DNA of 64,000 bases from Pseudobutyrivibrio sp. (GTDB lineage: Bacteria > Bacillota > Clostridia > Lachnospirales > Lachnospiraceae), in contig NZ_JAFUSK010000002.1 of assembly GCF_017471675.1 (NCBI RefSeq), positions 17,851 through 81,850 on the forward strand. Direction: 5' to 3'. Below, one piece after another: positions 1-64,000 of this stretch (position 1 is its first letter; each line of letters starts with the position of its first letter). Both the position numbers and the translations under genes were made by a program. The notes under the pieces are model-generated. The model did no database searches. It was not told the DNA's origin and worked only from the letters and a program-made list of their open reading frames with translations.

Positions 1-852
1 ATAGTCTACTAGGATAATGACGAATTCTTCACCACCCCAACGAAACAGGTAATCTCTATCGTAAATCTGGCTTTTTAATTGTGTGGCAACATATTTTAAT
101 ATTTTATCTCCAGCTTCATGGCCATAGGTATCATTTACTTTTTTAAAGTAATCGATATCTAGCATAATAAGGTAGCCTTTTTTATCAAATAAGAATCTTT
201 CTGAATTTACATCTACAATTTCAGAAAGTTTATGTCTGTTGTACGTTCCAGTAAGTTCATCGGTTACATAGCTAATTTCTAACTGTTTCCTAATAAGATA
301 GTGATCTGCGTAGGTATTTTCTTGAATCCAAAGCATTAAAACAACACCTATGTAAAGAGGTAATGCCAGTGCTATCATCAATTTAAAATATTGATAATGA
401 ATAAAACTATTAGAAATAATTATATTTAAAAGAAGGCAAGCATGAATAGGAATATGATAGATTAAAGGCATAGCCAGTCCTATTGCCAGAAAAGCAAAAT
501 GCATTATTATAAAACCTTCTCTTGCAAAGTCTTTGTTTGGTAAATAAATTATTGCCCAAATGGTGCTCCACATAGCTGCGTGGGGAATAGTATAGTAAAG
601 ATGAACACCATACTGATAGGTGTTGGCTCTCGGAACCAGAATATAAAATATAATAAGAGGTAAGATTATACTTAGTCTTGGGATTATAGTTTCATAAGCA
701 AAACGGCCAAATATTATACAATCTGATGCAAAGTAAGTCACTTCAAGAAGGCCTATTAAATACGCACAATAGGTGGCTACTTTTTTATAATATTTGAATT
801 TAGACTGATAAAAGTCTTTTCGCAATTCAGGGCGAATCTTATTTGTTATCAT
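1..852 (-). CDS. Membrane-anchored GGDEF diguanylate cyclase (3' end outside window)
   Basis: Reading the minus strand from ATG at 852 gives 284 codons running off the window edge. The first ~175 residues are five or six hydrophobic segments. They are followed by a GGDEF domain with the usual DELTGTYNR entry motif, the Asp of LDIDYFKKVND, YGHEAGD, and an active-site GGEEF close to the edge. It should make cyclic di-GMP from two GTP at the membrane. The frame stays open upstream to a stop at 949-951 without another ATG, and no good ribosome site precedes 852, so the start is uncertain. It is divergent from the VTC gene. The conserved GGEEF signature argues for an active enzyme, but the C-terminus cannot be seen. 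Confidence 0.9.
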   Translation of the reverse strand, partial: MITNKIRPELRKDFYQSKFKYYKKVATYCAYLIGLLEVTYFASDCIIFGRFAYETIIPRLSIILPLIIFYILVPRANTYQYGVHLYYTIPHAAMWSTIWAIIYLPNKDFAREGFIIMHFAFLAIGLAMPLIYHIPIHACLLLNIIISNSFIHYQYFKLMIALALPLYIGVVLMLWIQENTYADHYLIRKQLEISYVTDELTGTYNRHKLSEIVDVNSERFLFDKKGYLIMLDIDYFKKVNDTYGHEAGDKILKYVATQLKSQIYDRDYLFRWGGEEFVIILVDY

Positions 853-929
853 AGCTTGATTATATATCGTAGATTGTATTAGAACAATAAAAGTAGCTAA
901 ATGTTCATAGATATTTCTTATTTTCCAAA

Positions 930-944
930 TATTTTCAGAATATT
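930..944. promoter_or_regulatory. Candidate CodY box between GGDEF and VTC genes
   Basis: TATTTTCAGAATATT matches 13 of 15 positions of the known Firmicutes CodY consensus (AATTTTCWGAAAATT). It lies 78 bp before the GGDEF start and 93 bp before the VTC start, inside the divergent intergenic region. The window encodes CodY. The DNA is AT-rich, so a chance match is possible. Confidence 0.4.
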
Positions 945-1036
945 TCCTTTACATTCTAAATATCATCACTTTATGTTCACTTTACCCATTTAAATTAACA
1001 GTACAAGATAGTTGAGCCAATTAAAGGAGTTAAAAA

Positions 1037-1732
1037 ATGGGACAAATACAAAAAGTATTTAATCGATATGAAAAGAAATTCCTGCTGGATGAAGAAACAT
1101 ACAATGATTTCAAGCGTGAATTAGATGAATACATGGTTGAAGATGAATATGGGCTTCACACAATTAGAAATATATATTATGACACTCCTACAGATGAGCT
1201 GATACGAACATCTATAGAAGGACCTAAGTATAAGGAAAAATTTAGAGTAAGGTGCTACGGAACCCCAACATACGATAGCATGTGTTTTTTGGAAATAAAG
1301 AAAAAGTACAAAGGTCTAGTAAATAAAAGGCGTGTGGCAATACCAATGGAGGAGGCTGAGCAATATCTTATTCACGGTAAGCTTCCATCAAATCCAAATC
1401 AGATATTTAAGGAAATAGATTATTTCTTCAGTCATTATCCATTAGAACCTAAGCGCTACATTGCATACGATAGAATAGCAATGTTTGGAAAAGAAGATCC
1501 GGAATTTAGGGTGACCTTTGATATAAATATCAGAAGTAGAGATACTAACCTGACATTATATAGTGATGAAGAAAATGAATATCTACTTGAGAAGGGCACA
1601 AGGCTTATGGAGGTAAAAATATCAGATGCCATGCCACTTTGGTTTGCAAGACTTTTATCAAAATATGAGATTTATCCTACTTCATTTTCAAAGTATGGAA
1701 ATTTCTATAAAAAACAATTAAAAGAAGCGTAA
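1037..1732 (+). CDS. VTC-domain protein (polyphosphate polymerase-like)
   Basis: 231 residues covering one VTC catalytic domain of the kind found in yeast Vtc4. Visible family features are the N-terminal NRYEKKFLL strand, basic patches in KYKEKFRVRCYG and EIKKKYKGLVNKRR that would line the tunnel for triphosphate, the acidic strand MEVKI, and the final SKYG motif. The family makes polyphosphate from ATP, or in related enzymes hydrolyses triphosphate. It has no membrane segment. It is the first gene of a tight three-gene unit with a DUF4956 membrane protein and a lipoprotein, a recurrent grouping in Lachnospiraceae. SD AAAGGAG precedes the start. Family assignment is confident; substrate and activity are inferred. 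Confidence 0.85.
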   Translation: MGQIQKVFNRYEKKFLLDEETYNDFKRELDEYMVEDEYGLHTIRNIYYDTPTDELIRTSIEGPKYKEKFRVRCYGTPTYDSMCFLEIKKKYKGLVNKRRVAIPMEEAEQYLIHGKLPSNPNQIFKEIDYFFSHYPLEPKRYIAYDRIAMFGKEDPEFRVTFDINIRSRDTNLTLYSDEENEYLLEKGTRLMEVKISDAMPLWFARLLSKYEIYPTSFSKYGNFYKKQLKEA

Positions 1733-1742
1733 GGAGAAAAAT

Positions 1743-2438
1743 ATGGAGTCATTATTAACATCATTATTAGGAACCACCACAGCTGAGGTGGAAATAACAA
1801 ATAGTATAGCTATTATCTATACTATAGCAGCTGGAATACTTGGGTTACTCATTTCCTTAACATATATGAAGACAGGCAGCAAGATATCTAAGAATTTTGC
1901 CAGAACCCTTATAACCTTGCCGATTCTTGTATGTGTTGTGCTCTTGGTTGTGAATGGCAATTTTGGTACATCTATTGCAGTTTTGGGTGCTTTTTCATTG
2001 GTAAGATTCAGGTCTTTGCAGGGAAGCTCCAGGGATATAAGCTTTATATTCTTTTCAATGACTGTTGGTATTGTATGTGCTGTTGGTGAGATTATTCTAG
2101 CAGCAACACTTACAGTATTAATCTGCGGAATCTATTTTGTATTAAATGCCATTAAGTATGGTGCAAATAGTGCAGAGGAAAAAGATTTGAGGGTAACAAT
2201 TCCAGAGAACTTAGATTACAGTGATATTTTTGATGATTTGTTTGCTAAGTACACAAAGGAGCATAAATTAATTGCAGTAAGAACTACTAATATGGGGTCT
2301 ATGTATGAGATAAACTATAGAGTAAAGCTCTTAGATGAGAAGGAAGAAAAGAAGTTCTTAGATGATATCAGAATGAGAAATGGAAATCTCACTGTTATTT
2401 GTGGTAGATGTGATGTAAATGAAGCAGAGGAGTTGTAA
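1743..2438 (+). CDS. DUF4956 membrane protein
   Basis: 231 residues. The first ~140 hold four hydrophobic segments, with the conserved GAFSLVRFRS loop typical of DUF4956. The rest is a soluble cytosolic domain rich in charge that looks like a small alpha/beta fold. It starts 10 bp after the VTC gene with SD AAGGAG and ends 2 bp before the lipoprotein start, so the three are one operon. DUF4956 proteins regularly accompany VTC-domain proteins and have no established function. A membrane partner or channel for the VTC product is an inference from this pairing only. Confidence 0.85.
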   Translation: MESLLTSLLGTTTAEVEITNSIAIIYTIAAGILGLLISLTYMKTGSKISKNFARTLITLPILVCVVLLVVNGNFGTSIAVLGAFSLVRFRSLQGSSRDISFIFFSMTVGIVCAVGEIILAATLTVLICGIYFVLNAIKYGANSAEEKDLRVTIPENLDYSDIFDDLFAKYTKEHKLIAVRTTNMGSMYEINYRVKLLDEKEEKKFLDDIRMRNGNLTVICGRCDVNEAEEL

Positions 2439-2440
2439 TT

Positions 2441-3988
2441 ATGAAGAGAAGATTTGTATTAAGCTTATTTGCAATAATGATGGTGGCATCCCTTGTGGCC
2501 TGCGGCACGAATACTTCAAGTACAACAAAATCCACAAGTGCAGCTGCTGAAACTGTAGCTACAGCTAGTGATGATAGTAGTGAAATATACAAAGCTCTCA
2601 CTATTAAGACTGACTGGGAAGAGGCTGCAACAATAATATTTTCTGAATCTGATGTTACTATTGATGGAAGCGGAGCAGAAAATAAAGATGGTGTTATCTA
2701 CATTACAGCAGGTGGCGCATATACCCTTACAGGAACATCATCTGATGCTTCCATAGTGATTGATACAGAAGAAAATGTAAAGCTTATATTAAATGGTGTA
2801 GATTTAACTAGCACTAATGGTCCTGTGATATATGGTAAGCAGGTTAAGAATCTATATGTAGAGCTAGCTGATGGAACAACTAATAATCTATGTGATAGTA
2901 GTAACTATGAGACTGATTCTACTACTGGAGAAGAGATTGGCAAAGGCGTTATTTCCTGCGAGGATGATTTGATTATCTTAGGAGATGGAACACTTAACAT
3001 AACAGCTAATCATAAGCATGGTATTGTTTCAGATGATAAGTTATATGTTGAGGCTGGAAATATAAATATTACATCCACAGGAACAGATGGAATACACGCT
3101 AATGATTTGGTCTGCATTGATGGAGGCGCTCTTCAGATAACAGCAGCAAGCGATATTATTGAAAGTGAGGATATCCTGGTAATCACAGGAGGAACCATTA
3201 CAGGCTCTAGTGATGATGAAGGCATCGAATCTAAGAATGCCGTTTATATTAACGGAGGTACAATAGATATTTCTGTTAAGGATGATGGAATAAATGCGGC
3301 TACATATCTAGAGATAAATGATGGTACTGTAAATGTTACATGTGCTACAGGAGATGCCTTAGATTGTAATGGTAATTATGAAGGATGTATCGTAATAAAT
3401 GGCGGTAATGTATATGTAGTTGGCGGTAACAGTCCAGAAGGAGGAATTGATGCAGACAATTCCAGCGCAATCATTAATGGCGGTGAAGTGATTGCCATAG
3501 GAGATGTAAATAGTCCTATATCAGAGGATAGTTCCCAGGTGACTGTAGTATATGGAAGTTTTAATAAGGGTGAGACAATAGAGATTAAGGATTCTGATGG
3601 CAATGTGGTATTTTCTACCACACCAGAGGTTTCTGGAAACACAATGATTATATCAAGTGCTAATATAATTACTGGTGCAGATTACACAATCTATGCAAAT
3701 GGCACAGAAGCAATTTCCTTTACAGCTGATACTACTGTAGTAGATGCAGGTGGTCAGGCTAATGGCATGGGCGGCATGGGAGGACATGGCGGCATGGGAG
3801 GCCAAGGAGACCAGCGAATGGGAAATGGAGAAAGACCAGAAGGCTTAGATGGTGAGATGCCAGAGGAATTTAATGGCCAGCGCCCAGAAGGAGAACGTCC
3901 ACAGATGGATGGAAATAAGGGCGAATTTAAGCAAAATAGTATAGAACAAGATAATTTAGATGACCTTGATGAAATAGAGAATCTTTAA
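2441..3988 (+). CDS. Secreted beta-helix lipoprotein (DUF4353 / carbohydrate-binding-like)
   Basis: 515 residues with a lipoprotein signal peptide (hydrophobic stretch, then VACG lipobox with Cys at about residue 21). The body has repeated short turns such as DDGIN, DDEGIES, GTDGIHAND and GGTI, pointing to a right-handed parallel beta-helix as in DUF4353 carbohydrate-binding-domain proteins. From about residue 440 comes a Gly/Met-rich stretch (GMGGMGGHGG), then repeats of the type ERPEG and GEMPEE, then an acidic tail. It is third in the VTC-DUF4956 operon. It is likely anchored on the outer face of the membrane. Carbohydrate binding is a family-level label, not shown by the sequence. Confidence 0.8.
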   Translation: MKRRFVLSLFAIMMVASLVACGTNTSSTTKSTSAAAETVATASDDSSEIYKALTIKTDWEEAATIIFSESDVTIDGSGAENKDGVIYITAGGAYTLTGTSSDASIVIDTEENVKLILNGVDLTSTNGPVIYGKQVKNLYVELADGTTNNLCDSSNYETDSTTGEEIGKGVISCEDDLIILGDGTLNITANHKHGIVSDDKLYVEAGNINITSTGTDGIHANDLVCIDGGALQITAASDIIESEDILVITGGTITGSSDDEGIESKNAVYINGGTIDISVKDDGINAATYLEINDGTVNVTCATGDALDCNGNYEGCIVINGGNVYVVGGNSPEGGIDADNSSAIINGGEVIAIGDVNSPISEDSSQVTVVYGSFNKGETIEIKDSDGNVVFSTTPEVSGNTMIISSANIITGADYTIYANGTEAISFTADTTVVDAGGQANGMGGMGGHGGMGGQGDQRMGNGERPEGLDGEMPEEFNGQRPEGERPQMDGNKGEFKQNSIEQDNLDDLDEIENL

Positions 3989-3993
3989 GGTAC

Positions 3994-4021
3994 TTGAAAA
4001 AATTAAAAATTAGTATAGAAT
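3994..4021 (+). promoter_or_regulatory. Candidate sigma-A promoter for gltX
   Basis: TTGAAA (3994-3999), a 16-bp spacer and TAGAAT (4016-4021). Transcription would begin near 4028, which places the hairpin at 4024-4055 at the very 5' end of the gltX transcript. Confidence 0.45.
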
Positions 4022-4023
4022 AG

Positions 4024-4058
4024 TTTAGGATTGCAAAGTTTTTTGCAATCCTAAATTT
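4024..4058 (+). terminator. Perfect 14-bp hairpin before gltX
   Basis: TTTAGGATTGCAAA (4024-4037) and its perfect complement (4042-4055) flank a GTTT loop, followed by only a short T run (TTTAG). It could end the VTC operon transcript. Because a promoter lies just upstream, it could instead be a 5' hairpin on the gltX mRNA. Confidence 0.55.
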
Positions 4059-4079
4059 AGTATGTGAGAGGAAATATAA

Positions 4080-5528
4080 ATGAGTAAGGTAAGAACACGT
4101 TTCGCACCATCACCAACAGGTCGTATGCATGTTGGTAATCTTCGTACAGCTCTTTATGCATATTTAGTAGCTAAGCACGAGGGAGGAGATTTTCTTCTTA
4201 GAATAGAAGACACTGACCAGGAGCGCCTTGTTGAAGGTGCTGTTGATATTATTTATAGAACACTTGCAGCAACAGGTCTTGTACATGATGAAGGTCCTGA
4301 TAAGGATAAGGGCGTTGGCCCTTATGTTCAGTCTGAGCGTCAGGCCGCAGGCATTTATCTTGAGTATGCTAAGAAGCTTATTGAAAAGGGTGAGGCATAT
4401 TACTGCTTCTGTGATGATAAGCGTCTTGAGGAGTGCAAGCAGGTAATTGGCGGTAAGGAAATCCACATCTATGATAAGCACTGCCTTAACCTTTCAAAGG
4501 AAGAAATAGAGGCTAATCTTGCAGCTGGTAAGCCTTATGTTATTCGTCAGAACAATCCACGTACAGGCACAACCACTTTCGTAGATGAGCTTTACGGTGA
4601 GATTACTGTTGATAATGCAGAGCTTGATGATATGATTCTTATCAAGTCTGATGGATATCCTACATATAACTTTGCTAACGTAGTAGATGACCATTTGATG
4701 GGAATTACACACGTAGTTCGTGGTAACGAGTACATTTCATCATCACCTAAGTACAATCGTCTTTACGAAGCATTTGGCTGGGAAGTGCCTAAGTACATCC
4801 ACTGCCCACTTATTACTAACGAAGAGCATCAGAAGCTTTCTAAGCGTTCAGGTCACTCTTCTTATGAGGATTTAATTGAGCAGGGCTTTTTAACAGAGGC
4901 AGTTGTTAACTTTGTAGCCCTTCTTGGCTGGTCACCAGAGAATGATAACGAGATTTTCTCATTAGAGGAGCTTGTTAAGGAATTTGATTATCACCGTATT
5001 TCAAAGTCACCTGCAGTTTTTGATATCACAAAGCTTAAGTGGATGAACGGTGAGTACATGAAGGCTATGGACTTTGATAAGTTCTATGATATGGCTCTTC
5101 CTTATCTCAAGGAATATATCAAGGGAGATTACGACCTTAAGAAGATTGCAAAGATGGTTCAGACTAGAATTGAAATCTTCCCAGACATCAAAGACCATGT
5201 TGATTTCTTTGATGCAGTACCAGAGTATGACAGCTCAATGTATACTCACAAGAAAATGAAGACTAATGAGGAGTCTTCACTTGCAGTTCTTAAGGAACTA
5301 CTTCCTGTTCTTGAGGCGCAGGATGATTACTCAAATGATGCTCTTTACGCACTTCTTTCAGGATTTGCAGCAGAGCATGGATATAAGAATGGATACGTGC
5401 TTTGGCCAGTTCGTACAGCTGTTTCAGGTAAACAGATGACACCTGGTGGTGCAACAGAGCTTATGGAGATTCTTGGTAAGGAAGAATCTATCAAACGTAT
5501 CAAGGCAGCTATCGAAAAGCTATCTTAA
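4080..5528 (+). CDS. gltX: Glutamyl-tRNA synthetase
   Basis: 482 residues, the normal length for bacterial GluRS. It charges tRNA-Glu with glutamate in the cytoplasm. The class I HIGH signature is seen as [18 protein letters not shown] near residue 10, with the family's usual HxGN form, and the KMSKS loop as KLSKR near residue 257. [21 protein letters not shown] is the conserved catalytic-domain segment before it. The C-terminal half is the helical anticodon-binding domain. SD GAGAGGA precedes the ATG. It stands alone behind its own candidate promoter. Whether it is discriminating or also charges tRNA-Gln cannot be judged here. Confidence 0.97.
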
Positions 5529-5576
5529 ACAGGTTGGGGAACCTGATATTTTGGTAAGTCGACTATTAGGAGTTTT

Positions 5577-7400
5577 ATGGAACTAAATAATAGTCAGCAA
5601 AAAGCGGTAATGAAAAAGGAAGGACCATGCATGGTTTTGGCAGGTCCTGGCAGTGGTAAAACCTACACGCTAACCTGCAGAATAATCAAGCTTATTGAAT
5701 CTGGTGTCCCGGCTAACGAGATTTTAGTTATTACATTTACAAAAGCAGCAGCAATTGAAATGAAGGAACGTTTCCAAAGGTTATCAGATGATGTATATCC
5801 TGTGACCTTTGGTACGTTCCATTCTTTGTTTTGGGGGATTTTACAAAAGGAATTAGGATATAAGTCTACGGATATTCTTATGGGAAAACAAAAAGAGCAG
5901 CTGATGTATACAGCATTTACATCCATAGATAACAGGTGTGAAGATAAAATGCTTTTAAATCTTTTTTCCATGGAACTGTCTACCTTTTATAATTCAGCTA
6001 AAAATATAGAGGAATATGAGCCTAAATATATTGAGAAGAAGGATTTAATTGAGTTCGCAAAGGCCTATGAGGCATTAAAAAATAAATATCATGTAATTGA
6101 TTTTGATGATATGCTGCTTAAAACCTATAGGTTATTTAAATCTAAGCCTAATGTATTGTATAAATGGCAAAACAGGTTTTCATATTTCTTGATTGATGAA
6201 ATGCAGGATATGAATGATGTACAGTTCGAACTTATTACTATGCTTGGGCAAAGGACTAAAAATATTTTTTGCGTAGGGGATGACGATCAATCTATTTATG
6301 GCTTTAGAGGTGCTAATCCTAAGGTGATGAATAAGTTTGTAAAGCGCTTTGAAGGAACTGAGACAATAGTGCTTGATTATAATTACAGAAACCCTAAAAA
6401 CCTTGTAGATTGCGCTCATAAGCTAATATCAAAAAATACCCTCAGGTTTCAAAAGGATATAAAAAGCACTTCACCAGATGGAAAAATAAGCATCAATTGC
6501 TATGAGAATGAATTTATAGAGGCTAAGGAAGTTTTAAAAACTATAAATGGATTGCTACAGGATAACACTTCACTTAATGATATTGCAATTTTATACAGAA
6601 ATCATTCTGATGCCAGGTTTATGGTAGATGCTCTGATTAATGAGAACATTCCTTTTTATTTAAAGGAGAAAATGCCTAACATATACAGTCATTTTGTTAT
6701 CAGTGACATGGAAGCCTATTTTCAAATAGCCGCCTATAACTCCACCAAGGAAAGACTACTTAGAATTATTAATAGACCTAATAGATATTTACATAGAAGG
6801 GCTGTGGAGGAAGGATGTGATTTAAAGGGCATGCTTAGATTTTATCAAGACAATCAAAATGCCCACAGGCAGGTGGAGGCTTTAATTAATGATATTAATC
6901 TTATATCAAAAATGAGTCCTGTATCTGCAATTAACTATATTAAAAATATAATAGGCTATGGACAATATTTGAAAGAAGAAGCTGTTAATGCTGGGATGTT
7001 AGAGGCGGAATACATTGATGTTTTGGATTTCCTTACAGGAGTACTTAAAGAATGCAAAACCATAAAGCAGGCTATTGATAAGCTTAATATATTAAAGCTC
7101 AAGGTCGATTTTGAAAACAAGAATAATGAAAAGGATAAGAAAAATAAAATAGGACTTTATACCTTACATTCGAGTAAAGGCTTAGAATTTGAAAATGTAT
7201 TTATCATTTCTGCAAATGAAGGGATTATACCAACAAATAAGGCTGATTCAAAGGAAGAGATAGAAGCAGAGAGAAGATTATTCTATGTTGGAATTACCAG
7301 GACAAAGAAAAATTTATATCTTAGCTATACAAATAAAAAGAATCGGGACAAATCCCGATTCCTTACTGAACTAGATTATTCCTCGATGCTTTCACCGTAA
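5577..7400 (+). CDS. UvrD/PcrA-type superfamily 1 DNA helicase (short form)
   Basis: 607 residues, about 100 shorter than PcrA. It has the SF1A motifs in order: Walker A AGPGSGKTYT (about residue 22), motif Ia TFTKAAA, motif II DEMQD (about 208), motif III GDDDQSIYGFRGA, motif IV DYNYRNPKN, motif V LHSSKGLEFENVFI (about 538) and motif VI ERRLFYVGITRTKK. All ATPase residues appear intact. The C-terminal extension that in PcrA contacts RNA polymerase is missing. SD TAGGAG precedes the ATG. The last 25 bp overlap the 3' end of the convergent DUF1292 gene, and its final codons contain that gene's terminator. A role in repair or replication-conflict removal is likely but not specified. Confidence 0.9.
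   Translation: MELNNSQQKAVMKKEGPCMVLAGPGSGKTYTLTCRIIKLIESGVPANEILVITFTKAAAIEMKERFQRLSDDVYPVTFGTFHSLFWGILQKELGYKSTDILMGKQKEQLMYTAFTSIDNRCEDKMLLNLFSMELSTFYNSAKNIEEYEPKYIEKKDLIEFAKAYEALKNKYHVIDFDDMLLKTYRLFKSKPNVLYKWQNRFSYFLIDEMQDMNDVQFELITMLGQRTKNIFCVGDDDQSIYGFRGANPKVMNKFVKRFEGTETIVLDYNYRNPKNLVDCAHKLISKNTLRFQKDIKSTSPDGKISINCYENEFIEAKEVLKTINGLLQDNTSLNDIAILYRNHSDARFMVDALINENIPFYLKEKMPNIYSHFVISDMEAYFQIAAYNSTKERLLRIINRPNRYLHRRAVEEGCDLKGMLRFYQDNQNAHRQVEALINDINLISKMSPVSAINYIKNIIGYGQYLKEEAVNAGMLEAEYIDVLDFLTGVLKECKTIKQAIDKLNILKLKVDFENKNNEKDKKNKIGLYTLHSSKGLEFENVFIISANEGIIPTNKADSKEEIEAERRLFYVGITRTKKNLYLSYTNKKNRDKSRFLTELDYSSMLSP
7331..7360 (-). terminator. Intrinsic terminator of the DUF1292 gene, inside the helicase coding region
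   Basis: On the minus strand AATCGGGA, a TTTG loop and TCCCGATT are followed by CTTTTTATTT. In the + direction the hairpin has no T run, so it works only for the minus-strand gene, ending 15 bp after that gene's stop codon. Confidence 0.8.
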
Positions 7401-7684
7401 AGCTCGTCGAACTTAGCAGAAACAGCGGCGTATTCTTCATCTGATTCAATATTATCAAGTGAAGGTGCGCCTGTTTCGTCTTCAAAATAGCGATAGATAT
7501 ATACTTCGCCTTCCTCGTTTTCTTCACCATTTTCATCAAGAGGTAAAAGGACTATATAATCCTGATCATTCAAATCAAAGATTGTAAGAATCTCACATGT
7601 TACCTCGGAACCGTCATCTAGATTAAGTGTGACAACTACGTCATCATCTTCGTTGTCTACTGGGAAAACTTCATTTTCGTCCAT
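7376..7684 (-). CDS. DUF1292 acidic small protein
   Basis: 102 residues, very rich in Asp and Glu, with no membrane segment. The pattern of short strands (VVTLNLDDGSEVTCEILTIF, QDYIVLLPLDENGEENEEGEVYIYRYFED) is that of DUF1292 proteins, small conserved Firmicutes proteins of unknown function often found near yrrK/ruvX. Here it stands alone and convergent with the helicase gene, overlapping it by 25 bp. The ATG is preceded by GGAAGGAAG. The spacing to the divergent GH13-like gene leaves room for its promoter, which I could not identify clearly. Confidence 0.85.
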   Translation of the reverse strand: MDENEVFPVDNEDDDVVVTLNLDDGSEVTCEILTIFDLNDQDYIVLLPLDENGEENEEGEVYIYRYFEDETGAPSLDNIESDEEYAAVSAKFDELYGESIEE

Positions 7685-7709
7685 ATTTGCTTCCTTCCTA
7701 ATAAATTAT

Positions 7710-7738
7710 TTGTTTAAGCCATGTCCTTATGATATAAT
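7710..7738 (+). promoter_or_regulatory. Sigma-A promoter for the GH13-like gene
   Basis: TTGTTT (7710-7715), 17-bp spacer, perfect TATAAT (7733-7738). It should drive the GH13-like gene and probably the DUF5662 and trpS genes that follow without gaps. Confidence 0.7.
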
Positions 7739-7825
7739 TCATCAGGAATATTGTCTAGTGAAAATATAAATTTTGATTGAAAATATGTGTATTATTACAC
7801 TGTTGCGATGAAACGAGGCATACTT

Positions 7826-9679
7826 ATGAAGGTAACTAGAGGGGATTTTAGAGATTTTGGTTCTAGAATCATAAAAAAGAATTCTATTAATATCACAGTA
7901 TCTATTGCGCCTACTGCAAAGAAGGCGGCAATTCTTTTGTTTGACAAAGCTTCAAAGAAAAAGCTTAGTTGTATAGAATTAACACAGGAATATTCAATGG
8001 GTAGGGTTTATTCTGTTGAAATTTCAGATATTGATGTAGATAAAATTTGTTATTTAATAAAAGAAGATGAAAAGGCTTATATTGACCCTTACGCAACAGC
8101 TGTAATTGGTCGTGATACCTGGGCTGACGAAAAGGGAAGAAAGCCTTATGATTACAAGGTTTATTCAGGTATTTCTCATTTAGAGAAGCCTTGGAAGGAT
8201 ACAAATATTTATATCGAACCTACTGATATGGTTATTTATAAGCTTCATATCCGTGGATTTACAGCTGGCATGGGCATGAGCGCTTCTAGGGTAGGCTCGT
8301 ACAAGGGTGTTTTATCAAAGCTTGCATATCTTAAGGAGCTTGGTATTACCAGCATTGAGTTTATGCCTCTTTATGATTTTGAAGAGCTGTTTTTAGAATC
8401 TAAGATGGTAATCTCTCCTAAGGGAAAGGTTTCAGAGACTACAGAGTATACAGGAAAACGCAATTACTGGGGTTTTGGAGAAGCTAATTATTTTGCCCCT
8501 AAGGCTTCGTATTTTGGAGGGGCTGATAAATGTGTGGATTCAATGCGCGATATGATATCTACTCTCCACAAGAATGGCTTTGAAGCCATTATGGAAATGG
8601 CTTTTAGTAAGGATACAACACATGAAATGATGTTAGAATGCCTTAAGTATTATGTTAAGTATTTCCACATTGATGGATTTCACATTGTTGGTTGCAATGC
8701 CCCTATAGAGCGTATTGCAGATGATCCATTCCTTTCTGATACTAAGATTTTCTATGAATATATCCCAGAGGAAATCCTATGTAAGGAAGCTGGCAGAAAG
8801 CACTTATTTATATATAATGATTCATTTATGAATGTTACCAGACAGATAGAAAATCACATGAATGGAAGCATGGTTCAGTTTGCCAATCACATGCGAAGAC
8901 AAAATTCGGCCTATGGTTTTGTTAACTATATGGCTAATGTTAATGGCTTTTCTATGTGGGATTCCTTCTCTTATGGGGAAAAGCATAATTTTGATAATGG
9001 TGAAGAAAACAGAGATGGTACTAATACCAATTTCTCCTTTAATTATGGAATAGAAGGAAAAACAACTAATCGCATTATTAATGCTAATCGATTCAGAGAA
9101 ATGCGTAATGCATTTACTGCACTTATGCTGGCACAAAGCGTACCGCTTTTTGTTGCTGCCGATGAGGCCGCTGCGACACATTTTGGAAATAACAATCCAT
9201 ATTGCCAGGATAATAAAACAGGCTATACTGTTTTTTCTAAAACAAAGAGTAAGGAAGAGCTTACAGGCTTTGTAAAAGAGCTGGTTAAGTTTAGGAAGAA
9301 TCACAAGTGCTTAAGGGGTGAGACACCTTTTCTTATGAACGATTATAGACATTTAGGCTTGCCTGATATGTCATTTCACGGAACAGAGCCTTGGATGATG
9401 TCTATTGGAGAGGAACAGAAGGCTCTTGGTGTTTTATATAACGGAGCTTATGTGGATGAAAACGAAGAGGTTTTTGTATGCTATAACTATCACTATGATG
9501 ATGTTAATATGGCACTTCCTCTATTGGCGCCTGGAAAGCGATGGCGTCTTTGCTTTAATACAGCTAAGTATGATGGTGATTTTTCACCAAAGCCAATCCA
9601 TGATCAGCAATCAATAAATGTTCCAGGAAATTCCATTAGCGTTTTAGTTGGAATTAAGATGAAGAAGGGTGCTAATTAA
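7826..9679 (+). CDS. GH13 debranching-enzyme homologue, predicted catalytically inactive
   Basis: 617 residues from ATG 7826, chosen over the in-frame ATG at 7787 because GAGG lies 7 nt before it. The N-terminus looks like a CBM48-type beta domain. The rest aligns with glycogen debranching enzyme GlgX/isoamylase, including the long segment SYGEKHNFDNGEENRDGTN. The catalytic positions are altered. Conserved region II, normally DGFRFD, reads DGFHIV, with the nucleophile Asp replaced by Val 288. Region IV, normally HDGF, reads VNGF, with Asp replaced by Asn 373. Region I, normally DVVxNH, reads EMAFSK. The Glu of region III may persist (E311 in KIFYEYIPE). The reading frame is intact, so this looks like a maintained non-enzymatic glucan-binding or regulatory protein. 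That role is inference. Confidence 0.85.
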   Translation: MKVTRGDFRDFGSRIIKKNSINITVSIAPTAKKAAILLFDKASKKKLSCIELTQEYSMGRVYSVEISDIDVDKICYLIKEDEKAYIDPYATAVIGRDTWADEKGRKPYDYKVYSGISHLEKPWKDTNIYIEPTDMVIYKLHIRGFTAGMGMSASRVGSYKGVLSKLAYLKELGITSIEFMPLYDFEELFLESKMVISPKGKVSETTEYTGKRNYWGFGEANYFAPKASYFGGADKCVDSMRDMISTLHKNGFEAIMEMAFSKDTTHEMMLECLKYYVKYFHIDGFHIVGCNAPIERIADDPFLSDTKIFYEYIPEEILCKEAGRKHLFIYNDSFMNVTRQIENHMNGSMVQFANHMRRQNSAYGFVNYMANVNGFSMWDSFSYGEKHNFDNGEENRDGTNTNFSFNYGIEGKTTNRIINANRFREMRNAFTALMLAQSVPLFVAADEAAATHFGNNNPYCQDNKTGYTVFSKTKSKEELTGFVKELVKFRKNHKCLRGETPFLMNDYRHLGLPDMSFHGTEPWMMSIGEEQKALGVLYNGAYVDENEEVFVCYNYHYDDVNMALPLLAPGKRWRLCFNTAKYDGDFSPKPIHDQQSINVPGNSISVLVGIKMKKGAN

Positions 9680-10213
9680 ATGAAAGCTTGGGAACATTTT
9701 AAAACAATTACACATCATAGACATCTTGTAATGAAAGGATGCTTTGCAGTAGGGCTATACAAACAAGGACTATTACATGATTTATCTAAATACAGCCCTG
9801 TGGAGTTTTTGGTTGGAGCTAAATACTATCAAGGTGATAAGAGTCCTAACAACGCTGAAAGAGAAGATAAGGGAGTATCACTTGCCTGGCTTCATCACAA
9901 AGGCAGAAATAAGCATCATTTTGAATATTGGATTGATTACGCTTTAGATGGAAAATCAGGAATGGCTGGTATGAAGATGCCGGTTAATTACGTAGTGGAA
10001 ATGTACTGCGATAGAGTGGCAGCTTGTAAGAACTATCAAAAGGATGCTTACACCGATGCCAGTGCCCTTGAATACTATAATAGGGGTAAGGCCAAGTATC
10101 TTATGCATGAAGAGACAGCAAGGCTTTTAGAGGATATGCTTACACATCTGGCTAAAGAAGGAGAAGCAGCTACTAATGAGTATATTCGAAAGAATATACT
10201 TCATAATAAATAA
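9680..10213 (+). CDS. DUF5662 family protein
   Basis: 177 residues. Histidine-rich motifs HHRHLVMKGCF, LLHDLSKYSPVEF and WLHHKGRNKHHFEYW resemble a metal-binding HD-like helical core, and this layout fits the DUF5662 family, whose function is unknown. There is no signal peptide or membrane helix. The ATG follows directly on the stop of the GH13-like gene, with SD GAAGAAGGG inside that gene. The stop overlaps an ATG that is in frame with trpS, so the three are almost certainly cotranscribed. A phosphohydrolase activity would fit the His/Asp pattern but is unproven. Confidence 0.75.
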   Translation: MKAWEHFKTITHHRHLVMKGCFAVGLYKQGLLHDLSKYSPVEFLVGAKYYQGDKSPNNAEREDKGVSLAWLHHKGRNKHHFEYWIDYALDGKSGMAGMKMPVNYVVEMYCDRVAACKNYQKDAYTDASALEYYNRGKAKYLMHEETARLLEDMLTHLAKEGEAATNEYIRKNILHNK

Positions 10214-10233
10214 TGAATTTGGAGACTAGTATT

Positions 10234-11241
10234 ATGGAAAAAGAAAGAAAAGTATTATATTCGGGTATGCAGGCTACTGGAAAGCTTACCCTTGGAAATT
10301 ATATTGGAGCCCTTAAGAACTGGGTTAATCTTAATGAGGAGTATGATTGCTTCTTTGGCGTAATGGATTTACATTCACTTACAGTTAGACAGAACCCTAC
10401 AGAGTTCAAGCAGAATGCAAGACGTATTTATACTCAGTATGTGGCAGCAGGCTTAGATCCTAAGAAGAACTGTATCTATTTTCAGTCACATGTACCAGCT
10501 CATGCTGAGCTTGGCTGGGTTTTAGATTGCTTTACATATATGGGCGAGCTTAACAGAATGACTCAGTTTAAGGATAAATCTGCTAAGCATGCAGATAATA
10601 TTAATGCTGGTTTATTTACATATCCTGCATTAATGGCTGCTGATATTCTTTTGTATCAGACTGATTTAGTACCAATTGGAGCAGACCAAAAGCAGCATCT
10701 TGAAATCTGTAGAGATGTGGCAGATCGCTTTAATAATATTTATGGTGATGTATTTACAATTCCGGAGGGATACTTCCCTAAGGCTGGTGCAAGAATTATG
10801 TCCCTTGCAGAGCCTACAAAGAAAATGTCTAAATCAGATGAAAATGCTAATGCTACAATCTACCTTATTGATGATAGAGATACAATCATCCGCAAGTTTA
10901 AAAAGGCAGTAACTGATTCTGACGCAGAGGTTAGATATGATGTGGAGAATAAGCCAGGTGTATCTAATCTTATGGAAATCTATGGTGTTGTTACAAATAA
11001 GACTATGGATGAGGTTGCAAAGGAATTTGAAGGTAAGGGCTATGGCGATTTTAAGGTTGCTGTAGGTGAAGCTGTTGCAGATATGCTTGATCCATTCCAC
11101 GCTAGATGCGCCGAGCTTGAAAGTGATAAAACATATATTAACGAATGCATTAAAGAAAATGCTGAGAAGGCATCTTATTTTGCGAATAAGACACTTAGAA
11201 AGGTTCATAAGAAGCTTGGTCTTACAGAAAGAATTCGTTAA
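10234..11241 (+). CDS. trpS: Tryptophanyl-tRNA synthetase
   Basis: 335 residues from ATG 10234. That start is preferred to the ATG at 10213 because GGAG sits 9 nt upstream and it matches the usual N-terminus of the family. Class I signatures are TGKLTLGNYIGAL (HIGH equivalent, near residue 14) and KKMSKSDENA (KMSKS loop, near residue 197). GADQKQHLE is the conserved catalytic segment between them. It attaches tryptophan to tRNA-Trp. It follows the DUF5662 gene directly and is ended by a strong terminator. No T-box leader is present: the gene has no untranslated gap in front of it. Confidence 0.97.
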   Translation: MEKERKVLYSGMQATGKLTLGNYIGALKNWVNLNEEYDCFFGVMDLHSLTVRQNPTEFKQNARRIYTQYVAAGLDPKKNCIYFQSHVPAHAELGWVLDCFTYMGELNRMTQFKDKSAKHADNINAGLFTYPALMAADILLYQTDLVPIGADQKQHLEICRDVADRFNNIYGDVFTIPEGYFPKAGARIMSLAEPTKKMSKSDENANATIYLIDDRDTIIRKFKKAVTDSDAEVRYDVENKPGVSNLMEIYGVVTNKTMDEVAKEFEGKGYGDFKVAVGEAVADMLDPFHARCAELESDKTYINECIKENAEKASYFANKTLRKVHKKLGLTERIR

Positions 11242-11260
11242 GTTATAAAACAACTTGAAC

Positions 11261-11300
11261 AAAAGACAGGAGTATGTTAATATAACTCCTGTCTTTTCTT
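11261..11300 (+). terminator. Intrinsic terminator after trpS
   Basis: AAAAGACAGGAGT (11261-11273) pairs perfectly with ACTCCTGTCTTTT (11285-11297), followed by CTT. The hairpin is 13 bp with an 11-nt loop. Confidence 0.85.
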
Positions 11301-11330
11301 ATATATCTTATACTATTCCAAGGAGTTTAA

Positions 11331-12863
11331 TTGTATAGTATTGTAAATACCGCTACCATTTATGGTATCGATTCAAAGCTGATATCTGTAGAAGCAGATA
11401 TTTCTGAAGGTATGCCTATTTTTGAGATGGTGGGCTACCTATCCTCAGAGGTGAAGGAAGCAAAGGAGCGAGTGAGAGCTGCACTAAAAAATGCAGGTTA
11501 TGCACTTCCTATAAAGCGAATCACCATTAATTTATCACCAGCTAGTATTAGAAAAACAGGAGCAGGCTTTGATTTGCCTATCGCAGTGGCCATTTTATCG
11601 GCAATAGGCATAATTGAATGCGAAAAGCTTCCATCTATATGCCTTTGTGGAGAAATTGGCTTAGATGGCAAAATACAGCCTATAAACGGTGTGCTATCAA
11701 TGGCCATAGAAGCTAAAAAGAATAATTTTGAGATTTTGATTGTTCCAAAAGGAAATCTTTTAGAAGCAAGACTGGTTACAGGCATTAAAAGTATAGGTGT
11801 TGAAAATATAAGCGATGTGATTGAGCTTATGAATGAAGGCATCTTTGAAGAGAAGGAGCTTGAGACAGGATTTGATGTAAAACCATCCCAGGAGGAATAT
11901 GATTTTGCCATGATTAATGGACAACAGGCTTTACGAAGAGCCTGTGAAGTTGCAATTTCAGGTATGCATAACATGCTTATGGTAGGCCCTCCTGGCGCTG
12001 GTAAATCTATGATTGCAAAATGTATTCCATCTATTTTGCCAAAGATGGATGATAAGGAGCAGCTGGAGCTTTCAAAGATATATTCAGTTTGTGGTATGTT
12101 TGATGAAAGAAAGGGCTTGATTCAAGCCAGACCGTTTAGGAGTCCTCATCATACAGTATCAGCCCAGGGGCTTGTTGGGGGCGGACATAATCCCCATCCC
12201 GGGGAAATCTCACTGGCTCATAGAGGTGTATTATTTTTGGATGAGCTAACAGAATTTAATAAAAGCACATTGGAAATACTTAGGCAGCCTTTAGAAGATA
12301 AGCAGGTGAATATTTCCAGGGCAGCAGGAAGCTTTACATTTCCGGCAGATTTTGTACTTGTTGCAGCAATGAATCCATGCTCTTGCGGATACTATCCGGA
12401 TTTGAATAGATGTCATTGTACACGCTTGTCTATTCAAAGATATTTATCCAAAATATCACAGCCTCTTTTAGATAGAATAGATATTTGTGTTGAGGCGCCA
12501 ACTCTTAATTTTGCTCAAATATCTATGAAGCAGAAAAATGAAAGCTCTTACGATATTAGAAAAAGAGTAATCGCCTGTCATGAAATTCAAAAAAAGAGAT
12601 ATGCAGATTATGATTTTAAATTTAACAGTCAAATTCCTAGTGGATTGATAGATAAGTTTTGCATTCTTACAGATGAGCAAATTCAATATATGGAAGCTAT
12701 GTACGAAAAATATTCTCTTACCGCAAGAACCTATCACAAGGTATTAAGGGTGGCACGTACCATTGCCGATATGGATTTAAGTGAGAATATTTGTTTAGAG
12801 CATCTGCAGGAGGCTCTTTGCTATAGAGGCTTGGATAAGAGATACTGGGAGGAGGGGATTTAA
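11331..12863 (+). CDS. comM: YifB/ComM family Mg-chelatase-like AAA+ ATPase
   Basis: 510 residues beginning at a TTG codon preceded by AAGGAG. The N-terminal ~170 residues form the ChlI/Lon-protease-like domain. The AAA+ module follows with Walker A GPPGAGKS (about residue 216), Walker B LFLDEL (about 300), and the MNPCSCGYYPD insertion with its cysteine cluster. In transformable bacteria ComM is a helicase that promotes branch migration during natural transformation. It overlaps dprA by one base (TAATG), and DprA loads RecA on incoming DNA, so the pair forms a DNA-uptake processing unit. No uptake-machine genes are in the window. Confidence 0.92.
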   Translation: MYSIVNTATIYGIDSKLISVEADISEGMPIFEMVGYLSSEVKEAKERVRAALKNAGYALPIKRITINLSPASIRKTGAGFDLPIAVAILSAIGIIECEKLPSICLCGEIGLDGKIQPINGVLSMAIEAKKNNFEILIVPKGNLLEARLVTGIKSIGVENISDVIELMNEGIFEEKELETGFDVKPSQEEYDFAMINGQQALRRACEVAISGMHNMLMVGPPGAGKSMIAKCIPSILPKMDDKEQLELSKIYSVCGMFDERKGLIQARPFRSPHHTVSAQGLVGGGHNPHPGEISLAHRGVLFLDELTEFNKSTLEILRQPLEDKQVNISRAAGSFTFPADFVLVAAMNPCSCGYYPDLNRCHCTRLSIQRYLSKISQPLLDRIDICVEAPTLNFAQISMKQKNESSYDIRKRVIACHEIQKKRYADYDFKFNSQIPSGLIDKFCILTDEQIQYMEAMYEKYSLTARTYHKVLRVARTIADMDLSENICLEHLQEALCYRGLDKRYWEEGI

Positions 12864-13957
12864 TGGAGAACATTCACTACCAGTATTGGTTTATGAAAAA
12901 TGAAGATATCACCTATGGCAAAAAGCCAAAGCTGATAGAATATTTTTATGATTCGTATAATCTGTATAATGCCTCTAAAGCAGAGCTTATGGCCACTAAA
13001 CTTTTAGATAAAAAGACAATAGATAAATTTTTAGAGGGCAGGAAAAAATTTGATTTAGAAAAGGAGTATTACGAATTTTATAACTCTCCATTTTCATTTA
13101 TCACAGTGGAAAATGATAAATATCCTGAAAAACTAAGGAATATTTATGATTATCCCTATGGTCTGTTTTATATTGGCAAACTTCCTGATTTTAACAGAGC
13201 CGTATCTATTGTTGGTGCAAGAAGATGTAGTGCCTATGGGAAGAAGATGGCACTGGAGCTTGGAGAAAAGCTTGGGCTAAATGGCTTTACTGTAATCAGT
13301 GGAATGGCAAGAGGGATAGATGCATATTCCCATCGAGGTTGCCTTGATAGTGGTGGAAACACTGTGGCGGTTTTGGGAAGTGGATGTGATGTTGTTTATC
13401 CAAGTGATAATAGAAATATATATGAAGAAATAGTTGCATCCCAAGGAGCTGTAATTTCTGAATATCAAATGGGAGCAAGCCCATTAGCTTTAAATTTCCC
13501 AAGAAGAAACAGAATTGTTTCAGCTTTATCTGATATAGTGATAGTTGTTGAAGCAAGAGATAAATCAGGCTCACTGATAACTGCTGACTTTGCACTAGAG
13601 CATGGAAAGGATATTTATGTAACTCCTGGTAGAGTTGGAGATTCACTTAGCACTGGTACCAATAAGCTTATATCCCAGGGTGCTGGTGTAATATATAATA
13701 TTGATGCATTTGTAAACGAGCTGCTAAATTATTACGGGCAGCCCAAAAGTGAGCTTAATAGAAAAAAAGAATCTTTAAATCTAACAGCTGAACAAAAGAA
13801 GGTGCTGTGCATGTTTGATGAATATCCTAAAAGCCTTGCTACAGCCTTAGAGGAAAGTAACATGGATTATTTAAAGCTTTTATCAACTGTGCTTTCATTG
13901 GAAAGACTAGGTGCGCTGTCTGAAGTCTTCAAAAATAATTACGTAAAAATGATATGA
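12863..13957 (+). CDS. dprA: DNA-processing protein DprA (Smf)
   Basis: 364 residues. After an N-terminal helical domain comes the Rossmann core with SIVGARRCSAYGKK, the GMARGIDAYSHRG signature and FPRRNRIVSALSD, all diagnostic of DprA. The C-terminal ~60 residues form the winged-helix (DML1-like) domain. DprA binds single-stranded DNA and helps RecA loading. It starts inside the comM stop codon with SD GGGAGGAGG. In Bacillus dprA also lies immediately before topA, so this is conserved synteny. Confidence 0.95.
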   Translation: MENIHYQYWFMKNEDITYGKKPKLIEYFYDSYNLYNASKAELMATKLLDKKTIDKFLEGRKKFDLEKEYYEFYNSPFSFITVENDKYPEKLRNIYDYPYGLFYIGKLPDFNRAVSIVGARRCSAYGKKMALELGEKLGLNGFTVISGMARGIDAYSHRGCLDSGGNTVAVLGSGCDVVYPSDNRNIYEEIVASQGAVISEYQMGASPLALNFPRRNRIVSALSDIVIVVEARDKSGSLITADFALEHGKDIYVTPGRVGDSLSTGTNKLISQGAGVIYNIDAFVNELLNYYGQPKSELNRKKESLNLTAEQKKVLCMFDEYPKSLATALEESNMDYLKLLSTVLSLERLGALSEVFKNNYVKMI

Positions 13958-14017
13958 TTTGTAGCTAGTTTTTATACTCTTTAATTAAATTGTTTCTTCA
14001 ATATGGAAAATTATTCC

Positions 14018-14046
14018 TTGAAAATAAAAAAATAATGTTGTATAGT
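14018..14046 (+). promoter_or_regulatory. Sigma-A promoter for topA
   Basis: TTGAAA (14018-14023), exact 17-bp spacer, TATAGT (14041-14046). The start of transcription would be about 35 nt before the ATG. The rest of the 129-bp gap after dprA is AT-rich, and I see no convincing terminator in it. Confidence 0.7.
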
Positions 14047-14086
14047 GAGAAACGATTTCTATTTTAAGATATAGGAGCAAATTTAA

Positions 14087-16159
14087 ATGGCAAAAAATCT
14101 AGTTATTGTGGAGTCACCAGCAAAGGTGCATACCATAAAGAAATTTTTAGGTAGTAATTACGAGGTTATGGCTTCTCAAGGTCATGTCAGAGACATGCCA
14201 AAGAGTCAGCTTGGCTTTGACCCGGATAATGATTTTGAACCTAAATATATTACAATTCGTGGCAAGGGAGAGTTGCTTGCGGCACTTCGTAAGGAAGTAA
14301 AGAAGGCAGACAAGATATATCTCGCAACTGATCCCGACCGTGAGGGAGAAGCTATTTCATGGCATCTTACTCACGCCCTTAATTTACAAGATAAAAAGGT
14401 ATATCGTATTACCTTTAACGAAATTACAAAAACAGCTGTTAAAAACGCAATCAAGAATCCTAGAGAAATTGACATGGATCTTGTTGATGCTCAGCAGGCT
14501 AGACGTATGCTTGATAGAATGGTAGGTTATAAGATTTCACCACTTCTTTGGGCGAAGGTTAAAAGAGGGTTATCTGCAGGACGTGTTCAATCTGTAGCAC
14601 TTCGTATTATCTGCGACAGAGAAAAAGAGATTGAACAGTTTATTCCTCAGGAGTATTACACACTTGATGTTTTACTTAATGCAGAAGGCTTAAAAAAGCC
14701 AATCGTGGCTAAATATTACGGAGATACCACAGGTAAGAAGGATATCTCTGACAAGGCAAGCCTTGATAAAATAATGGAAGATTTGAAGAATGCAGATTTT
14801 AACATCGCTTCAATCAAAAAAGGTACCAGAGAAAAGAAGGCACCACTTCCATTTACTACATCTACAATGCAACAGGAAGCTTCAAAGGCTTTGAATTTTT
14901 CAATTCAAAAGACTATGAGCGTTGCACAGCAGCTTTACGAAGGTGTTAGTGTAAAAGGTCATGGTACAATCGGTCTTATTACTTATCTTCGTACAGATTC
15001 AACTAGAGTATCTGATGAGGCAAGGGCAGCAGCAGAGGAATTTATTACTGCAAACTACGGTGATAACTATTTATCTGCAGCTTCAGCTGCTTCTAAGAAA
15101 AATACAGGTAAGGTTCAAGATGCCCATGAGGCAATTAGACCAGCAAATATTGAGCTTATTCCATCGGAAATCAAGGATAGCTTAACAAGAGATCAGTTCA
15201 GACTATATCAGCTTGTTTGGAAGAGATTTGTTGCAAGCCAGATGGCAAATGCTGTTTATGATACAGTTTCACTTAATGTGCAGGCTAAGAATCATGTATT
15301 TACAGCTGCAGATTCATCTATCAAGTTTGATGGCTTTATGATGATATATGTTTCTGCCGATGATGAGGGAGAGTCTAAGACACATCCTCTTTCAAAATTA
15401 ACAGAAGATACAAAGCTTGCCTTTGACAGCTTTGAGGAAAAGCAGCACTTTACACAGCCTTCACCTCATTTTACTGAGGCATCACTGGTAAAGACATTAG
15501 AGGAGCTTGGCATTGGTAGACCAAGTACTTATTCTCCAACAATTACAACACTTATCAAGCGTCATTACATCACAAAGGAAGCAAAGAATCTATTTGTGAC
15601 AGAGCTTGGAGAGGTTGTTAACTCTATAATGGAGGCATCATTCCCTATTATTGTAGATGATAAATTTACAGCAAATTTAGAAATGCTTCTTGACGGAGTA
15701 GAGGAAGGTACGGTAGAGTGGAAGTCTGTTGTCAGAAATTTCTACCCTGATTTGGAAAAGGCTGTTCAGGTAGCAGAGGAAGAGCTTGCTAAGGTTGAGA
15801 TTCATGATGAGGTAACAGATGTTATCTGCGAAGAGTGTGGTCGTAATATGGTTATCAAATTTGGACCTCATGGTAAGTTCTTGGCATGTCCAGGTTTCCC
15901 TGAGTGCCGTAATACTAAACCATTCTTGGAAAAGATTGGAGTACCTTGTCCTAAATGTGGCGGTGATGTTGTTATCAGAAAGTCACAAAAGGGAAGAAAG
16001 TTCTTTGGATGTGCAAATCATCCAGAGTGTGATTTCATTAGCTGGTCTAGACCAACTACAGAAAAGTGTCCTAAGTGTGGAACCTATATGGTGGAAAAGG
16101 GCAATAAACTAGTTTGCGCCAACGATGAATGCAGATTTGTTGAAAATCAGAATAAATAG
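14087..16159 (+). CDS. topA: DNA topoisomerase I
   Basis: 690 residues, normal for Firmicutes. It relaxes negative supercoils through a 5'-phosphotyrosine intermediate. The Toprim domain opens with VESPAKVHTIKKFLG and carries the DPDREGEAISWHL acidic motif. The active-site tyrosine is in ITYLRTDSTRVS (about residue 304). HEAIRP and the GRPSTYSPTI motif follow. The C-terminus has three CxxC zinc ribbons (CEECGRN..., CPKCGGD..., CPKCGTY...). SD AGGAG precedes the ATG. In Bacillus topA is followed by trmFO, xerC, hslV and hslU before codY; here codY follows directly. Confidence 0.98.
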   Translation: MAKNLVIVESPAKVHTIKKFLGSNYEVMASQGHVRDMPKSQLGFDPDNDFEPKYITIRGKGELLAALRKEVKKADKIYLATDPDREGEAISWHLTHALNLQDKKVYRITFNEITKTAVKNAIKNPREIDMDLVDAQQARRMLDRMVGYKISPLLWAKVKRGLSAGRVQSVALRIICDREKEIEQFIPQEYYTLDVLLNAEGLKKPIVAKYYGDTTGKKDISDKASLDKIMEDLKNADFNIASIKKGTREKKAPLPFTTSTMQQEASKALNFSIQKTMSVAQQLYEGVSVKGHGTIGLITYLRTDSTRVSDEARAAAEEFITANYGDNYLSAASAASKKNTGKVQDAHEAIRPANIELIPSEIKDSLTRDQFRLYQLVWKRFVASQMANAVYDTVSLNVQAKNHVFTAADSSIKFDGFMMIYVSADDEGESKTHPLSKLTEDTKLAFDSFEEKQHFTQPSPHFTEASLVKTLEELGIGRPSTYSPTITTLIKRHYITKEAKNLFVTELGEVVNSIMEASFPIIVDDKFTANLEMLLDGVEEGTVEWKSVVRNFYPDLEKAVQVAEEELAKVEIHDEVTDVICEECGRNMVIKFGPHGKFLACPGFPECRNTKPFLEKIGVPCPKCGGDVVIRKSQKGRKFFGCANHPECDFISWSRPTTEKCPKCGTYMVEKGNKLVCANDECRFVENQNK

Positions 16160-16163
16160 TTAT

Positions 16164-16178
16164 AATATTCTGAAATTA
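16164..16178. promoter_or_regulatory. Candidate CodY box upstream of codY
   Basis: AATATTCTGAAATTA matches 12 of 15 positions of the CodY consensus and ends 1 bp before the codY -35 element. A repressor there would block RNA polymerase, consistent with autoregulation. Confidence 0.4.
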
Positions 16179-16179
16179 A

Positions 16180-16208
16180 TTGTAATTTGTATCAATCGGT
16201 GCTATAAT
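16180..16208 (+). promoter_or_regulatory. Sigma-A promoter for codY
   Basis: TTGTAA (16180-16185), 17-bp spacer, TATAAT (16203-16208). It gives a leader of roughly 70 nt in front of codY. Confidence 0.75.
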
Positions 16209-16287
16209 ATACACAAATTTCACAAAACAGGGGATAGATGATTATGAATATTTGAGTATGTTTAGATTTAGGAGGAATTTAGTTTAA

Positions 16288-17064
16288 ATGAGTGTACAGT
16301 TATTAGACAAGACAAGAAAGATTGGAAAGCTTCTTCACAATAATAACTCTTCAAAAGTAGTATTCAATGATATTTGTTCTGTTCTTACAGAAATCTTGGA
16401 TTCTTCTGTGCTTGTTATTTCGAAGAAGGGTAAAGTACTTGGACTTTCACATCTTCCAAACACCACAGAAATAGGTGAGCTTATTGTGGATGAGGTTGGA
16501 GGATTTATCGACCCTCTTTTAAACGAAAGATTACTTTCAATCCTTTCTACAAAGGAGAATGTAAATCTTAAGACTCTTGGCTTTGAGAAATCTGATATTG
16601 ATATGTATTCAGCAATCATTGCTCCAATTGATATTGCAGGAGAGAGACTTGGAACATTATTTGTTTACAGATTTGACAAGCAGTACGATATTGACGATAT
16701 CATTCTTACAGAGTATGGTACAACAGTAGTTGGCCTTGAGATGATGCGTTCAGTTAATGAGGAGTCTGCTGAGGAAAATCGTAAGCTTCAGGTGGTTAAG
16801 AGTGCTATTTCAACACTTTCTTATTCAGAGCTTGAGGCAATCATTCACATCTTTGATGAATTAGATGGTAACGAAGGGGTGTTGGTTGCATCAAAAATTG
16901 CCGATAGAGTAGGTATAACAAGATCAGTTATCGTAAATGCTCTTCGCAAGTTCGAGTCGGCAGGTGTTATCGAATCTCGTTCTTCTGGTATGAAGGGTAC
17001 ATACATTAAGGTTTTAAATGATGTTGTATTTGATGAACTTAACGAGATTAAGAAAAATAAATAA
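16288..17064 (+). CDS. codY: GTP- and branched-chain amino acid-sensing repressor CodY
   Basis: 258 residues, the standard CodY length. The N-terminal ~155 residues form the GAF domain that binds isoleucine, leucine or valine. The C-terminus holds the winged helix-turn-helix with ASKIADRVGITRSVIVNALRKFESAGVIESRS, the DNA-recognition motif almost invariant in CodY. It represses nutrient-scavenging, and in Bacillus motility genes, when GTP and branched-chain amino acids are abundant. AGGAGG lies 12 nt before the ATG, a long spacing. It has its own promoter and terminator and lies just before flgB, as in Bacillus. Confidence 0.97.
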   Translation: MSVQLLDKTRKIGKLLHNNNSSKVVFNDICSVLTEILDSSVLVISKKGKVLGLSHLPNTTEIGELIVDEVGGFIDPLLNERLLSILSTKENVNLKTLGFEKSDIDMYSAIIAPIDIAGERLGTLFVYRFDKQYDIDDIILTEYGTTVVGLEMMRSVNEESAEENRKLQVVKSAISTLSYSELEAIIHIFDELDGNEGVLVASKIADRVGITRSVIVNALRKFESAGVIESRSSGMKGTYIKVLNDVVFDELNEIKKNK

Positions 17065-17080
17065 ATGGATTTGTGTAATA

Positions 17081-17110
17081 AAAGGACTTACTTGAAGTAG
17101 GTCCTTTTTT
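17081..17110 (+). terminator. Intrinsic terminator after codY
   Basis: AGGACTTAC pairs with GTAGGTCCT (one G-U pair) around a TTGAA loop and is followed by TTTTTT. It separates codY from the flagellar cluster. Confidence 0.85.
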
Positions 17111-17210
17111 GTATTCTTTGGAATTTTGATGTTATTTTTCATAACTTATACACAAAATTATCATAATATATATATAGGTGTTTAATAAAAAATGCCTTTA
17201 ATACAATTAG

Positions 17211-17237
17211 TTGTATATACAACAAGCAATTTATACT
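17211..17237 (+). promoter_or_regulatory. Candidate promoter/operator of the flagellar operon
   Basis: A perfect 12-bp palindrome TTGTATATACAA (17211-17222) lies just before TATACT (17232-17237). TTGTAT within the palindrome could be a -35 with a short 15-bp spacer, so a regulator bound there would compete with polymerase. The rest of the ~200-bp gap between the codY terminator and flgB is AT-rich, with no sigma-D-type element that I can see. Confidence 0.35.
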
Positions 17238-17309
17238 ACATGATGTAAAAATACCTTGTGTTTTTTGGTAAATATTTCTATAATTATATTAATCTAGGAG
17301 GATTGCAAA

Positions 17310-17708
17310 ATGATTACTTCAGACGCTTTTGGATTTATCAATGCACTTGATAATACAGCTGATGTGAGTTGGCAAAGACAGACTCTCATCTTAAATAACA
17401 TGGCAAACGACGATACTCCTGGATATAAGAGACAGGATATAGAGTTTGAAAGTGTTCTCAGAAAGGAACTTCTAGATGTTCACGAGACCTCGTTAGAGAG
17501 AGCTGTTAATAAGCTTGATGATGATGGTCACAAGGTAGAAGGAATAGAATATACAGATTACGGACACTATTCATATAGATTAGATGGAAACAATGTTGAT
17601 ATGGATACCGAAAACGTAGAGCTTGCATCAGAGACCCTTAGGTATCAGGCACTAATGACTAGTACTACCAACGAATTTAACAGATTTAAGTCAGTTATTT
17701 CAAAGTAG
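17310..17708 (+). CDS. flgB: Flagellar proximal rod protein FlgB
   Basis: 132 residues, the normal size. The N-terminus has the rod/hook family helix with the LNNMANDDTPGYKRQDIEFE motif (NxANxxTPGYK). The C-terminus has the matching helix with NVELASETLRYQALMT, which coils with it. FlgB forms the rod segment next to the MS ring in the cell envelope and is exported by the flagellar secretion machine without a cleaved signal. First gene of the flagellar operon, SD AGGAGG, followed by flgC and fliE, the standard rod set. Confidence 0.96.
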   Translation: MITSDAFGFINALDNTADVSWQRQTLILNNMANDDTPGYKRQDIEFESVLRKELLDVHETSLERAVNKLDDDGHKVEGIEYTDYGHYSYRLDGNNVDMDTENVELASETLRYQALMTSTTNEFNRFKSVISK

Positions 17709-17731
17709 TTAGGTTTTTAAGGAGGTAGACT

Positions 17732-18184
17732 ATGGGATTATTTCAGCCTTTTGATATTGCAGCTACAGGAATGACTGCACAGCGTTTTCGTATGGATGTT
17801 ATAGCAGAAAATATTGCTAATGTTAGCACTACTCGTACTGAAAATGGTGGTCCATACAGAAGAAAGATTGTTACTTTTCAGGAAAAGCAGCTTAAGGCGG
17901 GGGTGCCTTCGTTTAAGCATATTTTAAAGGACAGCACGGCTGCATATATGGGAAATGGTGTTAAGGTATCCAAGGTTTCTGAGGATACTGAAACGGATTT
18001 TATTATGGCTTACGACCCATCTCATCCGGATGCTGATGAGAATGGATACGTTAGATATCCTAATGTAAACACAGTTACTGAGATGACTAACCTTATTGAT
18101 GCCAGCCGTTCTTATGAGGCTAATGTTACAGCTTTCCAGGCAATTAAGAGCATGGCTTCATCAGGAATACAGGTTGGCCAGTAA
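17732..18184 (+). CDS. flgC: Flagellar rod protein FlgC
   Basis: 150 residues. The N-terminus FDIAATGMTAQRFRMDVIAENIANVSTTRT is the flagellar rod signature. The C-terminus VTEMTNLIDASRSYEANVTAFQAIKSMA is the conserved FlgC helix. It is a proximal rod subunit that polymerises on FlgB. SD AAGGAGG lies just before the ATG, and the gene lies 23 bp downstream of flgB. Nothing unusual. Confidence 0.97.
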   Translation: MGLFQPFDIAATGMTAQRFRMDVIAENIANVSTTRTENGGPYRRKIVTFQEKQLKAGVPSFKHILKDSTAAYMGNGVKVSKVSEDTETDFIMAYDPSHPDADENGYVRYPNVNTVTEMTNLIDASRSYEANVTAFQAIKSMASSGIQVGQ

Positions 18185-18238
18185 ATACAATTAAGGAGGA
18201 ATTCGTAAGGGCAATTTCTTGATTAGGGGAGGAGTTAC

Positions 18239-18544
18239 ATGGATATTGCAGCACTTAAGGAATTATATGGGACTACACCAGTTAAATCCACATCAGAAGT
18301 TAAGGTAGATGCGGATAAGGGTTTTCAGAGCATGTTGGATTCTGTTATGAATTTGGTGAATGATACCAATTCGCAGATTCAGGCAGCTCATAAGGAGGAG
18401 GTTGCTTTTGCACTTGGCGAGACTGACAATACACACGATTTGATGATTGCCGAGCAAAAAGCAAATATTGCATTACAGTACACAGTAGCAGTTCGCGATA
18501 GGGTTCTAGAGGCTTATCAGCAGATCATGCAAATGCAAATCTAA
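18239..18544 (+). CDS. fliE: Flagellar hook-basal body complex protein FliE
   Basis: 101 residues, typical. Conserved C-terminal region DLMIAEQKANIALQYTVAVRDRVLEAYQQIMQMQI. FliE joins the MS ring to the rod and is the first exported subunit. The 54-bp gap after flgC contains two SD-like runs (AAGGAGG at about 18193 and GGGGAGG just before the ATG); only the second fits a start codon. Confidence 0.96.
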   Translation: MDIAALKELYGTTPVKSTSEVKVDADKGFQSMLDSVMNLVNDTNSQIQAAHKEEVAFALGETDNTHDLMIAEQKANIALQYTVAVRDRVLEAYQQIMQMQI

Positions 18545-18569
18545 TTAATGCACAAAAAGGGGAGATCAT

Positions 18570-20183
18570 ATGCCAGAACAGATTCAAGCTATCATTAACA
18601 GAATACTTGAATGGTGGAGGAAGTTTACAAAACGACAGCAGGTGTTGATTGTGTCAATTACTGCTGTTGTTCTTGTGTCTTTCATTATTTTAGCTGTTGT
18701 TATCACAAGACCGAATTACGTTGAATTAATAAAGTGTGAAGACGGCGCACAGGCAGCACAGGTAAAAGAATTGCTGGATTCTGAAGGCGTCAAATATCAA
18801 ACCAGTGATGATGGCTTTACATTCTACGTAATGGATAAGAACTATGGACAGATGAATGTTGTTCTTGGTTCTAATGATATTCCAAGTTCAGGCTATTCAA
18901 TTGATGATGTTTTTGACGGAAGCTTTTCTACCACGGAAGCTGACAAGCAGAAAAAATATAAAGAGCTTCTTGAAGAAAAATATGAAAAAACACTTGAACT
19001 TCAATCCATGATAGAAAAAGCAGAGGTTCTTTTAAATATTCCAGAACAGGATGGTACTTTGATTGCTAAAAAAGAACCATCTTGGGCTACAATTACTCTT
19101 ACGTTATCGTCTGAAATGTCTCCTGAAACTGCCAGAGGAATTGCCAGATATGTGGCATGTACCTTAGGAAATGACAATACCGATAATATCGCCATTATGG
19201 ATACAGAAGGCAATATGCTTTTCCCTGGCGACGAAGAAACAACATCATTATCAAGTGCTGCTGGCAATCAGGATGTTAGGCAGCAGGCTAGTAATGAAAT
19301 AGCCGAGAGAGTACATAAGGTTTTAGATGGAACAAACCTATATGATGATATTTCTGTAGGTGTAAATCTATCTATGAATTTCGATGAAAACAGTTATGTT
19401 TATTATGATTATTCTGTAGATGAAGGTCGTACTGAAGGCTATCTTGATAGTGAATCGGGCTCAAGCTCTAATTCAGTAAATGGAGCAGGTGGAGTTCCAG
19501 GAACTGATACAAATGATGATGATACCACCTATGTTATGGAGGATGATAATCAAACAGAAACCTCTACAGAAGAGTTCTACAAGGATTATTTACCTGATGA
19601 GAAAATCACCACCCATAAGGATGAGATGGGAAAGCGTATATTAGATGATTCTTCTATTTCTGTTACATGTAAGACCTTTGCAATTTACAATCAGGATAAG
19701 ATGGAAAGCGATGGCACACTAGAAGAGCTGGGACAGACCTTTGATGAATTCGTCAGAGCAAATTCTGATCCTGTTCAGCAGGAGGTTACAGATGATATTG
19801 TGGAAGTGGTTGCAAGAGCCACAGGTTTTCCAACCACAAGTGTTAAAGTTGTTGCTTATGAAATTCCTATGTTCCAGTATTCAGAAGGTTCAGGAATTTC
19901 CATAACAGATATACTTCAAATCGTTCTTGCGTTCCTTATCTTTGCAATGCTTGGCTTTGTTGTATTTAGAAGTCTTAGAACAGAGGAAGAGGAGCCTGTG
20001 GAGCAGGAGCTTACCATTGACGATTTGATTGCTTCCACTCAGGAAGAGGAGGAAGAAGAGCTTGAGGATATTGGCTATACTGAAAAATCTGAGGCACGTA
20101 TCCTTATTGAAAAATTTGTTGACGAGAAACCGGAGGCTGTTGCGCAGCTTCTTAGAAATTGGCTAAATGAGGATTGGGGATAA
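18570..20183 (+). CDS. fliF: Flagellar MS-ring protein FliF
   Basis: 537 residues. One membrane helix lies near residues 28-47 and a second near 450-470, with the YscJ-like ring-building domains (RBM) between them. The periplasmic part includes an Asp/Ser-rich, low-complexity loop. The C-terminal cytoplasmic tail, ending in EKPEAVAQLLRNWLNEDWG, is the FliG-binding segment. FliF nucleates basal body assembly. fliG begins 6 bp later. Confidence 0.97.
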   Translation: MPEQIQAIINRILEWWRKFTKRQQVLIVSITAVVLVSFIILAVVITRPNYVELIKCEDGAQAAQVKELLDSEGVKYQTSDDGFTFYVMDKNYGQMNVVLGSNDIPSSGYSIDDVFDGSFSTTEADKQKKYKELLEEKYEKTLELQSMIEKAEVLLNIPEQDGTLIAKKEPSWATITLTLSSEMSPETARGIARYVACTLGNDNTDNIAIMDTEGNMLFPGDEETTSLSSAAGNQDVRQQASNEIAERVHKVLDGTNLYDDISVGVNLSMNFDENSYVYYDYSVDEGRTEGYLDSESGSSSNSVNGAGGVPGTDTNDDDTTYVMEDDNQTETSTEEFYKDYLPDEKITTHKDEMGKRILDDSSISVTCKTFAIYNQDKMESDGTLEELGQTFDEFVRANSDPVQQEVTDDIVEVVARATGFPTTSVKVVAYEIPMFQYSEGSGISITDILQIVLAFLIFAMLGFVVFRSLRTEEEEPVEQELTIDDLIASTQEEEEEELEDIGYTEKSEARILIEKFVDEKPEAVAQLLRNWLNEDWG

Positions 20184-20189
20184 TAAGTT

Positions 20190-21197
20190 ATGGCGAACGA
20201 GGATTTAAATGGCGTACAAAAGGCAGCTATACTTTTAATTGCCCTTGGCCCGGAGAAATCGGCTCAGATTTTTAAACATCTCAAGGAAGAGGAAATAGAG
20301 GAACTTACGCTTGAGATTGCAAATACCAGAAGCATTTCTCCAGCGCTAAAGGAAGAAGTTATTGAGGAGTTTTACCAGGTGTGTCTTGCCCAGCAGTACA
20401 TTGCAGAAGGTGGTATTGGCTACGCCAAAGAGCTTTTGGAGAAGGCTCTTGGAGACGACAGGGCACAGGATGTTATTACAAAGCTTACAGCAAGCTTGCA
20501 GGTTAGACCTTTCGAATTTATCAGAAAGACCGAACCTTCACAGGTACTTAACTTTATACAGGACGAGCATCCACAGACTATCGCAATGATTTTGTCTTAC
20601 CTGTCGGCGGGGCAGGCATCACTTATCATCGGCGCACTTCCTCCTGAAAAGCAGGCGGATGTTGCAAAGCGTATTGCTATGATGGATAGAACATCACCTG
20701 AGGTTATTAAGGAGGTTGAGCGAGTACTTGAAAGAAAGCTTTCTTCTCTTATCAATCAGGATTACACAATCGCTGGTGGCGTAGATGCTGTTGTTAATAT
20801 TCTTAATACAGTTGACCGTGGTACAGAAAAACGTATCATGGAATCTCTGGAAATCGAAGAGCCAGAGCTTGCAGAGGAAATCAGAAAGAAGATGTTCGTA
20901 TTCGAGGATATCTTGCTTCTTGATGATAGAGCTATTCAGCGTGTACTTCGTGATGTTGATAACTCAGACCTTGGCGTGGCACTTAAGGGAGCAAATGATG
21001 AGGTTCAGGCTGCTATATTTAAGAACCTTTCTTCTCGTCTTGCAGCAATGATTAAGGAAGACATGGAATTCATGGGTCCAGTACGTATGAAGGATGTTGA
21101 GGAAGCTCAACAGAAGATAGTTGGTATTATCAGAAAGCTGGAGGATTCCGCAGAAATTGTAATTTCAAGAGGTGGAGGAGACGAACTTGTTGTCTAG
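20190..21197 (+). CDS. fliG: Flagellar motor switch protein FliG
   Basis: 335 residues with the three armadillo-type domains. The N-terminal domain binds FliF, the middle domain carries the EHPQTIAMILSYL motif (EHPQ, FliM contact), and the C-terminal torque domain has charged residues in DDRAIQRVLRDVDNSDLGVALKGA. It converts ion flow through MotA/MotB into rotation. The last 11 bp overlap the predicted fliH start. Confidence 0.97.
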   Translation: MANEDLNGVQKAAILLIALGPEKSAQIFKHLKEEEIEELTLEIANTRSISPALKEEVIEEFYQVCLAQQYIAEGGIGYAKELLEKALGDDRAQDVITKLTASLQVRPFEFIRKTEPSQVLNFIQDEHPQTIAMILSYLSAGQASLIIGALPPEKQADVAKRIAMMDRTSPEVIKEVERVLERKLSSLINQDYTIAGGVDAVVNILNTVDRGTEKRIMESLEIEEPELAEEIRKKMFVFEDILLLDDRAIQRVLRDVDNSDLGVALKGANDEVQAAIFKNLSSRLAAMIKEDMEFMGPVRMKDVEEAQQKIVGIIRKLEDSAEIVISRGGGDELVV

Positions 21198-22083
21198 TAA
21201 AAATGTCATTTATGGCTTTACCGTTGCCCCAGATGCTGTTGATGAAGAAGGGGAGCGAGAATCGGCTGTTATTGATTCTAATGAGCTTGCAAGGCGTATC
21301 ATATTAAAGCAGGAAGAGGAATATAAGGCTAAACTTTTAGAAGAGGAAAGGGAACGTCGTCTGGAGGCTATGAGGGAATCTGGAGAAGAGGTTCCTGATG
21401 GAATGGATGTAGATGAGTTCTTAGGCCTGGTTGATACTATTTCTCAGACTGAGGAAGAACCTATTGATATGTCTGAGCAGACTGAGGCTATATTAGAAGA
21501 AGCAAGACAAAATGCTGAGCAGATAATAGCAGATGCCAATGTCCAGGCAGAAGAGATTCTTTCAGCTGCTCAGTTAAATGCTGATGCTATGAAAAATCTT
21601 GCCCGTCAAGATGGTGAAAAGGAAGGTTATAACGAAGGCACCCAGCGTGCCGCTATGGAGCTTCAGGAGGCACAGCGTTCCATGCAATCTGAAGTTGATA
21701 AAATTCAAAACGATTATATGGAAAAGCAGCTTCAAATGGAAAGGGAGATTGTAGAAATGTGTCTCCCGGTATTTGAACATGTTTTTTCTGTAGAACTAGG
21801 CGGTAGAAAGGATGTTATATATCATCTTTTAGACCATTGTATTATGAAGATAGAGCGCACTGGCCAGATGCAAATCAAGGTTAGTGATGCAAATGCAGAT
21901 TTTATAAAGAGTAAAAAGGACGAAATACAGGGGAAAGTAGGCGCAGAGGTTGGTCTTGATATAATAGCTGACCCTCTATTAAATGACAGTCAATGTATCA
22001 TAGAAACTGATGGGGGTATTTTTGATTGCAGTATTGATACAGAGCTAGATAATCTTATTAGAGAGATTAGAGCCTTGAGTTAA
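21187..22083 (+). CDS. fliH: Flagellar export stator protein FliH
   Basis: 298 residues from TTG 21187 (TTG 21190 is also possible). GGAGGAG lies 6 nt before it, better than the in-frame GTG at 21172. The protein is mostly charged helix: a long acidic coiled coil, then a C-terminal FliH/V-ATPase E-subunit-like domain from about residue 180. FliH dimers hold the FliI ATPase and restrain it until docking at FlhA. It overlaps fliG by 11 bp and lies 12 bp before fliI. Sequence similarity in this family is low, so the call rests on context and layout. Confidence 0.88.
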   Translation: MLSSKNVIYGFTVAPDAVDEEGERESAVIDSNELARRIILKQEEEYKAKLLEEERERRLEAMRESGEEVPDGMDVDEFLGLVDTISQTEEEPIDMSEQTEAILEEARQNAEQIIADANVQAEEILSAAQLNADAMKNLARQDGEKEGYNEGTQRAAMELQEAQRSMQSEVDKIQNDYMEKQLQMEREIVEMCLPVFEHVFSVELGGRKDVIYHLLDHCIMKIERTGQMQIKVSDANADFIKSKKDEIQGKVGAEVGLDIIADPLLNDSQCIIETDGGIFDCSIDTELDNLIREIRALS

Positions 22084-22095
22084 GGAGAAGATAAT

Positions 22096-23406
22096 TTGGA
22101 TGCGAATTCTTTAATGCAGCTTGTTGAAAAGGATTATTTTAAATCTCTTGGCAAGGTGGTTAAGGTAGTTGGACTTACAATTGAATCAGTTGGACCTGAG
22201 GCTAAGCTACGTGATTTGTGCGAAATTATAGTAGAAGGGTCTGAGGAAAGAATTAAAGCAGAGGTTGTCGGATTTAAGGATAAACGTCTGCTTTTGATGC
22301 CTTATGAGAATGTGGAGGGCATTGGTGTTGGCTGCATGGTAGAAAACACTGGACATCCTCTTGGGGTGGCAGTGGGGAACGAACTGTTAGGACATCTTGT
22401 GGATGGGCTAGGTGTTCCGTCAGATGTAGATGACTTAACTGAATTTGAAGATCTGGTGGAGTATCCTGCGGAAGCAGACCCTCCTGATCCTATGTCCCGC
22501 GTAATTATTAAAGAGCCACTTTCACTGGGAGTTAAGGCTGTAGATGGTCTGATTACAGTAGGAAAGGGACAAAGAATTGGTATATTTGCAGGCTCTGGTG
22601 TTGGTAAATCTACCCTTATGGGTATGTTTGCAAGAAACACTAAGGCTGAAATAAATGTTATAGCACTTATTGGCGAGCGTGGACGAGAGGTTAGAGAGTT
22701 CGTAGAAAACGATTTAGGACCTGAGGGCATGGCTAGGTCTGTTGTAGTGTGTGCCACATCTGATAAGCCGGCTCTTATTAGAAAAAAGGCTGCGCTTACT
22801 GCTACAGCCATTGCTGAATATTTTAGAGACCAGGGTAAAGATGTTCTTTTGATGATGGATTCTCTTACCCGTTTTTCTATGGCACAACGTGAAATTGGCT
22901 TGGCATCAGGGGAGCCTCCTGTTACAAGAGGATATCCTCCATCTGTATATTCAGAAATGCCACGTCTTCTTGAACGAGCAGGAAATGCATCTGAAGGCTC
23001 TATAACAGGCCTTTATACAGTTCTTGTAGACGGTGATGATTTTAATGAACCTATTACTGATACAGCCCGTTCCATCTTAGATGGACATATAATGCTTAAT
23101 CGTAAGCTTGCTCAAAAGAATCATTATCCTGCTATAGATGTGCTTCAATCAATTTCCAGAGTAATGTCTGCTGTGGCAACACCAGAGCATAAGGCAATAG
23201 CTGGAAAGCTTAAGAATGTACTTGCAACCTATCAGGAGGCAGAGGATCTTATTAATATTGGTGCATATAAAAATGGCTCAAATAAATCGATAGATTATGC
23301 TATTAAAAAGATAGATGCTGTAAATGAATTCCTTTTACAGCAAACACATGACAAGTTTGAATTTGATGATATCATCTCACAAATGACAGCTATTTTCGAT
23401 GATTAA
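22096..23406 (+). CDS. fliI: Flagellum-specific ATPase FliI
   Basis: 436 residues from TTG with AAGGAG 8 nt upstream. Related to the F1 beta subunit: Walker A GSGVGKSTL (about residue 170), ALIGERGREVREF, Walker B LLMMDSLTRFSMAQREIGLASGEPP, and the SVYSEMPRLLERAG motif. It energises unfolding and export of flagellar subunits at the base of the export gate together with FliH and FliJ. All catalytic residues look intact. Confidence 0.97.
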   Translation: MDANSLMQLVEKDYFKSLGKVVKVVGLTIESVGPEAKLRDLCEIIVEGSEERIKAEVVGFKDKRLLLMPYENVEGIGVGCMVENTGHPLGVAVGNELLGHLVDGLGVPSDVDDLTEFEDLVEYPAEADPPDPMSRVIIKEPLSLGVKAVDGLITVGKGQRIGIFAGSGVGKSTLMGMFARNTKAEINVIALIGERGREVREFVENDLGPEGMARSVVVCATSDKPALIRKKAALTATAIAEYFRDQGKDVLLMMDSLTRFSMAQREIGLASGEPPVTRGYPPSVYSEMPRLLERAGNASEGSITGLYTVLVDGDDFNEPITDTARSILDGHIMLNRKLAQKNHYPAIDVLQSISRVMSAVATPEHKAIAGKLKNVLATYQEAEDLINIGAYKNGSNKSIDYAIKKIDAVNEFLLQQTHDKFEFDDIISQMTAIFDD

Positions 23407-23417
23407 GGGGTTAGCTT

Positions 23418-23873
23418 ATGGCAAAATTTGTTTATAGGATGCAAAACATCCTAGAGTTAAAACAGAAGATTGAAGAGCAGGAAAAAGCAAATTTTGGTAT
23501 GGCTACCGCCAGGTTTAACGAAGAACAGCAAAAGCTTAGAGAACTTATGATTCGTCAGGCGGGTTATGAAAGACAGTTAAAGGAGCTTTCTATCGGAAAT
23601 ATTGATATCAAGGAAATAAAGACCTGTAAGAATGCAATTTCTTCTATGAAAGTGGCTCTTAGAGACCAGATGATAGAGCTGTCAAAGGCTCAAAAGGCTA
23701 TGGAAAATGCTAGAAAAAAGCTTAACGATGTAATGATGGAAAGAAAAATGCATGAGAAATTACGAGAGCATGCCTTTGAGGAATTTATTGAGGAAATGGA
23801 CTATGAAGAAAGCAAGATTACAGATGAACTAGTTAGCTATTCATATTTTAATTCAGAAAAAGAGGAAGGATAA
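23418..23873 (+). CDS. fliJ: Flagellar export chaperone FliJ
   Basis: 151 residues, almost entirely a charged two-helix coiled coil starting KFVYRMQNILELKQKIEEQEK, the typical FliJ entry. FliJ acts as the central stalk in the FliI hexamer and escorts chaperones. Family identity is supported by length, coiled-coil layout and position directly after fliI. Confidence 0.9.
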   Translation: MAKFVYRMQNILELKQKIEEQEKANFGMATARFNEEQQKLRELMIRQAGYERQLKELSIGNIDIKEIKTCKNAISSMKVALRDQMIELSKAQKAMENARKKLNDVMMERKMHEKLREHAFEEFIEEMDYEESKITDELVSYSYFNSEKEEG

Positions 23874-23876
23874 GTT

Positions 23877-24752
23877 ATGGCAGATGTAGCAGAGACACAA
23901 GAGACACAAGAAAGCAAAGAGGACAAGAAGGCAGCAAAAAAAGCTGAAAAGGAAGCGAAAAAAGAAGCAAAAAAAGCTGAAAAGGAAGCCAGAAAAGAAG
24001 CAAAGAAAAATGGAGAGGTATATCCTGGTGATGAGGAACGCCTAGGTGTAGTAGGAGGTCTTATCATGGGATTTGTTGTACTTCTTATTATTCTTATCTG
24101 GCTTGTTATTTTTGCCTTTTTAGTAAAAATGGATGTAGGCGGATTTGGCTCTACAGTGCTGTTTCCTGTGCTTAAGGACGTGCCTTATGTAAATCGTATT
24201 TTGCCAGGAATTGAAGAATATATTCCAGCTGAGGAAGAGGAAGAAATTCCTTACAAAACTGTGGAAGAGGCCATGGAAAGAATTAAGGAATTAGAGGTAG
24301 AGATAGAAGAGCTAAAAAAAGCTGGAACTGAAAACGGTGATTATATTAAGGAGCTTGAGGCTGCATCAGCGGAGCTTGCTGAATATAAGGCTAATGAAGC
24401 AGCCTTTGAACAGGAAAAAGAAAAATTTTATGAAGAGGTTGTTTTTTCGGATAAAGCACCCGATATAAATGAATATAAGAGCTATTATGAATCCATTGAA
24501 CCTGATAATGCTGAAGCTATTTACAAGCAGGTGGTTTCTCAGCTCCAAAAGGACGCAGAAATCGAAGACTATGTAAAGGTTTATACCAGCATGAAGCCAA
24601 AAAATGCAGCTGCAATTTTTGATACCATGACAGATGATTTTGATCTGGTTTGCCAAATACTTGCAGGTATGGATGCAGCCACAAGAGCAGATATCATTTC
24701 AGCTATGAGTACTGAAAATGCAGCAATCATTACACAGATGATGGAGCCTTAA
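23877..24752 (+). CDS. MotE-like flagellar membrane protein (YlxF / MgtE-N domain type)
   Basis: 291 residues. A lysine/alanine/glutamate-rich cytosolic N-terminus with near-repeats of KKAEKEAKKEA occupies residues 13-47. One membrane helix lies at about 59-85. A long coiled coil follows at 120-190. The C-terminus is an MgtE-N/FliG-like helical domain (SMKPKNAAAIFDTMTDDFDLVCQILAGMDAATRADIISAMS). This matches YlxF/MotE proteins found between fliJ and fliK in Firmicutes, which are thought to help assemble or stabilise the stator. It starts 3 bp after fliJ. Confidence 0.85.
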   Translation: MADVAETQETQESKEDKKAAKKAEKEAKKEAKKAEKEARKEAKKNGEVYPGDEERLGVVGGLIMGFVVLLIILIWLVIFAFLVKMDVGGFGSTVLFPVLKDVPYVNRILPGIEEYIPAEEEEEIPYKTVEEAMERIKELEVEIEELKKAGTENGDYIKELEAASAELAEYKANEAAFEQEKEKFYEEVVFSDKAPDINEYKSYYESIEPDNAEAIYKQVVSQLQKDAEIEDYVKVYTSMKPKNAAAIFDTMTDDFDLVCQILAGMDAATRADIISAMSTENAAIITQMMEP

Positions 24753-24805
24753 TAACATCTTATATAGCAACTTGAAAACAGAATATGTTAGAAAGGAGGA
24801 ATTGC

Positions 24806-26278
24806 ATGACAAGTAGCAATGTTTCAAATCTACTGGTTCAGGTAAAAAGCATTAATGTAGAAATGCCTGCAGGTAAAGTGGATAAGACGAATAATTCCAC
24901 TTTATTTGAAAGTACATTAAAAAACATTGCTGGATCAAATGTGCAAGGAACTGACTTATCTAAAGTTCTAGAATCAAAGGCTACACCTGCTGATAATACT
25001 GCAAGTGATGCCTCAAAAAAGCTTAGCGGAACGAAAAATAATAAGCTTGAAGATTCTGCTCCTGTAAAAGAAAACGAACCTCAGGAGACTGTAGATAAGG
25101 TCATGGAAGCGGTAGAAGAAATTAAGGAAGTCATAGCAGATGAGCTTGATGTATCTGAGGAAGATATTGAAAAAGCTATAGAAGAATTAGGACTTACATT
25201 AATGGATTTGTTTAATCCGCAAAAGCTTGCAGATGTAGTGGCCACTCTAAAAGGGGAAGAGGATTCTATTGCTTTAGTTATGAGTGATGAATTTAAGGCT
25301 ATACTTGATTCAGTAAATGAAATTACTGACCAGTTGCTACAAGAAACAAAGATACCTTTAGAGGATTTCAAGGAAATAATTGCTTCCTTTGAAACAAAAG
25401 GTGAGAAAGAAATTGCTCCTTTAGTGCAGGAAAATTTAACCCAGGAAAATAAAGAAGTACCTGTTGAGACAACAGAAGAATTACAACCTTTGAAGAATGA
25501 AGAAAATAAAGTGCAGGTAATTTCAAATGATGTGGTTAAAGAGAATGTCAATAAGGAGTCAAAAGATGTAATTGCAACAGATGATAATTATTCAGATGTG
25601 GAAGCTTCTTTGGAAAAGCAAAATGCTACGGAAAATAAGAAAGAAAGCTTTAATGAAGGGCAATCTTCTGATGCAAAAACATTTAAGATGGAAATTAAGC
25701 CTGAGACAAAGCCAGAGATTAAAGGTGAAGGCATAGTATATGCTGAGCCTAAATTTGAACTTCAATTTTCAAGCGAAGAACAGATTGTTACACTTCCTAC
25801 TGGACAGACTGTTAGAAGTGAAGAAATCATTAATCAGCTGGTTGAACAGGCAAGGGTTCTAACTAATGCAGAATCAACGACAATGGAAATGACTCTTAAT
25901 CCAGAGGGGTTAGGTAAAATCTATCTGGAGGTTACGCAAAAGGGTAATGATATAGTAGCAAAAATTTTCACAGAAAATGATGCTGTAAAACAAGCTCTCG
26001 AAAGTCAAATGGCTAATCTTAAGCTTGAAATGAATCAGAACTCTACTAAGGTAACATCCATTGAAGTGTCAGTAGGAACCCATGAGTTTGAAAGAAATCT
26101 TGAGGAAGATGCCAGAAATCAGCAGCAGAGAAATGAACAGGAAGGAAGTTCCAGAAAACAGACTAGGGGAATCAATTTGAACAGCTTAGATGAGCTTTCA
26201 GGATTGATGTCTGAGGAGGATGCACTGATTGCTCAGATGATGATTGATAATGGCAATACTTTAGATTATCAGGCGTAA
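24806..26278 (+). CDS. fliK: Flagellar hook-length control protein FliK
   Basis: 490 residues from ATG 24806, chosen because AAAGGAGG lies 6 nt upstream; the ATG at 24785 lacks a site. The first ~310 residues are a low-complexity acidic linker, acting as the ruler. The C-terminal domain from about 330 carries the FliK signature MEMTLNPEGLGKIYLEVTQKGNDIVAKIFTENDAVKQALE. FliK measures the hook and switches FlhB from hook to filament export. Followed by flgD, as usual. Confidence 0.92.
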   Translation: MTSSNVSNLLVQVKSINVEMPAGKVDKTNNSTLFESTLKNIAGSNVQGTDLSKVLESKATPADNTASDASKKLSGTKNNKLEDSAPVKENEPQETVDKVMEAVEEIKEVIADELDVSEEDIEKAIEELGLTLMDLFNPQKLADVVATLKGEEDSIALVMSDEFKAILDSVNEITDQLLQETKIPLEDFKEIIASFETKGEKEIAPLVQENLTQENKEVPVETTEELQPLKNEENKVQVISNDVVKENVNKESKDVIATDDNYSDVEASLEKQNATENKKESFNEGQSSDAKTFKMEIKPETKPEIKGEGIVYAEPKFELQFSSEEQIVTLPTGQTVRSEEIINQLVEQARVLTNAESTTMEMTLNPEGLGKIYLEVTQKGNDIVAKIFTENDAVKQALESQMANLKLEMNQNSTKVTSIEVSVGTHEFERNLEEDARNQQQRNEQEGSSRKQTRGINLNSLDELSGLMSEEDALIAQMMIDNGNTLDYQA

Positions 26279-26293
26279 GGGAGGAGGAATTAA

Positions 26294-27148
26294 ATGGCAG
26301 ATGTAAAGCTTGACCTTATTGGTGGTGTAACTAATGGTCAGTATAAAAAGACTGCAGAGTCACAAGAGGCTACTAAAAGTAATACTACAACATCCACATC
26401 TAAAACTAAGGATGCAAAAAGTACTGAATATAATCAGGATATGTTTTTACAGCTGTTAGTAGCTGAAATGCAATACCAGGATCCACTACAGCCTACAGAT
26501 AACAGCCAGTATGTTGCTCAGCTTGCTTCATTTACACAGATTGAAGCCATTCAAAGTGTACAATCTGGTATGGAAAATATCGAGGGCAACAGCTTAGTTG
26601 GAAACTATGTGACATTAAAGGTTAATGGTAAGGAAATTACAGGTATTGTTGATTTTGTGCAGAAGGATGACGAAAAAGGCTTAATGGTATCTGTGGATGG
26701 ACAGATGTATGAAAAGTCAAAAATAACATCTGTTGTTGACGGAGATTATTACATGTCTAAATACGTTGTAAGCCTCTTTACCGATGAAGTTAATAAGCTT
26801 CCTAAGGTAGAGGAAGTTACAGTAAAAGATGGAGAGAAGATTGCAGGTGCAACTGCATATTACAACGCATTAAGTCAATATCCAAGATCTTATGATTTCT
26901 TGGAAGAGGATGTTGAGAAAAAGTATCTTGAAGTATTAGCTCAATTTGAAAAGCTAATGAAAGCGGTAGAAGAAGCCGATAAAAATAGTGAGGCTACTTC
27001 TGAAACCCCTGAAAAAGTATCGGATGCTTCATCTGAAAATACTGCTGAGGCTGAAAAGAATGCTGACATGAATATATCAACTGATAATACCCCAGAAGTA
27101 AATACAGAAGATGAAGAGGTTTTAGTGGAAGGAGCCACAGAGATTTAA
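26294..27148 (+). CDS. flgD: Flagellar hook capping protein FlgD
   Basis: 284 residues. The conserved N-terminal region is YNQDMFLQLLVAEMQYQDPLQPTDNSQYVAQLASFTQIEAIQSV, the FlgD hallmark, followed by a small beta domain (GNYVTLKVNGKEITGIVDFV). The last ~70 residues are an acidic Glu/Ser/Thr tail not needed in most FlgD proteins. It caps the growing hook. SD GGGAGGAGG. The tail may be a lineage extension. Confidence 0.95.
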   Translation: MADVKLDLIGGVTNGQYKKTAESQEATKSNTTTSTSKTKDAKSTEYNQDMFLQLLVAEMQYQDPLQPTDNSQYVAQLASFTQIEAIQSVQSGMENIEGNSLVGNYVTLKVNGKEITGIVDFVQKDDEKGLMVSVDGQMYEKSKITSVVDGDYYMSKYVVSLFTDEVNKLPKVEEVTVKDGEKIAGATAYYNALSQYPRSYDFLEEDVEKKYLEVLAQFEKLMKAVEEADKNSEATSETPEKVSDASSENTAEAEKNADMNISTDNTPEVNTEDEEVLVEGATEI

Positions 27149-27164
27149 AGCTTAGGAGGGTAAC

Positions 27165-27566
27165 ATGAGTAATATAAGTATTAATCCTAATTTCACCTCC
27201 ATAGAGCAAGTTGCTGGAACTTATCTAAATCCAGCTGCTGAGTCTAGACCACTTGGCAACTTAAATGGCGCAAGCTTTGAAGATATTTTTAAGCAGAAGC
27301 TTGAAAGTGCTTCTGAATTAAAATTCTCTAAGCATGCAACCCAAAGGCTTGATGACAGAAATATCGTTCTATCTGAGGAGCAATCTCTTAGATTAGAGGA
27401 AGGTGTTCAAAAGGCACAGGCTAAGGGTATAACTGATTCTCTGGTTTTATTAGATACACTTGCATTCATAGTCAATGTACCTAACCAGACAGTTGTAACT
27501 GCTATGGATCAGACTGAATCAGAAGAAAACATTTTTACAAATATTGACGGTGCTGTTATAGTTTAG
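27165..27566 (+). CDS. Flagellar operon protein of the TIGR02530 family
   Basis: 133 residues, soluble. The core FSKHATQRLDDRNIVLSEEQSLRLEEGVQKAQAKGITDSLVLLD is the signature of the TIGR02530 flagellar family found between flgD and flgE in Bacillus and Clostridia. Its biochemical role is not established. It starts 17 bp after flgD and ends about 90 bp before flgE, a gap that holds a structured leader. Confidence 0.88.
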   Translation: MSNISINPNFTSIEQVAGTYLNPAAESRPLGNLNGASFEDIFKQKLESASELKFSKHATQRLDDRNIVLSEEQSLRLEEGVQKAQAKGITDSLVLLDTLAFIVNVPNQTVVTAMDQTESEENIFTNIDGAVIV

Positions 27567-27593
27567 CTGGACCTTATGGAAGCTAATTGTCCC

Positions 27594-27647
27594 TGACTGA
27601 CAGATGGGGCAAGCAGTCACCTCAAGTGCACTTTGCTTTGAGGAGGT
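27594..27647 (+). promoter_or_regulatory. Structured leader of flgE with sequestered ribosome site
   Basis: Two adjoining hairpins: TGACTG (27594-27599) with CAGTCA (27614-27619), and directly next to it CCTCAA (27620-27625) with TTGAGG (27638-27643). The second stem takes up the first half of the flgE ribosome site GAGGAGGT (27640-27647). GTCCC and GGGGC within the first hairpin can form a competing pairing. The arrangement suggests translational control of the hook protein. Confidence 0.45.
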
Positions 27648-27655
27648 CATTCATT

Positions 27656-29308
27656 ATGATGAGATCACTTTTCTCTGGTGTGGCAGGTCTTAAGACACAT
27701 CAGACAAAAATGGATGTTATTGGTAATAACATCTCTAACGTTAACACAGTTGCGTTCAAATCATCTTCAACAACGTTTTCTGATATTATGTATCAGACAA
27801 CTTCACAGGCATCTGGTGCCACTGCAACCCGTGGTGGTGTAAATGCTAAGCAGATTGGTCTTGGTGTTACCAATGGAGCAACAAAAATATCTGTTACTTC
27901 ATCAGGCGCTGCCCAGTCTACTGGTGATGCTCTTGATATCAGATTATCTGACACTAATACAACCAACTTTTTTGTAGTAAATAATGGCTCTGAGAATGTA
28001 TTTACAAGAGCAGGTTCATTCTATATTGATGGTAACGGTAACCTTGCCATGACAACAACTGGTTACTTGGTTATGGGATGGCAGGTTGATGCCCAGAACC
28101 CATCTGTAATCAACAAGAACACTGTAACTCCACTTAGAGTAATGCAGGCTGCAAATCTTACATCTCCTCCTGAGGCTACAACAGAGGCTAGCTTCAGTGG
28201 TGTAATTGATAAATATGATTCACAGTTTAAATCTTCTAGTGGATACGCCCGCTCATTTACTTTGTACGATAACTTAGGATATTCATATACAGCTAAATTT
28301 GCTATTAAGCTGGAGGACGGGGAAACTGGCAAGTATTCAGTTAGTTTAACTGGTGTTTATGATACTAACAATAACAATATTCTGGCTGATTATCTAAGTG
28401 AATCAGCAGATAATACTTTAGATAAGATTTTTGGTGGAGATAATCCTACACCATTTACTAAGGTATACTCACTAAGTACTGGAGTTACTAGTGGCGGAAG
28501 CTCTGATTTAGTTACATACGATGGTGTTACATACCAGTATAATGCAAAAGAAAATAAATTTGTGGCGGCTGATAATTCAGGTAAAACACTAACATTGGCT
28601 CAGGTCTGTGGGCTTGATGATGATAGCGCAGTTATTGGAGTAGATGTTTCTGGAAGTACCATTACACTTACAATGGCTTCTTCAGAGCTTCAGTTTCATA
28701 CCAAAGAAGGTAATTTGATTTATGCCGGAAGCGAAGGCAATACAAAAATAACATTACATACATCCCTTCTTGGACCAAATACAAGTAATACAGACCCATT
28801 AACAGGAGATAATATTAACAGAGCTTTATCTGATATATCTATCGATTTTGCCCAGCTTATGAACTATGATAACGGCGGTACATCAACTGCTGTTGCAAAC
28901 CGTGGTGTTCCAGATGGAACTATTATGAGAGGTGAAGGTAAGAAGCTCGGTACAATGACTGGCCTTTCAGTATCAAATGATGGTAAGATTTATGGCTCAT
29001 ATTCAAATGGTAACACAGTTCTTTTAGGACAGATTGCAGCTGCTCAATTCGCTAACGCATCTGGTCTTGAAGAAATTGGTAACAACTGTTACAAGACAAC
29101 ACTTAACTCAGGAGAGTTTGATGGTATTGGGGTTGACATTTCAGCTGATGGTTCTTCTATGAACACAGGACAGCTTGAAATGGCTAACGTAGACCTTTCT
29201 GCGGAGTTCACCGACATGATTACCACTCAACGTGGTTTCCAGGCAAACTCACGTATTATCACCGTATCCGACACAATGCTTGAAGAACTTATCAACCTCA
29301 AACGATAA
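27656..29308 (+). CDS. flgE: Flagellar hook protein FlgE
   Basis: 550 residues from ATG 27656 (ATG 27659 is equally possible). GAGGAGGT lies 8 nt upstream, and the protein then starts with the family N-terminus MRSLFSGVAGLKTHQTKMDVIGNNISNVNTVAFKSSS. Translation from 27587 would add 23 residues foreign to the family. The C-terminus VDLSAEFTDMITTQRGFQANSRIITVSDTMLEELINLKR is the paired hook/rod helix. The middle is the variable exposed hook domain. It is the last gene before the terminator at 29329. Confidence 0.95.
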   Translation: MMRSLFSGVAGLKTHQTKMDVIGNNISNVNTVAFKSSSTTFSDIMYQTTSQASGATATRGGVNAKQIGLGVTNGATKISVTSSGAAQSTGDALDIRLSDTNTTNFFVVNNGSENVFTRAGSFYIDGNGNLAMTTTGYLVMGWQVDAQNPSVINKNTVTPLRVMQAANLTSPPEATTEASFSGVIDKYDSQFKSSSGYARSFTLYDNLGYSYTAKFAIKLEDGETGKYSVSLTGVYDTNNNNILADYLSESADNTLDKIFGGDNPTPFTKVYSLSTGVTSGGSSDLVTYDGVTYQYNAKENKFVAADNSGKTLTLAQVCGLDDDSAVIGVDVSGSTITLTMASSELQFHTKEGNLIYAGSEGNTKITLHTSLLGPNTSNTDPLTGDNINRALSDISIDFAQLMNYDNGGTSTAVANRGVPDGTIMRGEGKKLGTMTGLSVSNDGKIYGSYSNGNTVLLGQIAAAQFANASGLEEIGNNCYKTTLNSGEFDGIGVDISADGSSMNTGQLEMANVDLSAEFTDMITTQRGFQANSRIITVSDTMLEELINLKR

Positions 29309-29328
29309 TTTAGTTTAGGTTAAATCTC

Positions 29329-29360
29329 GCTAGGGCGTCTACACGCCCTAGCTATTTTTT
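29329..29360 (+). terminator. Intrinsic terminator after flgE
   Basis: GCTAGGGCGT (29329-29338), CTAC loop, ACGCCCTAGC (29343-29352), then TATTTTTTA. A perfect 10-bp GC-rich stem with a T run. It divides the flagellar cluster into flgB-flgE and motA onward. Confidence 0.88.
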
Positions 29361-29368
29361 ATGTATAG

Positions 29369-29500
29369 TAAGCGGCTACTCAACCTAGGCAAGCGCGAGC
29401 AAGAGGGCCCCATTCAGCTAAGGAGGGACCCTTTAGGGAGGTTCCCTTGGCTGAAACGGGAGATGGCTTGCGGGAGCATGTAATTCTTGGAGGCCGCTTA
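29369..29500 (+). ncRNA. Unrecognised GC-rich structured element between flgE and motA
   Basis: 132 nt closed by TAAGCGGC (29369-29376) and its perfect complement GCCGCTTA (29493-29500). Inside are GCAAGC (29389-29394) with GCTTGC (29466-29471), then a CCC/GGG step, then an 11-bp stem TTCAGCTAAGG with CCTTGGCTGAA (one G-U pair), capped by a GGGACC/GGTTCC hairpin. GC content is clearly higher than the AT-rich flanks. It holds no sensible reading frame. I could not match it to a riboswitch or RNA class I know. The strand is uncertain; + is assumed from the operon. Confidence 0.5.
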
Positions 29501-29526
29501 GAATAATAGTGTAATGAAATTTTAAA

Positions 29527-29541
29527 AATTTTGTGAATATT
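29527..29541. promoter_or_regulatory. Candidate CodY box upstream of motA
   Basis: AATTTTGTGAATATT matches 13 of 15 positions of the CodY consensus. It lies 64 bp before the motA -35 element, after the structured element. The surroundings are AT-rich, which raises the chance of a random match. Confidence 0.35.
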
Positions 29542-29604
29542 CTATATTTAGTGGTTAGGACATGGAAAAAACACAATAATATGAGAGGATTTTATGTATA
29601 AAAG

Positions 29605-29633
29605 TAGACAATAAAGTTTAAATCTAGTAAAAT
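29605..29633 (+). promoter_or_regulatory. Candidate sigma-A promoter for motA and downstream genes
   Basis: TAGACA (29605-29610), exact 17-bp spacer, TAAAAT (29628-29633). With the terminator at 29329 it would start a second flagellar transcript. In the 400-bp gap 29309-29708 the order is terminator, structured element, CodY-like site, this promoter and the motA ribosome site. flbD, which often lies here in other Firmicutes, is absent. Confidence 0.5.
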
Positions 29634-29708
29634 ATACACAAAAGTTAAAGCGCGTAATTCCATGCAATTTGGCTAGATTTTCTAAAAAATTACGGGGTGG
29701 TGAGAGTT

Positions 29709-30506
29709 TTGGATATAGCTACTTTAGCTGGTTTGGTACTGGGTGTTGTAATGGTTATCTTTGGAATCGTTTCATCCGGTGGTGTCGCAGCAATGGCAAA
29801 CTTCATAGACGTTCCATCAGTTATTATCACAATTGGTGGTTCATTGTCTTCTTGTTTGGCGTGTAATAAGATGGCCGACTTCATTGGTGGACTAAAGGGT
29901 ATTACTTTAGCTATTAATGAACCAAAGGTAGTAAGTCCAGCTGATAGTATTTCTCAAATCATTAATCTGGCCAATATTTCCAGAAAAGAGGGTATACTAG
30001 CCCTAGAAGAGGCAGCACATAGTATAGATGATGAATTCCTAAAAAAAGGAATTAACTTAGTAGTAGATGGTACAGAACCTGAACTTGTAAGAGCTATTCT
30101 CGAAACGGATCTTGATAATATGGAATCAAGACATAAAACAGTTATAAACTTCTGGTCTAAATGGGGTGAAATGGGACCAGCCTGGGGAATGATTGGTACC
30201 TTAGTAGGTCTGGTTAACATGTTAAAGAACCTTGAAGATGCATCTACAATTGGTCCTAACATGGCCGTTGCCTTACTTACAACACTTTATGGTTCTCTAA
30301 TTGCCAACTGGCTTACAGGTCCTATAGGAACTAAGCTTGGTATTAACAGTGGATTGGAGACAATGTCTAAGAGTATTACAGTGGAGGGCTTGCTATCTAT
30401 TCAAGCAGGTGAAAACCCACGAGTAATAGAAGAAAAACTTAAATCCTTCTTGCCACCTTCAGCTCGTGAAGCTATTGGCGGAGGCGATGGAGGAGGTGAA
30501 GGCTAA
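29709..30506 (+). CDS. motA: Flagellar motor stator protein MotA
   Basis: 265 residues from TTG 29709. GGGGTGGTGA ends 6 nt before it, and this gives the family N-terminus MDIATLAGLVLGVVMVIFGI. The GTG codons at 29697 and 29700 lie inside that ribosome site. Four membrane helices, two at the N-terminus and two after residue ~140, flank a cytoplasmic loop with conserved charged residues for FliG contact. WGEMGPAWGMIGTLVGLVNML and the ALLTTLYGSLIANW segment are the MotA/TolQ signature with the ion path. Ends on the motB start (TAATG). Confidence 0.95.
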   Translation: MDIATLAGLVLGVVMVIFGIVSSGGVAAMANFIDVPSVIITIGGSLSSCLACNKMADFIGGLKGITLAINEPKVVSPADSISQIINLANISRKEGILALEEAAHSIDDEFLKKGINLVVDGTEPELVRAILETDLDNMESRHKTVINFWSKWGEMGPAWGMIGTLVGLVNMLKNLEDASTIGPNMAVALLTTLYGSLIANWLTGPIGTKLGINSGLETMSKSITVEGLLSIQAGENPRVIEEKLKSFLPPSAREAIGGGDGGGEG

Positions 30507-31408
30507 TGGCAAAGAAGCCAAAGCAAGAGGAGGCTCCTGCTGGTTCTCCTGCCTGGATGGCCACCTTCTCAGACTTGATGAACCTATTACTTTGCTTCTT
30601 CGTATTGCTTTTTTCTATGAGTAGTACAGATACGGAGAAATTTCAGGAAGTAATAGCAAGTATTCAGTCTAGTTTTAGTATATTTTCATCGGGCGGCACC
30701 TCTATTGGTGAGGGACAGATGATTTCTTCGGGAATCAGTCAGCTTGAAATGTTTGATGATTATTTTAATAGTGTTCATGATGGTGATGATGAACAGTACG
30801 AAAAGGAGGGAGCGACCGATACCAAAAATGAAGGAGAGCAACAGGAAGATGGCTCTGCTTCAAATGAAGGTGAGGAAACCTCAAATGGTGTTTCTGTAGA
30901 AGAGGCGCAAGAAGCTTTAGAGGAAGCTGGTGCTACAGAAAGCGAGTCCATTGCAGAAGAAATTGAAAGCAAGCTTTCGGAATATGGTCTTCAGGATCAG
31001 GTGGAAGTTGATTTTAATGCAAATTACGTAATGATTACCATTAATGGTGCTTTGCTTTTTGATTCTGGTAAGGCAGTGCTTACAGAAGATGCTATACCTA
31101 TAGTTGATAACTTATCCAAAATACTCTCACAGTATACAAATAATATTATTGAAATTGAGGGACATACAGATAATGTTCCAATGAAATCTGGTACTTACGA
31201 AAATAACGATGTACTTTCAATGTACAGAGCACTTTATGTTGCCGAAAGAATACGACAGGTTACTAACCTTAATCCTGCATATATTAAATCAGCGGGTAGA
31301 GGTGAATATGTTCCTATAGCGGACAATAGTACTGCAGAGGGGCGAGCAAGAAATAGACGTGTTGAAATCAAAATTTACAACTCATATTCATCTAATACAG
31401 ATGAGTAA
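30506..31408 (+). CDS. motB: Flagellar motor stator protein MotB
   Basis: 300 residues. One membrane helix near 19-42 carries the ion-binding Asp in WMATFSDLMNLLLCFFVLLFS (Asp about residue 22). A long acidic linker (residues ~90-155) leads to a C-terminal OmpA-like peptidoglycan-binding domain with EIEGHTDNVPM and RRVEI. It anchors the stator to the wall. Start overlaps the motA stop by one base, so the two are translationally coupled. Whether protons or sodium drive it cannot be judged reliably. Confidence 0.95.
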   Translation: MAKKPKQEEAPAGSPAWMATFSDLMNLLLCFFVLLFSMSSTDTEKFQEVIASIQSSFSIFSSGGTSIGEGQMISSGISQLEMFDDYFNSVHDGDDEQYEKEGATDTKNEGEQQEDGSASNEGEETSNGVSVEEAQEALEEAGATESESIAEEIESKLSEYGLQDQVEVDFNANYVMITINGALLFDSGKAVLTEDAIPIVDNLSKILSQYTNNIIEIEGHTDNVPMKSGTYENNDVLSMYRALYVAERIRQVTNLNPAYIKSAGRGEYVPIADNSTAEGRARNRRVEIKIYNSYSSNTDE

Positions 31409-31420
31409 GAAAGGCAAATC

Positions 31421-31945
31421 ATGAAGAGAAATTTGATTACAGTAGTTATACTTGCGCTGGTTGTTGTTAATCTGGCTCTTACAGCGGTTTTGACAATAAC
31501 TATCATACCAGAGACCCAAAAGGCTAATGAGCTAATCACAAAGGTATGCTCGGCTATAGATTTGGATTTGGTGGCTGGAGATACCGCAGGTTCATTGGCA
31601 GTAAATGTATCCGATATGGTTGATTATGCTGTTAATACAGGCGAAAATCTTACTATAAACTTAGCCGATAGTGGTGATGGTGCTACTCATTACGCTGTAC
31701 TTAGTGTTTCTTTATCACTTGATAGCACCAACGAGGATTACGCAACGATTGCTCCAGATGGTTCTTTAGCAACCTATGACAGTGTTATCAGAGATACCAT
31801 AAACACGATAGTTAAGAATCATACTATTGAGGATATGAAAAATAAAGAGGATGAGGTAAAGGAAGAAATTCTTGAAGCTCTCCAGGGATTGTTTAAATCA
31901 GCATTTATTGTAAGAGTTAACTTCAGTAGTGCAACTTATCAATAA
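31421..31945 (+). CDS. fliL: Flagellar basal body-associated protein FliL
   Basis: 174 residues with one N-terminal membrane helix (LITVVILALVVVNLALTAVLTITII) and an extracytoplasmic domain matching FliL in layout, ending with the typical phenylalanine/valine strand near FIVRVNFSSATYQ. FliL forms rings around stators and increases torque. It follows motB by 12 bp and precedes fliM. The call depends on layout and position, as FliL sequences vary widely. Confidence 0.88.
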   Translation: MKRNLITVVILALVVVNLALTAVLTITIIPETQKANELITKVCSAIDLDLVAGDTAGSLAVNVSDMVDYAVNTGENLTINLADSGDGATHYAVLSVSLSLDSTNEDYATIAPDGSLATYDSVIRDTINTIVKNHTIEDMKNKEDEVKEEILEALQGLFKSAFIVRVNFSSATYQ

Positions 31946-31953
31946 GCTGTTAG

Positions 31954-31983
31954 GCCCTAGCTATAGGAAACTTTTAATAGGGC
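31954..31983 (+). other. Hairpin between fliL and fliM
   Basis: GCCCTA (31954-31959) and TAGGGC (31978-31983) enclose an 18-nt loop. There is no T run, so it is not a terminator. It could be an mRNA processing or stability site. Confidence 0.3.
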
Positions 31984-32023
31984 AAAATACATTATTACTG
32001 GGACGAATGGTGGTGAGAAAACT

Positions 32024-33004
32024 TTGGGTGACGTTCTTTCACAAAACGAAATAGACAACCTGCTGAACGCCTTAACAAGCGGTGAATTAGATGCAGAAGA
32101 AATCAAAAATAATAAAGAAAAGCCTGTTAAGAATTATGATTTTGCAAGACCATCCAAGTTTTCTAAGGAGCATCTTCGTACAATGGAAATTATCTTCGAG
32201 CATTATGGAAGATTACTTTCCACCAATTTACCAATATTCCTTAGAAAGAATATACAGGTAGAGGTAATGAACTCCGAGGCTGTTACCTACATGGAGTTTT
32301 CAAATTCCCTTTCGAATCCTGTGCTTTTAGGTGTGGTTGATTTTTCTCCCTTAGAGGGAAATATAATCGTAGAAATGGCTTCTAATCTTGGCTTTGCCAT
32401 GGTTGATAGAATGCTTGGGGGCGAAGGAGAACCCCTTGATAAAATAAGAGATTTCTCAGAAATTGAGCTGTTACTTATAGAAAGGGTTATGACTTCTTGT
32501 GTGGACTTGCTTAGAGAACCCTGGGAGAACGTACTTGATGTTCATCCTAGACTTGAAAGAATTGAGACGAACTCTCAGTTCGCACAGATTATATCACCGT
32601 CAGAGATGATTGCAATTGTAACTGTCAATATAAAAATCGGTGATGTAGAAGGCCTTATGAATATTTGTTTACCTTTTATTACTTTAGAGCCAGTTATGGA
32701 CAAATTAAACACAAAGTTCTGGTATAGTAGTCAAAAGGAGAAAGCAGGTGAGAATTATTCAGAGGCTGTTGAAGCACTTATTACTCACGCTAAGATACCA
32801 GTTACCGCAGTACTGGGCAATAGTACAATTACGGTGGCTGATTTCTCCCAGCTTCAAGTTGGGGATATAGTTAGACTTGATACAAAGGTAGATCAAGAGC
32901 TAGATGTTTTCGTGGGCGACATAAAGAAGTTCCAAGCCCTTCCAGGAGCATCAGGTAAGGATTACGCAGTTAGAGTGACACAAATCATTAGGGAGGAGCA
33001 GTAG
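32024..33004 (+). CDS. fliM: Flagellar motor switch protein FliM
   Basis: 326 residues from TTG with GGTGGTGAG upstream, the same arrangement as motA. The N-terminal LSQNEIDNLLNAL is the CheY-P docking peptide. The middle is the CheC-like domain with MDRMLGGEGEP. The C-terminus is the FliN-like domain (SPOA, LQVGDIVRLDTKVDQELDVFVG). It links CheY signalling to FliG. fliY follows 1 bp after the stop. Confidence 0.97.
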   Translation: MGDVLSQNEIDNLLNALTSGELDAEEIKNNKEKPVKNYDFARPSKFSKEHLRTMEIIFEHYGRLLSTNLPIFLRKNIQVEVMNSEAVTYMEFSNSLSNPVLLGVVDFSPLEGNIIVEMASNLGFAMVDRMLGGEGEPLDKIRDFSEIELLLIERVMTSCVDLLREPWENVLDVHPRLERIETNSQFAQIISPSEMIAIVTVNIKIGDVEGLMNICLPFITLEPVMDKLNTKFWYSSQKEKAGENYSEAVEALITHAKIPVTAVLGNSTITVADFSQLQVGDIVRLDTKVDQELDVFVGDIKKFQALPGASGKDYAVRVTQIIREEQ

Positions 33005-33005
33005 A

Positions 33006-34193
33006 ATGGGAGACGGTGTATTATCACAGGATGAGATTAATGCACTACTTAGTGGGGGTATTCCAGATGCAGGCCCTTCGGAAAGCGGATCGTCAGGAGG
33101 CGGTGGAGAACTTTCCGAACAGCAAATAGATACAATTGGTGAGGTTGCCAATATAAGCATGGGAAGTGCAGCAACAACGCTTTTCTCCTTGGTAAACCAA
33201 AAGGTAGAAATATCAACACCGGTTGTTACTGAAACTAATTGGGAAGATTTAGCATCTAATTATGATAATTCCTGCGTTGTAGTTAGAATTGGTTACACTA
33301 AGGGTCTTGATGGTTCTAACATCCTTGTACTGAAAGAGGATGACGTAAAGGTTATCACAGACCTGATGATGGGTGGAGATGGCACCAATATAGATGGTGA
33401 GATATCAGACCTTCATCTATCGGCAATATCAGAGGCTATGAACCAGATGATGGGAGCAAGTGCAACATCCCTTTCATGTATGCTAAATAAAATGGTAGAT
33501 ATATCACCTCCTACAGCCACTCTTACAGATTTGGCTACTATAGATGCAGGTGAGATTGACGAATTCTTAAAGGAAAATTTCGTAAGAATAGCCTTTAAGA
33601 TGGAAATTGGAACACTGGTAGACAGTGAAATGATGCAGCTGTATCCTATTTCACTTGCCAAGGAGATGTGTGATTCAGTACTCAATAATATGGAGTCTGA
33701 TTCTAAGTCTACAGTGGATGACGGAATAGCAGAAGCACCAGCAGATGCTCCAGCACCACCACCGGCACCAGAGGCAGCAGCTCCACCACCACAGGCTGCG
33801 CCGCCACCACAGATCGATCCAAATATGATGGCAGGGCAGATGCCACAAGGTCAGCCTATGATGATGCCACAGTATATGTATCCACCTCAGCAGCAGGTAA
33901 ATGTACAGCCTGCACAGTTTTCTCCTTTCGGTCCTGGCTTTGCAGCACAGTTCGCCCAGGAGAATATCGACTTAATCTTAGATGTGCCTTTGGAGGTTAC
34001 AGTTGAGTTAGGTCGAACCAATAAAACAATCCAAGATATTTTGGATTTTGCACCAGGTACCATCATCGAGCTAAATAAAATAGCCGGTGAACCAATAGAT
34101 GTACTTGTGAACGGCAAGTACGTGGCAAAAGGCGAAGTCGTAGTAATCGAGGAGTCTTTTGGTGTACGAATAACAGAAATCATCAAAGAATAA
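33006..34193 (+). CDS. fliY: Flagellar switch phosphatase FliY (CheC-FliN fusion)
   Basis: 395 residues in four parts. The N-terminal VLSQDEINALLSGG is a CheY-P docking peptide. The CheC-like phosphatase domain has both signatures, GEVANISMGSAATTL (about 48) and SEAMNQMMGASATSL. A Pro/Ala/Gln/Met-rich linker spans residues ~245-305. The C-terminal FliN domain is DLILDVPLEVTVELGRTNKTIQDILDFAPGTIIELNK. In Bacillus FliY dephosphorylates CheY-P at the switch. It replaces a separate fliN, which is not in the window. Confidence 0.95.
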   Translation: MGDGVLSQDEINALLSGGIPDAGPSESGSSGGGGELSEQQIDTIGEVANISMGSAATTLFSLVNQKVEISTPVVTETNWEDLASNYDNSCVVVRIGYTKGLDGSNILVLKEDDVKVITDLMMGGDGTNIDGEISDLHLSAISEAMNQMMGASATSLSCMLNKMVDISPPTATLTDLATIDAGEIDEFLKENFVRIAFKMEIGTLVDSEMMQLYPISLAKEMCDSVLNNMESDSKSTVDDGIAEAPADAPAPPPAPEAAAPPPQAAPPPQIDPNMMAGQMPQGQPMMMPQYMYPPQQQVNVQPAQFSPFGPGFAAQFAQENIDLILDVPLEVTVELGRTNKTIQDILDFAPGTIIELNKIAGEPIDVLVNGKYVAKGEVVVIEESFGVRITEIIKE

Positions 34194-34218
34194 ACAATAT
34201 ATTTAAGGAGATGAAGAC

Positions 34219-34581
34219 ATGGCAAAAAACATTTTAATCTGTGACGATGCTGCATTTATGAGAATGATGATTAAGGACATTCTCACCAAGAATGGCTACA
34301 ATGTAGTCGGAGAGGCTGAAAACGGCAAGATTGCTGTTGATAAGTATGCTGAGCTTTCTCCAGATCTTGTACTTCTTGATATCACAATGCCTGAGATGGA
34401 CGGTATTGGTGCCCTTAAGGCAATCAAGGAGAAGGATCCTAACGCATGCGTTATTATGTGCTCTGCTATGGGTCAGCAGGCTATGGTTATTGAAGCTATC
34501 CAGTCTGGTGCAAAAGACTTTATCGTAAAGCCATTCCAGGCTGAGCGTGTACTAGAAGCTGTAAAGAAGGTAATTGGATAA
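34219..34581 (+). CDS. cheY: Chemotaxis response regulator CheY
   Basis: 120 residues, a single receiver domain. The acidic pair DD is at about 10-11, the phosphorylation Asp is at about 54 in PDLVLLDITMPEMDG, the conserved Ser is in IIMCSAMGQ, and Lys is in DFIVKPF (about 104). In Bacillus-type systems CheY-P binds FliM and promotes counterclockwise rotation. SD AAGGAG. Its place between fliY and fliO is the same as in Bacillus. Confidence 0.96.
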   Translation: MAKNILICDDAAFMRMMIKDILTKNGYNVVGEAENGKIAVDKYAELSPDLVLLDITMPEMDGIGALKAIKEKDPNACVIMCSAMGQQAMVIEAIQSGAKDFIVKPFQAERVLEAVKKVIG

Positions 34582-34582
34582 T

Positions 34583-34945
34583 ATGATACTTCTTTCTTCG
34601 GCGGGGGAAAGCTTCTTTCAATTGATTTTTGCCTTATTTGTATTTGTGGGGGTTCTTGCACTTACCGCTTTTGTCACAAAGTGGATTGCAGGATATCAAA
34701 AGACAGTGGGGGCAAATAAAAATCTAGAGATAATTGAGGCTATCAGACTATCAAATAATAAATTTGTACAAATTGTTAGAGCTGGTGAGGATAAATACTT
34801 CGTAGTTGCCACAGGTAAGGACGAGGTTACACTTTTAGGTGAATTATCCTCATCACAGCTCAAAGAGTTAGATGAGCCTGTTGAAAGTATTCAACCTGTT
34901 GATTTTAAAACAGTTTTAGAGAAGCTTTCCAAGAAACAAAAATAA
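34583..34945 (+). CDS. fliO: Flagellar biosynthetic protein FliO
   Basis: 120 residues from ATG 34583. A TTG at 34574, overlapping the cheY stop, is an alternative; neither has a strong ribosome site. One membrane helix (FFQLIFALFVFVGVLALTAFVTKWIAG) is followed by a small cytosolic domain (NKNLEIIEAIRLSNNKFVQIVRAGEDKYFVVATGKDEVTLLGEL) with the FliO pattern. FliO assists assembly of the FliP ring of the export gate. Confidence 0.9.
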   Translation: MILLSSAGESFFQLIFALFVFVGVLALTAFVTKWIAGYQKTVGANKNLEIIEAIRLSNNKFVQIVRAGEDKYFVVATGKDEVTLLGELSSSQLKELDEPVESIQPVDFKTVLEKLSKKQK

Positions 34946-34963
34946 TTAGGCGGCGAGATTGTT

Positions 34964-35824
34964 ATGAAAAAATTAAAGAAGGGGTATGTGATTTTTAGCC
35001 TGATTTTTTCACTGGCTGTTATTTCATATACACTTTTTACTTGGAGCATGGAAGCTTATGCAACTGAATATGGTACAGAATATGGGGCCAGTAACGAGGG
35101 CTATGGTGCAACTGAAAATGCACCTAATGCATCGGACGAGGTTGTCGGCAGCGGAAATAAGGGCTTTTCATTAACATTTGATGGTGAGGACGGCAATTTT
35201 ACAGCTACGCTTAGAATGCTACTTGTTCTTACTATCATTACCTTAGCGCCTTCAATTCTGATAATGCTTACATCCTTTACCAGATGCGTCATTGTGCTTC
35301 ACTTTGTTCGCGCTGCTATTGGAACTAATACAGCGCCTCCAAATCAGATATTGATAGGGTTGGCGTTGTTTTTAACATTATTCATTATGTCACCTGTTTT
35401 AACTCAGATTAAAACAGATGCAATTGACCCATTTGATGCAGGCGAAATTACCCAGGAGGAAGCAATAGATGCAGCCATTACTCCTGTTAGAGAGTTTATG
35501 TATCCACAAACTCAGGAAAAGGATTTGGCTTTGTTTTGTGATATTGCAGGTATCACCTATAGCTTAGATGAATTGGACGAGGTTCCATTTACAGTTCTTG
35601 TTCCATCCTTCATTTTATCAGAGCTTAGGGCAGCCTTTATTATCGGCTTTTTGATTTATGTTCCTTTTATTGTTATTGATATGGTAGTTGCATCGGTACT
35701 TATGTCTATGGGTATGATGATGCTTCCACCTACAACTATTTCATTACCATTCAAAATGCTACTTTTCATTTTAGTAGATGGATGGGATCTTGTAATTGGC
35801 GGGTTAGTGAAAACATTCTATTAA
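34964..35824 (+). CDS. fliP: Flagellar export gate protein FliP
   Basis: 286 residues. An N-terminal hydrophobic signal-like segment precedes a short variable region with two near copies of ATEYGTEYG. The conserved body has LTIITLAPSILIMLTSFTRCVIVLHFVRAAIGTNTAPPNQILIGLALFLT and the FliP C-terminal signature MVVASVLMSMGMMMLPPTTISLPFKMLLFILVDGW. Five FliP subunits form the core of the export channel with FliQ and FliR. Confidence 0.97.
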   Translation: MKKLKKGYVIFSLIFSLAVISYTLFTWSMEAYATEYGTEYGASNEGYGATENAPNASDEVVGSGNKGFSLTFDGEDGNFTATLRMLLVLTIITLAPSILIMLTSFTRCVIVLHFVRAAIGTNTAPPNQILIGLALFLTLFIMSPVLTQIKTDAIDPFDAGEITQEEAIDAAITPVREFMYPQTQEKDLALFCDIAGITYSLDELDEVPFTVLVPSFILSELRAAFIIGFLIYVPFIVIDMVVASVLMSMGMMMLPPTTISLPFKMLLFILVDGWDLVIGGLVKTFY

Positions 35825-35853
35825 TAATAGAAAATTTTAGGAGAGGATAGGTT

Positions 35854-36123
35854 ATGACTGAAGGACAGGTATTAGATATCATTAGAAATAGTATCTACAT
35901 TCTTTTGATTACATCGTTACCACTTTTGCTAGTTTCACTTGTGATAGGTCTTGTTATCAGTATTTTTCAGACAGTCACATCTATTCAGGAGCAAACCCTT
36001 ACATTTATACCTAAGATTGTAGGGGTATTTGCGGCACTTATGTTTTTCGGTCCATGGATGCTCACAGTGCTTGTTAATTATATTACCGACCTTTGGGCAA
36101 ACTTTTCCATATACCTGGGCTAG
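35854..36123 (+). CDS. fliQ: Flagellar export gate protein FliQ
   Basis: 89 residues with two membrane helices (residues ~14-40 and ~50-75), containing the family motif SIFQTVTSIQEQTLTFIPKI. It packs around the FliP/FliR core of the export gate. SD GGAGAGGATAGG. The 29-bp gap to fliP is clean. Confidence 0.96.
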   Translation: MTEGQVLDIIRNSIYILLITSLPLLLVSLVIGLVISIFQTVTSIQEQTLTFIPKIVGVFAALMFFGPWMLTVLVNYITDLWANFSIYLG

Positions 36124-36128
36124 AATAG

Positions 36129-36908
36129 ATGTTTAGTATTAATTTTACTTTAGAAAATTTTGAATATTACTTGTTACTCCTTACCCGCATATCCATGTTT
36201 GTAGTAGTGGCGCCATTTTTTAACACAAGAAATACACCGGCTAGACTTAAAATAGGCTTTTCTGCTTTAGTTGCTTTACTTTTGTATTTTGTTGTGGATT
36301 TTAGCGCTCTTAATTACTCTACGGTAGTTGGATATGCTTTTTTAGTTGTTAAGGAGGCTATTACAGGATTAATAATAGGCTTTGCCACATTCTGTTGCAA
36401 TTTTATTATTCTGCTTTCTGGAAATATGATAGACATGAATATTGGTCTATCTATGGCACAGGAGTATGACCCATCTTTACAGACTGAAACTTCTGCAACA
36501 GGAACACTTTACAACAATTTCATTATGATTTTGTTGATTTTATCGGGAATGCATCGATTTATATTCAAGACATTTGTGGATGCATATACACTCATTCCTA
36601 TTGGGGGAACCGTATTTAAATGGGATTCATTGCTAACAAGTACCATTACCTTTATCACTGACATTTTTATTATTGGATTTAGAATTGTTCTTCCAATATT
36701 TGCAGTAATTATGGTACTTAACGCCATACTTGGAATTATGGTTAAGGTGGCACCTCAGATTCACATGTTTTCAGTTGGTGCCCAGCTTAAAATAATTGTT
36801 GGATTTGCAGTGCTGTTTCTAACAGTATTTTTGTTACCAGACATTGCTACATTTATTTTTAAAGAAATGAAGAAGATGATGTCACTTTATTTGCAGGGGT
36901 TGTATTGA
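36129..36908 (+). CDS. fliR: Flagellar export gate protein FliR
   Basis: 259 residues with about six membrane segments. Typical features are the FliR N-terminus (LLLTRISMFVVVAPFFNTRNTPARLKIGFSALVALLL), the DMNIGLSMAQEYDPSLQTETS loop and the C-terminal region MVKVAPQIHMFSVGAQLKIIVGFAVLFL. It starts 5 bp after fliQ with only a weak ribosome site, which suggests translational coupling. Confidence 0.96.
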   Translation: MFSINFTLENFEYYLLLLTRISMFVVVAPFFNTRNTPARLKIGFSALVALLLYFVVDFSALNYSTVVGYAFLVVKEAITGLIIGFATFCCNFIILLSGNMIDMNIGLSMAQEYDPSLQTETSATGTLYNNFIMILLILSGMHRFIFKTFVDAYTLIPIGGTVFKWDSLLTSTITFITDIFIIGFRIVLPIFAVIMVLNAILGIMVKVAPQIHMFSVGAQLKIIVGFAVLFLTVFLLPDIATFIFKEMKKMMSLYLQGLY

Positions 36909-38041
36909 TGTATGAAAAGAATTATTTGCTAATTCCATATAATCTGCAATTTTTTGCTCCTGACGGTGAAGGGGGCGAAAAAACAGAGGAACCTACCAGT
37001 AAAAAGCTTTCTGATGCCAGAAAAGAAGGCAAGGTTGCAAAAAGTAAAGAGATAGTAAATGGTGTATCTCTTTTGGGGTTCTTCTTTGCACTTAGGGTTT
37101 TCTTTGGATTTGCAGGTGTTCGAATAGGAGAAATCTTTAAATGGATATATGCAATTTTTCCAGATGTTGTTGGTATGAAAGATGGCCTTACCATACAAGC
37201 TTTTATTGGTATTTTTAGGTCACTTATACTTAAAACCTTAATTATTTTATTACCTTTTTTGGCAATTGGATTTGCAACTGATTTTGTTGGTAATCTAATA
37301 CAGGTGGGATGGAAGCCTACCTTAAAGCCTTTAGAGCCAAAGCTTTCTAAGTTTAATCCAATTAGTGGTTTTAAGCGTATATTTTCAAAGCAATCTATTG
37401 TAAATCTGATTTTTGCTTTAGCAAAAATTATACTTGTGTTTTATATAGCATATACAAGCATAAAGGACCAGGCTAATACATTGTTTTTACTGTATGATAT
37501 ATCTTTTAATGCTGCACTTAGTCTTATATTTCAGATTATAGTTGATACTGGAATAAAAATAAGTATTGTTTATATTGTTCTTGGCTTTGCTGACTACGCA
37601 TATCAGAGATGGAAATTCAAAGATGATATGAAGATGACTAAGCAAGAGGTTAAGGATGAATATAAAAACACAGAAGGAGATCCTCAGATTAAGGGTAAAC
37701 AACGACAGAGGATGATGGAAAGCTCTCAGCGTAGAATGATGAAAAATGTTCCACAGGCCGATGTTGTTATTACAAACCCTACTCACATTGCGGTGGCTAT
37801 TCTTTATGATAATACTAAGGACGAGGCACCGAGAGTGGTTGCAAAGGGTGAGGATTATCTTGCTAAAAAAATTAAAGATTTAGCTAAAGAAAGCGATGTT
37901 CCTATTGTTGAAAATAAGCCTCTTGCCAGAGCGCTTTACGCTACAGTAGAGATTGACGAAGCCATTCCACCAGAGCTATATCAGGCAGTGGCAGAAATCT
38001 TAGCGGTTGTTTACACCAATAGAAACAAAGAAGTTAGCTAA
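36908..38041 (+). CDS. flhB: Flagellar export switch protein FlhB
   Basis: 377 residues from ATG 36908, overlapping the fliR stop by one base (TGATG); the in-frame TTG at 36905 is less likely. Four membrane segments are followed by the cytosolic domain with the self-cleavage site NPTH (VVITNPTHIAVAI, about residue 290). Cleavage there changes export from hook to filament substrates under FliK control. The N-terminal LQFFAPDGEGGEKTEEPTSKKL is usual for Clostridia. Confidence 0.96.
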   Translation: MYEKNYLLIPYNLQFFAPDGEGGEKTEEPTSKKLSDARKEGKVAKSKEIVNGVSLLGFFFALRVFFGFAGVRIGEIFKWIYAIFPDVVGMKDGLTIQAFIGIFRSLILKTLIILLPFLAIGFATDFVGNLIQVGWKPTLKPLEPKLSKFNPISGFKRIFSKQSIVNLIFALAKIILVFYIAYTSIKDQANTLFLLYDISFNAALSLIFQIIVDTGIKISIVYIVLGFADYAYQRWKFKDDMKMTKQEVKDEYKNTEGDPQIKGKQRQRMMESSQRRMMKNVPQADVVITNPTHIAVAILYDNTKDEAPRVVAKGEDYLAKKIKDLAKESDVPIVENKPLARALYATVEIDEAIPPELYQAVAEILAVVYTNRNKEVS

Positions 38042-38064
38042 TCTTAAGGAAGGGGGAGAAGAGT

Positions 38065-40116
38065 ATGGATTTAACAGCTTCAGTTAAAAAATCTGATATT
38101 GGAATTGCAATATACTTACTTGCTGCAGTTACATTCTTTGTTATCCCTATTCCAAATTTTGTTCTTGATATAATGATTGCCTTTAATATATCTGTGGCTC
38201 TTATTATTCTTATGAATGTACTGTTTGTACAGGAAGTTTTGGACATGTCATTCTTCCCTACATTACTTTTGTTTACAACTATTTTTAGAATTTCATTAAA
38301 CGTATCTTCTACAAGACTTATTCTTTCAACAGGTGATCCAGGAAATGTAGTTAGAACCTTCGGAAGCTTCGTTGGCGGAAATAATCTTGTTATAGGTGCA
38401 ATTATCTTCTTAATTCTGATTATTATTCAGTTCATGGTAATCAATAAAGGTTCTGAACGTGTAGCTGAAGTATCAGCAAGATTTACACTGGATGCTATGC
38501 CAGGTAAACAGATGGCAATTGATGCTGACCTTAATACTGGAGCCATAGATGATGCTGAGGCTAAAAGGCGAAGAGATAAGATTCAAGAAGAATCAGCCTT
38601 CTTCGGAGCTATGGATGGTGCTACCAAGTACGTAAAGGGAGATGCTACAGCGGGCTTGATTATTACAGTAATAAACCTTGCTGGTGGTTCTGTAATGGGA
38701 ATGATGAATCAGGGATTGCCATTTGCAGAGGCTATTCAGCAGTTTGGCATTCTTACAATTGGTGATGGCCTGGTATCACAGATTCCATCTCTTTTAATAT
38801 CACTTTCAACAGGTATTCTTGTTACAAAGGGCTCTAAGGCAGCTGATTTCTCAGGAGTACTGGTAAGGCAGTTATTTGGTATTCCTAAGGTATTGTATAT
38901 TGTTGGTGCTGCCATGGCTTTCCTTGGTATTGCAACACCTTTGAACTGGGTACTGTTTGTGGCATTTGGAGCAGCTTTCATTATCACAGGTTATTCAATG
39001 TCCAAGACTCTTGGAGAAGAGGAAATTGAACATGAGGTAGCAGCAGAAGAAACTGAAGCAGAAGAAATAAGAAAGCCGGAAAATGTTGTATCTCTTTTAC
39101 AGGTTGATCCGATTGAGCTTGAATTTGGTTATGGCATTATACCACTAGCTGATGCAAATCAAGGAGGTGATTTGCTAGATAGAGTTGTTATGATTCGAAG
39201 GCAGATAGCACTAGAGCTTGGTACTGTAGTTCCTATCATCAGACTTCGTGATAACATTCAGCTTAATCCTAATCAATATATTATTAAGATTAAGGGAATT
39301 CAGGTTACAGAAGGCGAGATTCTATTCGACCATTATATGGCTATGAATCCAGGCTACGTGGAGGAGGAAATTACAGGTATTCCTACCTTTGAGCCATCCT
39401 TCCATTTGCCAGCATTATGGATAACGGAAAGCCAGAGAGAAAGAGCTGAATCTCTTGGCTATACTGTTGTAGATCCACCTTCAATTATTGCAACACATCT
39501 GACGGAGGTTATTAGAAGCCATATTGCAGAGCTTCTTACCAGACAGGATGTTCAAAATCTTATTGATAACCTTAAGGAAAGCAATCCTGTTATTGTTGAT
39601 GAGCTTGTACCAAAGCTACTTGGTCTTGGAGATGTTCAAAAGGTATTACAGAACTTGCTTTCAGAAGGGGTTTCTATCAGAGACCTTCTTACAATATTTG
39701 AAGTACTTGCAGATCATGCTACAACAACCCATGATACAGATGTACTTACAGAATATGTAAGGCAGGGATTAAAGAGAGCTATATCAGGAAGGTATTTTGC
39801 TCCTAATGAGGTGACACAGGTAATTACAGTGGATCCTAAGGTTGAGCAGGATATAATGGCTTCTATTAAGCAGACAGAGCAAGGGGCATACTTAACACTT
39901 GATCCTGAGCGAATAAAAGCCATAATAGCATCATTAGAGGAGGAAATTAAGAAGATTGAGGAGATGGGAAAAACACCTATTGTTGTTACATCTCCAATAG
40001 TGAGAATGTATTTTAAGAGTCTTACACAGGATTATGTGAAGGACTTAATTGTTGTATCTTACAATGAAATTGATTCTAATGTAGAGCTTTCATCAGTAGG
40101 TATGGTAACGGGGTAG
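38065..40116 (+). CDS. flhA: Flagellar export apparatus protein FlhA
   Basis: 683 residues. The N-terminal ~320 have about eight membrane segments and the FHIPEP-type conserved loop (RFTLDAMPGKQMAIDADLNTGAIDDAEAKRRR). The C-terminal cytosolic domain binds chaperone-substrate complexes (SYNEIDSNVELSSVGMV at the end). It forms the nonameric ring below the export gate. SD AAGGAAGGGGG. Intact. Confidence 0.98.
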   Translation: MDLTASVKKSDIGIAIYLLAAVTFFVIPIPNFVLDIMIAFNISVALIILMNVLFVQEVLDMSFFPTLLLFTTIFRISLNVSSTRLILSTGDPGNVVRTFGSFVGGNNLVIGAIIFLILIIIQFMVINKGSERVAEVSARFTLDAMPGKQMAIDADLNTGAIDDAEAKRRRDKIQEESAFFGAMDGATKYVKGDATAGLIITVINLAGGSVMGMMNQGLPFAEAIQQFGILTIGDGLVSQIPSLLISLSTGILVTKGSKAADFSGVLVRQLFGIPKVLYIVGAAMAFLGIATPLNWVLFVAFGAAFIITGYSMSKTLGEEEIEHEVAAEETEAEEIRKPENVVSLLQVDPIELEFGYGIIPLADANQGGDLLDRVVMIRRQIALELGTVVPIIRLRDNIQLNPNQYIIKIKGIQVTEGEILFDHYMAMNPGYVEEEITGIPTFEPSFHLPALWITESQRERAESLGYTVVDPPSIIATHLTEVIRSHIAELLTRQDVQNLIDNLKESNPVIVDELVPKLLGLGDVQKVLQNLLSEGVSIRDLLTIFEVLADHATTTHDTDVLTEYVRQGLKRAISGRYFAPNEVTQVITVDPKVEQDIMASIKQTEQGAYLTLDPERIKAIIASLEEEIKKIEEMGKTPIVVTSPIVRMYFKSLTQDYVKDLIVVSYNEIDSNVELSSVGMVTG

Positions 40117-40121
40117 AGTAA

Positions 40122-41513
40122 ATGACAATTAATAAGTACACAGGAAAAACTGAAGAAGAAGCAATGGAAAAGGTACGAAAGGAGCTTGGTGGCGCAGCCG
40201 TCATTATGAATGTGAAGGTTGTAAAGCCCAAGGGAATCGGCGGGTTATTCAAACATAGTACCTATGAAGTAACTGCAGCTGTTGAAGATGAGGGCTTGTC
40301 AGGTGGTGCCAAGGCATTTGCTGTGCCATCTGAAGCAAAGTCGGGCTCCTTTGAGGCCGTTGCAGACGATGCAATTATATTAAAGGATGCATTTTCTGCT
40401 GTTAATCAGGTATTAGAAAAGCAGACCCTTGCTGAGCCTGTAGTAGAAGATGCAAATATAGATACTGCTTCTGAGGTAAAATCAGCTATAGATGAATTAC
40501 CGAAAGCTACAAATAATAAAGAAGATAATTTTGAACCTTTGGCTGATAACGCTAAGCATGCAAAGCTTTTTGAGCCTACATATTCTAAGCCTGCTTATGC
40601 TAAAGCTGTGGTAAATGAAAAACAGCCTGCAAAAGTAATAAATAAAACAGAAGATGACGATATTCAAATTAAGGAATTAGAAAATAATAAGCCATCTATT
40701 GATGGGGATAATCATGTATTTGTAAAGATGCTTTACAATGTGCTTCTTGAAAATGAGGTGCAGGAAAAATATATAAATCAGGTTCTAGAGGATATGGATA
40801 AGGTTTTACGTACCAGCCATTCTTTAGATAATCTTTTGTCTAATGTATATCAAAAGATGGTACTTAAGCTTGGAACACCTACAAGGATTGTTCCGGGGGA
40901 AAGAAGACCAAAGGTTGTGTTTTTCATTGGCCCTACTGGGGTTGGAAAGACTACAACTATAGCTAAAATCGCTTCCAAATTCAAGGTTGAGGAAGGTAAA
41001 AAGGTCGGTCTTATCACTGCTGACACCTACAGAATGGCAGCAGCTAACCAGCTGCAGACCTATGCAAATATCCTAGGTGTACCTCTTAATGTAATCTATT
41101 CTCCAGAGGAGCTTTTAGATACTGTTAAAAAGCAGGTAAGAGAAAACGATGATTTAGATGTTATTTTAGTTGATACCATAGGCTTTTCTCATAAGAATGA
41201 GGAGCAAAGGCAGGACACTAAAAAACTGATATCTGCTTTAGGAGATTATTATGACAGCGAAGTCTATCTGGTTTTGTCAGCAACTACAAAGCAGAAGGAT
41301 TTAATAGATATTGCAGATTCTTATATGGAATTTGCTAAGTTTAATCTTATATTTACTAAGCTTGATGAAACTAAGTGCCTTGGAAATATTTTTAACATGA
41401 AGCTTTATACAAAGGCGCCTCTTTCATATATTACAGTTGGACAAAATGTGCCAGATGACATTGAGATTGTAAACGCCCAAAAGCTGGTAAAGCTATTATT
41501 GGGAGGAAACTAA
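40122..41513 (+). CDS. flhF: Flagellar biosynthesis GTPase FlhF
   Basis: 463 residues. The N-terminal basic domain is MTINKYTGKTEEEAMEKVRKELGGAAVIMNVK. A variable acidic linker (residues ~60-195) follows, then the SRP-type NG GTPase domain with G1 FFIGPTGVGKTTTIAKIAS, TADTYRMAAANQLQTYA, G3 DTIGFSH and G4 TKLDET. FlhF sets flagellar placement and number with FlhG. flhG begins right after the stop with SD GGGAGG. Confidence 0.96.
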   Translation: MTINKYTGKTEEEAMEKVRKELGGAAVIMNVKVVKPKGIGGLFKHSTYEVTAAVEDEGLSGGAKAFAVPSEAKSGSFEAVADDAIILKDAFSAVNQVLEKQTLAEPVVEDANIDTASEVKSAIDELPKATNNKEDNFEPLADNAKHAKLFEPTYSKPAYAKAVVNEKQPAKVINKTEDDDIQIKELENNKPSIDGDNHVFVKMLYNVLLENEVQEKYINQVLEDMDKVLRTSHSLDNLLSNVYQKMVLKLGTPTRIVPGERRPKVVFFIGPTGVGKTTTIAKIASKFKVEEGKKVGLITADTYRMAAANQLQTYANILGVPLNVIYSPEELLDTVKKQVRENDDLDVILVDTIGFSHKNEEQRQDTKKLISALGDYYDSEVYLVLSATTKQKDLIDIADSYMEFAKFNLIFTKLDETKCLGNIFNMKLYTKAPLSYITVGQNVPDDIEIVNAQKLVKLLLGGN

Positions 41514-42389
41514 ATGGATCAAGCGCAAAACCTACGAAACGTCATCAAGGCTTCAAATATCAGAACCGTTGAAAAGACAAAGGTAATTACCATAACATCT
41601 GGCAAGGGTGGAGTTGGTAAATCCAATATGGCAGTTAATCTGGCAGTTTGGTTCACTCGACTTGATAAAAAGGTAATTATTTTGGACGGGGATTTTGGCC
41701 TTGCCAATGTAGAGGTAATGTTTGGTACTTTACCTAAATACAATCTTTCTGATGTGATTTTTAAGGGGATGAGCATCAGAGATATTATAACAACAGGACC
41801 TATGGGAATAGGTTTTATATCTGGGGGATCAGGCGTAGTTGGATTAAACAATCTAAATCGTGAACAAATTGCGTTTTTAGTCCACAATCTATCACTTTTA
41901 AACGACTTATGTGATATTCTTATAATAGATACAGGTGCGGGAGTTTCGGATCAGGTATTAGAGTTCGTTTTAGCTTCTCCTGAGGTGATTTTGGTATCAA
42001 CACCAGAGCCAAGTTCCCTTACGGATTCTTATTCCCTTATGAAAGCAATGTACAAAAGTCCTAAGTATTCCAAAGACGGAACTAATGTACATTTAGTAGC
42101 TAATAAGGTTACAAGTGAGGCGGAGGGAAGAGCTGTATATGAAAAAATGAATTCTGTTGTACAAAAGTTTTTAGGTGGTAGCTTAGATTATTTAGGATAT
42201 GTGGCCTATGACAGCCAGCTTGAAAAGGCTGTAAGAAATCAAAAGGTAGTATCTATGGAATATCCTACATCTAAGGCTACAAAGTGCTTTGAATCAGTGG
42301 CTTCAAAGTTACTTAAAAAGGATGAGAGTACGCACTTTAGATGGGGTGTATCACATATATTCAATGCATTACTTAAGGATAGGGCATAG
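41514..42389 (+). CDS. flhG: MinD-like ATPase FlhG (YlxH)
   Basis: 291 residues. Deviant Walker A TSGKGGVGKSNMAVNLA (about residue 28), Walker A' and switch segments VIILDGDFGLANVEVMFG and IDTGAGVSDQVLEF, all MinD/ParA type. The N-terminal residues (MDQAQNLRNVIK, with DQAQ and LR) form the FlhF-activating helix. It limits flagellar number and stimulates FlhF GTPase. Directly adjacent to flhF. Confidence 0.95.
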   Translation: MDQAQNLRNVIKASNIRTVEKTKVITITSGKGGVGKSNMAVNLAVWFTRLDKKVIILDGDFGLANVEVMFGTLPKYNLSDVIFKGMSIRDIITTGPMGIGFISGGSGVVGLNNLNREQIAFLVHNLSLLNDLCDILIIDTGAGVSDQVLEFVLASPEVILVSTPEPSSLTDSYSLMKAMYKSPKYSKDGTNVHLVANKVTSEAEGRAVYEKMNSVVQKFLGGSLDYLGYVAYDSQLEKAVRNQKVVSMEYPTSKATKCFESVASKLLKKDESTHFRWGVSHIFNALLKDRA

Positions 42390-42392
42390 CTT

Positions 42393-43136
42393 ATGGAAAT
42401 ATTAGAACTAAGGCCTGGCACACCTATAGAGTTTTCTTTTGCCAGCACAAATTCTGACGTGGAAAGCAACATAGATGAGGATAGAAGTATTTATATCTCC
42501 AGTGTTTTTGGAGTTACCAAAAAAGAGGAGATTATATTTCATATTCCAACCAGAAAAGGACATACAGTAACAATTCCAATGAATGTTCCTTTTAATGCAG
42601 TTTTTAATACAAAACAGGGTATGTTTCAGCTTTCAGGAGAAATAACAAAAAGAGGACGCTTAGAAAATTTCCCTGTGTATGTGTTTGTTCCTGATAGCAA
42701 GCTGAAAAAGGTTCAAAGAAGAGATTATTTTAGATTCCAGTGCCTAATACCTGTAAAGGTTTTACCTATCCCTAAGGATGTGGCAATCTTGCCTAATATG
42801 GCCTTGGTTGAGGATGATTTGGAAAAATATGGAAACACCTACGGCCCGCCAGTAACAGGCAATATTTTGGACATTAGTGGCGGTGGAGCAAAATTCAGTG
42901 CCAAGACTGATATATTAACAGAAAGATATATGTATGTATCCTTTAAACTAAAATCAAAGGATATGGACGAGACAATAAATGTTATTGCAAGACGTGTAAA
43001 GACAGAGCACAAAGAAAATTTGGGTGTATATGAACATCGTATAGAATTCCTTTTTAAAGAACCGGAAGATAGAGAGACCATAATTAAGTACATTTTTGAT
43101 GAGGACCGACGTTTAAGAAAAAAAGATCAGGGGTAG
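42393..43136 (+). CDS. PilZ-domain c-di-GMP effector (YcgR/DgrA-like flagellar brake)
   Basis: 247 residues. The N-terminal YcgR-type beta domain is followed by a linker with the c-di-GMP binding motif VQRRDYFRFQCLIPVKV (RxxxR-like, about residue 112), then the PilZ barrel with the second motif DISGGGAKFSA (D/NxSxxG, about residue 158). Both ligand motifs are intact. YcgR-type proteins slow the motor when c-di-GMP is high. It lies between flhG and cheB, as in several Firmicutes, and suggests that GGDEF proteins such as the one at the left edge feed into motility. Confidence 0.9.
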   Translation: MEILELRPGTPIEFSFASTNSDVESNIDEDRSIYISSVFGVTKKEEIIFHIPTRKGHTVTIPMNVPFNAVFNTKQGMFQLSGEITKRGRLENFPVYVFVPDSKLKKVQRRDYFRFQCLIPVKVLPIPKDVAILPNMALVEDDLEKYGNTYGPPVTGNILDISGGGAKFSAKTDILTERYMYVSFKLKSKDMDETINVIARRVKTEHKENLGVYEHRIEFLFKEPEDRETIIKYIFDEDRRLRKKDQG

Positions 43137-43139
43137 GGA

Positions 43140-44384
43140 ATGTATAAGATTTTAGTTGTTGATGACTCTGCACTCATGAGAAGGATTATTTGTGATATTA
43201 TCAACGCAGATAGTGATTTTCGTGTAATTGACGTCAGTGCAGACGGCGAAGACGCTTACAACAAAATAAAGAAGACTCCATACGATTTGGTTGTACTTGA
43301 CATGGTGCTTCCTAAAATGACAGGACTTGAACTTCTTGAAAAGCTTAACAAGGAAAATCAAGATATTAATGCTGTCCTGATTAGTTCATCCTTAAAGGAA
43401 GATGCTGACAGTACAATGAAGGCAATGGAATATGGTGCACTTGATTTCGTAGTTAAGCCTATCCGTTCTAGTGGTGAAACTAGAGAAATCTTTGGAAAGC
43501 AGTTACTTGAAGCTCTCCACAACGTTACCAAATCAAGGGCTTTCAAACCAATCGTTCAAAGAGGTGGAACCTCTGATAACACTAGGTCTATCGAGGATTC
43601 CCACAGAAAGACAGCTGAAAGGATGGCAGGTGTAAGAACCAGACTTGCTGAGGCAAAGCAGGGTATTGGTAATGCGCATACTAATACTGAAAGCAACAAG
43701 GAATCAGTAGTATCAAGAATGTCTGGTACAGTATCTACTTCTACCCAAAGCTCAATTCAAAGCTCAGGTAGCAAGACTACAACACCTTCTGGCACAGGGG
43801 TTAGAACCAAAAAGTTTATTGCCCTTGCCTGCTCCACAGGAGGTCCACAGGCGCTTCATACATTTGTGCCTATGCTTCCTGCTAATCTGTCAGTACCTCT
43901 TGTTCTGGTACAACACATGCCAGAAGGCTTCACTGCATCACTTGCTGCTAGATTAAATCAGATATCCAGCATTAGCGTTAAAGAAGCCGAAGATGGAGAG
44001 TATTTTAAACCTGGAGTAGTGTATATTACACCAGGTGGTAAGCACATGAAAATCTGCGAAGACGCAAGTCATGCTGCTTATTGTCAGCTTGATGACAGCC
44101 CACCTGTAAATAGCTTGAAGCCTTGTGCTGATGTTATGTATCAGTCTTTGGCCAAATCAAGCTTTGATGAAATAATTTGTGTAGTACTTACAGGTATGGG
44201 GGCAGATGGTTCAGAAGGAATCAGGTATTTAAATCAATACAAAAAGACTTACGTTATTTCGCAAGAGGCATCTACATGTGTAGTTTATGGTATGCCTAAA
44301 GCGGTGGAACAAGGTGGGTTATCCGATGAGGTAGCGCCACTTAAATCAGTAGCTAATTCAATAGTAAAGAAACTTGGAGGTTAG
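43140..44384 (+). CDS. cheB: Chemotaxis protein-glutamate methylesterase CheB
   Basis: 414 residues. N-terminal receiver domain (VVDDSALMRRII; phospho-acceptor Asp in LVVLDMVLPKMTG, about 55; Lys in DFVVKPIR). A Ser/Thr-rich linker of ~75 residues follows. The C-terminal methylesterase has Ser in ACSTGGPQAL (about 230), His in LVQHMPEGFT and Asp in LTGMGADGSEG, a complete triad. It removes methyl groups from chemoreceptors and in some bacteria deamidates them. The linker is longer than in E. coli. Confidence 0.97.
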   Translation: MYKILVVDDSALMRRIICDIINADSDFRVIDVSADGEDAYNKIKKTPYDLVVLDMVLPKMTGLELLEKLNKENQDINAVLISSSLKEDADSTMKAMEYGALDFVVKPIRSSGETREIFGKQLLEALHNVTKSRAFKPIVQRGGTSDNTRSIEDSHRKTAERMAGVRTRLAEAKQGIGNAHTNTESNKESVVSRMSGTVSTSTQSSIQSSGSKTTTPSGTGVRTKKFIALACSTGGPQALHTFVPMLPANLSVPLVLVQHMPEGFTASLAARLNQISSISVKEAEDGEYFKPGVVYITPGGKHMKICEDASHAAYCQLDDSPPVNSLKPCADVMYQSLAKSSFDEIICVVLTGMGADGSEGIRYLNQYKKTYVISQEASTCVVYGMPKAVEQGGLSDEVAPLKSVANSIVKKLGG

Positions 44385-44388
44385 TAGG

Positions 44389-46497
44389 ATGGATGTAAGT
44401 CAATATTTGGATATCTTTATCGACGAGACAAGCGGTCATATTCAGAGCCTTTCCGACAACATTATGGAGCTTGAGAAAGAGCCTGAAAATAAGGATGTTG
44501 TAAATGAAATCTTCCGTGCAGCTCACTCTTTAAAGGGTATGGCTGGTACTATGGGATTCAAACGAATGCAGCATCTTACACACGATATGGAAAACGTTTT
44601 CCAGGAAGTTAGAAACGATAACGTCAAGGTTAATTCTAACCTTATTGATATTCTGTTTAAGTGTCTTGATGCTATCGAGGGCTACCTTGATACAGTTAAA
44701 GCTACTTCTAATGAGGGTGAGGAAGAAAACGAAGCATTGATTAAGCTTCTTAACGATTATCTTGCTCAGGCAGAAGGAGGCGAAGCTCCTGCTGATTCGG
44801 CACCTGCAGAGGCTGCATCTGGCTCTGATGGTGGATCAGGTGAAGCTGCAGCTGATGATGGAGCAGATGGTCCTCTTTACAAGAAGATGAAGCTTGAGCC
44901 GGATCTTGTGGAAAAGCTTAAGGGTGAGAAGCAGCTATATGGTTTTACAATTCATATTAACAAGGAATGCTTGCTTAAGGCAGCCAGAGCTTTCCTTGTA
45001 TTTAAAGCTGTAGAGGACTTTGGTCAGATTATGGCCTTTGATCCAAGCTCATCTGATATTGAAGATGAGAAGTTCGAATTTGATTTTTCATTTATTCTTT
45101 CAACTGAATCAGAGCTAGATCCTATACTTGAAGCAGTTAAGGCTGTTTCAGAGATAGAATCAGTTGAGGCAGACAAGGTTACTCCTGAAATGTACGAGAA
45201 GAAAGAGGAGGAAGCAGCTCCAGAGCCAGCCCCTGCACCAGAGGCAGCAGCTCCTGCAGCTCCAGCCCCTGCGCCAGCAGCAAAGCCAGCAGCATCTACT
45301 GCAAAATCCGCTGGCGGAAAGAATCAGCCTGCTAATAAGCCTGTTACATCACGTACAATCCGTGTTGATATTGAAAAGCTTGATGCATTAATGAATCAGG
45401 TTTCCGAGCTTATTATTGCAAAGAACTCATTGGCATCACAGTCCAATAGCTCTGGTGAGATTGATGGACAGACCTTACATGAGAATATTGAATACCTTGA
45501 GCGTATTACCACAAATCTTCACGAATCAGTTATGAAGGTTCGAATGGTTCCTATTGAATCAGTAGTTGCAAAGTTCCCTCGAATGATTCGTGACCTTGAC
45601 CGTAAGCTTAACAAGCCAATGGAACTTGTTATGACTGGTGAAGATACAGAGCTTGATAGAACTGTTGTAGATCAGCTTGGTGACCCACTTCAGCATTTGC
45701 TTAGAAACTCTGCTGACCATGGTATCGAATCTCCTGAAGACAGAAAAGCTGCAGGAAAGCCTGAAAAGGGTACTATTTTCCTTAACGCTTTCCAGGAAGG
45801 CAATAACGTTATCATCGAAGTTGGTGATGACGGTGCCGGTATTAATACAGACAAGGTTCGTGATAAGGCTGTGGAGAGAGGCCTTGTTACACCTGAAGAG
45901 GCAGAAAATCTTACACAGAAAGAAATAATCGACTTCCTGTTTATGCCATCCTTCTCAATGGCTAAGCAGATTACAGATATCTCTGGTCGAGGCGTTGGTC
46001 TTGATGTAGTTAAAAGTAATATTGAGGCACTTGGTGGTGACGTATCAGTTAAGTCTGTTATGGGCGAAGGTTCTACCTTTACAGTACGACTTCCACTTAC
46101 ACTTGCTATTATTCAGGCTCTCATGGTTGAGATTAGAGATGAAAAATATGCAATTGCCTTAGCTTCAATTATGAACATTGAAAATATTCCAGTATCTGAT
46201 ATCAAGTATGTTGAATCTAAAGAGGTTATCCATCTTAGAGGACAGGTTATTCCTCTTATTCACCTTGATAAGATTCTTGATTTCGAGCCAAAGGAAAGCG
46301 AAGAAGATACAATGACAGTTGTTATTTGTAAGAAGGGTGATACATTAGGCGGTATTATCGTAGATAATCTTATTGGACAGCTCGAAATCGTTATTAAGTC
46401 ACTTGGTAAGCTTGACAATAACAAGCTCATTAGCGGTGCTACAATCCTTGGTGATGGCGAAATCGCTATGATTCTTGATGTCAATGCTGTTATTTAA
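44389..46497 (+). CDS. cheA: Chemotaxis histidine kinase CheA
   Basis: 702 residues from ATG 44389, with GGAGG 8 nt upstream. Domains in order: P1 Hpt with phospho-His in AAHSLKGMAGTMGF (about residue 48); an acidic linker; P2 (LYGFTIHINKECLLKAARAFLVFKAVEDFG); an Ala/Pro-rich linker; the P3 dimerisation helices (LMNQVSELIIAKNSLAS); the P4 kinase with N box LRNSADHGIE, G1 VGDDGAGIN and G2 DISGRGVGLDVV; and the P5 CheW-like domain. It phosphorylates CheY and CheB. Confidence 0.97.
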   Translation: MDVSQYLDIFIDETSGHIQSLSDNIMELEKEPENKDVVNEIFRAAHSLKGMAGTMGFKRMQHLTHDMENVFQEVRNDNVKVNSNLIDILFKCLDAIEGYLDTVKATSNEGEEENEALIKLLNDYLAQAEGGEAPADSAPAEAASGSDGGSGEAAADDGADGPLYKKMKLEPDLVEKLKGEKQLYGFTIHINKECLLKAARAFLVFKAVEDFGQIMAFDPSSSDIEDEKFEFDFSFILSTESELDPILEAVKAVSEIESVEADKVTPEMYEKKEEEAAPEPAPAPEAAAPAAPAPAPAAKPAASTAKSAGGKNQPANKPVTSRTIRVDIEKLDALMNQVSELIIAKNSLASQSNSSGEIDGQTLHENIEYLERITTNLHESVMKVRMVPIESVVAKFPRMIRDLDRKLNKPMELVMTGEDTELDRTVVDQLGDPLQHLLRNSADHGIESPEDRKAAGKPEKGTIFLNAFQEGNNVIIEVGDDGAGINTDKVRDKAVERGLVTPEEAENLTQKEIIDFLFMPSFSMAKQITDISGRGVGLDVVKSNIEALGGDVSVKSVMGEGSTFTVRLPLTLAIIQALMVEIRDEKYAIALASIMNIENIPVSDIKYVESKEVIHLRGQVIPLIHLDKILDFEPKESEEDTMTVVICKKGDTLGGIIVDNLIGQLEIVIKSLGKLDNNKLISGATILGDGEIAMILDVNAVI

Positions 46498-46511
46498 TAG
46501 GAGGTGAGACC

Positions 46512-46979
46512 ATGTCAGATTTGGCTATGTATGATGTAGTTGAGAAAGAGAAAAAGCAATACATTGTAGTAAAGATTGGTGACGAACATTATGGTATCGA
46601 CATTTCCTATATTGATAACATTGTTCGTATGAGTAAAATCACAAGAGTTCCAAAGGCTCCATCATATTACAGGGGTGTTATTAATCTTCGTGGTGAGGTA
46701 GTTCCTGTAATGAGCCTAAGGCGCAGAATGGATCTTGATGATGATGAATTTACAGATGCATCTCGTATTATAATCCTTAAGCTTGATAGCGGTGGATTAA
46801 TGGGTGTTATTGTTGATGAGGTTAAAGAGGTTCTTTCATTATCAGAGGATGATATCGAAGCACCATCATCTACACTTAAGAGCAAAAACTCATTTATTAA
46901 CGGTGTAGGAAAAAATGGGGACGAGTTAATTTCTATCTTTGAAATCAGCTCAATTATTGGAGAAAATGATGCTTCTTAA
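46512..46979 (+). CDS. cheW: Chemotaxis coupling protein CheW
   Basis: 155 residues, one CheW domain (QYIVVKIGDEHYGIDISYIDNIVRMSKITRVPKAPSYYRGVINLRGEVVPVMSLRRRM). It connects receptors to CheA. SD AGGAGG, 14 bp after cheA. The conserved receptor-contact segment INLRGEVVPV is intact. Confidence 0.97.
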   Translation: MSDLAMYDVVEKEKKQYIVVKIGDEHYGIDISYIDNIVRMSKITRVPKAPSYYRGVINLRGEVVPVMSLRRRMDLDDDEFTDASRIIILKLDSGGLMGVIVDEVKEVLSLSEDDIEAPSSTLKSKNSFINGVGKNGDELISIFEISSIIGENDAS

Positions 46980-46991
46980 TGGGAGGTTTTT

Positions 46992-47606
46992 ATGCTCACA
47001 CTTGATGAAGTTAATGAGAAATATTTTGATGTCCTCAAGGAAATAGGTAATATTGGCGCTGGCAACGCAACAACTGCCATCGCCAATATGCTTGGCCTTA
47101 GAATTGATATGAGCGTTCCAGAGGTAGCATTTTTACCTGTTGAGAAATTAGGTTCAGCAATTGGTTCAGAAGAAGAAATAATTGTTGGTATATTACTTGG
47201 AGTTGAAGAGGACATTGATGGCTCAATGATGTTTTTGATGGATATGGCCAGCGCCCATCATATTGTAAATAAGCTTATGATGCGCGATGATTCATACAAC
47301 GAGCCATTTGATGAAATGGATTTATCTGCAATTAAAGAAGTAGGTAATATTATTGCAGGCTCTTACTTGTCCGCACTGTCTGGACTTACAAATCTTACAA
47401 TTGTTCCATCGGTACCATTTGTTGCAGTAGATATGGCAGCTGCCATTTTATCCGTTCCTGCTGTACAGTTTGGTATTTTTGGTGACAATGCACTTATGAT
47501 TAACACAGATTTTTCTGATGACTTAGGAATAAAGGGGCATTTTATTCTAATGCCAGAGGAAGACTCTTATGCAAAAATATTAACGGCACTTGGTGTACCA
47601 ATATAA
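46992..47606 (+). CDS. cheC: CheY-P phosphatase CheC
   Basis: 204 residues with two phosphatase signatures, KEIGNIGAGNATTAIANML (about residue 14) and KEVGNIIAGSYLSALSGL (about 117); each has the Glu and Asn needed for CheY-P hydrolysis. CheC works with CheD in the adaptation system known from Bacillus. Its coexistence with FliY gives two CheY-P phosphatases in this cluster. Confidence 0.96.
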   Translation: MLTLDEVNEKYFDVLKEIGNIGAGNATTAIANMLGLRIDMSVPEVAFLPVEKLGSAIGSEEEIIVGILLGVEEDIDGSMMFLMDMASAHHIVNKLMMRDDSYNEPFDEMDLSAIKEVGNIIAGSYLSALSGLTNLTIVPSVPFVAVDMAAAILSVPAVQFGIFGDNALMINTDFSDDLGIKGHFILMPEEDSYAKILTALGVPI

Positions 47607-47617
47607 GGAGTGGTAAT

Positions 47618-48106
47618 ATGGGGCAGATGATTAAAGTCGATATGGCCGACCTGAAGATATGCAAAGCTCCAGATAACCTGACTACTATTGGTCTGGGGTC
47701 GTGTATCGGAATTGCTATTTATGATCCATCTACAAAAATTACAGGGCTTGCACATATAATGCTTCCTGACAGTACATCTATAAGGAACAATTCCAATATT
47801 GCTAAATTTGCAGATACTGGCATTCAAAAGCTTTATGATGACATGCTTAAAGCCGGGGCAAATAAAGCAAGACTTGTTGCAAAGATTGCTGGAGGGGCTA
47901 AGATGTTTGAAATGCCTGGAGCTAATGCAGCCGGAATCAATGTTGGAGAAAGGAATGCAGAGGCTTCTAGAGCAAAGCTAAAGCAACTGGGAGTAAAGCT
48001 TGTAGCTGAGGATTGTGGATTAAATTATGGTAGAACTGTAGAAATATACAGCGAAACTGGTCAATACTATATAAAAGCAGTTGGCAAAGAGCTAAAGATT
48101 ATTTAA
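47618..48106 (+). CDS. cheD: Chemoreceptor glutamine deamidase CheD
   Basis: 162 residues. Catalytic Cys in TTIGLGSCIGIAIYD (about residue 29), His in GLAHIMLPDS (about 46), and Thr expected nearby. It deamidates receptor glutamines and is recruited by CheC. Starts 11 bp after cheC with SD AAGGAG. Confidence 0.96.
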   Translation: MGQMIKVDMADLKICKAPDNLTTIGLGSCIGIAIYDPSTKITGLAHIMLPDSTSIRNNSNIAKFADTGIQKLYDDMLKAGANKARLVAKIAGGAKMFEMPGANAAGINVGERNAEASRAKLKQLGVKLVAEDCGLNYGRTVEIYSETGQYYIKAVGKELKII

Positions 48107-48133
48107 AATATATATTAGTAGTTGGAGGATGTA

Positions 48134-48439
48134 ATGAAAACTAAGCCTATACCTATAATTATTACACTTGCTGCCGCTTTAATATCATGTGTAATTTCTA
48201 TAGTAGAGCATGTAGATTTTTCTGTTTTTGTCAGCCGATTACTTGTGGTGGTTCTTGTGTTTCTTACGATGGGAACTATCATAAAAATGATTTTGGATTA
48301 TTCCTTTAGAACATTAGAACCAACTGTTTCAATTGATGAACAGATGGATGCAATTATGCCTGATGAACCTGGTGAGGAAATGCCACAGGAGGATGTTGCA
48401 ACCACAGAAGAAAATCCGAGTGAATCTGAGGAAGGTTAA
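48134..48439 (+). CDS. Small two-helix membrane protein of the flagellar operon
   Basis: 101 residues from ATG 48134 (TTGGAGG 5 nt upstream; the in-frame TTG at 48122 is part of that site). Two hydrophobic segments (PIPIIITLAAALISCVISIV and VFVSRLLVVVLVFLTMGTII) are followed by an acidic cytosolic or exposed tail rich in Glu and Pro. I do not recognise a named family. Its place between cheD and the sigma factor is conserved-looking flagellar context; in Bacillus the equivalent position holds no clear counterpart. Confidence 0.75.
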   Translation: MKTKPIPIIITLAAALISCVISIVEHVDFSVFVSRLLVVVLVFLTMGTIIKMILDYSFRTLEPTVSIDEQMDAIMPDEPGEEMPQEDVATTEENPSESEEG

Positions 48440-48473
48440 AATAATAAGATTACTCGTATTGAAGGGGGCATAA

Positions 48474-49241
48474 ATGAAAGCAGGTGACAGAGAAAAGCTC
48501 TGGGATAAGTATAAGGTTAATCCATCCCAGGAGCTTAGAGAGCAATTAATACTTGAATATGCGCCACTTGTGAAAATTGTTGCAGGTCGTCTTTGCATGT
48601 ATTTAGGTAATACAGTAGAGTACGAGGATTTATGCAGCTATGGCATCTTTGGCCTTATTGATGCGATTGACAAGTTTGATTTGGCAAAGGATGTCAAATT
48701 TGAAACCTATGCAAGTCTTCGCATTAGAGGTTCTATTTTAGACCAGATCCGTAAAATGGATTGGATTCCTAGAACCATCAGACAGCGCCAAAGGATGATT
48801 GATGACGCTATAAAAACAATCGAGGCTAGAACAGGGCATAGTGCATCAGATGAGGAAATAGCTGCAGAGCTTAATATTTCTTCTGATGAATTTTTAAAAT
48901 GGCAATCTCAGCTTAATGTTACTAATGTAGTATCATTAAATGAGTTTGTGGAGTCTGGCAACGAGCCTGTTATGGAGGCTGAACATAATTCACATTTTAT
49001 TCAGCCAGAGGATAACATGTCAAAGCAGGAGCTTTCAGAAAAGCTAAAGGAGGCTTTAGATAAGTTAACAGAAAAGGAAAAACAGGTTATTCTTCTTTAT
49101 TATTATGAAGAATTAACCTTAAAGGAGATTAGTGCAGCTTTGGAGGTTTCAGAATCCAGAGTATCACAGCTCCACACCAAGGCGCTTCAGAAGATGCGAG
49201 GAATACTTGGTGAATATATGGGAATTCTAACAAACAAATAA
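48474..49241 (+). CDS. fliA: Flagellar sigma factor SigD/FliA
   Basis: 255 residues. Region 2 is YEDLCSYGIFGLIDAIDKFDLAKDVKFETYASLRIRGSILDQIRKMDWIPR, the sigma-28 hallmark. Region 3 contains ARTGHSASDEEIAAELNIS. Region 4 is TEKEKQVILLYYYEELTLKEISAALEVSESRVSQLHTKAL. It directs RNA polymerase to late flagellar genes such as flagellin. I found no FlgM anti-sigma gene in the window. SD GAAGGGGG. Confidence 0.97.
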   Translation: MKAGDREKLWDKYKVNPSQELREQLILEYAPLVKIVAGRLCMYLGNTVEYEDLCSYGIFGLIDAIDKFDLAKDVKFETYASLRIRGSILDQIRKMDWIPRTIRQRQRMIDDAIKTIEARTGHSASDEEIAAELNISSDEFLKWQSQLNVTNVVSLNEFVESGNEPVMEAEHNSHFIQPEDNMSKQELSEKLKEALDKLTEKEKQVILLYYYEELTLKEISAALEVSESRVSQLHTKALQKMRGILGEYMGILTNK

Positions 49242-49284
49242 TGGTTCTTTAATTGTATGGTATTCCAAATAGGGAGGGAATGTT

Positions 49285-49611
49285 ATGTCAATTAGTCCAA
49301 TTAATTTCAATGGAATGATTCAAAACACCAACGAAATTAGTCACACTAAAGCTAATGAAGACCAAAAGCCATTACTTCAACAGGCAGCTTTAACCGATAC
49401 CGTTGAAAAGCAACAGGAACAGCTTTCACATCAAGTGAATGACACCAAAAGCTCCAAACGTACGGAGGATAGCTACGATAGGGAAGGTAATGGCAAGGGT
49501 TACGAAGGTAACAAAAAACGCAAACCTCCTAAAGTAAAAGAAGGACAGAATTTAGAAGGGGACGGCACAGTAACAGAAAAGCCAAAGCCTTCATTTGACA
49601 TGAGAGTTTAA
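49285..49611 (+). CDS. Small hydrophilic protein downstream of sigD
   Basis: 108 residues, no membrane segment. Only the N-terminus MSISPINFNGMIQNTNEISHTKANEDQKPL looks conserved; the rest is lysine-, glutamate- and glycine-rich and probably disordered, ending SFDMRV. I recall similar-looking N-termini in proteins at this place in other Lachnospiraceae flagellar clusters, but no function. The N-terminus resembles early-exported flagellar proteins in style, so a secreted or chaperone role is possible but speculative. SD AGGGAGG. Confidence 0.7.
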   Translation: MSISPINFNGMIQNTNEISHTKANEDQKPLLQQAALTDTVEKQQEQLSHQVNDTKSSKRTEDSYDREGNGKGYEGNKKRKPPKVKEGQNLEGDGTVTEKPKPSFDMRV

Positions 49612-49624
49612 AAGGGGGACTAAA

Positions 49625-50356
49625 ATGACTGTACTAGAAATTGTACTCCTAATCATTGGGTTAGCCTTTTGCATTGGGAGTTTTTTTGTGTCTGAAAAGT
49701 TATCATCAAAGGACAGGGAAAATCTTCAAAAGCTTACAAAGGACCAGATTCAGGAAATAATCAAGGATAAAATGGCTGATGCTAATGTAGAGCTTGAGGA
49801 CAAGCTATCTGCTACAATAGATGAGGCTATGGAGGAAATTGATAGAAAGACGGATAAAGAAACTACAGACAAAATCATGGAGATATCTGAGTATTCAGAT
49901 ACTGTACTTGAATCTGTAGACAAGTCTCACAAAGAAGTTACATTTATGTATTCCATGCTTAATGAAAAGCAACAGGATACCTTAGATATGACAAAAAAAC
50001 TTTCAGAGCTAGAGGATACTTTAGTAGCCCTTGATGCGTCTATTGCTAAAAAGCTTGATTTACTTAGAGATAGAGAAATAGAAATCGAAGAAAAGAAAAA
50101 AGAGCTTGATAAGGCAAGAGAAGAGGCAGATAAGCCATTTGTTTCACTTACTGAAAGCATGGAAAAGCCAGCTTCCTTTACAGAGGCGTTAGCAGAAAAG
50201 TTTGCAGATGAAAGTCCAAATGTAAAACAAAATGGTAACATGGAAATTCTTACTCTTCATGATGAGGGATTATCCGAGGTGGAAATCGCCAAAAAGCTTG
50301 GAAGAGGCTTGGGAGAAGTTAAATTTGTACTTGGTCTTTATCAGGAGGGGAGATAA
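49625..50356 (+). CDS. DUF6115-type membrane-anchored coiled-coil protein
   Basis: 243 residues. An N-terminal membrane helix (VLEIVLLIIGLAFCIGSFFVSEKL) is followed by ~150 residues of charged coiled coil. The C-terminus DEGLSEVEIAKKLGRGLGEVKFVLGLY reads like a small helix-turn-helix and is the part shared by DUF6115 proteins. Such proteins occur after sigD in many Firmicutes, near the Bacillus ylxL position. Function unknown. Overlaps the next gene by one base. Confidence 0.8.
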   Translation: MTVLEIVLLIIGLAFCIGSFFVSEKLSSKDRENLQKLTKDQIQEIIKDKMADANVELEDKLSATIDEAMEEIDRKTDKETTDKIMEISEYSDTVLESVDKSHKEVTFMYSMLNEKQQDTLDMTKKLSELEDTLVALDASIAKKLDLLRDREIEIEEKKKELDKAREEADKPFVSLTESMEKPASFTEALAEKFADESPNVKQNGNMEILTLHDEGLSEVEIAKKLGRGLGEVKFVLGLYQEGR

Positions 50357-50982
50357 TGAGACTGAAATATTATCTTAGAGGAATTGGAATAGGCATTATT
50401 TTTTCTACGCTACTTTTAACAATATGCTTGTATTTTGGCAAGGATAGTCTGGCAAAGGAGACAATTTCAGATGCTGAAATAATAAAAAGAGCTACAGAGC
50501 TTGGAATGGTTATGACTGATGAAGGTCTTGAAGAAAATATAGGAGAGGATATTCCTAAGGATTCATCCTTAGAATCTAAAGATGAATCTCTTACTGAATC
50601 TAATGAAAACATTATAGAAAAAACGGTTGATGAAGCTACTAACGAGTCATCAAAAGATTCTACTGAAATAGATAATAATATTTCCGTAGAGGAAAGCATT
50701 TCTATAGAAGAACAATCCACAGATGAAGTAACCAAAGAGGTTACATATGTGCCCTTTACAGTAAAAGGCGGGGAATCATCTGAAATGGTTTCTAAGAATC
50801 TAAAAAAAGCAGGTTTAATTGATTCTGTTGATGATTTTAATAAATATCTTAATAAGCTAAAAGTGGATCATCTGATTCAGGCCGGCACTTTTTATGTGCA
50901 AGATAATAGTTCATACGATGATTTAGTGGCTCTGCTTGTAAATAAGGATTCTAGAACCACTACGCCACCTAAACAGGACTAA
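50356..50982 (+). CDS. MltG-like protein with only the LysM-like domain
   Basis: 208 residues. One N-terminal membrane helix (GIGIGIIFSTLLLTICLYFG). A Glu/Ser/Asp-rich linker (residues ~50-130) leads to a domain similar to the LysM-like part of YceG/MltG (PFTVKGGESSEMVSKNLKKAGLIDSVDDFNKYL, then AGTFYVQDNSSYDDLVALLVNK). Full MltG is about 340 residues and has a catalytic glutamate domain after this; here the protein ends. It may bind peptidoglycan but cannot cut it. Last gene of the flagellar cluster; no clear terminator follows. Confidence 0.75.
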   Translation: MRLKYYLRGIGIGIIFSTLLLTICLYFGKDSLAKETISDAEIIKRATELGMVMTDEGLEENIGEDIPKDSSLESKDESLTESNENIIEKTVDEATNESSKDSTEIDNNISVEESISIEEQSTDEVTKEVTYVPFTVKGGESSEMVSKNLKKAGLIDSVDDFNKYLNKLKVDHLIQAGTFYVQDNSSYDDLVALLVNKDSRTTTPPKQD

Positions 50983-51019
50983 AATCTTGCTCATTGCAGT
51001 GAAAACAAAAATCTAAAGC

Positions 51020-51048
51020 TTGCAACAGCTTGAAATCTATGGTAAATT
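51020..51048 (+). promoter_or_regulatory. Sigma-A promoter for rpsB-tsf
   Basis: TTGCAA (51020-51025), exact 17-bp spacer, TAAATT (51043-51048). Transcription from about 51055 gives a ~105-nt leader. Confidence 0.6.
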
Positions 51049-51081
51049 ATAGAGGCTGTTGAAAATACACGCGTGAGGACT

Positions 51082-51126
51082 GACATTGGTTCCCAACCTA
51101 TCGTAGGCAGGGTTTTTGTCAGGAGG
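51082..51126 (+). promoter_or_regulatory. Structured rpsB leader (candidate S2 autoregulatory site)
   Basis: An outer stem CTGACA/TGTCAG encloses CCC/GGG and CCTA/TAGG steps capped by a TCG loop. It ends immediately before the SD-like AGGAGG at 51121. Ribosomal protein operons often have such feedback sites. This one is inferred from folding by eye only. Confidence 0.4.
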
Positions 51127-51160
51127 AATCATGCGGAAGAACAAACCAGGAGGTATTAAA

Positions 51161-51892
51161 ATGAGTGTTATTTCAATGAAGCAGTTACTTGAGGCAGGTG
51201 TTCATTTTGGACATCAGACACGTAGATGGAACCCTAAGATGGCTCCTTACATCTACACAGAGCGTAATGGTATCCACATTATCGACCTTCAGAAGTCTGT
51301 AGGTATGGTAGACGATGCTTACGATGTTATTTTCGATATCGCACAGCAGGGTGGTACTATCCTTTTTGTTGGTACAAAGAAGCAGGCTCAGGACGCTATC
51401 GCATCAGAGGCAGAGCGTTGCGGTATGTTCTATGTAAACGAGAGATGGCTCGGTGGTATGCTTACAAACTTTAAGACAGTTCAGACAAGAATTGCACGTC
51501 TTAAGGAAATCGAGAAGATGGAAGCAGACGGAACATTCGATCTTCTTCCTAAGAAGGAAGTTACAGGTCTTAAGAAGGAGCAGGAGAAGCTTACTAAGGT
51601 TCTCGGCGGTATCAAGGATATGAACAGAATCCCTGATGCAATCTTCGTTATCGATCCTAAGAAGGAGCACATCTGTATCCAGGAAGCACACGCACTTGGT
51701 ATTCCACTTGTAGGTGTTTGCGATACTAACTGTGATCCTGATGAGCTTGATTATGTAATCCCAGGTAACGATGATGCTATCCGTGCAGTTAAGCTTATCG
51801 TTGCAAAGATGGCAGATGCTGTTATCGAGGCAAAGCAGGGCGAAATGAATGAGGTAGCTGAGGAATCAGCAGAAGCAGTAGAGGAGGCATAA
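51161..51892 (+). CDS. rpsB: 30S ribosomal protein S2
   Basis: 243 residues from ATG 51161, with AGGAGG 7 nt upstream and the family N-terminus [27 protein letters not shown]. An in-frame ATG at 51131 also has AGGAGG before it (4 nt) and would add ten residues ([10 protein letters not shown]). Conserved segments include [24 protein letters not shown] and [21 protein letters not shown]. The C-terminal tail is acidic. First gene of the rpsB-tsf pair; codon use is that of a highly expressed gene. Confidence 0.97.
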
Positions 51893-51896
51893 GAAT

Positions 51897-52826
51897 ATGG
51901 CAGCTATTACAGCAGCAATGGTAAAGGACCTTCGCGAGCAGTCTGGCGCAGGTATGATGGATTGTAAGAAGGCACTCGCTGAGTGCGATGGTGATATGGA
52001 TGCAGCTTTCGAGCTCCTTCGTAAGAATGGTGCAGCTAAGGCTGAAAAGAAGGCATCTCGTATCGCAGCAGAGGGTATCTGCAAGGTTGTAGTTGAAGGC
52101 AATACAGCAGTTGTTCTTGAGGTTAACTCAGAGACTGATTTCGTTGCTAAGAACGAAAAGTTCCAGACTTATGTAGAGAAGGTTGCTAACCAGATTCTTA
52201 AGTCTGATGTTAAGACAATTGATGAGTTATTAGCTCAGCCATGGGCAGAGGATTCATCAAAGACAGTTAACGATGTTCATGTAGAGATGGTTGCTACAAT
52301 CGGCGAGAAGCTTTCTCTTCGTCGTTTTGAGAAGGTTACAGCTGATGGTTTCGTAGTATCATACACACATGGTGGCGGACGTATCGGCGTTATCGTTAAC
52401 ATGGCTGGCGCTGAGAGCGATGCAGCTAAGGAAGCAGCTACAAACATTGCTATGCAGATTGCAGCTCTTAATCCTAAGTATGTATCTCGTGATGAGGTTT
52501 CAGCAGAGTATATCGCTCACGAGAAGGAAATCCTTCTTGCTCAGATTATGAACGATCCTAAGGAGTCACAGAAGCCTGAGAAGGTTATCAATGGCATGAT
52601 TGAAGGTCGTGTATCTAAGGAGCTTAAGGAAATCTGCTTACTTGATCAGGTATACGTTAAGGCAGAGGACGGAAAGCAGACTGTTGCTAAGTACTTAGAG
52701 CAGGTATCTAAGGAGACAGGTTCTGAGCTTACAGTTAAGAATTTTGTTCGTTTTGAGACTGGTGAAGGTCTTGAGAAGAAGAATGAAGACTTCGCAGCAG
52801 AGGTTGCAGCTCAGATGAACGCTTAA
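51897..52826 (+). CDS. tsf: Elongation factor Ts
   Basis: 309 residues. N-terminal UBA-type helix pair with LREQSGAGMMDCKKALAECDGDMDAAFELLRKNG (EF-Tu binding), then the core with EVNSETDFVAKNEKFQ and VSYTHGGGRIGVIVNM. It exchanges GDP for GTP on EF-Tu. Starts 4 bp after rpsB with GAGGAGG and is ended by a strong terminator. Confidence 0.98.
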   Translation: MAAITAAMVKDLREQSGAGMMDCKKALAECDGDMDAAFELLRKNGAAKAEKKASRIAAEGICKVVVEGNTAVVLEVNSETDFVAKNEKFQTYVEKVANQILKSDVKTIDELLAQPWAEDSSKTVNDVHVEMVATIGEKLSLRRFEKVTADGFVVSYTHGGGRIGVIVNMAGAESDAAKEAATNIAMQIAALNPKYVSRDEVSAEYIAHEKEILLAQIMNDPKESQKPEKVINGMIEGRVSKELKEICLLDQVYVKAEDGKQTVAKYLEQVSKETGSELTVKNFVRFETGEGLEKKNEDFAAEVAAQMNA

Positions 52827-52862
52827 TAGCTTTATCTGATGATTTGCCAATAAGTATTTTCA

Positions 52863-52898
52863 TAAAGAGTCCACATTTTGTGGACTCTTTATTTTTTT
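52863..52898 (+). terminator. Intrinsic terminator after tsf
   Basis: TAAAGAGTCCAC and its perfect complement GTGGACTCTTTA flank an ATTTT loop and are followed by TTTTTTT. Confidence 0.93.
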
Positions 52899-52963
52899 AC
52901 CTTTATATTGTATTTGCGTTGTGCTAAAATGATAAATGAAATTTTATAAGGGGAGGAAGTGCT

Positions 52964-53878
52964 TTGGATAATATAAATGAGGAGCTAGAAAGACAACGCG
53001 CTAAGCGGAAACGCGTTGCACGCATGAAGAAATTTATTGTCACTACAGTTCTTGCGTTTATGCTTCTTACAATCACAGTCATGAGCATTTTATGCTACCA
53101 GGTTATATCTTTAAAGAGAGAGTTAAGAGAGCTTTCCAAACAGGTGTATGTGGCTACTGATGTGGAAGATTCTAGCGAAATGGTTGATGACAGCATATTA
53201 GATGATGTTTATAAGGTAGACGACATTGATAATATTGCTGAAGAAGGTGATATACCTAAGGTATATCTAACATTTGATGACGGCCCTAGTTCTAATACAG
53301 AAAATATTCTTAATATCTTAGATGATTATAATGTAAAGGCTACATTCTTTGTCTGTGGTAAGGATTTAGAGCTATACGGCGATGATTACAAACGAATAGT
53401 AGATGATGGTCATACTATAGGTATGCATTCATATAGTCATAATTTTGGTGATATTTATTCTTCAGGGGATGCATTTGCGGCTGATTACACCAAGATTCAT
53501 GATTTGATTCTTGATACTACCGGTGTTGATACAAAATACTATAGATTCCCTGGTGGAAGTAGTAATAGAGTTACCAGCACAAGTATGTCCACATTCATAA
53601 ATTATCTTAATGAGCAAAATGCTGTTTATTTTGATTGGAACGTAGCATCAGGTGATGCGACATCCCAAGCATTTACATCTGAACAGCTTATTGATAATGT
53701 GATGAAGGATGTGGTAAAATACAAGACGTCTGTAGTATTGTTGCATGATGCGTCTAATAAGAATGCAACAGTCGAAGCTTTACCTGGTTTAATTGAAGCT
53801 CTACAAGAAGAAGGAGCTATGATTTTACCAATAACAGATGAAACAACAATTATACAGCATGTTAATGTTGTACAATAA
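52964..53878 (+). CDS. Membrane-anchored polysaccharide deacetylase (NodB/CE4)
   Basis: 304 residues from TTG with GGGGAGGAAG upstream. A basic cytosolic N-terminus (RQRAKRKRVARMKK), one membrane helix (~25-48) and an acidic linker precede the NodB domain. CE4 motifs: TFDDGPSSNT (motif 1, Asp-Asp), HTIGMHSYSH (motif 2, metal His), YYRFPGGSSN (motif 3), DWNVASGD (motif 4) and VLLHD (motif 5). The catalytic residues look complete. It should remove N-acetyl groups from peptidoglycan or another cell-surface polysaccharide outside the membrane. It is followed 20 bp later by a bactofilin gene. Confidence 0.93.
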   Translation: MDNINEELERQRAKRKRVARMKKFIVTTVLAFMLLTITVMSILCYQVISLKRELRELSKQVYVATDVEDSSEMVDDSILDDVYKVDDIDNIAEEGDIPKVYLTFDDGPSSNTENILNILDDYNVKATFFVCGKDLELYGDDYKRIVDDGHTIGMHSYSHNFGDIYSSGDAFAADYTKIHDLILDTTGVDTKYYRFPGGSSNRVTSTSMSTFINYLNEQNAVYFDWNVASGDATSQAFTSEQLIDNVMKDVVKYKTSVVLLHDASNKNATVEALPGLIEALQEEGAMILPITDETTIIQHVNVVQ

Positions 53879-53898
53879 ATAAAAGTGGAGGATTTGTA

Positions 53899-54672
53899 AT
53901 GGGCTTTTTTAAGGATTTCAAAGAGGATTTCAATGATGCTTTAGATGAAATGACATGCGCAGAAGAGACACCAAACGAAGAGGTTATGGTTAATACTCTT
54001 GATGGGGATATTGATGTTGAATCTGAGCTTAACAAGCTTGATGGACTTCTAGAACAGGTAACCAAAAAGGTTGAGACACCTGTTGCTGCTAAGCCAGAGG
54101 CTGTTGCATCAGTTGAGCCACAAGAGGAGAAAAAATCATTCTTCGACACAAAAAAAGAAACTAAAATGGAGGCACCAAGAACAATGGATGTTATGGGAAA
54201 TGTTGCTGAGAATAAGACTCAGGCTTCAGATGAGAATGCAGTTATTACTGCAGGTATGAAGATTACAGGTAATGTTGAATCAATCGGTTCAATTGAAGTT
54301 CAGGGAGAAATCATTGGTGATGTTACATGTAATGGTAAGTTAGTTATTACAGGTAAGGTAAATGGTAATTCACAGTCTTCTGAATTCTTTGCAGATGCTG
54401 CTAAGATTGAAGGAGAGGTTGTTACATCAGGCACAGCTAAGGTTGGTGTTGGTTCTGTAATCATTGGTAATATCACAGCTACATCTGCTGTTATCGCTGG
54501 TGCTGTTAAGGGTGATATTGATGTTAACGGACCTGTTGTTGTTGATACATCTGCTGTAGTTATGGGTAATATTAAATCTCGTTCAGTACAGATTAACAAT
54601 GGTGCTGTTATCGAAGGTTTCTGCTCACAGAGCTATGCTGACGTTGATGTTAACAGCGTATTCAATATTTAA
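53899..54672 (+). CDS. Bactofilin (polymer-forming cytoskeletal protein)
   Basis: 257 residues. A ~115-residue acidic, probably disordered N-terminus is followed by the bactofilin beta-helix (AVITAGMKITGNVESIGSIEVQGEIIGDVTCNGKLVITGKVNG and further repeats up to QINNGAVIEGFCSQS). Bactofilins self-assemble without nucleotides and often place cell-wall enzymes. The long N-terminal extension may carry partners. Its neighbour is a wall or polysaccharide deacetylase, which suggests a shared task. SD GTGGAGG. Confidence 0.92.
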   Translation: MGFFKDFKEDFNDALDEMTCAEETPNEEVMVNTLDGDIDVESELNKLDGLLEQVTKKVETPVAAKPEAVASVEPQEEKKSFFDTKKETKMEAPRTMDVMGNVAENKTQASDENAVITAGMKITGNVESIGSIEVQGEIIGDVTCNGKLVITGKVNGNSQSSEFFADAAKIEGEVVTSGTAKVGVGSVIIGNITATSAVIAGAVKGDIDVNGPVVVDTSAVVMGNIKSRSVQINNGAVIEGFCSQSYADVDVNSVFNI

Positions 54673-54695
54673 TTATTACAGAGGAAATTTGGCAA

Positions 54696-55391
54696 ATGAA
54701 AAGAGTATTATTAAAGCTTAGCGGAGAAGCATTATCAGGTAACAAGGGGTTTGGATTTGACGAAGCTACATGTGTAATGGTAGCTAAGCAGGTTAAGAAG
54801 CTTGTAGATGATGGCGTACAGGTTGGCGTTGTTATTGGTGGTGGAAACTTCTGGAGAGGTCGTTCATCAGAGAAAATCGACAGAACTAAGGCTGACCAGA
54901 TTGGAATGCTTGCTACAGTTATGAATTGTGTTTATGTTTCTGAAATTTTCAGAACAGAAGGCATGAAGACATCTGTTCTTACTCCTTTTGAGTGTGGCAA
55001 TGTTTCAAAGCTTTATTCAAAGGATAGAGCTAACAAGTATTTCGATAGAAATATGGTTGTATTCTTTGCAGGTGGTACAGGACATCCTTACTTCTCAACA
55101 GATACTGCTACAGTACTTCGTGCAGTTGAAATTGAAGCAGATGTTATTTTACTGGCTAAGTCAATTGATGGCGTTTATGATAGTGACCCAGCAAAGAATC
55201 CAGATGCTAAGCGTTATGATGAAATCAGCATCCAGGATGTTATTGATCAGAAGCTTCAGGTTGTTGATATGACAGCTTCAATCATTGCAATGGAGCAAAA
55301 GATGCCTATGTATGTATTCTCTCTTAATGAAGAGGATTCAATTGTTAAGGCTATCACAGGAAAATTTAATGGAACAGTTGTTACTGTTTAA
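54696..55391 (+). CDS. pyrH: UMP kinase
   Basis: 231 residues. KLSGEALSGNKGFGFD, VIGGGNFWRGR, DQIGMLATVMN and the FFAGGTGHPYFSTDTATVLRA region are those of the bacterial amino-acid-kinase-type UMP kinase. It makes UDP from UMP and ATP. Typically follows tsf and precedes frr, as here apart from the two inserted genes. Confidence 0.98.
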   Translation: MKRVLLKLSGEALSGNKGFGFDEATCVMVAKQVKKLVDDGVQVGVVIGGGNFWRGRSSEKIDRTKADQIGMLATVMNCVYVSEIFRTEGMKTSVLTPFECGNVSKLYSKDRANKYFDRNMVVFFAGGTGHPYFSTDTATVLRAVEIEADVILLAKSIDGVYDSDPAKNPDAKRYDEISIQDVIDQKLQVVDMTASIIAMEQKMPMYVFSLNEEDSIVKAITGKFNGTVVTV

Positions 55392-55400
55392 GGAGGATTA

Positions 55401-55955
55401 ATGGATAATATACTTTCAACTTATGAAGAGAAGATGACAAAAAGCTACAATAATCTTGAAAGCGAATTTACAACAATCCGCGCTGGTAGAGCTAATCCAC
55501 ATATCTTAGACAAGATTACTGTTGATTATTATGGAGCACCAACTCCACTTCAGCAGGTTGCTAATATTTCAGTTCCAGAACCAAGACTTATTCAGATTCA
55601 GCCTTGGGAGCCTTCACTTGTGAAGGAAATTGAAAAAGCAATCAATATGTCAGATATTGGTATCAATCCTACTAACGATGGTAAGCTTATCCGTCTTGTT
55701 TTTCCTGAGCTTACAGAAGAGCGTCGTAAAGAGATTGCTAAGGATGTTAAGAAGCATGGTGAAGATGCTAAGGTTGCAATCAGAAATATCCGTAGAGATG
55801 CTATTGACGCATTAAAGAAACATTCTAAAGATGAAGGTGTTTCAGAGGATGAAATCAAGGATCTTGAGGATAAGTGCCAAAAGATGACAGATAAGTTCAT
55901 CGCTGAGGTAGATAAGGCTGTTGAGGCTAAGACAAAAGAGATTATGACTGTTTAA
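55401..55955 (+). CDS. frr: Ribosome recycling factor
   Basis: 184 residues, the normal size. TIRAGRANPHILDKITVDYYGAPTPLQQVANISVPEPR and the C-terminal helices (VRRRDAID-like IRNIRRDAIDALKK) are typical. It splits post-termination ribosomes with EF-G. SD AAGGAGG, 9 bp after pyrH. Confidence 0.98.
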   Translation: MDNILSTYEEKMTKSYNNLESEFTTIRAGRANPHILDKITVDYYGAPTPLQQVANISVPEPRLIQIQPWEPSLVKEIEKAINMSDIGINPTNDGKLIRLVFPELTEERRKEIAKDVKKHGEDAKVAIRNIRRDAIDALKKHSKDEGVSEDEIKDLEDKCQKMTDKFIAEVDKAVEAKTKEIMTV

Positions 55956-55971
55956 TTTTTAGTAGTCTATT

Positions 55972-56000
55972 AAGGGGCACATTTATTGTGCCCTTTTCAA
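55972..56000 (+). terminator. Intrinsic terminator after frr
   Basis: AAGGGGCACA pairs with TGTGCCCTTT (one G-U pair) around a short TTTAT loop, followed by a T/C/A-rich tail. Some read-through into uppS is likely, since no separate promoter is obvious in the short gap. Confidence 0.6.
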
Positions 56001-56026
56001 TTATTTATTTAGATTTTGGAGGTGCT

Positions 56027-56725
56027 ATGAACGTACCAGAGCATATAGCTATTATTTTGGATGGCAATGGCCGTTGGGCAAAGTCTAAGGGCATGCCACG
56101 TACTTATGGTCACACAGTAGGTGCAAAGAATGTTGAAACAATATGTAGAGCTGCCCATGATTTAGGGGTTAAATACGTTACTATGTACGCTTTCTCTACA
56201 GAAAACTGGTCTAGACCTGCTGATGAGGTTAAGGCTTTGATGAAGCTTCTTGGAGAATATATCAAGACATGTATGAAAACAGCCAAGAAGGATAATCTTA
56301 GAGTTAGATTTATCGGTGATTTATCAAAGCTTGATGATAAGCTTAAAAATAGTATTGCTGAACTTACTGAATATTCATCTCAGTTCACAGGTTTGACACT
56401 TACTATTGCTATAAATTACGGTAGTAGAGATGAAATGACCAGGGCAATCAGACAAATTTCTACTGATGTTAAGGATGGCAAGCTAGAGGCTAGTGATATT
56501 GATGAAAAGCTGTTTTCTTCATATCTTGATACAAGGGATATTCCGGACCCTGATTTTATGATTAGAACATCTGGAGAGCAAAGACTGTCTAATTATCTAT
56601 TATGGCAGTTAGCTTATGCAGAGTTTTATTTTACACCTGTACCTTGGCCTGAGTTTACTCCTGATGAGCTTAAGAAGGCTGTAGAAGAATACGATAAAAG
56701 AAATCGTCGTTTTGGCGGTATATAG
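56027..56725 (+). CDS. uppS: Isoprenyl (undecaprenyl) diphosphate synthase
   Basis: 232 residues from ATG 56027 with GGAGGT 3 nt before it; an upstream in-frame start at 55988 lies in the terminator. The cis-prenyltransferase signatures IAIILDGNGRWAKSKGMPRTYGHTVGAKN and DPDFMIRTSGEQRLSNYLLWQLAYAEFYF are intact. It builds the C55 lipid carrier for cell-wall synthesis. Confidence 0.97.
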   Translation: MNVPEHIAIILDGNGRWAKSKGMPRTYGHTVGAKNVETICRAAHDLGVKYVTMYAFSTENWSRPADEVKALMKLLGEYIKTCMKTAKKDNLRVRFIGDLSKLDDKLKNSIAELTEYSSQFTGLTLTIAINYGSRDEMTRAIRQISTDVKDGKLEASDIDEKLFSSYLDTRDIPDPDFMIRTSGEQRLSNYLLWQLAYAEFYFTPVPWPEFTPDELKKAVEEYDKRNRRFGGI

Positions 56726-56737
56726 GAAGGAAAATTT

Positions 56738-57541
56738 ATGTTTATTACTAGATTGACAAGTGGAATTATTCTTGTGGCATTAGCACTTATATTTATATGT
56801 ACTGGTGGGGATGTTCTGCTGGCAGCAATGCTTATATTATCACTTATTGGCATGTTTGAAATCTACAGGATTTTTAAGATTGAAAAGAGCCTTCCAGGAA
56901 TACTTGGTTATTTATCATGTATTACATATTATATGGATTTAAGATTTAAATTTTGCCAGGATGTTATGGTGATTTTCTTGGCATTTTTAATAATTCTTTT
57001 GGCAGTATTTGTATTTGGATATCCTAAATATCATACACATCAAGTTATGGCTGCGTTTTTTGGTGTTTTCTATGTAGGGGTTATGCTTTCGTTTTTATAC
57101 CAGACACGTATGCTTGAAGGCGGACAATATATTGTTTGGCTTATATTCCTTTGCTCTTGGGGCTGCGATACTTGCGCATATTGCGTCGGTGTACTATTTG
57201 GCAAACACAAAATGTCACCACTTCTTTCTCCTAAGAAATCAGTGGAGGGGGCAATTGGTGGCGTGGCAGGAACCATGTTATTAACTGCTATTTATTGCGT
57301 TGCCATATCGGCAGCATTTAAGATTGATAACATTGTTATTTTGCCACTTGTTATTATCTCTGGTATAGGAGCTCTTATTTCCATGATTGGAGATTTAGCT
57401 GCCTCAGCTATCAAACGTAATTTTGATATAAAGGACTATGGAAAGCTTATTCCTGGTCACGGTGGTGTGTTAGACAGATTTGATAGTATGATTATTACAG
57501 CGCCTATCATCTTTTTCTTAGCATACTATTTCTATATTTAA
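56738..57541 (+). CDS. cdsA: Phosphatidate cytidylyltransferase
   Basis: 267 residues with about seven or eight membrane segments and the C-terminal CDP-diglyceride synthase signature SMIGDLAASAIKRNFDIKDYGKLIPGHGGVLDRFDS. It makes CDP-diacylglycerol for phospholipids. SD AGGAAGG. Standard order uppS-cdsA-dxr. Confidence 0.97.
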   Translation: MFITRLTSGIILVALALIFICTGGDVLLAAMLILSLIGMFEIYRIFKIEKSLPGILGYLSCITYYMDLRFKFCQDVMVIFLAFLIILLAVFVFGYPKYHTHQVMAAFFGVFYVGVMLSFLYQTRMLEGGQYIVWLIFLCSWGCDTCAYCVGVLFGKHKMSPLLSPKKSVEGAIGGVAGTMLLTAIYCVAISAAFKIDNIVILPLVIISGIGALISMIGDLAASAIKRNFDIKDYGKLIPGHGGVLDRFDSMIITAPIIFFLAYYFYI

Positions 57542-57560
57542 TTAATTAGAGGTGGACGTT

Positions 57561-58709
57561 ATGTCACAGAAGTTAGCTATTTTAGGTTCGACCGGGTCTA
57601 TAGGAACACAGACCCTTGATATAGTTTCTCAGAATCCAGATGACTTACAGGTTGTTGCAATGTCATGTGGAAAAAATATTGATTTATTTGAAAAGCAGAT
57701 TAGAAAATATCGTCCTAGTCTTGTTTCTATTGGTACTGAAGAATTGGCGGCAGATTTAAAGACAAGACTTTCAGATATTGAGATAAAGATTGTCTATGGC
57801 ATGGATGGTCTTATAGATGTAGCCATTTATGATAAAGCAGATACAGTGGTTACTGCTGTTGTAGGAATGATTGGTGTAAAGCCTACAATCGCTGCTATAA
57901 ATGCAGGCAAAACTATAGCCCTTGCTAACAAGGAAACTCTTGTTACAGCTGGGCATATTATTATGCCACTTGCAAAGGAAAAGGGAGTATCAATTCTTCC
58001 TGTAGATAGTGAACATAGTGCAATTTTTCAGTCACTTAATGGTGAAAGACACAATAAGATTTCTAAGATTTTACTTACAGCATCAGGTGGACCTTTCAGA
58101 GGTCGCACTTTAGAAGAGCTTGAAAATGTTAGATTAGAAGATGCCTTAAAGCATCCTAACTGGTCTATGGGAGCTAAGATTACTATTGATTCAGCTACCA
58201 TGATTAATAAAGGCCTAGAGGTTATGGAGGCTAAGTGGCTATTTGGCGTCAATCTTAATCAGGTGGAGGTGGTTGTTCATCCACAGAGTATATTGCATTC
58301 AGCAGTAGAGTTTATGGATGGGGCAGTAATCGGCCAGATGGGTACACCTGATATGAGACTACCTATACTTTACGCACTGTTTTATCCTAACAGAAAGACT
58401 TTGTATGCTGAGCCTTTGGATTTGTTTAAGGTGGGAACACTTACATTTGAAAAGCCTGATATGGAAACATTTTACGGACTTTCACTTGCTTATGACGCTA
58501 TGGATGCAGGTGGAAATGTTCCTACAGTATTCAATGCTGCAAATGAGAGGGCAGTTGCCAAGTTTTTGAATAATAAGATTAAGTTTTTAGAGATTCCTGA
58601 AATTGTATCTGATGCAATGATGAATGTAGATTTTATTGACAATCCTTCTATTGAACAGGTATTAGAAACAGAACAGATGACTTACGATTATATTGAGAGC
58701 AGGTGGTAG
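57561..58709 (+). CDS. dxr: 1-deoxy-D-xylulose 5-phosphate reductoisomerase
   Basis: 382 residues from ATG 57561 (GAGGTGG upstream). NADPH-binding LGSTGSIGTQTLDI, metal and substrate motifs DSEHSAIFQSL and TASGGPFRG, and KHPNWSMGAKITIDSATMINKGLEVMEA are all present. It makes methylerythritol 4-phosphate, the second step of the MEP isoprenoid pathway, in the same cluster as ispG. Confidence 0.98.
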   Translation: MSQKLAILGSTGSIGTQTLDIVSQNPDDLQVVAMSCGKNIDLFEKQIRKYRPSLVSIGTEELAADLKTRLSDIEIKIVYGMDGLIDVAIYDKADTVVTAVVGMIGVKPTIAAINAGKTIALANKETLVTAGHIIMPLAKEKGVSILPVDSEHSAIFQSLNGERHNKISKILLTASGGPFRGRTLEELENVRLEDALKHPNWSMGAKITIDSATMINKGLEVMEAKWLFGVNLNQVEVVVHPQSILHSAVEFMDGAVIGQMGTPDMRLPILYALFYPNRKTLYAEPLDLFKVGTLTFEKPDMETFYGLSLAYDAMDAGGNVPTVFNAANERAVAKFLNNKIKFLEIPEIVSDAMMNVDFIDNPSIEQVLETEQMTYDYIESRW

Positions 58710-58712
58710 TTT

Positions 58713-59747
58713 ATGAAAATAATTCTTGCCATACTTATATTTAGCTTTATTATTATTTTTCATGAGTTAGGGCATTTTTTATTTGCAAAAAAGTGTAATG
58801 TTAAGGTTAATGAATTTACATTAGGCCTTGGACCTACAATTCTTTCCTGGGGCAAGGGGGAGACAAAATATTGTCTGAAGCTTTTGCCTTTTGGCGGTTC
58901 TTGTGTTATGGAAGGTGAGGATGAGGAAAGCGATAGCGATAGAGCCTTTAGCAAGAAATCCTTATGGGAAAGATTTCAGATTGTTTTCGCAGGACCTTTC
59001 TTTAATTTTATCCTTGCATACATACTTTCAGTTGTTTATATTGCTTGCATTGGTGTTAATGATACTACTATTACAGATGTAATGGAAAATATGCCAGCAG
59101 CTGAGGCAGGTATGAAGGCTGGAGATAAGATTATTAGCATTGATGGCTATAATGTTCATTTTTATAATGAAGTTAGCATTTATACATTTTTGAATGCTGA
59201 TGAGGATGACTACACAGTAGTATATTTAAGAGAAGGACAAAAGCACACTACAACTATTACACCGGTATATTCAAAAGAAGCTGGAAAAAAGATGCTAGGT
59301 GTTACCAAAACAAATGATTATCAAAAGGTATCGCCCCTTAAGGTCCTTGAGTATTCTGTGTACGAGATTAAATATCAGATATATATAACATTATCCAGCT
59401 TGAAGCTACTATTTACAGGTCAAGTATCCATGAATGAGGTTTCTGGCCCTGTAGGTGTAGTATCTACTATATCAAATGTATATGATGAATCAGTTACAAG
59501 CGGAATATTTTATGTATTTATAAATCTTACTTCCATTGCAATACTGCTTACTGCAAATCTTGGTGTTATGAACCTACTTCCTTTCCCAGCACTGGATGGA
59601 GGAAGAATCTTACTTTTCATCATCGAAGGAATCAGAGGTAAAAAGATGAGACCAGAAATAGAAAACGGAATTAATCTGGTTGGCTTTGGTTTACTTATGG
59701 TTCTTATGGTAGTGGTAATGTACAATGATATTTTAAAATTAATGTAG
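58713..59747 (+). CDS. rseP: Site-2 intramembrane metalloprotease RseP (RasP)
   Basis: 344 residues. Zinc motif FHELGHFLFAKK (about residue 15). Membrane segments lie at the N-terminus, at ~93-115 and near the C-terminus. A PDZ domain lies at about 120-185. The second catalytic motif is MNLLPFPALDGGR (NxxPxxxLDG). It cleaves anti-sigma factors and signal-peptide remnants within the membrane. Starts 3 bp after dxr. Confidence 0.97.
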   Translation: MKIILAILIFSFIIIFHELGHFLFAKKCNVKVNEFTLGLGPTILSWGKGETKYCLKLLPFGGSCVMEGEDEESDSDRAFSKKSLWERFQIVFAGPFFNFILAYILSVVYIACIGVNDTTITDVMENMPAAEAGMKAGDKIISIDGYNVHFYNEVSIYTFLNADEDDYTVVYLREGQKHTTTITPVYSKEAGKKMLGVTKTNDYQKVSPLKVLEYSVYEIKYQIYITLSSLKLLFTGQVSMNEVSGPVGVVSTISNVYDESVTSGIFYVFINLTSIAILLTANLGVMNLLPFPALDGGRILLFIIEGIRGKKMRPEIENGINLVGFGLLMVLMVVVMYNDILKLM

Positions 59748-59757
59748 AGGTTTTATT

Positions 59758-60816
59758 ATGAAAACTACAGAGGTTAAAATTGGAAATAGAGTGATTGGTG
59801 GGGACAATCCTATCCTTATCCAATCTATGACAAATACAAAGACACAGGATGTTGATGCAACTGTTGCTCAGATTAAAGAGCTTGAAAAAGCAGGCTGCGA
59901 TATTATCAGATGCGCTGTTCCAGATATAGATGCTGCTAAGGCTATTGCAAAGATAAAAGAACAAATCAACATCCCTCTTGTTGCAGATATTCATTTTGAC
60001 TATAGACTTGCTATTGCAGCTATTGAAAATGGTGCTGACAAAATCAGAATTAATCCAGGTAACATTGGAAGCGAAGAAAGAATTAAGGCTGTTGTTGATG
60101 CAGCAAAGGCTAAGAATATTCCAATTAGAGTTGGTGTTAACTCAGGCTCTTTAGAGAAGAATCTTGTAGAAAAGTACGGTGGCGTTACAGCAGAAGGTCT
60201 TGTTGAATCAGCTCTTGATAAGGTAGCAATTATCGAAAGATTAGGCTATGACAATCTTGTAATCAGTATCAAATCCTCTGATGTTATGATGTGCGTTAAG
60301 GCTCATGAGCTTATTGCAGATAAGACTACCCATCCTCTTCATGTAGGCATTACAGAAGCCGGCACTCTTAAGGCTGGCAACATCAAGAGTGCATGTGGTC
60401 TTTCTATGATTTTATCCCAGGGCATTGGCGATACCATTCGTGTATCTCTTACAGGCGACCCTATCGAAGAAATTAAATCCGCTAAGCTTATCCTTCGTAC
60501 ACTTGGCCTTAGAAAAGGTGGAATAGAGGTAGTATCCTGTCCTACCTGCGGCCGTACCCAAATAGATTTAATTGGCCTTGCCAATAAGGTAGAAAATCTC
60601 GTAGAAGAATTTTCAGATTTGGACATTAAAGTAGCTGTCATGGGTTGCGTAGTAAATGGCCCAGGTGAAGCCAAAGAAGCCGACCTCGGCGTAGCCGGCG
60701 GCATCGGCGAAGGCCTCCTCATCAAACACGGTGAAGTCATCCGCAAAATGCCCGAGTCCGAACTTCTAGGCGCCCTCCGCCAAGAACTTATCGCCTGGCC
60801 TCGCCCACAATCGTAA
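59758..60816 (+). CDS. ispG: 4-hydroxy-3-methylbut-2-enyl diphosphate synthase (flavodoxin type)
   Basis: 352 residues, the short bacterial form. PILIQSMTNTKTQD, the TIM-barrel core, and the iron-sulfur cluster cysteines in VSCPTCGRTQ and VMGCVVNGPGEAKEAD are present. It is the sixth step of the MEP pathway. Base composition changes sharply near the end: 60661-60720 is 41 of 60 G or C, with codons mostly ending in C, unlike the rest of the gene and all neighbours. The protein still reads normally through this part. Confidence 0.97.
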   Translation: MKTTEVKIGNRVIGGDNPILIQSMTNTKTQDVDATVAQIKELEKAGCDIIRCAVPDIDAAKAIAKIKEQINIPLVADIHFDYRLAIAAIENGADKIRINPGNIGSEERIKAVVDAAKAKNIPIRVGVNSGSLEKNLVEKYGGVTAEGLVESALDKVAIIERLGYDNLVISIKSSDVMMCVKAHELIADKTTHPLHVGITEAGTLKAGNIKSACGLSMILSQGIGDTIRVSLTGDPIEEIKSAKLILRTLGLRKGGIEVVSCPTCGRTQIDLIGLANKVENLVEEFSDLDIKVAVMGCVVNGPGEAKEADLGVAGGIGEGLLIKHGEVIRKMPESELLGALRQELIAWPRPQS

Positions 60817-60835
60817 ATAATTATTTTTTATGCTC

Positions 60836-60867
60836 TGTAGTTTTTTCTAAAAACTACAAGCTTTTTA
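60836..60867 (+). terminator. Hairpin after ispG, probable terminator
   Basis: TGTAGTTTTT and AAAAACTACA form a 10-bp stem with a TCT loop; a run of five T follows after AGC. The T run is slightly displaced, so strength is uncertain. Confidence 0.55.
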
Positions 60868-60871
60868 GTGA

Positions 60872-60964
60872 GGGGGTAGCTGTCAAACTAATTATTACTG
60901 AAGGAGCCAATCTCGCGACGAGGTAATAATTAGTTTGATAGCGTAACCCCCGGACTAACCCCCC
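60872..60964 (+). promoter_or_regulatory. Long hairpin in the polC leader
   Basis: The arms 60881-60898 and 60923-60940 form an 18-bp stem: 16 bp perfect (60883-60898 with 60923-60938), plus a G-U and a U-A pair. The stem continues after a small bulge into GGGGGT (60872-60877) with ACCCCC (60946-60951). The apical part holds a small CTCG/CGAG hairpin. A second C run (60959-60964), part of a repeated TAACCCCC, lies just before the polC ribosome site and could pair with the same G run. The leader could therefore switch between two folds. No known class was recognised. Confidence 0.5.
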
Positions 60965-60976
60965 TGGAGATATGTT

Positions 60977-63900
60977 ATGGATCAAATGAGTTTTTATGAT
61001 GTGTTTCCTAATATGGATGCAGAGAACGACCTTGAGGCAGCCCTTAGTGATGCTACAGTTACTAAGGTTAGTACAGGTCGTAATAAAGATGATATAAGGA
61101 TTTATGTTACCTTTAATACTCTGATTCCTAAGCGTCGTATCTGGCACTTGGAAAAGTCCATTAAGAAACAGTTTTTCCCTAATAATGGTGTGACAATCAG
61201 AATTTTAGAAGATTTTGATTTGTCTAGTCAGTATACACCATCTAATCTTATAAGTTCATATAATGATAGTATTTTAGAGGAGCTAGAGGATAGAAGTGCT
61301 CTTCTTTTTAACATATATAAAAAAGCCGATGTAGATGTTACAGACGAGGGACATCTAAAGGTTACAATAGAAGATACAGTTATTGGTAGAGAAAAGGAGC
61401 ACGAGCTTTTTGACGTGCTTCATTCTATTATTTGTAGACGTTGTCATCAGGATATTGTAATTGATTTTGATTACAAAGAGCCTGTTAAGAGTAAGTATCT
61501 TGAAAATGCAATCAAGGAAATGGAAAACAAGATTGCAGCAATCAATTCTAGAACAAATGCTATAGAGGAAAAGGAAGAGGAGAAAAAGGCTAAAGAATCT
61601 GCTGATGAAAAAGATGCACCAGAGGAGCCAGAGAAAAAGATTATCAAGCCTCTTACTAAATCAGATGACCCGGATGTTATCTATGGTAATGAGATACTTG
61701 AGAATGCCACTCCTCTTGAGGATATTAATGGAGAGCAGCTAGGTCCTATTGTAATTAGAGGACAGCTTACAGCTTTAGAATTTAGAGAAACTAAAAAGGG
61801 CGGATATTTTGGTACTGGTGCCATTACAGATTTTACAGATTCTATCTCTGTTAAATTCTTCTTTAGTGATGCTGACCAGGGTCGATTGCTTGAAAGCGCT
61901 CTTAGTGTAGGCGGCTTTTATAAGATTGCCGGTAAGCTTGATGAGGATATATATTCCAAGGAGCTTACTGTAGGACGTATTAATTCTATTCAAAAGATAC
62001 GTGATTTTAGAGTAGTAAGACAAGACACAGCTGTAGAAAAACGTGTGGAGCTTCACTGCCATACTAAGATGTCAGATTTTGATGGCGTATCAGAGATTAC
62101 CACAATTATCAATCGTGCTATGGCGTGGGGGCATAAGGCTCTTGCGATTACAGACCATGGTGTTGTTCAGGCTTTCTGTGATGCAGATCACATGAAGGGC
62201 TTAGGAGATTTTAAGGTAATTTATGGTTGTGAGATTTATCTTGTAGATGATACCAAACAGATTGTCACTAACGATAGAGGACAGTCTCTTAGAGGAGAGT
62301 TTGTCGTATTTGATATTGAAACAACAGGCTTTAACCCTCGTACCTGTAAGATTATAGAAATCGGTGCGGTAAAGATTGTTGACGGACAGGTAGTAGATAG
62401 ATTTTCAGAGTTTGTTAATCCCGAGGTTCCTATTCCATACAAAATAACAGAGCTTACATCAATTAAGGATGAAATGGTAGAGGACGCTCCTACAATTGAT
62501 GTAATTTTGCCTAGGTTTATGGAATTTTGCAAGGGGACTGTACTTGTTGCTCATAATGCAGGCTTTGATACTAGCTTTATTAGACATAACTGTAAGCTAC
62601 TTGGATTAGAGTACGATTTTACCCATGTGGATACAGTTGAGATGGCAAGATATTTGCATCCAAATATGGCAAGGTTTAACCTAGATGCTGTATGTAAAGC
62701 AGAGAATCTTGTAAACGAGCATCACCATAGAGCTGTAGATGATGCCGAAGTTACATCTAAGATATTTGAAAAATTTATTGTCAAGCTTGAGGCTGAAAAT
62801 ATTTTTACACTTACAGAGTTAAATGCTCACAGTAAGCCTGGGGCAGAACAGATTAAAAAGATGCGAAGCAATCACTGTATCGTCCTTGCTAAGAATGATT
62901 TGGGCCGTATTAATCTTTATAGATTGGTTTCTGAATCTCATCTTTATTATTTCAGCAGACATCCTAGGGTTCCTAAGAGCTTGCTTGAAGAATGTAGAGA
63001 AGGTCTTATTATAGGCTCTGCCTGCGAGGCTGGTGAGCTTTATGATGCTATTGTTGATGGTAGAGATGAATCAGAGATTATGCGAATAGCTAATTTCTAC
63101 GATTATCTCGAAATTCAGCCTGTAGGCAACAACGAATTTATGATTCGCTCTGAAAAGAGCAAATACGAAAATATTAATTCCGTTAAGGATTTACAGGAAA
63201 TCAATAAGCAGATTGTTGCTTTGGGAGAGGAATTAAATAAACCTGTAGTAGCCACCTGTGATGTGCATTTTCTCGATCCTGAGGATGAAGTTTATAGACG
63301 AATCATTATGGCTAATAAAGGCTTTGATGATGCTGATCAGCAGGCACCTCTTTATTTACATACAACAGATGAGATGCTAGAGGAATTTGCATATCTTGGT
63401 CTTGCAAAGGCACATGAGGTTGTTGTAGAAAACACTAACAGGATTGCAGATATGTGTGAGCGCATCCACCCGGTTCGTCCTGATAAATGTCCTCCTGTAA
63501 TTGAACATTCGGAAGAGGATTTAAGACGTATATGTGAGACAAGAGCCCATGAGGTATATGGACCTGAGCTTCCTGAAATAGTATCAGCAAGATTAGAGCG
63601 AGAGCTTAATTCAATCATTGGTAATGGATACTCCGTTATGTACATCATTGCCCAGAAGCTTGTTTGGAAATCAAACGAAGATGGTTATCTGGTAGGTTCC
63701 CGTGGTTCCGTAGGTTCTTCCTTTGCAGCGACAATGGCTGGTATCACAGAGGTTAACCCGCTTCCTCCACATTATAGATGTCCTAATTGCTTCTATGTTG
63801 ATTTTGATGGCCCAGAGGTACAGGAAATAGTTAACCAGGGACTATCAGGTGTAGATATGCCGGATAAAATCTGTCCTAAATGTGGCAAGCCTCTTGCTAA

Positions 63901-64000
63901 GGATGGGTTTGATATTCCATTCGAAACCTTCCTTGGATTCAAGGGTGATAAGGAGCCTGATATCGATTTGAACTTCTCAAACGAATATCAGTCAAAGGCT
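60977..64000 (+). CDS. polC: DNA polymerase III alpha subunit, PolC type (3' end outside window)
   Basis: The first 1008 codons of a protein usually ~1450 residues long. In order: an N-terminal domain, OB fold (about 255-340), a PHP domain beginning LHCHTKMSDFDG, and an inserted DEDDh proofreading exonuclease (VVFDIETTGF, then HNAGFDTSFI and HHRAVDDAEVT). The PHP domain then resumes, followed by the palm with GSRGSVGSSF. A four-cysteine zinc site is formed by CPNC and CPKC. The catalytic DxD is in EPDIDLNF at the edge. PolC is the main replicative polymerase of low-GC Gram-positives. SD CTGGAG. Confidence 0.97.
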   Translation, partial: MDQMSFYDVFPNMDAENDLEAALSDATVTKVSTGRNKDDIRIYVTFNTLIPKRRIWHLEKSIKKQFFPNNGVTIRILEDFDLSSQYTPSNLISSYNDSILEELEDRSALLFNIYKKADVDVTDEGHLKVTIEDTVIGREKEHELFDVLHSIICRRCHQDIVIDFDYKEPVKSKYLENAIKEMENKIAAINSRTNAIEEKEEEKKAKESADEKDAPEEPEKKIIKPLTKSDDPDVIYGNEILENATPLEDINGEQLGPIVIRGQLTALEFRETKKGGYFGTGAITDFTDSISVKFFFSDADQGRLLESALSVGGFYKIAGKLDEDIYSKELTVGRINSIQKIRDFRVVRQDTAVEKRVELHCHTKMSDFDGVSEITTIINRAMAWGHKALAITDHGVVQAFCDADHMKGLGDFKVIYGCEIYLVDDTKQIVTNDRGQSLRGEFVVFDIETTGFNPRTCKIIEIGAVKIVDGQVVDRFSEFVNPEVPIPYKITELTSIKDEMVEDAPTIDVILPRFMEFCKGTVLVAHNAGFDTSFIRHNCKLLGLEYDFTHVDTVEMARYLHPNMARFNLDAVCKAENLVNEHHHRAVDDAEVTSKIFEKFIVKLEAENIFTLTELNAHSKPGAEQIKKMRSNHCIVLAKNDLGRINLYRLVSESHLYYFSRHPRVPKSLLEECREGLIIGSACEAGELYDAIVDGRDESEIMRIANFYDYLEIQPVGNNEFMIRSEKSKYENINSVKDLQEINKQIVALGEELNKPVVATCDVHFLDPEDEVYRRIIMANKGFDDADQQAPLYLHTTDEMLEEFAYLGLAKAHEVVVENTNRIADMCERIHPVRPDKCPPVIEHSEEDLRRICETRAHEVYGPELPEIVSARLERELNSIIGNGYSVMYIIAQKLVWKSNEDGYLVGSRGSVGSSFAATMAGITEVNPLPPHYRCPNCFYVDFDGPEVQEIVNQGLSGVDMPDKICPKCGKPLAKDGFDIPFETFLGFKGDKEPDIDLNFSNEYQSKA

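Follow-up and report, generated by a model that had tools for sequence, protein, structure and literature searches.

A GC-rich hairpin block between flgE and motA

The window analysed here is a 64,000-nucleotide stretch of Pseudobutyrivibrio sp. DNA. A GC-rich block (29369-29500) sits in it between the end of a gene that we take, following the first-pass annotation, to be flgE (29308) and a gene at the motA position (29697), the protein of which gave its best NCBIfam matches to flagellar stator families, all below their cut-offs. The GC content of the block is 57.6%. Its surroundings had been described as AT-rich, which is true just downstream (20.5% GC) and not just upstream, where the flank is 40% GC and not strongly AT-rich. 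The earlier view that the block holds no plausible reading frame was borne out: the overlapping open reading frames run to only 40 amino acids (ATG, plus strand) and 47 amino acids (TTG, minus strand).

The placement proposed for the block, after a terminator and before a promoter, was also recovered, with both sites being consensus matches only (Table 1); in the region scanned, the sole terminator-like site precedes the block and none follows it. Positions 29519-29690, before motA, are recognisably similar in many loci of the genus, including the motif TAGACA...TAAAAT, and this stretch looks like a conserved flagellar promoter region. With the flgE terminator on one side of it and the motA promoter region on the other, the block is most likely a tolerated insertion that would have little effect on motA.

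The 8-bp perfect closing stem described previously is exact, and the nested stem is present (29408-29423 with 29445-29460, 81% complementary). The minimum free energy of the block was -56 kcal/mol, compared with a mean of -46.4 for shuffled sequences (z = -2.5), and 1 of 200 shuffles was equally good. Taken alone, the folding energy is therefore only moderately unusual; the decisive evidence for a structured element is provided by its covarying homologues.

Table 1. Positions of the hairpin element, its parts and neighbouring sites in the window
Feature	Position	Strand	Basis
Whole dispersed hairpin element copy, including closing stem	29369-29500	+	stem, fold, BLAST repeats
Closing stem, 5' arm, copy-specific, TAAGCGGC (pairs with GCCGCTTA)	29369-29376	+	direct pairing, stem statistics
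Closing stem, 3' arm, copy-specific, GCCGCTTA	29493-29500	+	direct pairing, stem statistics
Conserved core, match to covariance model R1	29378-29490	+	124.3 bits, E 4.8e-35, with this copy itself in the R1 training set; sole R1 match in the 64-kb window
Helix 1, 5' side, with internal-loop half GCGA at 29395-29398	29390-29403	+	consensus structure, covariation, loop conservation
Helix 1, 3' side, with internal-loop half GGGA at 29472-29475	29467-29480	+	consensus structure, covariation, loop conservation
Helix 2, 5' side	29410-29413	+	covariation
Helix 2, 3' side	29456-29459	+	covariation
Helix 3, 5' side	29415-29423	+	covariation
Helix 3, 3' side	29445-29453	+	covariation
Terminator-like site after flgE (outside the element)	29329-29352	+	consensus match only
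Promoter-like site before motA (context)	29605-29633	+	consensus match only; similar stretch in many genus loci
Additional promoter-like site	29521-29548		consensus match only

Copy number and taxonomic range

The block had been called unrecognised, and for Rfam this holds: no family of Rfam 15 matched the whole window at or above its gathering threshold, and none matched positions 29300-29600 at E values up to 5. A BLAST search of the block against its own genome returned 42 matches on many contigs. These two results led to the rejection of a unique small RNA or an Rfam RNA as the identity of the block. A covariance model (R1), trained on a redundancy-thinned set of 48 copies, found 52 matches in the same genome, which are counted as matches rather than proven separate insertions because copies may be cut or enlarged.

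Matches to R1 were present in 27 of 29 genomes of the genus, a group of rumen bacteria. The larger searches used stricter filters and scored at most the best 12 candidates per genome, so that weak relatives may be missed. On that basis, three of 299 family genomes matched, two of them members of the genus and the third (G086) the only one of 297 outside it, with a weak, single-locus match; in 391 class genomes, again scoring at most the best 12 candidates per genome, there were two matching genomes, both from the genus. The G086 match (33.5 bits) is apparently one locus split across the ends of two contigs (L198 31-133 and L201 1-94). Its hairpin has the same GCGA/GGGA internal loop and lies antisense to both neighbours, which we presume from their appearance to be uvrB and uvrA. 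An exact pattern of one stem variant was found in 10 of 392 order genomes, all in the genus, and a pattern scan of named genomes, from which the window genome's own records were possibly left out, gave 42 stretches, all from Pseudobutyrivibrio. Viral contigs yielded 38 hits to one pattern variant, none of which matched R1 at E values up to 0.01, and a viral origin was rejected on this ground. Among the matches listed from open-licence PMC texts there was no paper on such a Pseudobutyrivibrio repeat, which is not proof of its absence from print.

Contigs break inside copies of the element (the end of L031, the start of L021) or where a copy would be expected (L041, the start of the G006 contig before motA); assemblies may thus under-count or misplace it. 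Separately, L020:2359-2462 and L020:19310-19431 have numerous matches in six relatives and resemble further families of dispersed repeats; L020:14708-14825 gave one listed match of the same sort among those relatives.

Covarying helices, near-invariant internal loops and a modular apex

The element is a rod-like hairpin of approximately 130 nt with a core of 104-124 nt, reaching up to about 220 nt where extra modules are present. Its consensus structure of 23 pairs was examined in 48 aligned copies, the same alignment from which the structure was derived, which favours it over the slid controls: 95.1% of cells were paired, against 84.5% in shuffled alignments and 29-41% when the columns were slid by one to three positions. 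Both sides had changed in 15 of the 23 pairs, compared with 8.3 in shuffles of the 48 copies. Two pairs are particularly telling, one being C-G in 31 copies, G-C in 14 and U-A in three, the other G-C in 28 and A-U in 20, with none broken in either.

Conservation is as high in the internal loops as in the helices (0.914 for loop columns, against 0.909 for paired columns), and the GCGA/GGGA loop bases are almost invariant across copies. The apical part is a mosaic; it is of several unrelated types, some of which are enlarged by extra hairpins.

The first-pass annotation had proposed to judge the block by compensatory changes among homologues on the one hand and by scattered genomic copies on the other, and both were found. 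Compensatory changes among the homologues show the structure to be conserved; the many scattered copies mean that it belongs to a repeat element and not, as had been one suggestion, to a unique trans-acting RNA.

Presence and absence at orthologous sites

The flgE-motA gap was compared across 26 loci of the genus with motA, two of which (G021 and G018) were identified by motA alone. Six had an R1 match and 20 did not, and one of the 20 (G006) may yet have a copy, as its contig starts 184 nt before motA, close to the place expected for one. The window copy is common to three genomes (G000, G015 and G008). Two others (G003 and G002) carry other versions of the element, G014 has a copy antisense to motA, and G025 retains only the right end of the element, with another hairpin family in the terminator. 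Other sites behaved similarly. In the leader of a sucrose phosphorylase gene (best NCBIfam hit, below the model's cut-off), the full element was found in G000 and G016, a short form in G015 and an unrelated hairpin in G025 and G006. At one terminator site, the full form occurs in G000 and a short form in G015, with a different hairpin in G008 and G025.

These observations support the earlier proposal of a short palindromic mobile element, in that there are many dispersed copies and that close species differ in presence or absence at a site. They leave little room for the proposal that the block encodes a trans-acting small RNA or a processed 3' RNA of flgE. The compact fold and covarying helices would suit such an RNA, but the genome holds 52 R1 matches, the window copy is shared at flgE-motA by only three of 26 loci, and the only terminator-like site in the scanned region precedes the block; a 3' RNA of flgE, in particular, is difficult to reconcile with the 20 loci that have motA and no match. 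We regard this explanation as highly improbable.

Copy-specific closing stems

Copies were examined for pairing directly outside the core (92 copies, orthologues included, taken from 113 full or joined copies after removal of duplicates and of those near a locus end). In 86 of the 92, the flanks pair over at least five Watson-Crick bases, compared with 11% when the flanks of different copies are combined. The sequence of the closing stem differs between loci, although a GCGGC/GCCGC type recurs.

Occupied and unoccupied alleles were then compared in 57 pairs derived from 18 occupied copies; a pair was admitted if its stem had 6 bp or more and no more than 75 nt were left at the site. Neither arm of the stem was present in the unoccupied allele of 46 pairs, one arm in nine and both arms in two. 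The flgE-motA gap contributed 33 of the 57 pairs; among the other 24, neither arm was found in 16. On these counts we rejected the idea that the closing stem belonged to an older hairpin whose loop had received the insertion. The hairpin and its closing stem mostly come and go together, since neither arm is present in 46 of the 57 unoccupied alleles. The two alleles with both arms are short forms from which the inner rod alone is missing, and are compatible with either loss or gain of the rod. Many unoccupied alleles bear another hairpin instead, and some could be old losses. No consistent short target-site duplication was seen in the unoccupied alleles, as read by eye only. Short forms without the inner rod (L066, L076 and L150) occur at three sites in two genomes; two were folded, and a 4-nt loop closes the stem where the rod is absent.

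Orientation and downstream genes

The setting of the element was determined for 122 unique copies with enough flank, 35 of them from the window's own genome, drawn from an enlarged set of 177 full or joined copies. The set includes orthologues, so its members are not independent, and genes were called crudely. Both flanking genes were sense to the element in 73 copies and antisense in 18, with 31 other or unresolved; the corresponding numbers in its own genome were 21, five and nine. Binomial p values for the sense bias, uncorrected for kinship, were 5e-9 and 0.0025, respectively. An earlier and cruder gene call in its own genome had given 20 sense and five antisense of 37. The commonest setting is between genes of the same direction, and the downstream sense gene starts 25-70 nt past the core in 48 of 85 copies.

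Of 26 downstream entries listed for its own genome (motA excluded), 19 proteins were scanned. Matches above cut-off include L-lactate dehydrogenase, isocitrate dehydrogenase, ribulose-phosphate epimerase, mannonate dehydratase, PurM, valyl-tRNA synthetase and acetolactate synthase, while two of the 19 had no match at E values up to 1e-20. No common pathway is apparent among the 19, and this diversity argues against a switch that responds to a single ligand.

A regulatory leader RNA as the main rival

The main rival explanation is that the element is primarily a cis-regulatory leader RNA, binding a protein or signal just before ribosome-binding sites, with the other copies as by-products. Riboswitch-type leader RNAs combine a conserved core, a variable closing helix (P1) and a position before the ribosome-binding site. 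The element resembles them in its core and closing helix and, in many copies, in its position; it differs in having no Rfam match, no common downstream pathway, and turnover between presence and absence.

A striking case is found ahead of a gene for 3-hydroxybutyryl-CoA dehydrogenase (named from its best NCBIfam hit, which is below cut-off), where six leader versions from six genomes share the arrangement AAGTGA-P1...P1'-GGACTAA. GGACTAA lies 26-28 nt before the ATG in all six, and P1 is different in each, at 3 to 13 bp with G-U pairs allowed. However, P1 was taken as the longest run after any TGA, two of the runs being only 3 and 5 bp, and four of the six versions (L147, L159, L166 and L167) were fetched with a pattern containing CGGACTAA, so that GGACTAA was partly selected. 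The interior is the Pseudobutyrivibrio element in three versions but an unrelated GTAG...GTAAC hairpin in the other three, one of which (L166) lacks an exact GTAG. A general CGGACTAA...AGGAG leader motif was rejected, as it occurred six times in G000 and its reversed-pattern control seven times, with no enrichment.

The sense bias, the start-codon spacing and the near-invariant internal loops also favour a leader RNA, as does the excess of G-U over A-C cells in the modelled pairs (67 against 25), though 33 of the 67 G-U cells, about half, come from one column pair. Against it, copies are often missing at orthologous sites, some sit in terminators, and the downstream genes share no pathway. Weighing these points, a primary role as a leader RNA is a serious possibility but an unlikely one.

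Hairpins of the second family, GTAG-N-CAAGC...GGCTTG-N-CGTAAC, occur in leaders and terminators of the genus, inside copy-specific stems. Fifteen distinct pattern matches were found (e.g. L155 1422-1497, L156, L161, L167 and L039). One speculative reading, which we consider doubtful, is hairpin-cassette exchange, in which the leader docking motifs AAGUGA...GGACUAA would hold interchangeable rods drawn from two unrelated families; every rod would bring a self-paired stem of its own and might be enlarged by hairpins inserted into it.

Candidate mobilisers

A further alternative is that the element is a REP/BIME-type repeat moved by a RAYT, a Y1 tyrosine transposase acting on hairpins, with a lost or highly diverged transposase also conceivable. 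The dispersed extragenic hairpins fit this idea, and the second hairpin family begins with GTAG, the tag of one REP super-family (PMC3733652). In the 20 nt on the left side of the core, GTAG was present in 11 of the 122 copies, compared with three in a control stretch further out (CGTC occurs in one of 122 copies, compared with seven in the control); this excess faintly suggests a connection with the second hairpin family or with GTAG-tagged repeats. The other 111 copies have no such tag, however, and Y1_Tnp was found in only 10 of 29 genomes of the genus; these include the copy-rich G006, G014, G016 and G003, but in G000, G008, G015 and G025, which are also copy-rich, it was not found. The reverse-transcriptase domain RVT_1 was found in 15 of the 29 (including G000, G015, G006 and G016) and, among copy-rich genomes, was not found in G008, G023, G025 and G014. 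Both enzymes were rejected as mobilisers, because their presence does not track copy number, and a RAYT-driven origin appears very unlikely.

Relation to known repeats

No fixed terminal inverted repeats common to all copies were found, unlike in a MITE. The element has the many dispersed, modular and foldable copies of BOX-like repeats, together with the compensatory changes, above controls, of a structured RNA.

The BOX elements of Streptococcus pneumoniae (PMC3049150) are dispersed, modular and predicted to fold if transcribed, and form 5' and 3' extensions of operons; they consist of boxA, boxB (absent or repeated) and boxC, and are over-represented between convergent genes. The Pseudobutyrivibrio element is likewise dispersed, modular and foldable, but unrelated hairpin modules replace or extend the middle of one long rod, the closing stem is particular to each copy, and the copies lie most commonly between genes of the same direction. 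REP/BIME sequences (PMC3733652) are extragenic palindromes in many copies, probably transcribed and thought to act on mRNA, the individual REPs being 20-40 bp with a GTAG or CGTC tag; RAYTs are the hypothesised movers of the GTAG type. The element shares with them its nature as a many-copy extragenic palindrome, but exceeds 100 nt, is mostly untagged, and is present in genomes with no detected Y1 transposase. The mitochondrial hairpin elements DHE and RHE of a sponge (PMC2800124) are repetitive intergenic hairpins with conserved stems and varying loops. The element is also a repetitive hairpin spread through intergenic DNA; its internal loops are as conserved as its helices, and the helices covary.

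The element appears to represent a repeat family that is new and strongly structured. BOX and BIME are the nearest to it in type; it departs from them in having stems specific to each copy, inner modules that can be exchanged, and internal loops that are conserved.

Interpretation

The most probable explanation is that the block belongs to a non-autonomous structured repeat dispersed through Pseudobutyrivibrio genomes. The hairpin would spread as a unit, and transcribed copies would serve as cis elements at the ends of mRNAs. That it is a repeat, with covarying helices and near-invariant internal loops, and confined to the genus in the sampled genomes apart from the G086 locus, was observed directly, as were the copy-specific stems, mosaic apical parts, presence and absence at orthologous sites, and sense bias. 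Spread as a unit is the likely reading of the BLAST repeats, the R1 copies, the pairing of closing stems and the unoccupied alleles that lack the arms. The whole hairpin may spread by transposition or template-copying through an enzyme, being gained or lost as a unit, usually with its closing stem. Once transcribed, the rod would be a cis element at mRNA ends that could block exonucleases, offer a site to a nuclease or other protein, or separate neighbouring genes; we infer this cis action from orientation, spacing and the conserved loops. Several points count against a repeat of this kind: neither Y1 transposase nor reverse transcriptase follows the copy-rich genomes as a mobiliser should, the conserved loops look more like those of a functional RNA than of a purely selfish hairpin, and the only relative found outside the genus lies antisense to its neighbours.

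Bacterial dispersed repeats are usually placed in one of two classes, selfish palindromes or conserved regulatory RNAs. The present family bears marks of both, combining repeat-like gain and loss with near-invariant loops, covarying helices and a sense-strand bias. Stems that are specific to each copy, and that appear and vanish with the hairpin, pose the question of how a palindrome moves with, or makes, a new paired stem, a question that the named isolates in the genus make testable. If cassette exchange were true, the mRNA leaders of the genus would be rewritten as whole folded units by an enzyme.
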